From Deltaproteobacteria bacterium 13_1_40CM_4_68_19 (GTDB taxonomy: Bacteria > Myxococcota > Myxococcia > Myxococcales > 40CM-4-68-19): a DNA stretch of 41,334 bases. This document shows, piece after piece, positions 1-41,334 of this stretch. A model generated the notes under the pieces. That model was not told the DNA's origin. It was given only the letters and a program-made list of their open reading frames with translations, and ran no database searches. Where the stretch lies: positions 1-41,334 of the forward strand of contig MNFJ01000119.1 of assembly GCA_001918155.1 (NCBI GenBank). Reading direction: 5' to 3'. Both the position numbers and the translations under genes were made by a program. Position 1 is the first letter of the stretch. Each line of letters begins with the position of its first letter.

Positions 1-390
1 TGGCGCCGGCTGCTCCGCGCGCGCCGATACGGCAGGCAATGCTCGATCCAGCTGTGGAACATCCTCCACAAGATCCGCGAGGTCGACGAGGCGATGACGC
101 CCCGGCTGCAGCGGCGGGTGCGGGAGGCGCATCCCGAAGTGAGCTTCGCGCTCCTGAACGGTGCGCCGCTCCTCTTCGCGAAGAAGAGTGCCGACGGTGA
201 AGCGGAGCGACGCGGGCTACTGAACCCGATCTTCGGCGAGATCCGCGGCGTTCCCGGAGCGGCGCGCGACGACGTGCTCGACGCCTACGCCCTGCTCTGG
301 TCGGCGCGCCGGGCGCGGCGGGGAAAGGCGCGCGTCCTCGGCGGGAACGAGCGGGACGCGCGCGGCCTGAAGTGCGAGATCGTCGGATGA
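1..390 (+). CDS. DUF429 family protein, 3' part
   Basis: The reading frame is open from the first base, so the gene starts outside the window and only about 129 C-terminal residues are present. The segment QLWNILHKIREVD followed by REAHPEVSFALLNG and a basic FAKKS stretch is the pattern I associate with the C-terminal half of DUF429 proteins, a family predicted to have an RNase H-like nuclease fold; its role is not established. The internal ATG listed in the ORF track is not the true start, because the conserved part begins upstream of it. The gene converges on rplC with one base between the two stop codons, so there is no room for a separate terminator. The family call is fairly confident; the function is unknown. 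Confidence 0.72.
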   Translation, partial: WRRLLRARRYGRQCSIQLWNILHKIREVDEAMTPRLQRRVREAHPEVSFALLNGAPLLFAKKSADGEAERRGLLNPIFGEIRGVPGAARDDVLDAYALLWSARRARRGKARVLGGNERDARGLKCEIVG

Positions 391-391
391 C

Positions 392-1042
392 CTATTTCAC
401 GGTGGGCCGGACGATCACGATCGACTTGTCGTAGCCGGGGACGCTCCCGCTGATCACCAGCAGGTTGCTCTCGGGGACCACGTCGACGACCGTCAGGTTC
501 TGCACCGTCCGCCGGTCGACGCCCATGTGTCCCGGCATGCGCTTGCCCTTGAAGACGCGGCCCGGCGTCTTGCGCTGTCCGACGGCGCCCATGTGGCGGT
601 GGTGCTCGTGGCTGGAGGCGGAGTCGCGGGCGGCGCCCTTCATATGGTGGCGTTTCACCACGCCCGCGAAGCCGAATCCGCGGGTGATGCCGGTCACGTC
701 CACGCGGTCGCCCTTCTTGAAGAGGGCGACGCTGACCTGTGATCCGATGGCGAAGTCGCCGAGCTCCTTCTCCTCCACCCGGAACTCCCTGATCATCCGA
801 TGCGGCTTCTGGCCCTTCTTCTTGAACTGGCCGAGATAGGGCTTCGTCTTGCGCCGCTCCGCCTTCTTCTCGTCTAGCTCCTCGTAGCCGAGCTGTAGGG
901 CGGTGTAACCGTCGCGCTCCAGCGTACGGTGCCCGGCCACCAGATTTGGCGAGGCTTCCACGACGGTGACGGGGATGGCGGAGCCGTCCTCCGCGAACAC
1001 CGTCGTCATGCCGACCTTCTTGCCGATGAGGCCCTTCGACAT
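392..1042 (-). CDS. rplC: 50S ribosomal protein L3
   Basis: L3 is a large-subunit protein that binds 23S rRNA early in assembly and reaches toward the peptidyl-transferase centre. The 216-residue protein starts MSKGLIGKKVGMTTVF, the typical L3 N-terminus. It carries the long-loop signature GQRKTPGRVFKGKRMPGHMG with the Gln that is methylated by PrmB in Escherichia coli L3, and has the normal family length. A GAGGAG-like site lies a few bases before the ATG. L3 is normally encoded in the S10 operon between rpsJ and rplD. Here neither neighbour is present: a DUF429 gene converges from one side and a lytic transglycosylase gene diverges on the other. It is either a relocated sole copy or a second copy. 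All recognisable L3 motifs are intact. Confidence 0.96.
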   Translation of the reverse strand: MSKGLIGKKVGMTTVFAEDGSAIPVTVVEASPNLVAGHRTLERDGYTALQLGYEELDEKKAERRKTKPYLGQFKKKGQKPHRMIREFRVEEKELGDFAIGSQVSVALFKKGDRVDVTGITRGFGFAGVVKRHHMKGAARDSASSHEHHRHMGAVGQRKTPGRVFKGKRMPGHMGVDRRTVQNLTVVDVVPESNLLVISGSVPGYDKSIVIVRPTVK

Positions 1043-1330
1043 CTCATGCTCCTCGCGTTCCTACCGCGTCATTGCGCGCAGCGTGCAGGGCAGAGGCTGC
1101 GGCGGCGGCCCGAGACCGCGCCGTGCGTAGGGGTTGCGTGACTGCGAGTCCCCGGTCCCTTGGGGGCCGCGGCTTCTAACACGCGGAACCTGGCGGATCA
1201 AGTTGGGCAAAAGCGTTCCCTTCCTGCCCTGCCGATCGACCAGCCTGCCGAGCGGAGCGCTCACTGGCACGCCGGCTGCTCGAGGGCTCCCCGCGGCGAG
1301 GGGAACCGTCGGTTCCTCCGGGGAGACGGG

Positions 1331-2179
1331 ATGACTGGGGCGGCGGCGTGGGGGGTGGGGGTCTCGCCTCCGGTAATCCGGGGGAGGGGGCCGGCTGGCC
1401 GCCGATCGGCGGCCAGCCGGCGCCGTTCGCTGGCGCTCGCGCTCGCCTTCGCCTGCGGCGCGAGCGCGTCCGGCGCGGTGCTGGGGCTCGTCAAGCGGCC
1501 GGACCCCGACGACCGTTTCGCGAACTTGACGTTCACCACCGCGGTGGCCGTGGAGACGGCGCGCAATGCGAACGAGCGCGCCCGCCGGGCGGAAGGGGAC
1601 CTTTCACTGGCGACGTCGCGCATCCAGGCGCTCTCCGTCGCTGGCGCGGAACAAGAGCTCGCCGATCTGCGCGAAGCGGAGCGCATCGGCGTATCGCGCT
1701 TCATGAAGGATGGAACGGCGCTCTGGGGCGACGAGCGGCGCCGCGTGATGGCCGCCATCGTCCGCGAGGCCCGTCGCAACGGCCTGGACCCGGCTCTGGT
1801 GGCCGCGGTGATCCAGGTGGAGTCGCATTTCGATCCGTTCGCCGTCTCCAGCGCAGGCGCCTGCGGCCTGATGCAGGTGATGCCGCCGACAGCGCGCTGG
1901 CTCCTGGAGAAAGAGTCCGAGCGGGTGAAGATCCGTCCGGCGCACCTCTTCAACCCGGTGTTCAACATCGAGCTCGGCACCGGCTATCTCGCGCATCTGA
2001 TGTCGCGCTTCGACGGCGACCTCACCCGCGCGCTGATCGCCTACAACGCTGGGCCGCGCGTCGCACGATCCGTGCAGCGGGGAACCAGCGCCTGGCGAAG
2101 GCTGCACGCCTACCCGAGAAACGTCCTCGCTGCGTACAAATCTTTCCTGCTGATGCCCGAGCAGGTTGCCGCCCGGTAG
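1331..2179 (+). CDS. SLT-domain lytic transglycosylase
   Basis: Predicted to cleave the glycan strands of peptidoglycan between MurNAc and GlcNAc with formation of an anhydro end, acting in the periplasm. An arginine-rich N-terminus and a hydrophobic segment (SLALALAFACGASASGAVLG) suggest export or an inner-membrane anchor. The next 80 residues look helical. The C-terminal half is a Slt/MltE-type domain: catalytic Glu in VIQVESHFDPFAVSS, the GLMQVMPPTA motif and AYNAGP. The ORF track starts at 1160, but the ATG at 1331 follows a GGGGAGACGGG stretch and leaves a sensible N-terminus, so I use it. The gene diverges from rplC and is followed after 56 bases by a CsbD-like gene. The specific family member cannot be named. 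Confidence 0.85.
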   Translation: MTGAAAWGVGVSPPVIRGRGPAGRRSAASRRRSLALALAFACGASASGAVLGLVKRPDPDDRFANLTFTTAVAVETARNANERARRAEGDLSLATSRIQALSVAGAEQELADLREAERIGVSRFMKDGTALWGDERRRVMAAIVREARRNGLDPALVAAVIQVESHFDPFAVSSAGACGLMQVMPPTARWLLEKESERVKIRPAHLFNPVFNIELGTGYLAHLMSRFDGDLTRALIAYNAGPRVARSVQRGTSAWRRLHAYPRNVLAAYKSFLLMPEQVAAR

Positions 2180-2235
2180 GCCGAGGCTCGGCGCGCATCC
2201 CTGCGGTGGACAACGTACCCTCCGGAGGAGCGTAC

Positions 2236-2448
2236 ATGGACAAGAAGAATCTCGAAGGCAATCTGGACAAGGCGAAAGGCCGCATCAAGGAGACCGTGGG
2301 CGTCGTGACCGGCGATCGCGATCTCGAGGCCGAAGGCAAGCTCGACAACCTGAAGGGCAAGATCAAGGACGTCGCCGGCGACGTGCGCGAAGGGATCAAG
2401 GAGAAGCTCGACGATCTCGATCGGCCGAAAGACGATCGCAACCCATAG
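2236..2448 (+). CDS. CsbD-like stress protein
   Basis: A 70-residue hydrophilic protein preceded by a strong GGAGGAG site five bases before its ATG. The sequence shows the CsbD pattern: an N-terminal NLEGNLDKAKGRIKE block and a repeated GKLDNLKGKIKDVAGDV block, rich in Lys, Asp and Glu. CsbD-family proteins accumulate under general stress in many bacteria; their molecular role is unknown. The ORF track hides this gene as the tail of a 366-residue frame, but everything before this ATG is a shadow of the transglycosylase. A two-unit hairpin repeat begins immediately after the stop codon and probably ends the transcript. Confidence 0.88.
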   Translation: MDKKNLEGNLDKAKGRIKETVGVVTGDRDLEAEGKLDNLKGKIKDVAGDVREGIKEKLDDLDRPKDDRNP

Positions 2449-2542
2449 GCGCGGCCGCCGCAAGGGGGCTTGGTCGCGGCCGCCGCAAGGCGGCTTAGCG
2501 ACTATTGCTTTGGACTGTACCGGCCGGTGAGACGGGTGCTTC
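2449..2542. repeat. Gene-end hairpin repeat, family 1, copy A
   Basis: Two tandem units of about 24 bases start directly after the CsbD stop. The second folds as outer stem GTCGC/GCGAC (2473-2477 with 2498-2502) around an inner stem GCCGCC/GGCGGC closed by GCAA. It is followed by ATTGCTTTGG and a tail containing GACTGTAC and GAGACGGGTGCT. The same order of parts recurs at 25016-25104 and, more degraded, at 15769-15840. In the + direction the GC hairpin followed by a T-rich stretch resembles an intrinsic terminator. The element fills the gap between two convergent genes and ends at the stop codon of the minus-strand kinase. Confidence 0.75.
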
Positions 2543-3193
2543 TCAGGCTCGTGGAAACACCAGCCAGAGCCCTCCGTCCCGCTCTTCCACCCGTCCCCCC
2601 TGGGACGCGAGGATGTGGGTCGCCAGCTCGAACCCGAGGACCCCCCCGGTAGGATCGCCGCTGGCGCGCTCCTCGGGGGCGGGCGGAATCAGCGGCTTGG
2701 GCGCCGCCTCCGCCCGGATGTGCAGCGCCGGACTCTCAGCGTCAGCGCGCCCGGAGATGGACAGGCGCGGGGCAGGCGACGCGCGCGCCATGTGCTCGAG
2801 CAGCAAGCGCACTGCGCGCCGCAGCATCTCCACGTCGCCGACGGTCGAGACCTCATCCAGCTCGAGCACCCAACTCTCCGTCGATACACCGTCTTTTTCC
2901 GCCAGAGCGTGCATGGCGGGCTCGACGAGATCCTTGAGGCCCACGTTCTCCCGCTTGAGCTCGTAGCCGTGCTCCAGGATCCGTTCGATGGTGAAGAAAT
3001 CATCGACGAGGCGTCGCATCCGCCTGAGCGCGCGCAGGGAGACGTCGATCATCTTCTCCGCGCGAGCGCCGGCGCGGTCCGCCGGCTCCATCCTCTTCAG
3101 CAGATCGCAAGACCAGAGTGCCGTCGCCAGCGGGTTCTTGATCTCGTGCGCGACGAAGCCGAGATACTTCCCCCGCATGGGCCTGGACGGCAT
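2543..3193 (-). CDS. Orphan histidine kinase-like protein without sensor
   Basis: A short (216 residue) soluble kinase-like protein. Near the N-terminus, GFVAHEIKNPLATALWS is a clear H-box with the phospho-accepting His, followed by the paired helices of a HisKA dimerisation domain. The C-terminal ATPase region is weak: there is no convincing N-box Asn or DxGxG motif, only a G-box-like GGVLGFELATHILASQGG segment. No transmembrane or PAS/GAF input domain is present and no response regulator is adjacent. The start is uncertain: TTG at 3229, ATG at 3193 or ATG at 3178; I prefer 3193 because AGG lies about nine bases before it. It may be a phosphotransfer or dimerising partner rather than an active kinase. 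The gene converges on the CsbD gene across repeat A. Confidence 0.7.
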   Translation of the reverse strand: MPSRPMRGKYLGFVAHEIKNPLATALWSCDLLKRMEPADRAGARAEKMIDVSLRALRRMRRLVDDFFTIERILEHGYELKRENVGLKDLVEPAMHALAEKDGVSTESWVLELDEVSTVGDVEMLRRAVRLLLEHMARASPAPRLSISGRADAESPALHIRAEAAPKPLIPPAPEERASGDPTGGVLGFELATHILASQGGRVEERDGGLWLVFPRA

Positions 3194-3331
3194 CCCGGCC
3201 AACCTAAGCGCAGGCACAAGAGTGCGCAAGCGAACGGCTGCTCAAGAGTTACCGGTCTAGCGGGCGGGCAGGCCTGCAGTTCTTACCGGCCGCGTGGACA
3301 TACATCCGACTCGAAGACGTCAAGCCCCTGT

Positions 3332-3343
3332 GAACCGCGGTTC
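3332..3343. promoter_or_regulatory. Perfect 12-bp palindrome upstream of the RpoH-like gene
   Basis: GAACCGCGGTTC reads the same on both strands and sits about ten bases before the candidate -24 box of the sigma factor gene. Its position would suit an operator. No regulator can be assigned from the sequence, and short GC-rich palindromes are common in DNA of this composition. Confidence 0.35.
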
Positions 3344-3351
3344 TGCCGCGG

Positions 3352-3367
3352 TGGCATCCCACTTGCT
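3352..3367 (+). promoter_or_regulatory. Candidate sigma-54 (-24/-12) promoter of the RpoH-like gene
   Basis: TGGCATCCCACTTGCT matches the sigma-54 consensus TGGCAC-N5-TTGCW at nearly all fixed positions, with exactly ten bases between the GG (3353-3354) and GC (3365-3366) doublets. The predicted transcript start, near 3378, is about 25 bases before the ATG, a normal leader length. This is motif matching by eye. The conserved bases include an intact TTGCT -12 element. Confidence 0.5.
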
Positions 3368-3402
3368 CATGGCAACGGCATCGTTCCGAGCCCGGAGGAA
3401 CC

Positions 3403-4311
3403 ATGCAACCGTCTGCCCTTCCGTCGAGCACTGGCTCACTTGCCATGTACCTGGCGGAGATCAACAAGTACCCACTTCTCACCGTCGACGAAGAGCAGCG
3501 TCTCGCACGGCTATACGCCAGAAGCGCGGATCTAGATGCGGCGCACAAGCTGGTGACCTCGAACCTCAGGTTCGTGGTGAAGGTCGCTTACGAATACCGC
3601 AGCTACGGGATCAAGATGGCCGACCTCATCCAGGAGGGGAACATCGGCCTGATGAAGGCGGTGCAGAAGTTCGATGCCGACAAGGGCATCCGCCTCATCT
3701 CCTATGCGGTGTGGTGGATCCGCGCCTTCATCCAGAACTACATCCTGAAGAGCTGGAGCCTGGTGAAGCTCGGGACCACGCAGGCGCAGCGCAAGCTGTT
3801 CTTCTCGCTCGCGCGCACCCGGCGCGAGTTGGAGAAGTTCGACGGCGTCACCGGGGACATGCAGAAGGCCAGCGAGGGCGCCATCGCCAAGAAGCTGCGC
3901 GTGAAGCCCGGCGAAGTGCTGGAGATGCAGCAGCGGATGGAAGGCCGCGACCTCTCGCTCGACGCTCCGATGGGCGAGGACGGCGGTTCCTCCCACGTGG
4001 ACTTCGTGATGGACGGCGCCGACCTCCCGGACGCGGAGATCGCCGAGCAGGAAGAGCACCACATCGTGCAGGAGCGCGTGCTCGAGGCCTTGGGCCGCCT
4101 CGATCCGCGCGAGCGCTACATCATCGAGCAGCGGATCATGAACGACAAGCCGATGACGTTGAAGGAGCTCGGCGAGCACTTCGGTTTCTCGCGCGAGCGG
4201 GCGCGTCAGTTGGAGATCCGCGCCAAGGCGAAGCTGGAGGCCGAGCTCGGCGAGCTGATGGACGAGCTGTTCCCGAACGAGGAGCGCCTGCCCGTCGCCG
4301 AGACGGCGTAG
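3403..4311 (+). CDS. rpoH: RNA polymerase sigma factor, RpoH (sigma-32) type
   Basis: A 302-residue group-3-like sigma-70 family factor that directs RNA polymerase to heat-shock or related stress promoters. Region 2 contains [18 protein letters not shown] and the -10 recognition helix [37 protein letters not shown] is the RpoH box, which separates this family from RpoD and RpoS. Region 4 ends in the helix-turn-helix [25 protein letters not shown] precedes the ATG at 3403 by about five bases. A candidate sigma-54 promoter lies just upstream. An MFS gene follows after 29 bases and may be co-transcribed. Myxobacteria hold several RpoH-like factors with divergent roles, so the heat-shock assignment is by family only. 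Confidence 0.9.
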
Positions 4312-4340
4312 AGCGCCCACGGCAATGGTACCCTCGCGCG

Positions 4341-5513
4341 ATGCGTCGCGTCGCCGGGCTGCCCCCCGTCTACTGGTGGCTCTGGCTCGGGTACCTGCTC
4401 TCCTCCCTGGGCACCTTCGTCTTTCCGTTCCTCGCGCTGTACCTCTCGTCCCGCGGAATCGACGCCCGGCAGACCGGCCTCGTCCTCTCGCTCCTGGGCG
4501 TGGGAGCGGTCCTCGCGGGACCCATCGGCGGGCAGATCGCCGATCGGGTGGGACGCAAGCCCGCCCTGCTGCTCGCCCTCGCCTTTTCCGCCGCTTCCGC
4601 GCTGTACCTGGGCTTCGTCCGGTCGCCCCTGGCGATCGCGCCCGGAGTGCTGGCCTTCGGGCTCGGCGTCTCGATGGCGCGGCCGGCGATGCAGGCCATC
4701 GTCGCGGACGTCCTGCCGCCCGATCTTCTCGGCCGTGCCTTCGCGCTCCTCTACTGGGCAACGAACGTCGGCATCGCCTTCTCGGCGTGGATCGGCGGCG
4801 TGCTCGCGGGACGGACCTGGCTCGGGCTCTTCGCGGGCGACGCGTTGACGACGGTCCTCTTCGCAGCGCTCGTCGTGTTCCGGGTGCCGGAGTCGCGGCC
4901 CCTGCCCGCCTCCGGCGGACGCGCCGTGGGTTGGACCGCCTTGGTGGGCGATCGCCCTCTCCTGGCATTCCTCGCCACGCACTTCGCCTTCATGATCGTG
5001 TTCTGGCAGTTCCAGTTCGCCCTTCCCCTCGCCGTGGTGGGCAGCGGCTTCGGGACACGGGAGTATGGCCGCCTCATGGCGCTCAACTGCGCCGCCGTGT
5101 TCGTCACGCAGCCGTTCACCGCGCGCTGGTTGCGATCGATCGATCGCGGGATCCTGCTGGCGATCGCCTCCATCTGCGTCGGGTTGGGATTCGGCGCGTA
5201 TGCGCTCAGCTCCAACATGCCGCAGTTCTACGCTGCCACGCTGGTCTGGACGGTCGGCGACGTGGTGGGGCTGCCGCTCGTCAGCGCGGTCGTGGCGTCC
5301 ATGAGCCCGGCGGACCTGCGCGGGCGCTACCAGGGCGCGCAGATGCTCGCGCAGGCGCTGGCGATGGTCGCGGCCCCGCTGGTCGCCGGCGCTGTGATCG
5401 ACGCGTTCGGACTGCGCGTGCTCTGGGGCGGCTGCATCGTCATCGGATTTGCCGCGTCCGCTGCGCATGCGCTGCTGGGGGCTGCCCGCCGCCGCTCCGC
5501 GCTCGCGGCCTGA
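4341..5513 (+). CDS. MFS transporter, probable drug or metabolite exporter
   Basis: A 390-residue inner-membrane protein with about twelve hydrophobic segments. The cytoplasmic loop between TM2 and TM3 reads GGQIADRVGRKPALLL, the conserved MFS motif GxxxDxxGRK, and a second-half echo RWLRSIDRG is weaker. The length is normal for 12-TM major facilitator exporters. The ORF track extends the frame back to 3294 across the sigma gene; the ATG at 4341 is the only start that gives an MFS N-terminus (YWWLWLGYLLSSLGTFVFPF). Substrate cannot be read from the sequence. It follows the RpoH-type gene closely on the same strand and runs into the end of enolase with three bases between stop codons. Confidence 0.85.
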   Translation: MRRVAGLPPVYWWLWLGYLLSSLGTFVFPFLALYLSSRGIDARQTGLVLSLLGVGAVLAGPIGGQIADRVGRKPALLLALAFSAASALYLGFVRSPLAIAPGVLAFGLGVSMARPAMQAIVADVLPPDLLGRAFALLYWATNVGIAFSAWIGGVLAGRTWLGLFAGDALTTVLFAALVVFRVPESRPLPASGGRAVGWTALVGDRPLLAFLATHFAFMIVFWQFQFALPLAVVGSGFGTREYGRLMALNCAAVFVTQPFTARWLRSIDRGILLAIASICVGLGFGAYALSSNMPQFYAATLVWTVGDVVGLPLVSAVVASMSPADLRGRYQGAQMLAQALAMVAAPLVAGAVIDAFGLRVLWGGCIVIGFAASAAHALLGAARRRSALAA

Positions 5514-5516
5514 CGC

Positions 5517-6875
<1,359 letters not shown>

Positions 6876-6905
6876 CTAGAAGCCGCCTCCCACACGGAGG
6901 ACGAC

Positions 6906-7748
6906 ATGGGTCTGCTCGAAGGCAAGGTCGCGATCGTCACCGGATCGGGCGGCGGTATCGGCCGCGAGCACGCGCTGCTCTTCGCGCGGGAGGGCGCGAG
7001 GGTGGTGGTGAACGATCTCGGCAGCGATCGGCACGGAGGCGGCAAGGGGGCGGACATGGCCGACAAGGTCGTCGCCGAGATCAAGGGCATGGGCGGCGAT
7101 GCGGTGGCGAACTACGACAGCGTCGCCACGCGCGAGGGGGCGGACGGGCTGGTGTGGAGCGCGTTGAACAAGTTCGGCAAGCTCGACATCGTGGTGAACA
7201 ACGCCGGCATCCTGCGCGACAAGACCATCCTGAACATGAGCGAGCAGGACTTCGATCTCGTGATCGACGTCCACCTGCGCGGCACGTTCCTCGTCACCCA
7301 GGCGGCGGCGCGCGTGTTCAAGGTGCAGGGCAAGGGCGGCCGCATCGTCAACACCACCTCGCTTTCCGGCCTGCTGGGGAACTTCGGGCAGGGGAACTAT
7401 GCGGCGGCGAAGGGCGGCATCTACTCGCTGACGCGGACGGCGGCGCTCGAGTTCCAGCGGATGGCGGTGACGGTGAACGCGATCGCTCCGGTGGCGCTGA
7501 CGCGGATGACGCAGGACCTGGCGATGTTCAAGGGGATGACCCCGGAGCAGATCGGACCCCAGTACATCGCCCCCGTGGCCGCGTTCCTGGCAAGCGACCT
7601 TGCCGGGGACATCACGGGCACCATCGTGGGCGTGCAGGGTCCGAAGATCTTCCTCTACAGGATGGCAGAGACCTCCGGGGTGGCTCGCGAGGGCGGGCCG
7701 TGGAGCGCCGCCGAGATCAAGGAGAGATGGGCGGAGATCGCGCGGTAG
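6906..7748 (+). CDS. Short-chain dehydrogenase/reductase, hydroxyacyl-CoA type
   Basis: A 280-residue NAD(P)-dependent oxidoreductase. The cofactor loop is TGSGGGIGREHALLFAREGA, the NNAG motif is present, and the catalytic residues appear as Asn in the helix before Ser (NTTSLSG), Tyr and Lys (YAAAKGG). The extra residues after the first strand (NDLGSDRHGGGKGADMADK) and the EFQRMAVTVNAIAPVALTRMT segment resemble the bacterial relatives of the peroxisomal multifunctional enzyme (3-hydroxyacyl-CoA dehydrogenase of beta-oxidation). The family often works with MaoC hydratases; one MaoC gene lies at 29.1 kb, too far away to count as an operon. The start at 6906 is set by the family N-terminus MGLLEGKVAIVTG; the upstream part of the ORF in the track is enolase shadow. 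Confidence 0.88.
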   Translation: MGLLEGKVAIVTGSGGGIGREHALLFAREGARVVVNDLGSDRHGGGKGADMADKVVAEIKGMGGDAVANYDSVATREGADGLVWSALNKFGKLDIVVNNAGILRDKTILNMSEQDFDLVIDVHLRGTFLVTQAAARVFKVQGKGGRIVNTTSLSGLLGNFGQGNYAAAKGGIYSLTRTAALEFQRMAVTVNAIAPVALTRMTQDLAMFKGMTPEQIGPQYIAPVAAFLASDLAGDITGTIVGVQGPKIFLYRMAETSGVAREGGPWSAAEIKERWAEIAR

Positions 7749-7767
7749 TCGCGGCCCCCCGAAGTGC

Positions 7768-7798
7768 AACGAGGGCCCCCTGCACGGGAGCCCTCGTT
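7768..7798. terminator. Bidirectional hairpin terminator
   Basis: AACGAGGGC and GCCCTCGTT form a perfect nine-base-pair stem around a 13-base loop, which can extend by CCC/GGG pairs. It lies 20 bases after the SDR stop and about 50 bases beyond the stop of the small convergent gene, so it can end both transcripts. The T-run is short (two bases), which weakens the classical intrinsic-terminator reading. Confidence 0.6.
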
Positions 7799-7849
7799 CA
7801 TGTGCCCGGTCCAGAATCGGCCGGGCGGCCCCGCCACCGCGGGGAAACC

Positions 7850-8029
7850 CTACGCTGGCACCGAGTAGTCGATGATGATCACGCCGCGCTGCGGCTCGTC
7901 ATCCTCCTCGTTGCGGTCGTTCTGGCGCTGCGGGGTCGGCTCCGGCAGGGGCAACTCGATACGCGGCCGCTGGTTCTCCTGCTCCCGCTCGCGCTTCTTG
8001 ATCTCTTCAATGATGAAGGCGTCGAGCAT
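7850..8029 (-). CDS. Small charged protein of unknown function
   Basis: A 59-residue protein absent from the ORF track because of its length. GGAGG lies eight bases before the ATG. The sequence has an N-terminal helix MLDAFIIEEIKKREREQENQ, a Pro-rich middle with an acidic EEDDE run and a hydrophobic C-terminal strand RGVIIIDYSVPA. There is no signal peptide or membrane span. The layout (hydrophobic start, charged linker, short beta-strand tail) would suit an adaptor or peptide partner of a larger protein, but that is a guess. I do not recognise a named family. The good ribosome-binding site, the amphipathic start and the flanking promoter and terminator support a real gene. Confidence 0.75.
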   Translation of the reverse strand: MLDAFIIEEIKKREREQENQRPRIELPLPEPTPQRQNDRNEEDDEPQRGVIIIDYSVPA

Positions 8030-8148
8030 TGGAGAACCTCCGGGTCACCTACAGGATAGATGCAATCCTGGCACCATCGTTTCACGACCCCCGCGTTTTC
8101 CGCCGCCCGTCCCCTGGCCTCCAGAGGGCATGTCCGCCCCCTTCAGAA

Positions 8149-8177
8149 CTTGTAACAATCCACCCACTCGGGGTCAA
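8149..8177 (-). promoter_or_regulatory. Candidate sigma-70-type promoter for the small charged protein
   Basis: On the minus strand, TTGACC and TACAAG are separated by 17 bases. This gives a five-of-six -35 box and a four-of-six -10 box, with a predicted start near 8140, about 110 bases before the gene at 8029. Motif matching by eye only. Confidence 0.4.
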
Positions 8178-8203
8178 CATACCCACTGTGGGCAACGTAC
8201 GCC

Positions 8204-8641
8204 TCAACGCATTGTTTCACGGAGACTCTCCGCGCGGGTCTTGAAATTGGCGAGCATGTTGGGAAGGCCCCGCTCCGCCAGCGCCTTCTCGAGCGTACCC
8301 GGAACCATGGGCCCGAGGTCGATCTCGATCGCGTAGGTCGCCCGCGTTCCGCCGGCTCGGGTGGCCTCGATGGTCCAGGCGCCCTCGTTCGCGCGCATGA
8401 ATTCGCCGCCGCGGACGAGCGTCCACTCGATGCGCTCGAGCGAGCGGGTGATGTGGCGGAGCGTGAAGTCGAACAGCTTCAGCTTCACGTCGAGCCAATA
8501 CGTGACGTCCACGGAATCGCCCTGCCGCTGGCCTACCCTGACCGCCTTCACCTCCGGCACGAACTCCGGGTAGCGCGCGTAGTCCTGCACCACGCGGTGG
8601 AACGCCTCGGGCGTCACATCGATCTCGATCGACCGGCTCAC
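8204..8641 (-). CDS. SRPBCC/START-like (Coq10 type) protein
   Basis: A 145-residue protein with the helix-grip pattern of polyketide cyclase/Coq10-type SRPBCC proteins: the opening SRSIEIDVTPEAFHRVVQDY, then ARYPEFVPEVKAVRV, alternating strands and a long C-terminal helix (LEKALAERGLPNMLANFKTR). Family members bind hydrophobic ligands such as lipids or quinones; the ligand here is unknown. The ORF track starts at 8767 inside a long inverted repeat. The GTG at 8641 follows AAGGG by about ten bases and gives the usual family start and length, so I use it. The upstream gap holds the end of the glpX operon and a hairpin repeat, so this gene needs its own promoter. Confidence 0.78.
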   Translation of the reverse strand: MSRSIEIDVTPEAFHRVVQDYARYPEFVPEVKAVRVGQRQGDSVDVTYWLDVKLKLFDFTLRHITRSLERIEWTLVRGGEFMRANEGAWTIEATRAGGTRATYAIEIDLGPMVPGTLEKALAERGLPNMLANFKTRAESLRETMR

Positions 8642-8744
8642 ACGGACCAGATGCCCTTGGGATCGCACGATCGTCGGAAGCCTCCAAGGCGCAGTCTGAC
8701 GCACTGCGCACACTTGTGCTAGCGATTCGCACGCTGGAGAAGCC

Positions 8745-8822
8745 GGCCACGTCGCCGTCGCCGTCAACGCTCACGTGACGTTGGGCGTTGACGTGGACGT
8801 GAACGGCGACGGCGACGTGGCC
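8745..8822. repeat. Gene-end hairpin repeat, family 2, copy 1
   Basis: A perfect 20-base inverted repeat, GGCCACGTCGCCGTCGCCGT at 8745-8764 against its complement at 8803-8822. The arms enclose a 38-base loop that contains the palindrome TCACGTGA and GTTGACGTGGACGTGA. It begins ten bases past the glpX stop in the minus direction, so it may end the glpX operon transcript. Related sequences stand at 27652-27716 and 33403-33443. Both arms are built from GACG/GGCGAC units. Confidence 0.75.
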
Positions 8823-8831
8823 GTGATCGGC

Positions 8832-9794
8832 CTACCCGTACGCGGGCTTGTGCTCGAAAGTATGCCGCGACTGGATGTACCGGATGGTGCGGCTCTTCGA
8901 GCGCATCACCACGGAGTGGGTCTCCGCCCCACCCTTGAAGAAGCGCACCCCGCGCAGGAAATCCCCTGAGGTGACGCCGGTAGCCGCGAAGACCACGTTC
9001 CCCCGCGCCATCTCGTCCACCTCGAAGATCTTCTTCACGTCCTTGATCCCCATCTTCTGCGCGCGCTCGATCTCCTTCTCGTTGCGAGGCGCGAGCCGGC
9101 CCTGCATGTCGCCGCCCATGCAGCGGATGGCAGCGGCCGCGATCACGCCTTCCGGCGCCCCGCCGATGCCCATCAGGACGTCGACACCGGTCTCCGGAAA
9201 GCAGGTGGCGATGGCGGCGCTGACGTCTCCGTCGCCGATCAGCTTGATGCGAGCGCCGGTCCCGCGGACTTCGTCGATCAGCTTCTCGTGCCGGGACCGG
9301 TTGAGGATGATCACCGTCAGGTCGTCGACGTAGACCCCCTTGCGGTCGGCGATCGCGCGCAGGTTCTGCGACGGGCTCTTGTTCAGGTCGATCGCGCCCC
9401 TGGCGGAGGACCCCACCGCGATCTTGTCCATGTACGTGTCCGGCGCGGCGAGCAGGTTGCCCTTGTCCGCCATGGCGATCACGCTGAGCGCGTTCGGTCC
9501 GCCAGTGGCGGTGATCGTCGTCCCCTCCAGCGGATCGAGGGCGATGTCGACCTCGGGATCCGCGGCGTCGCCCTTCCCCACCTTCTCGCCGATGTAGAGC
9601 ATGGGCGCCTCGTCGCGCTCGCCTTCCCCGATCACCACCGTCCCGCGGATGTTCAGCTGGTTGAACGCCTTGCGCATCGCGTCCACCGCGACCTGATCGG
9701 CCAGCTTCTCGTCGCCGCGGCCCATCACCCGCGCCGAGGCCATCGCCGCCGCCTCCGTCAGCCGCACCGCCTCCAGCCCGATGTTCCTATCCAT
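8832..9794 (-). CDS. glpX: Class II fructose-1,6-bisphosphatase
   Basis: Hydrolyses fructose 1,6-bisphosphate to fructose 6-phosphate in gluconeogenesis; cytoplasmic, Mg/Mn-dependent. The 320-residue protein begins MDRNIGLEAVRLTEAAA. It shows the GlpX metal and substrate motifs GEGERDEAPMLYIGE and DIALDPLEGTT, plus the GGAPEGVIAAAAIRCMGG segment. Length and motif order match the family exactly. It is the last gene of a five-gene minus-strand run and its start overlaps the end of the ybgC-like gene by eight bases, suggesting translational coupling. A strong inverted repeat follows its stop. Confidence 0.95.
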   Translation of the reverse strand: MDRNIGLEAVRLTEAAAMASARVMGRGDEKLADQVAVDAMRKAFNQLNIRGTVVIGEGERDEAPMLYIGEKVGKGDAADPEVDIALDPLEGTTITATGGPNALSVIAMADKGNLLAAPDTYMDKIAVGSSARGAIDLNKSPSQNLRAIADRKGVYVDDLTVIILNRSRHEKLIDEVRGTGARIKLIGDGDVSAAIATCFPETGVDVLMGIGGAPEGVIAAAAIRCMGGDMQGRLAPRNEKEIERAQKMGIKDVKKIFEVDEMARGNVVFAATGVTSGDFLRGVRFFKGGAETHSVVMRSKSRTIRYIQSRHTFEHKPAYG

Positions 9795-10233
9795 TCCGCT
9801 TGCCCTCCTGACCAGCAGTCGCGCCGCTGCGCAGCTCCAGCCGGCCGCCCTGCAGCTTCTGCAGCAGCCAGTCCGGAGCGCGGGTCGGCCTCAGCTCCGG
9901 ACCCACGCAGACGTGGACCGTATGGCCCAGGGCGATCACCGCGCCGTCCTGCTCGCGGTGCACCTTGTACTCGAATCGGATCTTCACCCGGGTATGCGTC
10001 TCGGAGAGATGCACTTCGAGCACGTCGTCGTACTTCGCGGACTTGACGTACTGCACCGATGCCTCGAGGACCGGCAGAAGGATGCCTCGGCTCTCGATCT
10101 CCCCATAGGAGAGCCCCAGGCCGCGGATGAAGTGGCCGCGCGCTCCTTCGAAGAACCGGAGGTAGTTGGCGTAGTAGACGACGCCCATCTGGTCGGTGTC
10201 GCCGTAGATGACGCGGACGCGGTAGGGCTCCAC
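9787..10233 (-). CDS. ybgC: Acyl-CoA thioesterase, YbgC family
   Basis: A 148-residue hot-dog-fold 4-hydroxybenzoyl-CoA thioesterase-like protein, expected to hydrolyse acyl-CoA thioesters in the cytoplasm. The active-site segment YGDTDQMGVVYYANYLRFFE contains the catalytic Asp and the YANYL signature of YbgC. The remaining four strands and the VCVGPELRP segment fit the family. In Proteobacteria ybgC usually heads the tol-pal operon; here it sits between a lipoprotein gene and glpX, so the Tol-Pal link is not supported. It overlaps glpX by eight bases and starts 13 bases after the lipoprotein stop. Confidence 0.88.
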   Translation of the reverse strand: MEPYRVRVIYGDTDQMGVVYYANYLRFFEGARGHFIRGLGLSYGEIESRGILLPVLEASVQYVKSAKYDDVLEVHLSETHTRVKIRFEYKVHREQDGAVIALGHTVHVCVGPELRPTRAPDWLLQKLQGGRLELRSGATAGQEGKRNG

Positions 10234-10246
10234 TCGGCGTCGTCTA

Positions 10247-10801
10247 TCACTGCCCGACGCGATAGGCGACCAGCTGCAGACGCGTTTGTTCCTGCTGCCG
10301 ACCCTTGGCGTCGACGGTGCTGGTCACCAGCTGCACCAGTCCGACCTTCGGAGCGTACGTCCACTCCGTGACGAACTTGCCCCCTTTGGCGAGGACCTGC
10401 TCGTTGCGCACCACGGCGCAGCGGGTGAAGGTCCCTGCTTGGGTCACGGCGCTGCCATCCATGCTGACGACTTCGAAACGCTGCACGATCAAGTTCTCGA
10501 CCGCGCTCCAGGTGGCTCCCGCGGAGAGAGGCGTGCGCAGCAGATACCGGTCGGCGTCGCGCACCCCGTCCGGCTCGTAGCGAAGGCGGCCGCGGTGGTC
10601 GTCGATGAACCAGGGACCGTCTCGTCCGACGATCTGGATGGTCTCGCGCCGGTCGGAACCGCGGAACGAATACGTCCAGGAGTTGCCGACGGCGAGCGGG
10701 TAGTACCTGGTGGCATCCTCGCCGGATCCGGCCGCGGGCGATGCCTGCGGCCCGGCCTTGCAGGCGAAGAGCAGCAGTCCGAGAGCGGCGGCCCTTCTCA
10801 C
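10247..10801 (-). CDS. Lipoprotein of unknown function
   Basis: A 184-residue protein with a short signal peptide MRRAAALGLLLFAC that fits a lipobox (LLFA then Cys), so it is probably lipid-anchored to a membrane. The mature part contains YYPLAVGNSWTYSFRGSD, a pattern seen in predicted secreted beta-rich proteins, followed by repeated strand-forming segments and no catalytic motif that I can see. The start is GTG and overlaps the TGA of the upstream HEAT lipoprotein gene (GTGA), indicating translational coupling. A chaperone-like or envelope-binding role is possible but unproven. Confidence 0.75.
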   Translation of the reverse strand: MRRAAALGLLLFACKAGPQASPAAGSGEDATRYYPLAVGNSWTYSFRGSDRRETIQIVGRDGPWFIDDHRGRLRYEPDGVRDADRYLLRTPLSAGATWSAVENLIVQRFEVVSMDGSAVTQAGTFTRCAVVRNEQVLAKGGKFVTEWTYAPKVGLVQLVTSTVDAKGRQQEQTRLQLVAYRVGQ

Positions 10802-11739
10802 GGGCGGACCCGCCTGCGCTGCGAGACGCGGGCGGCGTCCTCCTTCTTCCGGCGGATGAGGTCCTCGTACGCACCCTTCGCCGCGCGGCGCGTCTCCTCG
10901 TCGGGCGCGCCGCTCTCGAGCGTGAACAAGAACGCCTCCGCCTCGGCGCCGCCCAGGCTGGCGATGGCGTAGAGGATGGGCCCGACGTCGTCAGGATGCC
11001 GGTGACGGGTCATCTCGATCAGCGGGGCCACGGCCCGGCGGTCGCCGATGGCGATCAGCGCTCCCGTCGCCCGGCGCGCCACTTCCGCATTCGGATCCTC
11101 CAGGCGCGCGATCAGCTGCGGCACCGCCGCGGGGCTGCGCCGATCGGCGAGCACCCGGATGGCGTAATCGCGGACCCGGGCATCGTCCGCGGTGAGGTCC
11201 TTGAGCAGCGCGTCGTCCGTCTTTCCCCGTGCATCGATCTGCGCGTCGAGCGCGGCGACCGCCTCGCGGAGCGCGGCTTCCGCCGCGGCGCTGAAGGCGG
11301 CGTGGCGGGCGGCTGGATCCAGGCTGTCGTCGGCGTTGGTGGGCCTGCGCGCGGCTCCCTCGGCCACCAGGCGCTCCACGTCGCCTTGCGCGCCCGTGGA
11401 CGTCATCTCGAGGGTGACCGCGACGTCCGCGACCTCCTGCTCGAGGAGCGGCTTCGAGGGGTCGAACACGCCCGCCGGAGCGAGCGTCCTCTGGGCCCGG
11501 TCGATGTCGAGCTGGATGCGCAGCGGACCCCCTTCGCGCACCGCGAATCGGCCGCTCGCCTCGAGAGCGGCGCGCACTTGCTCGCGCAGGGCCTCGGAGG
11601 ACTCGCCGATCTCCGGCTTGCCCGCCAGTCCCGCCTCGCTGACGCTGATGCTGCCGACCACCAGCGCGCGGTTGGAAGCCGACGGCTTGCACGCCGTTGC
11701 GGCGATCGCGAGCGCGGCCAGGCTTTTCGCTGGATGCAT
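10798..11739 (-). CDS. HEAT-repeat lipoprotein
   Basis: A 313-residue protein whose N-terminus MHPAKSLAALAIAATACKPS is a lipoprotein signal with the lipid-accepting Cys near residue 17. Residues 20-180 look alpha/beta, with a hydrophobic VSISVSE-like start and no family I recognise. From about residue 190 there are HEAT-like helical repeats: DDARVRDYAIRVLADRRSPA, NAEVARRATGALIAIGDRRA and one more, a scaffold for protein binding. The ORF track shows it as the tail of an 897-residue shadow frame; the ATG at 11739 is the first start that gives a signal peptide. It is coupled to the next lipoprotein gene by a four-base overlap. The two probably work together at the envelope. Confidence 0.75.
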   Translation of the reverse strand: MHPAKSLAALAIAATACKPSASNRALVVGSISVSEAGLAGKPEIGESSEALREQVRAALEASGRFAVREGGPLRIQLDIDRAQRTLAPAGVFDPSKPLLEQEVADVAVTLEMTSTGAQGDVERLVAEGAARRPTNADDSLDPAARHAAFSAAAEAALREAVAALDAQIDARGKTDDALLKDLTADDARVRDYAIRVLADRRSPAAVPQLIARLEDPNAEVARRATGALIAIGDRRAVAPLIEMTRHRHPDDVGPILYAIASLGGAEAEAFLFTLESGAPDEETRRAAKGAYEDLIRRKKEDAARVSQRRRVRP

Positions 11740-11783
11740 CGGCGCTGTCCTGGGCCCGATGCTAAGGGCGCGCGCCCCCGCGG

Positions 11784-13484
11784 TCAAAAAGGGTCCGGCT
11801 TCTGCGTTTCCGGCGCCTCGGCCGGCTCCTCGCTGCTTCCGGCCGGCTCCGCGCTGCTTTCGGCCGGCTCCGTGCCCGACGAGTCCTCGCGTCCGGTTGT
11901 GGTCGCGGAGACCACAGTCGGCCCAGGGGGCGGCGCGAATCGCATGGTCCCCGCAGGCTGACCCCACGCCTGTTCGGCGGCGCTGGTTGCGCGAGGCCGC
12001 TCCTCGCGACCGCGCCGGCGGCGCGCTTCGCGTGGCTCCTCGCCCTCGGCGCCCGGGGCCGCGGTTTCCGCCCCAGGCTGGGCCTCGGAAGGGACCTCCT
12101 CGGGTGCCGCCTCGGGTTCGCCCGTGCCGCTCGCGCCAGCGGAAGCGATGGCCGTGGACTCGGCGACCGGCGGCGGGGGAGCCGCCTCCTCTTGCGGCGC
12201 GGCCGGGCGCTCTTCCCTTTCGCGCTTGCGCTCGCGGATTTCGCCGCGGTCCTCCCGGTGCCGCAGAAGGCCGGCGAAGAATGCCTCGTCCAGATCGGGC
12301 ACCTCCACCGTCTGCACGGTGACGCCGACGCGGCAGGCGATCATCTCCTCCGGCAACGCCTCGCCGGTGTACAGCGCGACCGGGGCCTGGCCGGCAGCGC
12401 TGGCCTCGCTGCGCGCGTCGCGCCCCGCTTCTCCGGGGGCGAGCACGAGGCCCATCTGCGCCGAGTAGTGGGCCAGGTCCTTGCGCAGCTCCTGCACGTC
12501 CGCGCGTCCGATTTCCCTGCCCCCGCGCACCAGCTTCACCGCCACGCGCAGATCGGATACGCCGCGCCGCTGACGCGCCAGGTAGAGCGGGCCTTCCTTG
12601 CTGCGCTTCGCCACCCGCACGTCGCGCATCCCCATCCTGTCGAGGAGCGCCGCGCACAGGTTCTCGAAGGCGCTGGTATCCAGCTCCGTCACCCGGCGGC
12701 GCAGCGCGCGGATCACCGCCCGCCGCACCTCCGTGCCCAGCTGGATGGCGCCGAGCGGCCGCGCGCCAACGTGCGGTACACGCGTCTCTTCCGGGAGCGC
12801 CGTGGGCGGAGGAAACTCGACCAGGGTCACCCGGTCTCCGTCGACGATGAAGGCCGGCTTGCGACCGGCCTCGGTCCGCCGCCGGTTGTCCTCGAGAAGC
12901 GCGGCGACCAGGGACGGCAGGTCGCGCACCAGCGCGTCGGAGAGGAGCTGCCGGTGGAGCAGATCCGCCGCGAGCTCGGCCAGCACCGCGCCGGTCTGAC
13001 GCTGCGCGAGCGCCTCGAAGACCACCTCCGCCGGCGGGGGGAAGCGCCGCTGCCCCTTGCGGCCCTGGTCCTGGCGGCGCCGCTCCGCCTCCACCTCTTC
13101 GGAGCCTTCCTCGTGCTCGGCCTGCAGCTCCGCCAGCCTGCGCCTGGCCTGGGCATGGATCGCGCGGGGCTCGCGCTCGCGCGGCCGATAGAGCGGCTCG
13201 CCGGTCTCCGCCGGCTGCATGGGCGGCACCACCGCCTCCACTTGCAGCTCCTGCGGGACTGCCCATTCGAGCAGCGCGAAGGTCCCCTCCGGCATCACCG
13301 CAACGACTTTGCGGTCGTCCTCGCGCCTGGCCATGGCGGCGAGGCGCTGGCCCATGGTGATCTCCGGATCCTGCCCCACGTGTGAGAGAAGGTTCTCCCG
13401 AAGGGCGGCATCCGCGATTTCCTTGTAGTGCAGGGGCTTGCCAGCGCGCCGCAGGACCTCCACGGCCGCTTCGGTGAACGTCAT
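11784..13484 (-). CDS. HARE-HTH and Mrr-like domain protein
   Basis: A 566-residue cytoplasmic protein. Residues 1-75 (FTEAAVEVLRRAGKPLHYKE, then GQDPEITMGQRLA) form a HARE-HTH winged-helix domain, also found in RNA polymerase delta and in restriction-linked proteins. Residues about 80-240 are charged and helical. Residues about 260-400 resemble an Mrr-type PD-(D/E)xK nuclease fold: ELDTSAFENLCAALLDRMGM, VAKRSKEG, VSDLRVAVKLVRGGREIGRADVQ. At the usual [E/Q]xK position the sequence reads AVK, so catalysis is doubtful. The last 130 residues are a low-complexity tail rich in Glu, Ala and Pro. GGAG precedes the ATG by six bases, and a TTGACA promoter lies upstream. It heads an operon of lipoproteins, thioesterase and glpX. 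No methyltransferase is nearby. Confidence 0.75.
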   Translation of the reverse strand: MTFTEAAVEVLRRAGKPLHYKEIADAALRENLLSHVGQDPEITMGQRLAAMARREDDRKVVAVMPEGTFALLEWAVPQELQVEAVVPPMQPAETGEPLYRPREREPRAIHAQARRRLAELQAEHEEGSEEVEAERRRQDQGRKGQRRFPPPAEVVFEALAQRQTGAVLAELAADLLHRQLLSDALVRDLPSLVAALLEDNRRRTEAGRKPAFIVDGDRVTLVEFPPPTALPEETRVPHVGARPLGAIQLGTEVRRAVIRALRRRVTELDTSAFENLCAALLDRMGMRDVRVAKRSKEGPLYLARQRRGVSDLRVAVKLVRGGREIGRADVQELRKDLAHYSAQMGLVLAPGEAGRDARSEASAAGQAPVALYTGEALPEEMIACRVGVTVQTVEVPDLDEAFFAGLLRHREDRGEIRERKREREERPAAPQEEAAPPPPVAESTAIASAGASGTGEPEAAPEEVPSEAQPGAETAAPGAEGEEPREARRRRGREERPRATSAAEQAWGQPAGTMRFAPPPGPTVVSATTTGREDSSGTEPAESSAEPAGSSEEPAEAPETQKPDPF

Positions 13485-13554
13485 GTGACACTCCGCGGGA
13501 GTGCGGTCGGGACCAGGTGGAGGCTACCCTTCCGCCGCTCCGAAAATTCCAGTC

Positions 13555-13583
13555 AGCCTATTGAGTTGCCTTGGCGGTGTCAA
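13555..13583 (-). promoter_or_regulatory. Candidate sigma-70 promoter of the HARE/Mrr operon
   Basis: On the minus strand a perfect TTGACA is followed, after 17 bases, by TAGGCT. The predicted start near 13548 gives a leader of about 65 bases for the gene at 13484. The -10 box is weak (three of six). The site lies in the divergent gap with the PQQ-propeller gene. Confidence 0.5.
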
Positions 13584-13602
13584 CGAACTTAGCCTCTTTG
13601 CA

Positions 13603-15768
13603 GTGATCCGCATCCGACCCGGCCGATCGTGGCGCCTCAACCCCGCGTATGTGGGCGAGCTTCGCGCGCTGCGCGGCGCTCGCGCCAAGGGCTTCACGGG
13701 CTCGGACATCCTCGACGTGCTGGGCATCGAGGTCGACGGAGTCGACATCGCGGCCGGCGTCGGCGAAGCGCGCGTGTTGCAAGCGGTCGACGAGCTGGCG
13801 CAGGCGTTGATCCGCATCGGCGAGGGCCAGCCGGCGGCGCAGGCCACCATCGGCCCGGGACCGACGGAGCTCGTGCTGGAAGCGCGCGGGCACGATCTGC
13901 TGCTCACGCTGGTGACGCTGGCCCCGCCGGCGCGGGTGATCGCTTCCGGCCTGCTGGTCGACGGGCAGAAGATGAGGGCGGCGACGCTGCACGCCGCGCG
14001 TGGCTTGCTCCTCGACCTGCTCGCGATCAGCCCGGCGCTGTCCGGAGCGCGGCTCGCGCGCCGGCTGGGAGCGGAATGCGCCATGCTCGCTCGAGGCCGG
14101 CATCGGCCGGCAAGGCCGCGGCCGCCGCGCGATGCGGAGCCGCAGACGTTGCTCAGCCACGTGCATCGCAAGCCGGAGAAGCTGTCGATCCAGCTCCCGC
14201 CCGAGACGATGGCGCGCCTGCGGAGCGTAGCCGAGATCCCCTTCGCGCCGCTCGCCGCGCACGTCGGACGAGGTTCCGTCACGCTGCTGCGCAGCGGCGC
14301 GCCGGGCCTCACCTGGGAAGGGCCGGTGTTTCTCTTCCTGCGAAATCTGCTGGCGGACGCCGGCCGGCTCATCGAGGCATGGGAGAGCGGCGAACCGGCG
14401 TTGACCCTGATGTTCGGCACGCACGAGCTGCGCTGGGACTTGACCGCGGACGAGGTGCGAGCGCAGGGTTGGAAGCGGCCGCTGAAGCTTCCGCCGCTGC
14501 GTCTGGCGAAGATCGCCGCGGGCGCGTCCGAGCTGTACGCCGACGAGACCCTGCGGCACGGCAGCGACGAGCTGGCGGCAGACCTGCGCGAGCGGGCGCG
14601 CGCGCTGCTCACGCACTGCACCGATCTGGAGACCGGAGATCTGCGCCGCACGCCGGCTGCCGTCGCCGCTCCGCCGCCGCAGGAGGCGCGCGAGAAGCGA
14701 GCTTCCCTCGCGCACGGACGGATCCGTCGCCTCGTCTATCGCGAGATCTGGCGCAACCCTGCTGCCGGCGCCGTGCGCGCCGTTCCGATCGAGCAGGGCC
14801 GGCTGGTGGTCGAATCCAGCGAGCACCTCGCCGCCCTGGACCTGCTCACCGGCGAGGAAATCTGGCGCGTGCCCGCGGCGCCCGGAGCGGTGAACCGCGG
14901 CTCCGAGCTCTTCTATGCGGAGCACGGAGACGCCCTGGTGCGGCTCGATGCGCTGTGCGGTGAAGTGCGCTGGAAGCGCCGCCTGCGCGGGGCGAGGCAG
15001 CCGGCCCGGCTATGGCCGCTCTCCGCGGGCGTGCTACGGGCCTTGCCGGGCGAAGGGCTCGCGCTGGTCGGCGACTCGGGTGCGCTGGAGTTCCGCGCGA
15101 AGCTCCCCGGCGGCGCGCCGCACGACGTGCTCCCCGTGTCCGGCGTGCTCGTGGTCGCGCTCTCCTCCGGGTCGCTGGCCGGACTCGACCCGGCAGACGG
15201 CCGCATTCTCTGGAAGCGCCGGTTTCGCGCCCGGACCTTGCTCGCCTGCGGGGCCCGCGCGCTGGCGGTCTCGAGCGAGACGCTGTCCTGCATCGACCCG
15301 CAGACGGGCAAGACGGACTGGGAAAGGGAAGTCCCGCCGGATGCCGGCGACGCGGCGGTGCACGACGGCGCGGTGGCGGTCCTGGCAGGGGGCGCAGTCT
15401 CGACGTTCTCGCTGGGGGGCGGCGAGCGCCGCAGCCGCTTCGAGCTCGGTTGGGCGCGGCACCTGCTTTCGGACGAGGATGGCGCGCTGATCGCGGTGGG
15501 GCCGGGCGGCGCGGCGATGCGCCTCGACGGCCGCAAGCGATGGTCGATCGACGGCGCCGGCGACGCGTCCGCGGCGGGAGTCCTGCGGCGGGGAGTGCTT
15601 CTGCTGCAGCGCGGCCCGACCGAGCTGTACGACGCCGCCGACGGCCTTCTCGTCGCCCAGCTTCCCGCGGCGCGGGCGGCGGCGCTGGGCGCCGACCTCT
15701 GCTGTGCGCTGCTCCACGAGGACGCCGTCAGCCTGCACAAGCTGGCCACGCACCTGAGCGTGGTCTAG
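13603..15768 (+). CDS. PQQ-like beta-propeller protein with unknown N-terminal domain
   Basis: About 721 residues. The first 370 (from IRIRPGRSWRLNPAYVGE through KGFTGSDILDVLGIEVDGVD) do not match a family I know and look alpha/beta. The C-terminal half from about residue 400 is a PQQ/WD-type beta-propeller, with repeats such as AALDLLTGEEIWRVP, VRLDALCGEVRWKRRL, GLDPADGRILWKRRF and IDPQTGKTDWEREV. Such blades usually bind other proteins. No signal peptide or lipobox is seen, so the protein is probably cytoplasmic, unlike BamB or PQQ dehydrogenases. The start is uncertain: GTG 13603 gives a compact N-terminus but no clear ribosome-binding site; TTG 13561 is an alternative. It diverges from the HARE/Mrr gene. 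Confidence 0.7.
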   Translation: MIRIRPGRSWRLNPAYVGELRALRGARAKGFTGSDILDVLGIEVDGVDIAAGVGEARVLQAVDELAQALIRIGEGQPAAQATIGPGPTELVLEARGHDLLLTLVTLAPPARVIASGLLVDGQKMRAATLHAARGLLLDLLAISPALSGARLARRLGAECAMLARGRHRPARPRPPRDAEPQTLLSHVHRKPEKLSIQLPPETMARLRSVAEIPFAPLAAHVGRGSVTLLRSGAPGLTWEGPVFLFLRNLLADAGRLIEAWESGEPALTLMFGTHELRWDLTADEVRAQGWKRPLKLPPLRLAKIAAGASELYADETLRHGSDELAADLRERARALLTHCTDLETGDLRRTPAAVAAPPPQEAREKRASLAHGRIRRLVYREIWRNPAAGAVRAVPIEQGRLVVESSEHLAALDLLTGEEIWRVPAAPGAVNRGSELFYAEHGDALVRLDALCGEVRWKRRLRGARQPARLWPLSAGVLRALPGEGLALVGDSGALEFRAKLPGGAPHDVLPVSGVLVVALSSGSLAGLDPADGRILWKRRFRARTLLACGARALAVSSETLSCIDPQTGKTDWEREVPPDAGDAAVHDGAVAVLAGGAVSTFSLGGGERRSRFELGWARHLLSDEDGALIAVGPGGAAMRLDGRKRWSIDGAGDASAAGVLRRGVLLLQRGPTELYDAADGLLVAQLPAARAAALGADLCCALLHEDAVSLHKLATHLSVV

Positions 15769-15840
15769 AGACCGAAGGCGGCTTAGCGATTACGCTTGAG
15801 CGCTAACCGTGCCAGCACGGGTCGTGAAATGTGTTCTAAG
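15769..15840. repeat. Gene-end hairpin repeat, family 1, degenerate copy C
   Basis: It fills the whole gap between the convergent PQQ-propeller and membrane-protein genes. It keeps GAAGGCGGCTTAGCGATT and the tail GGTCGTGAAATGTGTTCTAA of the family, but has lost the left hairpin arm. Instead it has its own stems: TTAGCG/CGCTAA (15783-15788 with 15801-15806) and CCGTG/CACGG (15807-15820). Confidence 0.6.
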
Positions 15841-16269
15841 TCACCACTTCACGGGCGAGAGGTCCTGTTCGGCGTACTCGTTGAAGGTGACGCGGCGTTG
15901 CTGGTGCAGCAGCGGGACCTGCACGTCGCGCGAGTAGGTCAACCAGATGTGCATGAAGGCGGGGACCTGCGTGCGCTCGATGCGCAGATCGCCGTCGTCG
16001 ACGTCGATCCGCATCTCGGTGATCACGCGGCCGTGATCCTCGACCTTCTGATCGAAGAGGTGGTGCAGCTCCTTGAACACGTACTCGTGGATGCGGCGAT
16101 CGTCGGCCTCCCGGTACGACAGATTGGCCGCTTCCTTGAGCACGCGCTTGACCTCCAGGTTCTCCCAGTAGGCCCCGCCGTAGGTCACGGCCCAGAGCAC
16201 GCCTGCGAACACCGCCGCGAACAGCAGCACGGTGATGAAGGTGATCCCGAGGTCGCTCCGCCGGTGCAC
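15841..16269 (-). CDS. Membrane-anchored protein of unknown function
   Basis: A 142-residue protein with one N-terminal transmembrane segment (GITFITVLLFAAVFAGVLWAV) and an extracytoplasmic domain of about 110 residues rich in His, Asp and aromatic residues (ENLEVKRVLKEAANLSYREA, then TEMRIDVDDGDLRIERTQVP). The topology and length resemble small DUF4845-type proteins that often follow lepB, but I cannot confirm membership. The start is GTG. It lies 42 bases after lepB on the same strand and is probably the third gene of the lepA-lepB operon. Confidence 0.7.
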   Translation of the reverse strand: MHRRSDLGITFITVLLFAAVFAGVLWAVTYGGAYWENLEVKRVLKEAANLSYREADDRRIHEYVFKELHHLFDQKVEDHGRVITEMRIDVDDGDLRIERTQVPAFMHIWLTYSRDVQVPLLHQQRRVTFNEYAEQDLSPVKW

Positions 16270-16311
16270 CCGTCCAGTTTACACAGGGGCAGAGTTGCTC
16301 CCAGAATTCGT

Positions 16312-17480
16312 CTACCTGACCCCGCGGAACATCCGTTCGAGGCGGATGCCCACCTTTCCCCCGAACGAGATCCAGATCACGCTGGCGCGGCCTTTGATGT
16401 AGCTGAAGGGGATCTGGCCGATTCCACCCTCCACGCGGCTGTCGGCGGAGTTGTCGCGGTTGTCGCCCATCATGAAGACCCGGCCCTCTTCCACCACGAA
16501 CGAGCCGGCGCGCTGGAAGACCGGGTCCTTGCGGACAAGGATGGGGTGCTGGTGACCGTCGAGGTTCTCGATGTACATGCGAGCGACAACGTCGATGTCG
16601 GTATCCGTGTACTCGGAGTGGTCCTTGTAGGTGTAGTCGCCGTCCTCGACGCGCTTCTGCTCGACGCCGTTGATGTAGAGGACGTTCTCGCGGATGTCGA
16701 TGTGGTCGCCCGGCAGACCGACCACCCGCTTCACGTAATCGACGTCCGGATGCTGCGGATTGATGAAGACGACCACATCGCCGCGCTTCGGCGGCCGCTC
16801 CCAGAGCTTGTGCACCCGGCCCGGGTCGGTGAAGGGGATGCGCAGCCCGTAGCTCATCTTGTTGACGAAGATGAAGTCGCCCACCAGCAGCGTCGGGATC
16901 ATCGAGCCGGAGGGGATGTGGAACGGCTCGAACACGAACGCGCGCAAGAGCAGCGCGACCAGGATGGCGCCGCCGATCGACTCCGTGTACTCGCGCACCG
17001 CGCCCTTGCGGGCGAAGGCGAGGTGCTGGTCGAGCGCCGCGTCGAGCGCGTGGCGCGCCTGCACCGCAGGCATGCCCTGCGGGCTCACCAGGGCCTCTTC
17101 AACGGTCAGGATCGCCTTCTCCACCTCCGCGGCGGCGCTCTCGGGGATCTTGCCGCGGTTGCGGCGCAGCAGGCGGCTCGCGCTGCGGCGCAGCGACCTC
17201 GCCTCGTTGCGCGCCCGGTTGCGCACCCCCCAGGGGGTCGCGGAACCGATGGTCGAGAGCAGGAAGATCGCCAGGAACACGCAGAGCGATCCGAGGAGGA
17301 ATTCCTGCCGCCGCAAGAGGTGCTGGGCGACCAGCGCGATCGCGAACGTGCCGCCGAGGATGCCGGCGAGCTTACCGTAGCCGGCGGCCCCATAGAACGC
17401 GCGCGGCCCGCGGTCGGCCGCGGAGACCAACTCCGCCTCCCGCTTCGCCTGCGCCGCGCTGCGCGTCTCCGCCGCCGCCG

Positions 17481-17484
<4 letters not shown>
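16312..17484 (-). CDS. lepB: Signal peptidase I
   Basis: Cleaves signal peptides from exported proteins at the outer face of the inner membrane. The 390-residue protein is longer than most. An N-terminal extension of about 160 residues holds two hydrophobic segments ([19 protein letters not shown] and [16 protein letters not shown]) and a basic helical stretch. A third membrane helix ([17 protein letters not shown]) precedes the peptidase S26 core: [19 protein letters not shown] with the catalytic Ser, [12 protein letters not shown] with the catalytic Lys, and [12 protein letters not shown]. The ATG overlaps the lepA stop (ATGA). The ORF track extends the frame to 18012, but that part is lepA shadow. 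Confidence 0.94.
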
Positions 17485-19289
<1,805 letters not shown>

Positions 19290-19355
19290 CGTCCCTTTCC
19301 GGGAGGCGGGGGATAACATGCGATGCCGCGACGCACAATGCCGGGGTCCGCGCTC

Positions 19356-20297
19356 TTAGAGATTGAGCTCGCTGCGGAAGTACGCCGCCGTGGGCTTCAG
19401 CCCATCTTCCAGCTCTACCTCCGGCTCCCATCCGAGCAGAGTGCGCGCGCGCGTGATGTCGGGCCGGCGCTGCTTCGGGTCGTTCTCCGGCAGCGGGCGC
19501 ACGGACCGGACGCGGCCGCCGCTGCCCACCACCTTCCGGGTCGTCTCGGCGAGCTCGATCAACGTCATCTCGCGGGGATTGCCCAGGTTCACCGGCCGTG
19601 AATCGCCTTTCGCGAGCAGGGCGAGGAGCCCGGCGACCAGATCGTCGACGTAGCAGAAGCTGCGGGTCTGCGTGCCGTCGCCGAAGACGGTGAAGTCCTC
19701 GCCGCGCAGGGCCTGGGCGACGAAGGTCGGGACGGCCCGTCCGTCGTCGGCGCGCATGCGCGGTCCGTAGGTGTTGAAGATCCGGGCCAGCCGCACCGGC
19801 AGCCCGTGCACGCGCGCGTACGAGGTGGTGAGCGCCTCGGCGAAACGCTTGGCTTCGTCATAGCAGGCGCGCGGCCCGACCGGGTTGACGTTTCCGAAGT
19901 AGTCCTCGCGCTGCGGATGCTCGAGCGGATCGCCGTAGACCTCCGAAGTGCTGGCGTGCACGAACGTCGCGCCGAGGCGGCGCGCGAGATCGAGCGCGTT
20001 GCGCGTGCCGAGCGAGCCGACGTCCAGCGTCTCCAGCGGCAGCTTCGCGTAGTCGATCGGCGATGCCGGCGAGGCGAGGTTGAACACTGCGCCCGCCCCT
20101 CCCTGCAGGGGGATCGGCCGGCAGATGTCGTGCTCCACGAATGCGTACCGCGGATTGCCGCGGTGGCGCTCGGCGTTGTCACGGCGTCCCGTGAGCAGGC
20201 TGTCGACCGACACCACCTCGTCGCCGCGCTCGAGCAGCCGATCGACGAGGTGGCTGCCGATGAAGCCGGCCCCGCCCAGCACGATCGAGCGCATCAC
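19356..20297 (-). CDS. NAD-dependent sugar epimerase/decarboxylase, UDP-xylose synthase-like
   Basis: A 313-residue extended SDR. The features are GGAGFIGSHL at the N-terminus, the catalytic Tyr-Lys pair in CYDEAKRFAE, NLASPASPIDYAKLPLETL, STSEVYGDPLEHPQREDYFG, GNVNPVGPR, NTYGPRM and FGDGTQTRSFCYVDDLV. This motif set is typical of UDP-glucuronate decarboxylase (UDP-xylose synthase), which makes UDP-xylose for polysaccharide; dTDP-glucose dehydratase-like relatives are less likely. It is the last gene of the sppA-to-uxs run, and its start overlaps the end of the cupin gene by four bases (ATGA). Such coupling to a mannose-phosphate isomerase-like cupin suggests a role in capsule or lipopolysaccharide sugar supply. 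Confidence 0.85.
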   Translation of the reverse strand: MMRSIVLGGAGFIGSHLVDRLLERGDEVVSVDSLLTGRRDNAERHRGNPRYAFVEHDICRPIPLQGGAGAVFNLASPASPIDYAKLPLETLDVGSLGTRNALDLARRLGATFVHASTSEVYGDPLEHPQREDYFGNVNPVGPRACYDEAKRFAEALTTSYARVHGLPVRLARIFNTYGPRMRADDGRAVPTFVAQALRGEDFTVFGDGTQTRSFCYVDDLVAGLLALLAKGDSRPVNLGNPREMTLIELAETTRKVVGSGGRVRSVRPLPENDPKQRRPDITRARTLLGWEPEVELEDGLKPTAAYFRSELNL

Positions 20298-20653
20298 TTC
20301 GCCCTTCCGTACCGGTCCTCGAGGCGGACGACGTCGTCCAGCTCCGGCGTCGACGCTTCCAGCACGTCGCAGTCGGTCTGCGCGATCATCCGGTGCCGCA
20401 GGAGCGGCGTGACGTGGAACGACTCGCCAGCCCCGAGCGCGCGTTCCTCGAGCGCCGCGCCCTCTTCACCGGTCTGGAGCCGGATCGTGCCGGCGAGGAC
20501 GTGCAGCGTCTCATCCTTGCGCAGGTGGTACTGCAAGCTCAGGGCGTGGCCCTTGTTGATGTGCAGGATCTTTCCCACGTAGCGATCGGTCCGCGCCCAG
20601 ATGAGCTCGTATCCCCAGGGCTTTTCGATGCGGACGGGCTTGATCGAGGGCAT
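20294..20653 (-). CDS. Cupin, mannose-6-phosphate isomerase type II-like
   Basis: A 119-residue single cupin. KPWGYELIWARTDRYVGKIL is the opening seen in type II phosphomannose isomerase cupins. HINKGHALSLQYHLRKDETL carries the metal-binding His and Glu residues, and LRHRMIAQTDCDVLEAST carries the second-motif His. The length matches stand-alone sugar-phosphate isomerase-like cupins rather than the bifunctional GMP-PMI enzymes. It overlaps the sugar decarboxylase gene downstream (ATGA) and starts two bases after the SPOR gene stop, so it belongs to this operon. Its substrate is inferred by family only. Confidence 0.82.
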   Translation of the reverse strand: MPSIKPVRIEKPWGYELIWARTDRYVGKILHINKGHALSLQYHLRKDETLHVLAGTIRLQTGEEGAALEERALGAGESFHVTPLLRHRMIAQTDCDVLEASTPELDDVVRLEDRYGRAK

Positions 20654-20655
20654 CG

Positions 20656-21309
20656 TCAGTGGGTCGGCATCACGGCTGCGGCCGTGCGCAGCTCGCGCTC
20701 GACGTCCTTGCGGAAGCGGTTGGCGGAATCCTTGTCCCGGAAGGCGCCGACGCGCACCCGGTACCAGGTGCCCTTCGGCCCCAGGTTCGCCTCGACGACG
20801 TACGGCTTCAGCCCGGCGCCGCGCGCCTTCCCTTCCAGGCGAGCGGCATCACCGCGCTCCCGCGAGGCCCCCACCTGCACGGTGTAGTCGCCGACGTCGC
20901 GCGGCGGCGGCGTAAGCGAGACCATGGCGGGGATCTGGAGGACGCGCGGCGGCTCTGGAACCACGGTCGGTGTGCGCGGAGCGGATGCGACGGTGGTGCG
21001 GACGGGTTCGACCTTCTGCGTCGCCTGGGCTCGATCGGTTGCGGCTGCCCCAGCGGGCTTCGCGGCGGTTTCGGGAGCGGGAGGAGGCGCCTTCGCCGCG
21101 ACGTCGGCATTGCGTGCCCGGGCGTCCAGCGCGGCGAGGTCATCTACCGGGCCGGCGGACCCCTGCATCGACGCGGCCCTGCGGCCGATCCTCACGCCGA
21201 GCGCGAAGACGGTCCCGAACAGGAGCAGCGCGCAGACCGCCAGCGCGATCGCCCGCCGTCCGTCGAGGGAAAACTCCACCTTCTCGCGCAGCCGCTGCAC
21301 CTCGCGCAT
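20656..21309 (-). CDS. SPOR-domain membrane protein
   Basis: A 217-residue bitopic protein: a basic N-terminus, one membrane segment (RAIALAVCALLLFGTVFALG), a Pro/Ala-rich linker of about 90 residues, and a C-terminal SPOR domain (YTVQVGASRERGDAARLEGK, YVVEANLGPKGTWYRVRVGA). SPOR domains bind denuded peptidoglycan at division septa. The ORF track start (21378) would overlap argS; the ATG at 21309 leaves a normal N-terminus and clears it by 43 bases. The gene lies between argS and the cupin gene on the same strand. Confidence 0.82.
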   Translation of the reverse strand: MREVQRLREKVEFSLDGRRAIALAVCALLLFGTVFALGVRIGRRAASMQGSAGPVDDLAALDARARNADVAAKAPPPAPETAAKPAGAAATDRAQATQKVEPVRTTVASAPRTPTVVPEPPRVLQIPAMVSLTPPPRDVGDYTVQVGASRERGDAARLEGKARGAGLKPYVVEANLGPKGTWYRVRVGAFRDKDSANRFRKDVERELRTAAAVMPTH

Positions 21310-21352
21310 CCTGCGCGGGTGTACCAGACGGGAGCAGGTCGCCGCCACTTCT

Positions 21353-23122
21353 TCAGTCTTCCTCCGCCGCCGGAGCATCCATCCGCTCGGGCGCGGATAC
21401 GCCGAGCACCGCCAGGGCGTTGGCCAGCGTCTGCTTCACCGCCCAGACGAGATAGAGGCGCGCGGTGGTCTTGCGCTCGTCGCCGGAAATGACCCGCTCG
21501 GTCTTCTTGTACTTCGTGTAGTAGCCGTGGAACTGCGCGATCGTTTCCTGGAGATAGAAGACCACCTTGTGCGGCTCGAGCGCCGAGGCGGCGTGCGCGA
21601 CCAGCTCGGGAAACTGCAGGACGCGCTTGATCAGGTCGATCTCTTCGGGAAGCTGCAGCGCGCCCATGGCGTCCGGATCCCAGCGCGGCTCGACGCCCTT
21701 CTCCTCCCGCGCCCGGCGCAGGATCGCCGCGCAGCGGGCATGGCCATACTGGACGTAGAAGACGGGATTGCTGTTGTCGCGCTTCTGCGCCAGGCAGACG
21801 TCGAAGTCCAGCGCCATGTCTCCGCGGCGCAGCAGGAAGAACACGCGTGTGGCATCCGGGCCTGCGGTCTCGAGCAGCTCGCGCAGGGTGACGAAGTTCG
21901 CCGCGCGCTTGCTCATGCGGTAGGGCTGGCCGTCCTTCACCAGATTCACGAGCTGGAAGAGGATCACCTCCAGCTCGCCCCCCATCGCGGCCACCACGGC
22001 CTTCATCCGCGAGACGTAGCCTCCGTGATCCGCGCCCCAGACGTCGATCAGGCGCCGGTAACCGCGGGAGAGCTTGTCGAAGTGATAAGCGACGTCGGCC
22101 GCGAAGTAGGTGGGCTCGCCGCTGGTCTTGAGCAGCGGGCGATCGCGATCGTCCCCGAAGCGGGTCGTCTTCACCACCTTGAGCGGCTGCGGGACGTACT
22201 CCTCCTCGTCGATGTCGACTCCCTTGGGCGGCGGCAGCACCTCCATCGCCGTCATGCCCTTCTCGTCGAGCATGCGGATGGCCGCTGAGAGCCGGTCCTG
22301 GTCGTGGAGGAGCTTTTCGCTGAAGAAGCTGTCGAATCGGATCCCGAAGAGCCGCAGGTCCTCCTCGATCAGGTTCTTCAGGATCCAGTTGGTTGCGAAT
22401 CCCCGGAGCGACTCGCGGATCTCCGGGAACGGCCGCGAGGGGTCTCCGCCGGCATCGAGCCACGCGCGCGCCACGTCCTTGACGTACTCGCCTTGATAGT
22501 CCTCCGGATCGAGCGGCACGCGCGGCACGCCGGGGCGCAGCTCGGTGGCGCGGGCCAGCACCGCGTGCGCGAGCCGCCAGACCTGCCCGCCCGCGTCGTT
22601 GATGTAGAACTCGCGGAAGACCTGGTAGCCCGCCCGCTCGAGCAGGTTCGCGACCACGTCTCCGATGACCGCCCCGCGTCCGTGGCCGACGTGCATCGGA
22701 CCGGTGGGGTTCGCGCTGACGAACTCCACCATCGTGCGAAGGCCATGGCCGGCATCGCTGCGCCCGAAGCGCTCCCGCTGCTCCCAGACGGCGCGCAGCG
22801 CCTTGTGCCACACGTCCTGCGCCAGTCGGATGTTGAGGAACCCGGGCCCGGCGATCTCCGGCCTCGCGGCGAGCAACCCTTCCCGGTCCTCGATCCGGTC
22901 GACGATCGCCTGCGCCAGCGCCCGGGGGTTGGGCTTCGGCGCCCCGGTCGCCGCGGCATGCTGCTTCGCGAACGCCATCGCCGCGTTGGCCGCGAAATCG
23001 CCGTGCGCGGCCTGCTTCGGCGAGTCGAGCTGGACGGGGTACTCGCCCGGCGGCAACAGGCCATCCTGCACGCACCTCTGCAGCGCACTGCGCAGCAGCG
23101 CGGCGACCTGCTCCTTCACCAT
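21353..23122 (-). CDS. argS: Arginyl-tRNA synthetase
   Basis: Charges tRNA-Arg with arginine; a class I aminoacyl-tRNA synthetase. At 589 residues it has the normal family length. The N-terminal Add-1 domain is followed by the ATP-binding HVGH motif in GPMHVGHGRGAVIGD and the KMSK-like loop in YRMSKRAANFVTLRELL. The C-terminal helical anticodon-binding domain contains the VFYLQETIAQFHGYYTKYKK segment. The start overlaps the end of the upstream HIT gene by seven bases. It is the third gene of the sppA operon and no regulatory leader is seen. Confidence 0.97.
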   Translation of the reverse strand: MVKEQVAALLRSALQRCVQDGLLPPGEYPVQLDSPKQAAHGDFAANAAMAFAKQHAAATGAPKPNPRALAQAIVDRIEDREGLLAARPEIAGPGFLNIRLAQDVWHKALRAVWEQRERFGRSDAGHGLRTMVEFVSANPTGPMHVGHGRGAVIGDVVANLLERAGYQVFREFYINDAGGQVWRLAHAVLARATELRPGVPRVPLDPEDYQGEYVKDVARAWLDAGGDPSRPFPEIRESLRGFATNWILKNLIEEDLRLFGIRFDSFFSEKLLHDQDRLSAAIRMLDEKGMTAMEVLPPPKGVDIDEEEYVPQPLKVVKTTRFGDDRDRPLLKTSGEPTYFAADVAYHFDKLSRGYRRLIDVWGADHGGYVSRMKAVVAAMGGELEVILFQLVNLVKDGQPYRMSKRAANFVTLRELLETAGPDATRVFFLLRRGDMALDFDVCLAQKRDNSNPVFYVQYGHARCAAILRRAREEKGVEPRWDPDAMGALQLPEEIDLIKRVLQFPELVAHAASALEPHKVVFYLQETIAQFHGYYTKYKKTERVISGDERKTTARLYLVWAVKQTLANALAVLGVSAPERMDAPAAEED

Positions 23123-23622
23123 TTCGTTCCCTTGGAGTACTCCCGATCGAACGAGGGGCGCAGCCTGTCCCAGCTCGCGTGCAAGTGCTCGATCATCACC
23201 TTGGTGTCGCCCAGCACCGGCATGAAGTTGGTGTCCCCGTTCCAGCGCGGCACGACGTGCCAGTGCAGGTGGTCGGCGATGCCGGCGCCGGCCGTGCGGC
23301 CGAGGTTCATCCCGATGTTGTAACCCTGCGCCCCGTAGGCTTCACCGACCAGGCGAACCGCGACGCGCAGCATCTCCGAGAGCTCGTCGTGCTCCTCGCG
23401 CGGCAGCGCCGTCAGCTCGGCGATGTGCGCGCGGGGCACCACCATCAGGTGCCCGTTGTTGTACGGAAAGCGGTTGAGGATCGCGAAGGTGTGCGCGCTG
23501 CGGCCCAGGATCAGGTTCTCGCGGTCGTCGCCGGCCCGCGGCAGCTCGCAGAAGATGCATCCGGTCTGCCGCTCTCCCTTCGAGATCAGCTCCATCCGCC
23601 AGGGGGCCCAGAGCTGCTCCAT
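23116..23622 (-). CDS. HIT-family nucleotide hydrolase or AP4A phosphorylase
   Basis: A 168-residue histidine-triad protein. MEQLWAPWRMELISKGE is the signature start of the bacterial AP4A phosphorylase-like HIT subfamily. CIFCELP and a His further on form the zinc site, and HLHWHVVPRWNGD is the HxHxH catalytic triad. Family members split dinucleoside polyphosphates or nucleotide adducts. It overlaps sppA by one base (TGATG) and argS by seven, so translation is coupled. The ORF track hides it at the end of a 632-residue shadow. Confidence 0.92.
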   Translation of the reverse strand: MEQLWAPWRMELISKGERQTGCIFCELPRAGDDRENLILGRSAHTFAILNRFPYNNGHLMVVPRAHIAELTALPREEHDELSEMLRVAVRLVGEAYGAQGYNIGMNLGRTAGAGIADHLHWHVVPRWNGDTNFMPVLGDTKVMIEHLHASWDRLRPSFDREYSKGTKW

Positions 23623-24572
23623 CACCTCACCAGATTCGGCGCCAGGAACATGAGCCCGCCCTCGTGCGGCGCCGACCGCACGCCTTCGGTCGCGCCCTGG
23701 AACGCGCCCTGGAAGGCCCCGCGGACCAGATCCCGCAGCGACAGCTCGCGCTCGCGCGGCGGATATTGCACCTTCGGCTCTCCGCTCTGTCCGGCGAGCC
23801 CCCAGGCCGCCGCGACGGCGTCGTCGAAGCCGCCCAGCTCGTCGACCAGCTTGAGCTCCTTCGCCCGCTTGCCGGTGTAGATGCGCCCTTCGGCGATCTC
23901 GCGCACCCGCGCCTCGGGCATGCCGCGCCCTTGCGCCACCGCCTGCACGAACTGCGAATAGACGTCGTCCGAAATGCTCTGGATCTCCTCCCGATCCGTC
24001 TCCTGGATGGGACGGAACGGCGAGAGCGTGTCCTTGTACTTGCCGCTCTTGAGCGTCGTCTCTTCGACCTTCGCCCACTCCAGCAGGCCGCGCACGTTGA
24101 AGTGCAAGAAGATCACGCCGATGGAACCGGTGAGCGTCCCGGGCTCCGCGAAGATCCGGTCCGCCGGCGCCGAGATGTAGTAGCCGCCCGATGCCGCCAT
24201 CCCGCCCATCGAGACCACCACCTTCTTGCGCGCCTTGATGCGCTTGATCGCGTCGTGGATCTCCTGCGAGGGAGCGACGGCGCCCCCCGGCGAGTCGACG
24301 CGCAGCACGATGGCCTTGATGTCGTCGTCCCTTTCGTACTTCTTCAGCAGCTTGACGATCTTGTCGGCGTCGATTCCGGCGGGCGCCGCCTCGCCGATGG
24401 TCCCCTTCGCCTCGACGATGCCGATGCGGGCGCCGACGGTGGTCTCCGTCTCCAGGCTGACGCCCGTGCTGGTGCTCTTCAGCGCCGAGTACGCGAGCAG
24501 CATGAAGCCGAACAGGACCAGGAACAGGCCACCGAAGATGACGCCGAGCACGATCGCCGCGCGCTTGTCCAA
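23622..24572 (-). CDS. sppA: Signal peptide peptidase SppA
   Basis: A 316-residue short-form (36K type) S49 serine protease that degrades cleaved signal peptides in the membrane. A single N-terminal anchor (AAIVLGVIFGGLFLVLFGFM) precedes the protease domain. VLRVDSPGGAVAPSQEI, the Ser nucleophile segment MGGMAASGGYYISAPADRIF and the catalytic Lys region SGKYKDTLSPFRP are present. No ATG stands before the anchor in a sensible place. TTG at 24572 follows AAGGAG by seven bases and is the likely start, so the ORF track start at 24833 is too long. It is the first gene of a six-gene operon. Confidence 0.9.
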   Translation of the reverse strand: MDKRAAIVLGVIFGGLFLVLFGFMLLAYSALKSTSTGVSLETETTVGARIGIVEAKGTIGEAAPAGIDADKIVKLLKKYERDDDIKAIVLRVDSPGGAVAPSQEIHDAIKRIKARKKVVVSMGGMAASGGYYISAPADRIFAEPGTLTGSIGVIFLHFNVRGLLEWAKVEETTLKSGKYKDTLSPFRPIQETDREEIQSISDDVYSQFVQAVAQGRGMPEARVREIAEGRIYTGKRAKELKLVDELGGFDDAVAAAWGLAGQSGEPKVQYPPRERELSLRDLVRGAFQGAFQGATEGVRSAPHEGGLMFLAPNLVR

Positions 24573-24638
24573 CGTGACGCTCCTTCTCGAACAGAGGCCG
24601 CTTGCTACCACTCGGACCGTGTGGGTACAAGCGCGGCC

Positions 24639-25004
24639 GTGTCGTTCCGGAGCATGCTGACGAGCCTGGTCGAGCGCGTTTCCGGGGCCCGCGGCGCGGT
24701 GTTCTGCGATCACGAAGGCGAAGCGGTCGAGGTGGTGATCCGCGACGCCGCGCTCTCCGAATACGAGATGAAGGTGGTGGGCGCGCAGCTCGCGGCGGTG
24801 TGGCTGGATCTGACGGCCAGCGCGCAGGAGCACGGGGCGGGAGCCTTGATCGAGCTGCGACTGGGATGCAGCGCGGGCACCTTGCTCTGCCGATCGTTGC
24901 CGGAGGGATATTACGTCGTGCTGCTGGTCGGGATCGGCATCCCTGGCGCGCCGGCGGCCTTCGCGCTGCGCTCTGCGACGGCGGACATCGCCACGGAGCT
25001 TTGA
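24639..25004 (+). CDS. Roadblock/LC7-fold protein
   Basis: About 121 residues. MLTSLVERVSGARGAVFCDH, EGEAVEVVIRD, YEMKVVGAQLAAVWL and LPEGYYVVLLVGIGIPG follow the roadblock/LC7 (MglB-like) pattern: an opening helix, beta-strands and a central helix pair. In myxobacteria such proteins regulate small GTPases, for example MglB with MglA. No GTPase gene is next to it, so the partner is unknown. The start is uncertain among GTG 24621, GTG 24639 and ATG 24654. It diverges from sppA with about 65 bases between the two starts, and repeat copy B follows the stop. Confidence 0.7.
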   Translation: MSFRSMLTSLVERVSGARGAVFCDHEGEAVEVVIRDAALSEYEMKVVGAQLAAVWLDLTASAQEHGAGALIELRLGCSAGTLLCRSLPEGYYVVLLVGIGIPGAPAAFALRSATADIATEL

Positions 25005-25015
25005 CCGCCTTCACC

Positions 25016-25104
25016 AGTCGCGGCCGCCGAAAGCGGCTCAGTCGCGGCCGCGGAAGGCGGCTTAGCGACTGTGTTTTTAGACTGTACAGGTCATGAGACG
25101 TGTT
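25016..25104. repeat. Gene-end hairpin repeat, family 1, copy B
   Basis: Two tandem units, AGTCGCGGCCGCCGAAAGCG... and AGTCGCGGCCGCGGAAGGCG.... The second folds with outer stem AGTCGC/GCGACT (25040-25045 with 25065-25070) and inner stem GCCGC/GCGGC. It is followed by GTGTTTTTAG, a better T-tract than in copy A. The tail GACTGTACAGGTCATGAGAC matches copy A and runs into the stop codon of the minus-strand propeller gene. This copy is the best intrinsic-terminator candidate of the three, in the + direction. Confidence 0.78.
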
Positions 25105-26610
25105 CTAGTTGGTGGCCCCGTGCCGGGCATAGCGCACGAGCGCCCGCAGATCGGGACGATCCGGATCGAGCTCCAGTCCGGAGCGGCGGTGGCCCGGACC
25201 GGTGACGATGCCACCCCACCTCGAGGGGTCTTCCACCTCCAGTCCGTCGGGATCGAGCAGGAGCGGGTCGCGGGGATCGAGGTCCTGCGCCGATCGCAAG
25301 TACGCGAGCGCTGCCTTCTGCGCGCCCTGACCGTTCACCGCCAGCACGGCCAGCCCGGCGAAGTTCAACGCGGCGATCCGCTCGTCGAACACGGGGCGGG
25401 TAGGCACCGCCGCGATGAGGACGGCCACCCGTGGTTTCGTTCCCTGGGGCGGCCGCCACAGCCATGCAGGTCCGTCGCCCGCGTGCACCAGCGACGGCCG
25501 TGGGATCTCGTCGCGGCGAAGGCCTGGGCGCGGGCTGCGCGTCAGCCGCAACGGCGTACCCCGCCCCGTGCGCAGCTGCCAGACGTCCGTCATATCGTCG
25601 GACAGGCGCCAGCCGAAGAACAGCCGCTCGCCGGTCCGGTCCCAGATCAGGCCACCGTCCGCCAGGGCCCCCGATGGAGGAACAGCGAGCGGCTGGACCC
25701 GCAGCGAAGGAATATCGAGGAGGGAGAAGACGTCCTGTCCGTTCGATTCCACGGCCACTGCCAGGCGATGGCCGTCGTCGGTGACCGCGAAGGCTTCCAC
25801 GTTGCCCGCCGGGGCGTGGACGGTCTTGCGCGAGCGGTCCTGGACGGTGACGGCGTCGACGCCCATCGTCGAGCGGCCGGCATCGGTCAGCACGTAGACG
25901 GTGCGTCCGTCGGGCGAGAAGCGCGGCTGGCGGAATCGCGCCGGCTTCTCGGAGGAGATCAGCACGTTGCCGCGAGCGGAGGCGAGGTCGGCGAGGACGA
26001 CCGCCTCCGATCCGGATCGGCGGACCAGCGCGAGGATGCTCCGCCCGTCCGGCGAAGGCGGTCCGAGCGCGAACAAGCCGGAGAGGGCATCCGCGAGAGG
26101 AAGCGAATCGGAAGCGGTCTGGGTGCCGGCCGCCGGCGGAGGCGGCACGATCTCCGACGTCGTTTTCACGTCCATTGCGAACGAGCGCAGGGAAACCGCC
26201 GCTCCGTTCAGGACGGCGTAGAACAGTTTCTTCCCATCGCGCGAGAAGCCGCCCAGGATCTGATCTCCGGCTGCGGGATCGACCGGGGTGGGTCCGCCCC
26301 CCTCCTCGTCCACCCGCAGGATCCGGCGCCGGCCATCGCGCAAGCCGACGGCGACGAGCTGTCCCGGCTCGAACGGAACGTATCGGATCTCGACGACGCC
26401 GCCCGGCTCGTCGGTGAGCTGCGTCGGATAGCTCCCGTCCACCGCCACGGACGCCGCCTGCCGGGTCTTGAAGAGAGTGGTGAGGAAGGCGATGCGAGTG
26501 CCGTCCGAGGAAGGCGCGGGCGCCCAGGCCGCCGCGGCGGATTCGAGGTGTCGCAGCCGGGCCGGCAGGTCCTCGTCCGCAGCGGCCAGCAGCAGCGCGA
26601 GAGCGAGCAT
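25105..26610 (-). CDS. Beta-propeller protein with degenerate hydrolase-like end
   Basis: A 501-residue protein with a short hydrophobic N-terminus (MLALALLLAAADEDLP) that could be a signal peptide. Residues 30-370 are TolB/DPP-IV-like WD40 blades, each with an SxDG turn: APSSDGTRIAFL, FSRDGKKLFYAV, PSPDGRSILAL, FSPDGRTVYVL. The last 130 residues (GTKPRVAVLIAAVPTRPVFD, then NFAGLAVLAVNGQG) look like the start of a prolyl-oligopeptidase alpha/beta hydrolase domain, but no GxSxG nucleophile and no catalytic His remain. It is probably a binding protein derived from an S9 peptidase. Its stop codon abuts repeat copy B. Confidence 0.68.
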   Translation of the reverse strand: MLALALLLAAADEDLPARLRHLESAAAAWAPAPSSDGTRIAFLTTLFKTRQAASVAVDGSYPTQLTDEPGGVVEIRYVPFEPGQLVAVGLRDGRRRILRVDEEGGGPTPVDPAAGDQILGGFSRDGKKLFYAVLNGAAVSLRSFAMDVKTTSEIVPPPPAAGTQTASDSLPLADALSGLFALGPPSPDGRSILALVRRSGSEAVVLADLASARGNVLISSEKPARFRQPRFSPDGRTVYVLTDAGRSTMGVDAVTVQDRSRKTVHAPAGNVEAFAVTDDGHRLAVAVESNGQDVFSLLDIPSLRVQPLAVPPSGALADGGLIWDRTGERLFFGWRLSDDMTDVWQLRTGRGTPLRLTRSPRPGLRRDEIPRPSLVHAGDGPAWLWRPPQGTKPRVAVLIAAVPTRPVFDERIAALNFAGLAVLAVNGQGAQKAALAYLRSAQDLDPRDPLLLDPDGLEVEDPSRWGGIVTGPGHRRSGLELDPDRPDLRALVRYARHGATN

Positions 26611-26726
26611 TTGAATTCAGGCCTCCCTCGGCCGTTCTATCCAAGGGCGTGGCCGAACGCGACCGCCGCGCGTCGCAGGTGCTGCTCCCTTGACGCGCCA
26701 GGGGCGCGCCCGCAGAAGGAGTGTGC

Positions 26727-27635
26727 ATGCGCCGATTCCCTTTCGCCGTCCTGCTCGCCGCCGCTGGGTGCATCCACGGCTCGCCCGCGCCCCAGCGCGA
26801 CTCGAATGCGCTGCGGGCCATCGCCCAGCAGGAGCGCTGGGCGCAGGACGCCCTCTCGCGGCGTCCGGACCGCACCGAGCTGCAGGCGATCCGCTCGAGT
26901 GACTTCACCGCGGTGGGCCGCGGCCGCGGCGAGCTCAAGCGGCTGCTGCAGGCGATCGACCGCGCAACCTGGATCCGCAACACGGCGGCGGAGCTGATGC
27001 TCGACGACGCCGACCTGCAGCTGGCGGCCACGTTCGACCGCGCCGCCCGCATGCGCGCGGACGCCATCCAGGCGGCGGACGAGCTGGCCTCTGCGCTGGC
27101 GGAAGCCAAGGGCGGCCTGACGATCGGCGATCTCCGCCCCGGCCTGGAAGCGGTGCGCAAGGCGCAAGCGAGCGAAGACCGGATCGCACGGCTCACTGCG
27201 CGCGCCGGGGGACGCAGGCTCGCCCCCGCTGCCCTGCCGGTACCGCGGCCTTTCCTCGCCTCGGCGGCGCGCCTGGTCGCAGCCAACCCCGAGCTGACGC
27301 GGGAGCTGGACCGACTGGCGCCTGACGACGCGGCGCAGATCCGGGCGCGGCTCGCCGACGTGAATCGCGAGAAGGAGGAGGCGAAGCGGGCCGCGCCGGC
27401 TGCGGCTCCGAGCCCGGCGCCGCCAGCTGCCGACGAAGTCCCGCCACCCGAACCGAAGGAGGCGGAAGCGCCCTCTCCGACGCTGACGGTGGCCAACGAT
27501 GCGGCCGTCCTGATCTCCAAGCGGATTCCGCGCTCGATCACGCTGCGCGAAGACGGGCTGTTCGAGCTGTCCTACGACGACGCGGACTATCTCGTCGATC
27601 CGCAGGGCAAGCTGGTGCGGAAGGAAGCGAAGTAA
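26727..27635 (+). CDS. Lipoprotein of unknown function
   Basis: A 302-residue protein with a lipoprotein signal MRRFPFAVLLAAAGC (lipobox AAGC). The mature part is helical for about 180 residues (RDSNALRAIAQQERWAQDAL onward), followed by a Pro/Ala/Glu-rich linker and a C-terminal strand-rich piece (RSITLREDGLFELSYDDADY). AAGGAG lies five bases before ATG 26727, so I use that start; the ORF track begins at a GTG two codons earlier. It diverges from the propeller gene and converges on astB across repeat family 2, copy 2. No family recognised. Confidence 0.75.
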   Translation: MRRFPFAVLLAAAGCIHGSPAPQRDSNALRAIAQQERWAQDALSRRPDRTELQAIRSSDFTAVGRGRGELKRLLQAIDRATWIRNTAAELMLDDADLQLAATFDRAARMRADAIQAADELASALAEAKGGLTIGDLRPGLEAVRKAQASEDRIARLTARAGGRRLAPAALPVPRPFLASAARLVAANPELTRELDRLAPDDAAQIRARLADVNREKEEAKRAAPAAAPSPAPPAADEVPPPEPKEAEAPSPTLTVANDAAVLISKRIPRSITLREDGLFELSYDDADYLVDPQGKLVRKEAK

Positions 27636-27651
27636 CCGCCGTCTACCTTGA

Positions 27652-27716
27652 CGTAACGTTGACGTTGACGTGGTCGTTGGACGGCGACGGCGACGTTACG
27701 GCGACGTGGCCGTGGT
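27652..27716. repeat. Gene-end hairpin repeat, family 2, copy 2
   Basis: CGTAACGTTGACGTTGACG (27652-27670) can pair with CGGCGACGGCGACGTTACG (27682-27700) over 19 bases, with G-U wobbles and two A-G mismatches, around an 11-base loop. It is followed by GGCGACGTGGCCGTGGTCGG, nearly identical to the end of copy 1. It fills the gap between the convergent lipoprotein and astB genes. Confidence 0.65.
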
Positions 27717-27732
27717 CGGCTGCACCCGCCCC

Positions 27733-29079
27733 CTACTTCTGGAAATCGTACACGCTCCCGATCCGCAGGATCCGCGTCAGCTCGTCGAGCGCCTGCATGT
27801 TCTCGCGGGCCAGGCGCGGGTCCGCCAGGTCCTCTCCGACCAGGCGGTCGCGGTAATGCCGGCTGACCCACGCCTCCAGCTCCGCGCCGAGCGGCTCGTC
27901 CCAGAAGACGCGCGCTTCGATCGCGGAGCGCTCGCCGTCCTGCAGCACGATGCGCTGGCGCAGGCAGGCGGGGCCGCCGCCGTTCTCCATCGATTCGCGC
28001 AGATCGAGATGGTGCGCGCTCTTCACCGGACCGTCCGACTCGATCACCCGCTGGAGGAACGCGCGCGCCCGCGGGTCCTCGCGCGCCTCCTCCGGCGCCA
28101 GGATGGTCATGCTCCCGTCCGGCAAGGTGAGCAGCTGCGAGTTGAACGGATATGCCGCGACGGCGGAAACGACCGGAAGCTCCCTTTCCGTGGCCAGGAA
28201 AGCGACGAACGATTCACCCAGCAGCGCACGCAGCTTGTCCAGCAGGGCCGCGACCTCGAGGAAGGCCAGCTCATGCAAGAGCAAGACGTTCCCGTTTCCC
28301 ACCGCCAGCACGTCGGTGTGAAAGGCGCCGGCGTCGATCCCGATCGGGTGCTGCTGGGGGAAGAGAGCACGGGCGCCATCCACCTGCCCGAGCCGCGCCA
28401 GCGCATGCGACGCCTCGCGGGTCTGCCGCGCGGGGTACACGGAGGGTTCGCCGCCGGGCGGCGGATCGCCAAAGGCGCAGCGGCCCCAGGCCAAGAGATG
28501 GACGGCCTCCCTGTCGGCCGCGAACAGCCGGGTGTGGTTCGCAGCGCCTTCGTCCGCGAAGTGCCCTCCGCCGGGCAACGGATCATGGACCTCGAATTTC
28601 TTCCCGTCCGCGAAGATGGCGCGGAGCACGCGCGCGGTGGTCTCCGCCTCCAGCGAGCGGTGGAACATCGCGGTGAGATTCGCGGGGATCAGGTGCAGCC
28701 GCCCATCGGCGGCATCGGCGCTGGGGATGCAGGTCGCGGCGTTCGCGGTCCACATCGCCGCCGCGCTCGAGCTGATGCGCAGCAGCTGGTCCTTCAGCTC
28801 CGGATCCCGCGCGGCCTGCGCGAGCACTTCTTCGTCGCTCCCGCGGAAGCCGAGGCGGCGCAGCGTCCGCAGCGAGGGCCGCTCGTGCGGCGGCAGTACG
28901 GCCTGCCCGACTCCGAGCGATGCGACGAAGCGCATCTTGGCGAGGCCCTGCAGCGCGGCGCCCCGCGGGCTCGCCGGTTGCCCGGAGTGCGCCAGCGAGG
29001 CGACGTTGCCGTGGGAGAGCCCGGCGTAGTTGTGGGTGGGGCCGACGAGCCCGTCGAAATTGTACTCGCGCGCCGGCAC
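27733..29079 (-). CDS. astB: N-succinylarginine dihydrolase
   Basis: Second enzyme of the arginine succinyltransferase pathway: hydrolyses N2-succinylarginine to N2-succinylornithine, CO2 and ammonia. The 448-residue protein opens with REYNFDGLVGPTHNYAGLS. It has the DEGAANHTRL segment, the catalytic His in HTDVLAVGNGNVLLLHE and the catalytic Cys in NGGGPACLRQR, all typical of the AstB amidinotransferase-like fold. The length is exactly that of the family. No astA, astC, astD or astE is in the window, so the rest of the pathway must lie elsewhere. A MaoC gene follows upstream on the same strand, 18 bases away. Confidence 0.93.
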   Translation of the reverse strand: MPAREYNFDGLVGPTHNYAGLSHGNVASLAHSGQPASPRGAALQGLAKMRFVASLGVGQAVLPPHERPSLRTLRRLGFRGSDEEVLAQAARDPELKDQLLRISSSAAAMWTANAATCIPSADAADGRLHLIPANLTAMFHRSLEAETTARVLRAIFADGKKFEVHDPLPGGGHFADEGAANHTRLFAADREAVHLLAWGRCAFGDPPPGGEPSVYPARQTREASHALARLGQVDGARALFPQQHPIGIDAGAFHTDVLAVGNGNVLLLHELAFLEVAALLDKLRALLGESFVAFLATERELPVVSAVAAYPFNSQLLTLPDGSMTILAPEEAREDPRARAFLQRVIESDGPVKSAHHLDLRESMENGGGPACLRQRIVLQDGERSAIEARVFWDEPLGAELEAWVSRHYRDRLVGEDLADPRLARENMQALDELTRILRIGSVYDFQK

Positions 29080-29097
29080 GCCGCCCCACCTCCCGGA

Positions 29098-29562
29098 TCA
29101 CTTTCCGTAGAACCGGAATACGAGCTCGGCGACGCACGCCGGCTTCTGCTCTCCCTCGATCTCGATGATCGCCCCGAGCAGCCCCTCGACCCCGTTGGGG
29201 ATCTCGGTGACGTCGCCGAGCTTCACGTTCAGCCGGTATCGCTGCCCTTCCTTGAGCGGTGCGGGGAAACGGACCTTGTTCAATCCGTAGTTGATGACCA
29301 TCGCGAAGTTCTTGATCTCGACCAGCTCGAAGAAGATCCCGGCGATCAGCGAGACGGTGAAGTACCCGTGCGCGATCGGTTTTCCGAAGGGAGACTCGCG
29401 CGCGATGCGCTCGCGATCGACGTGGATCCACTGATGGTCGCCGGTCGCGTCGGCGAACTTGCGGATCGCCTCATAGGTCATCTGCCTCCAGTCCGAGACG
29501 CCGATCTCCTTGCCGACGAGGGACTTGAGGCCGGACACGCCGTCGATCAGGGTCTTGCCCAT
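29098..29562 (-). CDS. MaoC-family (R)-enoyl-CoA hydratase
   Basis: A 154-residue hot-dog-fold hydratase. The catalytic segment FADATGDHQWIHVDRERIAR contains the Asp-His dyad, and SPFGKPIAHGYFTVSLIAG is the conserved MaoC motif. The enzyme should hydrate trans-2-enoyl-CoA in beta-oxidation or supply of hydroxyacyl-CoA. Length is that of single-domain MaoC proteins. The SDR at 6.9 kb is of a type often paired with such a domain. It lies 18 bases from astB and may be transcribed with it. Confidence 0.9.
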   Translation of the reverse strand: MGKTLIDGVSGLKSLVGKEIGVSDWRQMTYEAIRKFADATGDHQWIHVDRERIARESPFGKPIAHGYFTVSLIAGIFFELVEIKNFAMVINYGLNKVRFPAPLKEGQRYRLNVKLGDVTEIPNGVEGLLGAIIEIEGEQKPACVAELVFRFYGK

Positions 29563-29633
29563 GGTGCGCTCCCGGTCAGATTGGGGCCCTGTTTAGCACG
29601 CCTGAGGGTCGCGGGCTTCCGTCGTTGCAGGGC

Positions 29634-31685
29634 CTACTGCTCCAGCACGCGCACCGGCAGCACGACCATCGGCAGTCCCGCGAACTGGAACCGCCGCTGC
29701 ATGGCGTACGCCGTCTCGTTGTGGAGGAAACGGTCGAACCAGCGCTCGCGCTCGAAGATCAGCTTCCCCGCGAAGAAGATGGCGCGGGGATACTCGCGCG
29801 CGATCTCGCCGGCAACCCGGACGGCCTCCGTGACGGCCTCCGTGCCCATCGCCACGCGGTAATCCGCGGGCAGGCCCATCCGCTGCGCCTGCTCGACATA
29901 TTTCTTCAGATCTTCCTCGGCCTGCTCGCGCACGCGGTCTACTTCCTCCACGCCCTGGAAGGTGGCGCTGTCCACCACGCCGACGGTGACGAAGATGACG
30001 TTCTGGAAGTAGCGCGGAAACAGTTTCAGGACGGTGAGGAGGGAGTGGATGCCCAGGCCGGAATACCCCCCGACCAGGAGGACCGCGGTGGGCTTCTTCG
30101 GGTCGAGCGCCTTCTTCGGAGCAGGCTGCGACGGGAGCGCTTCGAGGATCTGATCGAGCCGCTTGAGCCGGGCGAAGATGCTTGCGTAGTGCCGCTTGAT
30201 GGCCATGCAGAGCGCGATCAGGGCGCTGGTCGCCAGCATCGTCAGCCAGCCGCCTTCGCGGAACTTCTCCGCCACCGTGATGGTCAGGATCACGATGCAG
30301 AGGGCCGCGCCGACGAGGTGGATGGAGATGTGCTTCTTCCAATCCGGCTGCTTGCGGCGCGTCTCGCGCTTCGTCCAGTACCGGATCATGGCGATCTGGG
30401 TGAGCGAGAAGGTGAGGAAGACGTTGATCGAGTACATCACCACCAGCGCATCCACACGGCCCCGCGTGTAGAGCAGCATGGCGAGGCCGGCCCCGCCCAT
30501 GAGCAGGACGCCGTTCTGCATGGTGAGGCGATCGCTGAGCGCGCTGAAGCGGTGGGGGAGCCAGGAGTCGTGCGCCATGTTCGCCATCACCCGCGGGCCG
30601 TCGATGAAGCCGGCCTGGGCGGCGACGAAGAGCAGCAGCGCCTCGGAGAGCAGCGTGATGAAGACGAACCATTTCCCGACCGGAATGCCGAGGAGCCGCA
30701 CCCCGCCGGCCACCTTCGCGGCGAGCAGCGAATTCATGGTGTGGTCGGGATCGGCGTAGCGGATGTCGAGCAGCAGGTAGCAGAGGATGATGCCGCTGGC
30801 GGTCACGGCCAGGCTGATCGCCATGTAGGCCATCGTCCGCTTGCCGGTCTGGACCCGCGGCTCGCGCATGATCTGCAGGCCGTTCGAGACCGCCTCGATT
30901 CCGGTATAGGTGCCGCCGCCGAGCGAATAGGCGCGCACGAACAGGAGGAGAAGGCCGCCCAGACCGAGCGTCGACATCCCGTGCGAGAGGCCGGTGGACA
31001 CTTCCTGCACCACTTCTTGCGCGCGGCCGAGGTGCAGCCCGATGCCGGTGCCGATGATCACGGCGTGCGTCAGCAGGAACGCGAGGAAGATCGGCATCAG
31101 CACGGTCACCGATTCCTTCACGCCTCGCAGGTTGAGCAGCACGAGGACGAGCACCCCGAGAAGCTCGATGTGCAGCTTCAGCGGCAGACCGGTGACGACG
31201 AGGTTCGCCCAGCGCGCGCCGTCCGGAAGCACGCTGAACACCGCGTCTCCACCCGCCGCGATGGAGATGGAGATGGTGAGGACGTAGTCGACGATCAGCG
31301 CCGAGCCGCTCACCACTCCTGCGCGCGGCCCGAGCAGGCGGGAGGCGACGACGTAACCGCCGCCGCCGAAGGGGAAGTGCTCGATGACGCGGCTGTAGGA
31401 GGCCGCGATGATGAGGACCGTGAACGCGGTCGCTGCGGCAAGGAAGACGGCGAGATACGTGTGCTCGCCCAGGTTCTTGAACGCTTCCTCCGGGCCGTAT
31501 GCCGAAGACGAGAGACCGTCCGCGCCGAGGCCGACCCAGGCGAGGAAGGCGATGAGCGAGATGTGCCGGAAAAGGTGCGGGTCCTGCAGGTCTTTCGGGC
31601 CGCCCAGGAGGAACCGTTTCAGCCGCTGCCCGGCTCTCGGGCGGTGCTCCGGCTCCGGCGGCACGGACTGTGCTGGCGTGCTCAT
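29634..31685 (-). CDS. APC-superfamily potassium transporter, KimA-like
   Basis: A 683-residue protein with about twelve membrane segments (start HISLIAFLAWVGLGADGLSS) and a cytoplasmic C-terminal domain of about 160 residues that has a USP-like look (PTAVLLVGGYSGLGIHSLLT). The first segment ends in ADGLSSSAYGPEEAF, which corresponds to the DALSSVAYGPEQ motif of KimA (YdaO), the high-affinity K+/H+ symporter of Bacillus. General APC amino acid permeases remain the alternative. The Kdp genes at 33-41 kb and the sigma-54 promoter shared in style with kdp support potassium as substrate. The ATG at 31685 is the most likely start; the ORF track runs further upstream into the promoter region. Confidence 0.78.
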   Translation of the reverse strand: MSTPAQSVPPEPEHRPRAGQRLKRFLLGGPKDLQDPHLFRHISLIAFLAWVGLGADGLSSSAYGPEEAFKNLGEHTYLAVFLAAATAFTVLIIAASYSRVIEHFPFGGGGYVVASRLLGPRAGVVSGSALIVDYVLTISISIAAGGDAVFSVLPDGARWANLVVTGLPLKLHIELLGVLVLVLLNLRGVKESVTVLMPIFLAFLLTHAVIIGTGIGLHLGRAQEVVQEVSTGLSHGMSTLGLGGLLLLFVRAYSLGGGTYTGIEAVSNGLQIMREPRVQTGKRTMAYMAISLAVTASGIILCYLLLDIRYADPDHTMNSLLAAKVAGGVRLLGIPVGKWFVFITLLSEALLLFVAAQAGFIDGPRVMANMAHDSWLPHRFSALSDRLTMQNGVLLMGGAGLAMLLYTRGRVDALVVMYSINVFLTFSLTQIAMIRYWTKRETRRKQPDWKKHISIHLVGAALCIVILTITVAEKFREGGWLTMLATSALIALCMAIKRHYASIFARLKRLDQILEALPSQPAPKKALDPKKPTAVLLVGGYSGLGIHSLLTVLKLFPRYFQNVIFVTVGVVDSATFQGVEEVDRVREQAEEDLKKYVEQAQRMGLPADYRVAMGTEAVTEAVRVAGEIAREYPRAIFFAGKLIFERERWFDRFLHNETAYAMQRRFQFAGLPMVVLPVRVLEQ

Positions 31686-31766
31686 CGCGAAGTCGCCAAG
31701 AACGCATGCACCGCGTTCTCTGTCGAGCGGCATCTCGCGCCCGCGAGCGAATCGCCGCGCCTGGGA

Positions 31767-31779
31767 TTGCATCATGCAA
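31767..31779. promoter_or_regulatory. 13-bp palindrome, candidate enhancer-binding site
   Basis: TTGCATCATGCAA is a perfect inverted repeat centred on one base. It lies about 65 bases upstream of the + strand -24/-12 candidate, the usual distance for an upstream activator site. TTGCA half-sites recur upstream of the kdp promoter at 41164-41208. Confidence 0.45.
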
Positions 31780-31843
31780 CCCGGAGGCCTGGTCTTTCTT
31801 GCATTTCGCAAGAGGGTGCGGCGGCGGCGCGAGCGTGGCTTTC

Positions 31844-31859
31844 CGGCACGACCTCTGCA
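31844..31859 (+). promoter_or_regulatory. Candidate sigma-54 promoter of the response regulator gene
   Basis: CGGCACGACCTCTGCA fits the GGCACG-N4-(T)TGCA consensus, with ten bases between GG (31845-31846) and GC (31857-31858). The predicted start near 31871 leaves a leader of about 105 bases before the TTG at 31976. Confidence 0.5.
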
Positions 31860-31930
31860 CGAAGAGCCCGCGTGGCCTGCTTCCTTGGCGCCCTGTTCGC
31901 TGGGATGATGCTGCGGCGTCGGGGCCGCGA

Positions 31931-31947
31931 GCGCAACTGCCGTGCCG
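31931..31947 (-). promoter_or_regulatory. Candidate sigma-54 promoter of the KimA-like gene
   Basis: On the minus strand CGGCACGGCAGTTGCG matches GGCACG-N4-TTGC exactly, with ten bases between GG and GC. The predicted start near 31921 gives a leader of about 235 bases for the transporter at 31685. It faces the + strand candidate at 31844-31859, so the two transcripts would overlap at their 5' ends by about 50 bases. Confidence 0.55.
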
Positions 31948-31975
31948 GCGCGATCTTGCTGCCTGGAGAGACGCA

Positions 31976-33343
31976 TTGAACGACGAGACGAACACGGGCC
32001 AGCGAGCATTCCGCGTCCTGGTCGTGGACGACGAGCGCAACATCCGCAAGACGCTGGCGGTCTGCCTGGAATCTCTCGGCTGCGCGGTCACGGAGTGCGG
32101 AACGGCGGCTGCCGCGATCGACTCGCTCGCGCGCCTGCCGCACGATCTCGCGTTCGTCGATCTGCGGCTGGGAAAGGAGAGCGGGCTGGACCTTCTCGGT
32201 TCGCTGCTGGCGGAGCGGCCCGCCCTCGAGGTGATCATCATCACCGCCTACGCGACCATCGACACCGCGGTCGACGCGATCCGCCGCGGCGCCCGCGACT
32301 ATCTGCCCAAGCCGTTCACGCCGGCGCAGATCCAGCGCGCCGTCGAGCAAGCGCGCTCGCGCATCGAGCTGTCCACGCGCGTGGCCGACCTCGAGGAGCA
32401 GCTCGCGGACGCCGCGCCGGAAGTGATGCTTTCCACGCCGAGCGCCGCCATGCGCGCGGTGCTCGACGTGATCGGCCGCACCGCCGCCCACGACGTTCCC
32501 GTGCTCCTGCGCGGCGAAAGCGGCACGGGCAAGACCGTCCTGGCGCGAGCGCTCCACCGGCAGAGCCCGCGACGTGGCCGTCCCTTCGCAGTCGTGAACT
32601 GCCCCGCCCTCAGCGAGGAGCTGCTGGCGAGCGAGATGTTCGGACATGTCAAGGGCGCTTTCACGGGAGCGGTGCGCGATCAGCCCGGGCGGGTGGAAGC
32701 CGCGGAAGGTGGTACCCTCTTCCTCGACGAGGTGGGCGAGGTCCCGCCCTCGATCCAGGCCAAGCTGCTGCGCTTCCTGCAGGACAAGCAGTTCGAGCGG
32801 GTGGGAGAGACGCGGACCCGGATCGCGGACGTCCGGATCGTGGCCGCCACCAATCGCGATCTCGACGACGCGGTCCGCGCAGGCCACTTCCGCGAGGACC
32901 TTCTCTTCCGCCTCAACGTCGTCGAGGTCACCGTCCCTCCGCTGCGCGAGCGGCGCGAGGAGATCCTCCCGCTGGCGCGGAGCTTTCTCAGCTTCTTCGC
33001 CCGCGCGGCGCGCCGCGCGCCGCAGCAGCTCTCGCCGGAGGCGGAACGGGCATTTCTCGCCTATGCCTGGCCGGGGAACGTCCGCGAACTGCGCAATGCC
33101 ATCGAGCGCGCGGTCATCCTCTCCCCCGCCCAGGTGCTGCAGCCGCAGGCATTCCCGGACCGGATCGCACAGACCGCGACCACCGTGCCGCAGCTCGGTG
33201 GCGACTTCTCCGTCGAGCAGATCGAGCGCGAGCACATCCTGCGCGTGCTCGCCCGCACCCGCACGCAGGAGGAGGCGGCGCACGTGCTCGCGGTAGACGC
33301 CTCGACGCTGTGGCGCAAGCGGAAGAAGTACGAAAGCGAATGA
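31976..33343 (+). CDS. Sigma-54-dependent response regulator, NtrC/AlgB type
   Basis: A 455-residue three-domain activator. Receiver domain: RVLVVDDERNIRKTL, phospho-acceptor Asp in AFVDLRLGKESGLDLL, Lys in YLPKPF. AAA+ domain: Walker A GESGTGKT, sigma-54 contact loop GAFTGA, Walker B TLFLDEVGEV. C-terminal Fis-type helix-turn-helix: EEAAHVLAVDASTLWRKRKK. The DASTLWRKRKKY ending resembles the AlgB branch of the family. The start is TTG at 31976 behind GGAGAG; no ATG fits. The cognate kinase is probably the convergent gene at 33.5-35.3 kb. Divergent from the KimA-like gene, it is placed to control that gene and the kdp operon, but this is inference. Confidence 0.88.
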   Translation: MNDETNTGQRAFRVLVVDDERNIRKTLAVCLESLGCAVTECGTAAAAIDSLARLPHDLAFVDLRLGKESGLDLLGSLLAERPALEVIIITAYATIDTAVDAIRRGARDYLPKPFTPAQIQRAVEQARSRIELSTRVADLEEQLADAAPEVMLSTPSAAMRAVLDVIGRTAAHDVPVLLRGESGTGKTVLARALHRQSPRRGRPFAVVNCPALSEELLASEMFGHVKGAFTGAVRDQPGRVEAAEGGTLFLDEVGEVPPSIQAKLLRFLQDKQFERVGETRTRIADVRIVAATNRDLDDAVRAGHFREDLLFRLNVVEVTVPPLRERREEILPLARSFLSFFARAARRAPQQLSPEAERAFLAYAWPGNVRELRNAIERAVILSPAQVLQPQAFPDRIAQTATTVPQLGGDFSVEQIEREHILRVLARTRTQEEAAHVLAVDASTLWRKRKKYESE

Positions 33344-33402
33344 CGGCGGCAGCGGCTGGGCCCAATGCCGCTCGGTCAGGCGCAGGGCGACAAGAGACAG
33401 GT

Positions 33403-33443
33403 TGACGTTAGCGTTGTCGTCGTCAACGACAACGTCGGTTGAC
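33403..33443. repeat. Gene-end hairpin repeat, family 2, copy 3
   Basis: GTTGTCGT and ACGACAAC (33413-33420 with 33426-33433) form an eight-base-pair stem with a five-base loop. They are flanked by GTTGACGTTAGC on one side and GTCGGTTGAC on the other. It shares the GTTGAC/GACGT vocabulary of copies 1 and 2 but lacks the GGCGACGGCGACGTGG block. It stands in the convergent gap between the regulator and kinase genes. Confidence 0.55.
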
Positions 33444-33458
33444 TGGGCGCCATTGCGG

Positions 33459-35291
33459 CTACGCGGCGCTGGCACGAATGCTGCGCCCGGGCACCGGCAA
33501 CGTGAACCAGAAGCGGCTCCCCTTCCCCGGTTCGCTCTCGACCCCCATGTCCCCTCCGTGCGCGAGGACGATCTCCCGGGCCAGGTAGAGGCCGAGTCCA
33601 ATGCCCTCCCCTTTGGTTCCCGGCACGCGGAAGAACTTCTCGAAGATCCGACTCCGATACTCGGGTGGAATGCCTTCGCCGTGGTCCTCCACCTCGAACC
33701 GCACGCTGTCGTGTTGTGGTTGCGCCCGCACGACCACGGTGCTTCCGGGCGCGCTGTGCCGGACCGCATTGCCGATCAGGTTGTCGAGGACCAGGGCGAT
33801 CCGCTCCGCGTCGGCCAGCACGGGGAGCACCGGCTCGCGGACTTCCGCCGCAAGCTGGATCTTCGCCGCCGCTGCCGCCGCGGAGCGATTCGCCAGCGCT
33901 CCCTCCACCAGGGACTTTGCCGAGATGGCCGCCGGCTGCACTTCCACCTTTCCCGCCTGGATCCGCGCGAGGTCGAGCAGGTCGTCGACGATATCCTGCA
34001 GACGCTCGCAGTCCTCGCGGGCGGCCTGCAACAGGTCTGCCTGCTTCTCGCTGATCGGGCCCACCGTGCTCTCCAGGAGGATGTGGATCGCCATGCGCAG
34101 TGAGGTGAGCGGGGTCCTGAACTCGTGCGCGACGGTCGCCACCAGATCGTTCTTCAGCTCGTCGAATCGCACCAGGCGCGTCACGTCCTGCAGGACGATG
34201 GTCGCGCCGGCGACGGCGCCCTCCTCGGAGTAGAGCGGAGTCGCCCGCGGCAGCATCCGGCGGTCGCGAACGCGAAGCGCCTCTTCCAACCCGCGCGGCA
34301 GGTACGGGCCTCTTCCGGCAACCACGTGCGCCCGCACTTTCTCGATCGCGTCGCGCAGCTCGGGGTCGATGCGAGCCAGGGGTCGCTCGCCGGCTTGGAT
34401 CTGCAGCTCCCGCTCGGCGCTCTCGTTCACGTTCAGGAGCGTACCGTCCGCGGCGACCACCAGGATCGGATCGGGAAGGCTGTCGATGGCCGCCTGCGAT
34501 GCCTGCTGCGCCTGGAGCAGCTCCCCGAGCGAGCTGCTGCGGTACTCGCGCAGCTTGTCGGCCATGGTGTCGAGCTCGCGTCCGACCTGCGCGATCTCGT
34601 CCTCTCCCTGGATGCGCGCCCTCGCCTCGAGATCGCCTTCTCCGATGCGCCGCACGGCCAGGCTGAGCAGGTTGAGCGGCCGCAGCGCCCGCCGGGTGAG
34701 CGATACGGAGGCGAAGAGGCAGAGGACCAGGGCGCAGATGGTGGAGAGCAGGAGCAGCGAGCGGTTGCGTTCGGCGGTGGCGCGCGCGCGGTCGCTCTTC
34801 AGCAGCATCGCGTCCTGGTTGATCTCCAGGATCCTCTCCGCCGCGTCCTTGATCCGGAGGAATTCGGGCTGCAGCTCCTCGAAGTAGTGGCGGCGCAGCT
34901 CCTGTTCCCCGCCGATCCTGCGAAATGCGTCGTACTTCGCCCGGTATTCGTTCCAGGCAGCCCGCAGCCGGCGCGTCGCCTCCGCCTCGCCCGCCTCGGT
35001 GATGTTGCTCTCCTGCGCGCGCAGCTCCGTCTCGAATGCCTCGATGTTCGGGCCCGCCTGGGCGTCGCCCTTGTCGGGCCTGCCGGCCGCGCGGAACAGG
35101 GCGGCGCTGTCGATCCGCTCCGCGGCCTCGTTCATCCGCTGCACCGCGAGCACGCTGCGGAAGTTGTCCTGCAGGATCCGCTCCGAGCTCCGGCCCAGCG
35201 TCTGCAGGGTGTTCAGCGCCACGAGGCCGACGAGGGCGAGGCCCGCTGCCAGCGGCGCTTGCGCCAGCAGCAGCTTGGTCCTCAGGGTCAC
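33459..35291 (-). CDS. Membrane sensor histidine kinase, KinB-like
   Basis: A 610-residue kinase. Domains in order: TM1 (residues 4-26), periplasmic helical sensor of about 150 residues, TM2 (RSLLLLSTICALVLCLFASV), HAMP, PAS (AIDSLPDPILVVAADGTLLN), HisKA with H-box TVAHEFRTPLTSLRMAIHIL, and HATPase_c with N-box LVLDNLIGNAVRHS, D-box EDHGEGIPP, F-box IFEKFFR and G-box GIGLGLYLARE. The layout resembles KinB, which pairs with the NtrC-type AlgB in Pseudomonas. The GTG start overlaps the stop of the truncated kdpD by four bases (GTGA), so the two are translationally coupled. The periplasmic domain is unlike the DUF4118 region of classical KdpD. Confidence 0.86.
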   Translation of the reverse strand: MTLRTKLLLAQAPLAAGLALVGLVALNTLQTLGRSSERILQDNFRSVLAVQRMNEAAERIDSAALFRAAGRPDKGDAQAGPNIEAFETELRAQESNITEAGEAEATRRLRAAWNEYRAKYDAFRRIGGEQELRRHYFEELQPEFLRIKDAAERILEINQDAMLLKSDRARATAERNRSLLLLSTICALVLCLFASVSLTRRALRPLNLLSLAVRRIGEGDLEARARIQGEDEIAQVGRELDTMADKLREYRSSSLGELLQAQQASQAAIDSLPDPILVVAADGTLLNVNESAERELQIQAGERPLARIDPELRDAIEKVRAHVVAGRGPYLPRGLEEALRVRDRRMLPRATPLYSEEGAVAGATIVLQDVTRLVRFDELKNDLVATVAHEFRTPLTSLRMAIHILLESTVGPISEKQADLLQAAREDCERLQDIVDDLLDLARIQAGKVEVQPAAISAKSLVEGALANRSAAAAAAKIQLAAEVREPVLPVLADAERIALVLDNLIGNAVRHSAPGSTVVVRAQPQHDSVRFEVEDHGEGIPPEYRSRIFEKFFRVPGTKGEGIGLGLYLAREIVLAHGGDMGVESEPGKGSRFWFTLPVPGRSIRASAA

Positions 35292-36430
35292 GCCCGCTCC
35301 TCGTCGGTGGCCGCCACCACGTGGAGGTCGAAGTCGGTGCCTTCGCGCAAGAACTGCGTCAGCACCGAGCCGCGCAGCACCTGCTTCCACCAGGGCTGCA
35401 TCGAGCGTCCCACGATGACGTGGGCGACACCGTGCGTGCGGGCGAAATCCAGCAGGGCGTGCGCCGGCTCATCCGATTTCAGCCGCACCACTTCGGCGCC
35501 GAGCTCCCGAGCCTTCTCGACGTTGGCGAGCAGGTGGCGCTGCGCCTCGGAGTCGATCAGGTTCGGCGCCTCGTCCGGCGTTTCCACGTAGACGACGAAC
35601 CAATCCGTGTTCAGGCGGCCGGCCATGCGCGACCCGCGCGAGAGCAGCGTCTTCGCGCGCGGTGGATTGGAGGCGAGGCACACCATCACCCGCCCGGACG
35701 CCTTCACCTCCGGCGCGCCCTTCGCCAGACCGGCGCGATCCAGGCTCTCCGCGACCTCGCGCAGGGCCAGCTCCCGCAGGGTGGCCAGGTTCTGATCCTT
35801 GAAGAAGTTCTCCAGCGCCCAGGGGATCTTTTCCGGAGCGTAGATCTTCCCCGAGCGGAGGCGCTCCTGCAGGTCCTCGACCGCCAGATCGAGGTTCACC
35901 ACCTGGTCGGCCTGGGTGAGGAAGGTGTCGGGAACGGTCTCGCGCACCACCACGCCTGTCGCGCGCTCGATGAGCCCATTGAGCGACTCCAGGTGCTGCA
36001 CGTTCATTGCGCCGATCACGTTGATCCCGGCGTCCAGAAGCGCGAGCACGTCCTGGTAACGCTTGCGGTTGCGCGACCCCGGCGCGTTGGTATGCGGGAT
36101 CTCGTCCACCACCGCGACGGTGGGCCGGCGCAGCAGCACGGCGTCGAGATCCATCTCCTCGACGACCACGCCGCGATACTCGATGCGGCGCCGGGGCACG
36201 ACTTCCAGCCCTTCGATCAGCGCAGACGTCTCCGGGCGGCCGTGCGGCTCGATGAAGGCGATCACCACGTCCACCCCGCGGCGCCGCAGATCGTGCCCTT
36301 CCTGCAGCATCCGGTACGTCTTTCCCACCCCGGCGGCGAACCCGACGTATAGCTTGAGGCGGCCGCGCCTTGCCCGCTCGACCAGCTCGAGAAAGTCCTC
36401 GGGCCTTCGGGTTTGCGCCGGTTTCGTCAT
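35288..36430 (-). CDS. kdpD: Truncated KdpD: KdpD and USP domains only
   Basis: A 380-residue protein that equals the N-terminal cytoplasmic part of KdpD. The KdpD domain has Walker A FAAGVGKTYRML and Walker B VAVVDEIPHTNAPGSRNRKR. A USP domain follows (VMVCLASNPPRAKTLLSRGS, then HVIVGRSMQPWWKQVLRGSV). The four membrane helices and the kinase domain of normal KdpD (about 890 residues) are absent, and the frame ends cleanly at a stop that overlaps the next gene, so this is a gene architecture and not a frameshift. I do not see the intact SxS...FTAxY c-di-AMP motif of the Staphylococcus USP domain. It presumably passes potassium or turgor information to the kinase encoded next. ATG 36430 has GGGAG close upstream; 36445 is an alternative. 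Confidence 0.86.
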   Translation of the reverse strand: MTKPAQTRRPEDFLELVERARRGRLKLYVGFAAGVGKTYRMLQEGHDLRRRGVDVVIAFIEPHGRPETSALIEGLEVVPRRRIEYRGVVVEEMDLDAVLLRRPTVAVVDEIPHTNAPGSRNRKRYQDVLALLDAGINVIGAMNVQHLESLNGLIERATGVVVRETVPDTFLTQADQVVNLDLAVEDLQERLRSGKIYAPEKIPWALENFFKDQNLATLRELALREVAESLDRAGLAKGAPEVKASGRVMVCLASNPPRAKTLLSRGSRMAGRLNTDWFVVYVETPDEAPNLIDSEAQRHLLANVEKARELGAEVVRLKSDEPAHALLDFARTHGVAHVIVGRSMQPWWKQVLRGSVLTQFLREGTDFDLHVVAATDEERA

Positions 36431-36486
36431 CTGCTCCCGGATCATTCCACCATTTGTCGGCGCCGGTCGCCATCAGCACGGCGTGG

Positions 36487-37089
36487 CTATCGAGTGGCGA
36501 GCGGCGGGCGTCCGAAATGCCGATCGAGCGCCCGGTTGACCAGAAGGACGTTGACCCTCGGCTCTCCGAGAACCAGCAGATCGCGCCCTTCGATGTTCGA
36601 TTCGATGATCGTCCGGACGCGCGATTCTTCCACGCCGCGCGCCCGGGCGATGCGCGGCACCTGCCAGAGCGCCGCCGCCGGCGAGAGATGGGGGTCGAGG
36701 CCGCTCGCCGAGGCGCTGACCAGCTCTGCCGGCACCGGCCCCTCGGCATTGGGGTTTTCTTGAATGAGCCGCTGCAAGTCCTTGGCTGCCCGGTCTCGCA
36801 GCGCCTTCGAGGTCGGCCCCAGGTTGGAGCCCGAGGACCCCGCGGCGTCGTAGCCTTTCTCACCCGCCGCCGAGGGCCGCGGCTGCAGGTATCCGGCCTT
36901 GGCGAAGGGCTGCGCGATCAGCCCGGATCCGACCACGTTACCGTAGTCATCGCTGACCATGCTCCCGGAGGCCTGCTGGGGAAAGATCGCCCCCGCGACG
37001 GCGGTGGTGACCAGGGGATATGCCAGCCCGACGCCGATCAAGGTGACCAGCGTGGTGCGGACGGCGGCAAGAAGCTCGTTGCGAAGCAT
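36487..37089 (-). CDS. kdpC: Potassium-transporting ATPase subunit C
   Basis: A 200-residue inner-membrane subunit of the KdpFABC pump with one N-terminal membrane helix (TTLVTLIGVGLAYPLVTTAV) and a periplasmic domain. SGSNLGPTSKALRDR, GPVPAELVSASASGLDPHLS and PAAALWQVPRIARARG are the family motifs. GGAGGG precedes the ATG. It starts nine bases after the kdpB stop, in the usual kdpFABC order. Confidence 0.95.
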   Translation of the reverse strand: MLRNELLAAVRTTLVTLIGVGLAYPLVTTAVAGAIFPQQASGSMVSDDYGNVVGSGLIAQPFAKAGYLQPRPSAAGEKGYDAAGSSGSNLGPTSKALRDRAAKDLQRLIQENPNAEGPVPAELVSASASGLDPHLSPAAALWQVPRIARARGVEESRVRTIIESNIEGRDLLVLGEPRVNVLLVNRALDRHFGRPPLATR

Positions 37090-37098
37090 GAGCCCTCC

Positions 37099-39174
37099 TC
37101 AGACCAGACCGATCGCGGCCAGGCCGAGATCGATGATCTTGATTCCCACGAACGGAGCGATGACCCCGCCGACGCCGTAGATGAGCAGCGAACGGCGCAG
37201 CAGCGCCGCTGCGCCAAGCGGGCGGTAGCGGACTCCCCGCAGCGCCAGCGGGATCAGCAGGATGATGATGATGGCGTTGAACACCACCGCGCTCAGGATC
37301 GCGCTGTAGGGCGAAGCGAGCCGCATGACGTTGAGCGGCGCCAGCTCGGGAAAAACGCCGACGAACAGCGCGGGGAGGATGGCGAAGTACTTCGCCACGT
37401 CGTTTGCGATCGAGAACGTGGTCAGCGTCCCCCGCGTCATCAGCAGCTGCTTGCCGACCTCGACCACCTCCAGGAGCTTCGTGGGGTCGGAGTCGAGATC
37501 GACCATGTTGCCCGCTTCCTTGGCGGCCTGCGTGCCGGTATTCATGGCGACACCGACGTCCGCCTGCGCGAGCGCCGGCGCGTCGTTGGTGCCGTCGCCG
37601 GTCATCGCCACGAGCTTGCCCTTGCCCTGCTCGTCCTTGATGAGCTGCATCTTCGTCTCCGGCGTCGCCTGCGCGAGGAAGTCGTCAACGCCCGACTCGC
37701 GGGCGATGGCCGCCGCGGTGCGCGGGTTGTCGCCGGTGATCATCACCGTGCGGATCCCCATGGCCCGGAAGCGCGCGAACCGCTCAGCGATGCCGCCCTT
37801 CACCATGTCCTTCAGGTGGATGAGCCCGAGAAACCTTGCGCCATCGGCCACTGCCAGCGGCGTCCCGCCGGCGTCGGCGATCTTCCACGCGGTCTGCACC
37901 ATCTCCTCGGGCATCTGGCCACCCTGCGACTTGACGTAATCGCCCACCGCGTCCACGGCGCCCTTGCGCACGTGCCGCTGGTCCAGGTCGCATCCGCTCA
38001 TGCGCGTCTGCGCGCTGAACGGGATGAAATGCGCGATCCCCCTCGTCTCCCGGCCGCGCAGCTGGTGCTTCTCCTTGAGCAGCACGACGATCGAGCGGCC
38101 CTCCGGAGTTTCGTCGGCGAGGCTGGCGAGCTGGGCCGCATCGGCCAGCTCCTCGACGCGCACGCCGGGCGCGGGCAGGATCTCCGTCGCCATGCGGTTG
38201 CCGAGCGTGATGGTTCCGGTCTTGTCGAGGAGCAGCGTGTCCACGTCGCCGGCGGCCTCGACCGCGCGCCCGCTCATCGCCAGCACGTTCTTGCGCAGGA
38301 GCCGGTCCATCCCCGCGATCCCGATGGCGGACAAGAGGCCGCCGATGGTCGTCGGGATCAGGCAGACCAGCAGGGCCACCACCGCGGGGGCTCCCAGGCG
38401 GATGCCCGAATAGAGCGCCATCGGCACCAGCGTCACGCAGGCGAACAGGAACACGATGGTCAGCCCGACCAGGAGGATGTGCAGCGCGATCTCGTTCGGC
38501 GTCTTCTGCCGCGCCGCGCCCTCCACCAGGCCGATCATCCGGTCGAGGAACGACTCGCCGGGGTCCACCGTGATGCGCACCACGATGCGATCCGAGAGCA
38601 CCTTCGTGCCGCCGGTCACGGCGGAGCGATCGCCGCCGCTCTCGCGGATCACCGGCGCCGATTCCCCGGTGATCGCCGACTCGTCGACGGAGGCGATGCC
38701 TTCGATGACCTCCCCGTCGCCGGGGATGACCTGGCCCGCGTCCACGATGACCAGGTCGCCTTTCTTCAGACGCGAGGCCGGAATGATGTCTTCGTTGGAG
38801 ATGCCAGGCACGTCGTCCGTGGGCGGCCAGAAGCGCACCTTCCGCGCCACCGTGTCCTGGCGCATCCTGCGCAAGGTCTCCGCTTGCGCTTTTCCTCGTC
38901 CCTCGGCGACGGCTTCGGCGAAGTTCGCGAACACCACCGTGAACCACAGCCAGATGGCGACGGCGAGCGTGAACCAGGTCGGCGCCTGCCCGGACGATGG
39001 AGAGAGGACATCGCGGAGCCAGATCGCGGTGGTGAGGATGCTGCCGATCTCCACCACGAACATGACCGGGTTCTTGGCCACGAGCTGCGGGGCGAGCTTC
39101 TTGAAGGACTCCAGGATCGCCGGGCGAAGGATCGAGGGATCGACGAGCGAGAGCTGCTTTGCCTTGGGAGCCAT
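37099..39174 (-). CDS. kdpB: Potassium-transporting ATPase subunit B
   Basis: The P-type ATPase subunit (691 residues) that powers the KdpFABC pump by ATP hydrolysis. Phosphorylation motif [11 protein letters not shown], actuator motif [14 protein letters not shown], hinge motif [20 protein letters not shown]. The membrane segments match type IA P-type ATPases. The start [20 protein letters not shown] directly adjoins the kdpA stop with no gap. All catalytic residues are intact. Confidence 0.97.
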
Positions 39175-40899
39175 TCAGAAGACCCTCCCTGCGCCGGCGG
39201 CGAAATGCTCGACGACCGGGCCGAGCGAGAGCGCGGGAAAGAAGGTGAGCGCACCGACGATGAGCACCACCGAGACGAGCAGGCCGACGAAGAGGCTGCC
39301 GTTCGTGGGGAAGGTGCCGGGCCCCGCGGGAGTCACCTTCTTGTCCACCATGGATCCGGCCATGGCGATGGCCGGGATCATCATCAGGAAGCGGCCGACG
39401 AGCATGTCCGCGGCCAGCGCCAGGTTGTAGAAGGGCGTGTTCGCGTTCAGTCCCGCAAAGGCCGAGCCGTTGTTTCCGGCGCCGCTCGAGAATGCGTAGA
39501 GGATCTCGGAGAGGCCGTGCGGTCCGGCGTTGTTCAGCGAGGAGACGCCGTACGGCACGACCAGCGCCCAGGCCGTGAAGCTGAGGATGAGCAGAGGGAA
39601 GATGAGGACGTAGAGCATCGCCAGCTTCATCTCGCGCGCCTCGATCTTCTTGCCGAGGTACTCGGGCGTGCGTCCGACCATCAGGCCGGCGATGAAGACG
39701 GTGAGGACGACGAAGATCAGCATCCCGTACATTCCGGCGCCGACGCCGCCGAAGATGACCTCGCCGAGCTGGATGTTCAGCAGGGGCACCAGACCGCCCA
39801 AGGGCGTGAAGCTGTCGTGCATCGCGTTCACCGCGCCGCAGGAAGCGTCGGTGGTGACCGTGGCGAAGAGCGCCGAGGCGGAAAGACCGAAGCGCGTCTC
39901 CTTGCCCTCGAAGTTTCCGCAGCCCTGCTGGAGCTGCGCGAGGCCGTGCAGCGCGGGATTGTCGTGCGCCTCGGCCCAATAGAGGGTGACGACGCCGGCG
40001 ATGCAGAGCACCGCCATCGCGGCCCACAGCGCCCAGCCCTGCCGCTGGTCGCGCGCCATGCGGCCGTACGTCCAGGTCAGCGCGGAGGGGATGGCGAAGA
40101 TGGACACCATCTGGACGAAGTTGCTCAGCGGCGTCGGGTTCTCGAACGGATGGGCGCTGTTCGCGTTGAAGAAGCCGCCGCCGTTCGTGCCCAGCATCTT
40201 GATCGCTTCCTGCGAGGCGACCGGGCCCATGGCCAGGACCTGCTTCACGCCTTCCAGCGTCGTCACCTCCCGGTACGGGAGCAGGTTCTGCAGCACTCCC
40301 TGCGAGACGAGGAACAGCGCGTAGAAGAAGGAGATGGGCAAGAGGACGTAGATCGTCGAGCGGACCAGATCGACCCAGAAGTTGCCGATGGTCTTGCCGG
40401 CCAGCGGTCCCGCCTTGCGCGTCAGCCCTCGCGCGATGACGAGCGCCACGGCGATTCCCGCCGCGGCGGAGGTGAAGTTGTGCCACGCCAGACCCGCCAT
40501 CTGCGTGAGGTAGCTGACGGTGGTCTCCGGCACGTACGCCTGCCAGTTGGTGTTCGTGGTGAAGCTTGCGGCGGTGTTGAACGCCAGCGCCGGCTCCACG
40601 GCTGCAAGGTGCTGCGGATTCAGGGGCAGGACGTGCTGCAGGCGCTCGATGCCATACGTCACCAGCACGCCGAGGAAGCTGAATGCGAGCAACGAGAAGG
40701 CATACACGGGCCAGGTCTGCCCCTGCGCCGGATCCACGCCGCAGAGCCGATAGGTGAATCGCTCGATCCGTCCGAACACCCGCGGCAGTGGCTGCCGCTC
40801 GCCTTCGAACACGCGGAACATGTACGCGCCGAGCGGCTTCGTCAGCGCCAGCACGACGGCGAAGAACAAGACGATCTGCACCCAGCCGATGGCGGTCAT
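39175..40899 (-). CDS. kdpA: Potassium-transporting ATPase subunit A
   Basis: The potassium-selecting subunit (574 residues, ten membrane helices). Its four pore loops are visible in order: [49 protein letters not shown] and [17 protein letters not shown]. These correspond to the four MPM selectivity-filter repeats. The start overlaps the kdpF stop by one base (TGATG), which suggests translational coupling. Confidence 0.97.
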
Positions 40900-40988
40900 C
40901 AGAAGCGCTCCGGTTTGACCAGGGCCCAGGACAGGTAGACGAGCAGAAGAACGGAGAGAGCGAGCCCGATTCCGTATTCGAGGTTCAT
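40899..40988 (-). CDS. kdpF: KdpF small subunit of the potassium pump
   Basis: A 29-residue single-helix membrane peptide, [20 protein letters not shown] followed by WALVKPERF, with the terminal L-x-x-PERF ending of KdpF. KdpF stabilises the KdpABC complex. It is too short for the ORF track. It overlaps kdpA at its stop and the preceding small ORF at its start, each by one base (TGATG). Confidence 0.93.
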
Positions 40989-41071
40989 CAGAGCTTCTCG
41001 CAGAGCCGCGCGTAGCCCCAGGAGAGGGCGAAGAAGGCGGCGGTCGCCAGGATCAGCAGGAGGTCGGCCAT
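40988..41071 (-). CDS. 27-residue membrane peptide upstream of kdpF
   Basis: [20 protein letters not shown] followed by ARLCEKL is a single hydrophobic helix with a Trp-Gly-Tyr-Ala-Arg boundary and a short charged tail. It uses the same TGATG one-base overlap to kdpF as kdpF does to kdpA, which argues that it is translated. It is likely to insert in the inner membrane near the Kdp complex. Small hydrophobic ORFs before kdpF occur in other genomes to my knowledge, but I know of no function. Confidence 0.78.
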
Positions 41072-41095
41072 GGATGTTCTCCGGCCGCTGCCTCA

Positions 41096-41111
41096 AGCAC
41101 GCGCCGTGCCG
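41096..41111 (-). promoter_or_regulatory. Candidate sigma-54 promoter of the kdp operon
   Basis: On the minus strand CGGCACGGCGCGTGCT has GGCACG at the -24 position and GTGCT at -12, with ten bases between GG (41110-41109) and GC (41098-41097). The predicted start near 41085 is about 14 bases before the ATG of the 27-residue peptide, a short but usable leader. Confidence 0.5.
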
Positions 41112-41163
41112 TTCCTCCCGCCTTGAAATTGGCCGAGGATTCGCGCTCTGGGCGGGATGGCGA

Positions 41164-41208
41164 TTGCAGATTGCGCGGCGAGCCGGCAGCTGCTCCTGCA
41201 ACCTGCAA
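41164..41208. promoter_or_regulatory. Inverted repeat upstream of kdp, candidate activator site
   Basis: TTGCAGATTGC (41164-41174) is matched by GCAACCTGCAA (41198-41208), an 11-base inverted repeat with one mismatch across a 23-base spacer. Relative to the predicted kdp start it spans about -80 to -123, where sigma-54 activators bind. The TTGCA half-site also forms the palindrome at 31767-31779. Confidence 0.5.
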
Positions 41209-41247
41209 GGGCCCTGGAACGGCTGCTGGCGATCCGGGCCTGCCCGG

Positions 41248-41334
41248 TCAGCCTTCCGTGCCCACCTGCTCGTCGCCCTCGTCGGCCGCCGCCAGCCCGT
41301 ACTTGTGGAGCTTCGAATGCAACGTCCCGCGGTT
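41248..41334 (-). CDS. Sigma-54-dependent regulator, C-terminal tail
   Basis: Only the last 28 residues lie in the window; the gene continues beyond the right edge. NRGTLHSKLHKYGL is the recognition helix and end of a Fis-type (HTH_8) DNA-binding domain typical of NtrC-family activators, followed by an acidic tail. It is oriented toward kdp and its stop is about 137 bases from the candidate kdp -24 box. It could be the activator of kdp, but its own domains cannot be seen. Confidence 0.7.
   Translation of the reverse strand, partial: NRGTLHSKLHKYGLAAADEGDEQVGTEG

Follow-up and report, generated by a model that had tools for sequence, protein, structure and literature searches.

Putative sigma-54 control of the kdp operon by an NtrC-type regulator and paired upstream dyads in myxobacteria

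Under textbook kdp control, the OmpR-type response regulator KdpE activates a sigma-70 promoter. The pairing of a HAMP-PAS kinase with an NtrC-family regulator is familiar from KinB/AlgB of Pseudomonas aeruginosa. For kdp itself, DVU3334 of Desulfovibrio vulgaris was mapped to its own kdp operon, which has a split KdpD (Rajeev 2011, PMC3333781), and was listed as a regulator with GAFTGA that controls a sigma-54-dependent operon for potassium uptake (Kazakov 2015, PMC4641369). Short KdpD proteins are serine kinases acting on KdpB, apparently their sole role in species without KdpE (PMC11018627, 2024). In Myxococcus xanthus, no genes are induced more strongly by live prey than kdpA and kdpB, whose control was assigned to KdpDE (PMC5857379).

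We analysed a stretch of 41,334 bases (hereafter the window), the whole of contig C31 in a 3.46 Mb MAG that is 74.8% complete; its nearest named relatives in sequence searches are soil Deltaproteobacteria MAGs of one myxobacterial family. From its right end, read along the minus strand, the window carries the end of a response-regulator gene (28 codons), a 176-bp gap, a 27-aa ORF, kdpF, kdpA, kdpB, kdpC, a KdpD-N/Usp gene and a histidine kinase gene. An NtrC-type response-regulator gene is convergent to this operon, and the gene for a KimA-like importer is divergent from the regulator gene:

41248-41334, minus strand: C-terminal 28 codons of another response-regulator gene, cut by the contig end, stop codon at 41248-41250
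40988-41071, minus strand: putative membrane ORF of 27 aa, predicted to head the kdp transcript
40899-40988, minus strand: kdpF, 29 aa (PF09604, TIGR02115), its ATG overlapping the stop of the 27-aa ORF
39175-40899, minus strand: kdpA (PF03814, E 3e-244)
37099-39174, minus strand: kdpB, with the TGES motif
36487-37089, minus strand: kdpC (PF02669)
35288-36445, minus strand: stand-alone KdpD N-terminal plus Usp protein (PF02702, PF00582), with a GFAAGVGKT (G-X5-GKT) motif
33459-35294, minus strand: separate sensor histidine kinase, HAMP-PAS-HisKA-HATPase, likely GTG start
31976-33343, plus strand: NtrC-family response regulator, the proposed activator, with a receiver, a sigma-54 AAA+ domain bearing GAFTGA and a Fis helix-turn-helix; TTG start behind GGAGAG
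29634-31685, minus strand: KimA-like potassium importer, its sole PDB match KimA (6s3k, E 3.7e-57), with AA_permease_2 in the longer ORF

Membrane-like ORFs of 26-29 aa with the pattern ...FFALxWAYxxxCERL precede kdpF in most relatives and may encode an undescribed small Kdp-associated protein; Pfam and NCBIfam searches of the 27-aa ORF at 40988-41071 gave no family match. An Rfam search of the window returned zero RNA elements, so that no known riboswitch was detected there.

Compared with E. coli KdpD/KdpE, the locus has the same pump genes, two-component control and a KdpD-N/Usp domain. Unlike the E. coli type, which joins a full-length KdpD to an OmpR-type KdpE at the locus, it has a split KdpD and no KdpE, and its predicted promoter and enhancer are of sigma-54 type. 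Set beside D. vulgaris DVU3334-3339 by description, it shows the same combination of an NtrC-type GAFTGA regulator, kdpFABC under a predicted sigma-54 promoter, and KdpD split into a KdpD-Usp protein and a separate kinase, and the three genic hallmarks of that type (kdpFABC, split KdpD and an adjacent GAFTGA response regulator) are all present. The D. vulgaris regulator gene lies inside the kdp operon, whereas here it is convergent and has its own putative enhancer pair, probably shared with kimA. Given this precedent, sigma-54 control of kdp is not a new idea; our sequence comparisons add its breadth in myxobacteria, an explicit putative enhancer, and a predicted regulon taking in kimA, the regulator gene and, in some lineages, a porin. 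The kinase/regulator pairing also resembles that of KinB/AlgB, with potassium genes as the predicted targets here.

Like the short KdpD serine kinases of PMC11018627, the protein at 35288-36445 is a stand-alone KdpD-N plus Usp with the G-X5-GKT motif; its histidine-kinase part is absent, and it matches NF038185 (KdpD-like non-kinase sensor) below the cut-off. That study infers post-translational control only where KdpE is missing, whereas here a separate kinase and an NtrC-type regulator stand beside kdp, which suggests that transcriptional control persists in some short-KdpD species.

The sequence-only reading had placed a GGCACG-N4-GTGC match with ten-base GG-GC spacing just before the first kdp ORF, and it is indeed present, on the minus strand at 41110-41097. 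The elements of the upstream region are as follows:

41096-41111, minus strand: putative sigma-54 (-24/-12) promoter of the kdp operon, CGGCACG-GCGC-GTGCT, from PWM and pattern scans
41164-41176, minus strand: proximal putative enhancer dyad GCGCA-ATC-TGCAA, centre about -85
41196-41208, minus strand: distal putative enhancer dyad TTGCA-GGT-TGCAG, centre about -117

The promoter match ends 25 bp ahead of the first ORF (start 41071), which puts the expected transcription start near 41085, and it agrees with the consensus TGGCACG-N4-TTGCW at 10 of 12 positions, with GG and GC kept at exact spacing (GG-N10-GC). When Markov sequences were matched in composition to the 176-bp intergenic gap, 0.27% of them held a site as good and 0.015% the exact string. 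By itself the site is moderately convincing, because sites scoring at least 13 recur about once per 9 kb of strand across the window, on an approximate matrix, taken from the published consensus and serving for ranking only. Its conservation in relatives makes it strong: all eight same-family relatives with a split-KdpD locus carry a sigma-54 site at the matching position amid diverged flanking DNA. In these same-family loci, the equivalent site is mostly CGGCAYG-N4-RTGCW, 204-237 bp ahead of kdpA; in L058 it lies 120 bp ahead of kdpA, and the small ORF was not found there. The seven full-KdpD loci examined had no equivalent conserved site. Two more strong sigma-54-like sites in the window, 1265-1280 (plus strand, TGGCACGCCGGCTGCT) and 33470-33485 (plus strand, TGGCACGAATGCTGCG), lie away from the dyads.

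The observation that no kdpE is visible at the locus was borne out across the window, and the genome yielded no orthologue-grade KdpE; its best OmpR-type match, on another contig, is 41% identical, versus 50-55% for the KdpE beside kdp in KdpE-type relatives. As the genome is 74.8% complete, this absence is not absolute. A chance sigma-54 match in GC-rich DNA, with kdp actually under E. coli-like control from a sigma-70-type promoter through a distant OmpR-type KdpE, might be entertained given that some relatives have loci with a full KdpD plus KdpE and given the background frequency of similar-scoring sites, but we consider it very improbable: the split-type genomes yielded no orthologue-grade KdpE, a sigma-70 promoter scan of the kdp upstream region gave no match, and the sigma-54 sites are conserved in position and tied to the dyads. 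Good support for the predicted sigma-54 control of kdp comes from phylogenetic footprinting, the genome-wide specificity of the motif, the orthologous GAFTGA NtrC-type regulator and rpoN, which was found in the genome (PF04552, E 1e-61, contig C186). The proposed departure from textbook control holds, though with the precedent in D. vulgaris.

A TTGCA inverted repeat had also been noted at about -80 to -123. The repeat exists, but its parsing as one inverted repeat was wrong, and the region contains two tandem dyads that approximate TTGCA-N3-TGCAA, with cores 32 bp apart. We dropped the single long inverted repeat because the dyad form alone is conserved with fixed spacing: in relatives the pair recurs with a spacing of 31 or 32 bp, and the main set of split-type loci gave 32 pairs at these two spacings and 0-4 at every other spacing from 12 to 60. 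Such a pair occurred in none of 20,000 Markov sequences of the kdp intergenic composition and in none of seven KdpE-type loci. Tandem elements at about -117 and -85, separated by 32 bp, fit the arrangement of a sigma-54 enhancer (UAS), with sites some 80-150 bp upstream at near-whole helical turns.

Exactly two dyad pairs occur in the window, the one upstream of kdp and a second between kimA and the regulator gene (31767-31811):

31767-31779, no strand assigned: putative enhancer dyad TTGCATCATGCAA in the kimA-regulator gap, from the motif scan
31799-31811, no strand assigned: putative enhancer dyad TTGCATTTCGCAA in the same gap, 32 bp from its partner at 31767-31779
31844-31859, plus strand: putative sigma-54 site CGGCACG-ACCT-CTGCA ahead of the regulator gene, conserved in L179 and L188

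This second pair probably also serves the divergent kimA. A kimA-side sigma-54 site at 31947 (minus strand) was not accepted as its promoter because it is unconserved and lies past the dyads; in the window, the promoter facing kimA is degenerate, and we make no claim for it.

Searching the 3.46 Mb genome with at most one mismatch at either spacing recovered only two matches to the pair, those at kdp and in the kimA/regulator gap. A third match, with two mismatches, lies about 50 bp ahead of a BBP2 porin gene remnant (L175), and one further two-mismatch match at 31 bp looks like chance. The porin in L175 (G000:C76, 902-1543), directly downstream of this weaker third pair, appears shortened and frame-broken. 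Across 21 related genomes, 17 pairs with at most one mismatch were found, 16 of them at kdp, regulator, kimA or porin-kdp operon loci, and the sole pair elsewhere was G006:C352:30772 (L178); the same search at a control spacing of 28 bp gave zero matches. A pair with at most one mismatch was present in 12 of 14 genomes with split-type kdp versus none of seven others (Fisher p 0.0003, on loci that are not independent samples). At kdp, G016 has a pair with two mismatches; G019 (L071) has the regulator and kinase but lacks the pair. Of the 41 pair-to-gene cases, 36 show a sigma-54 site scoring at least 9.5 at 32-85 bp past the pair, compared with 1.8% of random stretches; a p value on these figures is not to be taken literally, since the cases share ancestry and L184 is a second entry for the L068 locus.

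That the dyad element marks the start of the operon is argued most strongly by a comparison of the Myxococcaceae with L088. In the Myxococcaceae, a gene for a BBP2 porin precedes kdpF and appears, from gene order, to head the kdp operon; the dyad pair precedes this porin gene, about 1.4 kb (some 1,440 bp) from kdpA, whereas in L088 the pair lies directly upstream of the operon at -238 and -206. The idea that Myxococcaceae are without the motif was rejected, as it is found some 1.4 kb upstream, a position explained by the porin gene heading the operon there. BBP2 beta-barrel porin genes (PF07642, E 2e-69) stand ahead of kdp in L059, L057, L062, L067, L079 and other loci.

The domain composition of the regulator at 31976-33343 (PF00072, PF00158 and PF02954) is that of an NtrC-family enhancer-binding protein. 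Its orthologues are 60-97% identical, with GAFTGA and Asp62 invariant in the myxobacterial alignment, and in most split-type loci they lie within or adjoin the kdp operon, in some between kdpC and kdpD-N. Its gene carries the same dyad pair plus a conserved sigma-54 site. Going by this co-occurrence, the regulator, encoded 8 kb away, is most likely the activator of kdp.

The sequence-only reading had further pointed to a sigma-54 activator gene ending just upstream of kdp, and had left the choice between this edge gene and the NtrC-type regulator. A 28-aa fragment resembling a Fis-type helix-turn-helix end is indeed there, the rest of the gene being missing because the window is the whole contig; we judge that it is not the kdp activator and favour the regulator at 31976-33343. 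That the sigma-54 promoter answers to this truncated edge regulator (41248-41334) draws on its place directly upstream of kdp and on L059, where an end 70% identical to the fragment lies about 1.2 kb upstream of the pair. We nevertheless hold it to be quite unlikely, if the least so of the alternatives weighed here, since close relatives of its receiver occur near kdp in only two close species (L059 and L060), the L060 copy is broken and lacks the helix-turn-helix end, and many loci that lack the edge gene retain the dyad pair, which also precedes the gene of the regulator at 31976-33343.

Taken together, we consider it very likely that kdp is transcribed from a sigma-54 promoter switched on through the tandem dyads by the kinase-fed NtrC-type regulator at 31976-33343, within a small potassium regulon. 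The promoter, the dyads, their conservation, their genome-wide specificity and the gene content come from sequence; for the signal, the phosphorylation by the separate kinase, the dyad binding by this regulator and the role of KdpD-N, we infer the following course. Scarce potassium or high osmolarity would lead the HAMP-PAS histidine kinase to phosphorylate the regulator, which would bind the two TTGCA-N3-TGCAA dyads at -117 and -85, about three DNA turns apart. Its AAA+ ring would then form, and the GAFTGA loop would open the sigma-54 polymerase complex at 41111-41096, so that the small ORF, kdpF, kdpA, kdpB, kdpC, KdpD-N/Usp and the histidine kinase gene are transcribed as one operon. Through the pair at 31767-31811, the regulator would activate its own gene and probably kimA too; since the same pair occurs at these genes, it would head a small potassium regulon. 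The KdpD-N/Usp protein is probably a serine kinase acting on the finished pump, outside transcription. The product of c-di-AMP synthase could feed the KdpD-N/Usp and KimA proteins; a search for the enzyme found it in 11 of 12 relatives but not in this genome (74.8% complete).

Dyad position alone is no proof of activation, and the dyads might instead be a repressor or architectural site for the regulator, with kdp mainly read through or constitutive. This we regard as the least probable of the alternatives, as both the distance from dyads to sigma-54 site and the AAA+ domain with GAFTGA agree with activation, and salt raises kdpAB of M. xanthus, from a group that shares this wiring, by log2 8.7-10.3 (PMC5857379), a rise that suits a tightly off sigma-54 promoter. 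For the activation reading, deletion of rpoN, which had been put forward as a check, may be impossible, since a passage in PMC12316311 cites sigma-54 as essential in Myxococcus xanthus.

Beyond myxobacteria, a kinase-alignment scan found the split kinase and NtrC-type regulator with kdp or KdpD-N genes in Planctomycetota, Verrucomicrobiota, Bacteroidota and a Wallbacteria MAG. Dyad pairs of the right spacing occur in L103, L107 and L109, reaching Planctomycetales (L107, L109), and looser dyads in L101 and L112; the motif was absent from the Bacteroidota loci and L108 when these were scanned, so the Bacteroidota may use a different site. Other gene orders combine the NtrC-type regulator and split kinase with kdp in L107, L109, L112 and L115 (Planctomycetota and a Syntrophobacteraceae MAG), with the dyad pair between the regulator and kinase genes in L107 and L109. 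L108 (CAMAXZ010000004.1), titled as a Klebsiella pneumoniae MAG, carries a split NtrC-type kdp locus with 43% kinase identity, and its label is probably wrong.

Our survey shows that the sigma-54 kdp wiring, as predicted from these loci and known from one sulfate-reducing bacterium, is common in myxobacteria. It is probable that this represents a second class of Kdp control with a wide distribution, one where an NtrC-type regulator and sigma-54 replace KdpE, paired TTGCA-N3-TGCAA dyads at 31-32 bp mark a regulon of kdp, kimA, the regulator gene and the BBP2 porin gene, and KdpD-N/Usp would be only a post-translational off-switch. Among the relatives examined, including Myxococcus sp. CA023 (L104), the predicted sigma-54 wiring is present with no KdpE beside kdp; the assignment of kdp in Myxococcus to KdpDE thereby comes into question, with a regulator, a site and a promoter now named for direct mutation. 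The arrangement likewise qualifies the inference that short-KdpD species without KdpE lack transcriptional control of the pump (PMC11018627), and it suggests that the response also takes in KimA, an importer of another family, and an outer-membrane porin.
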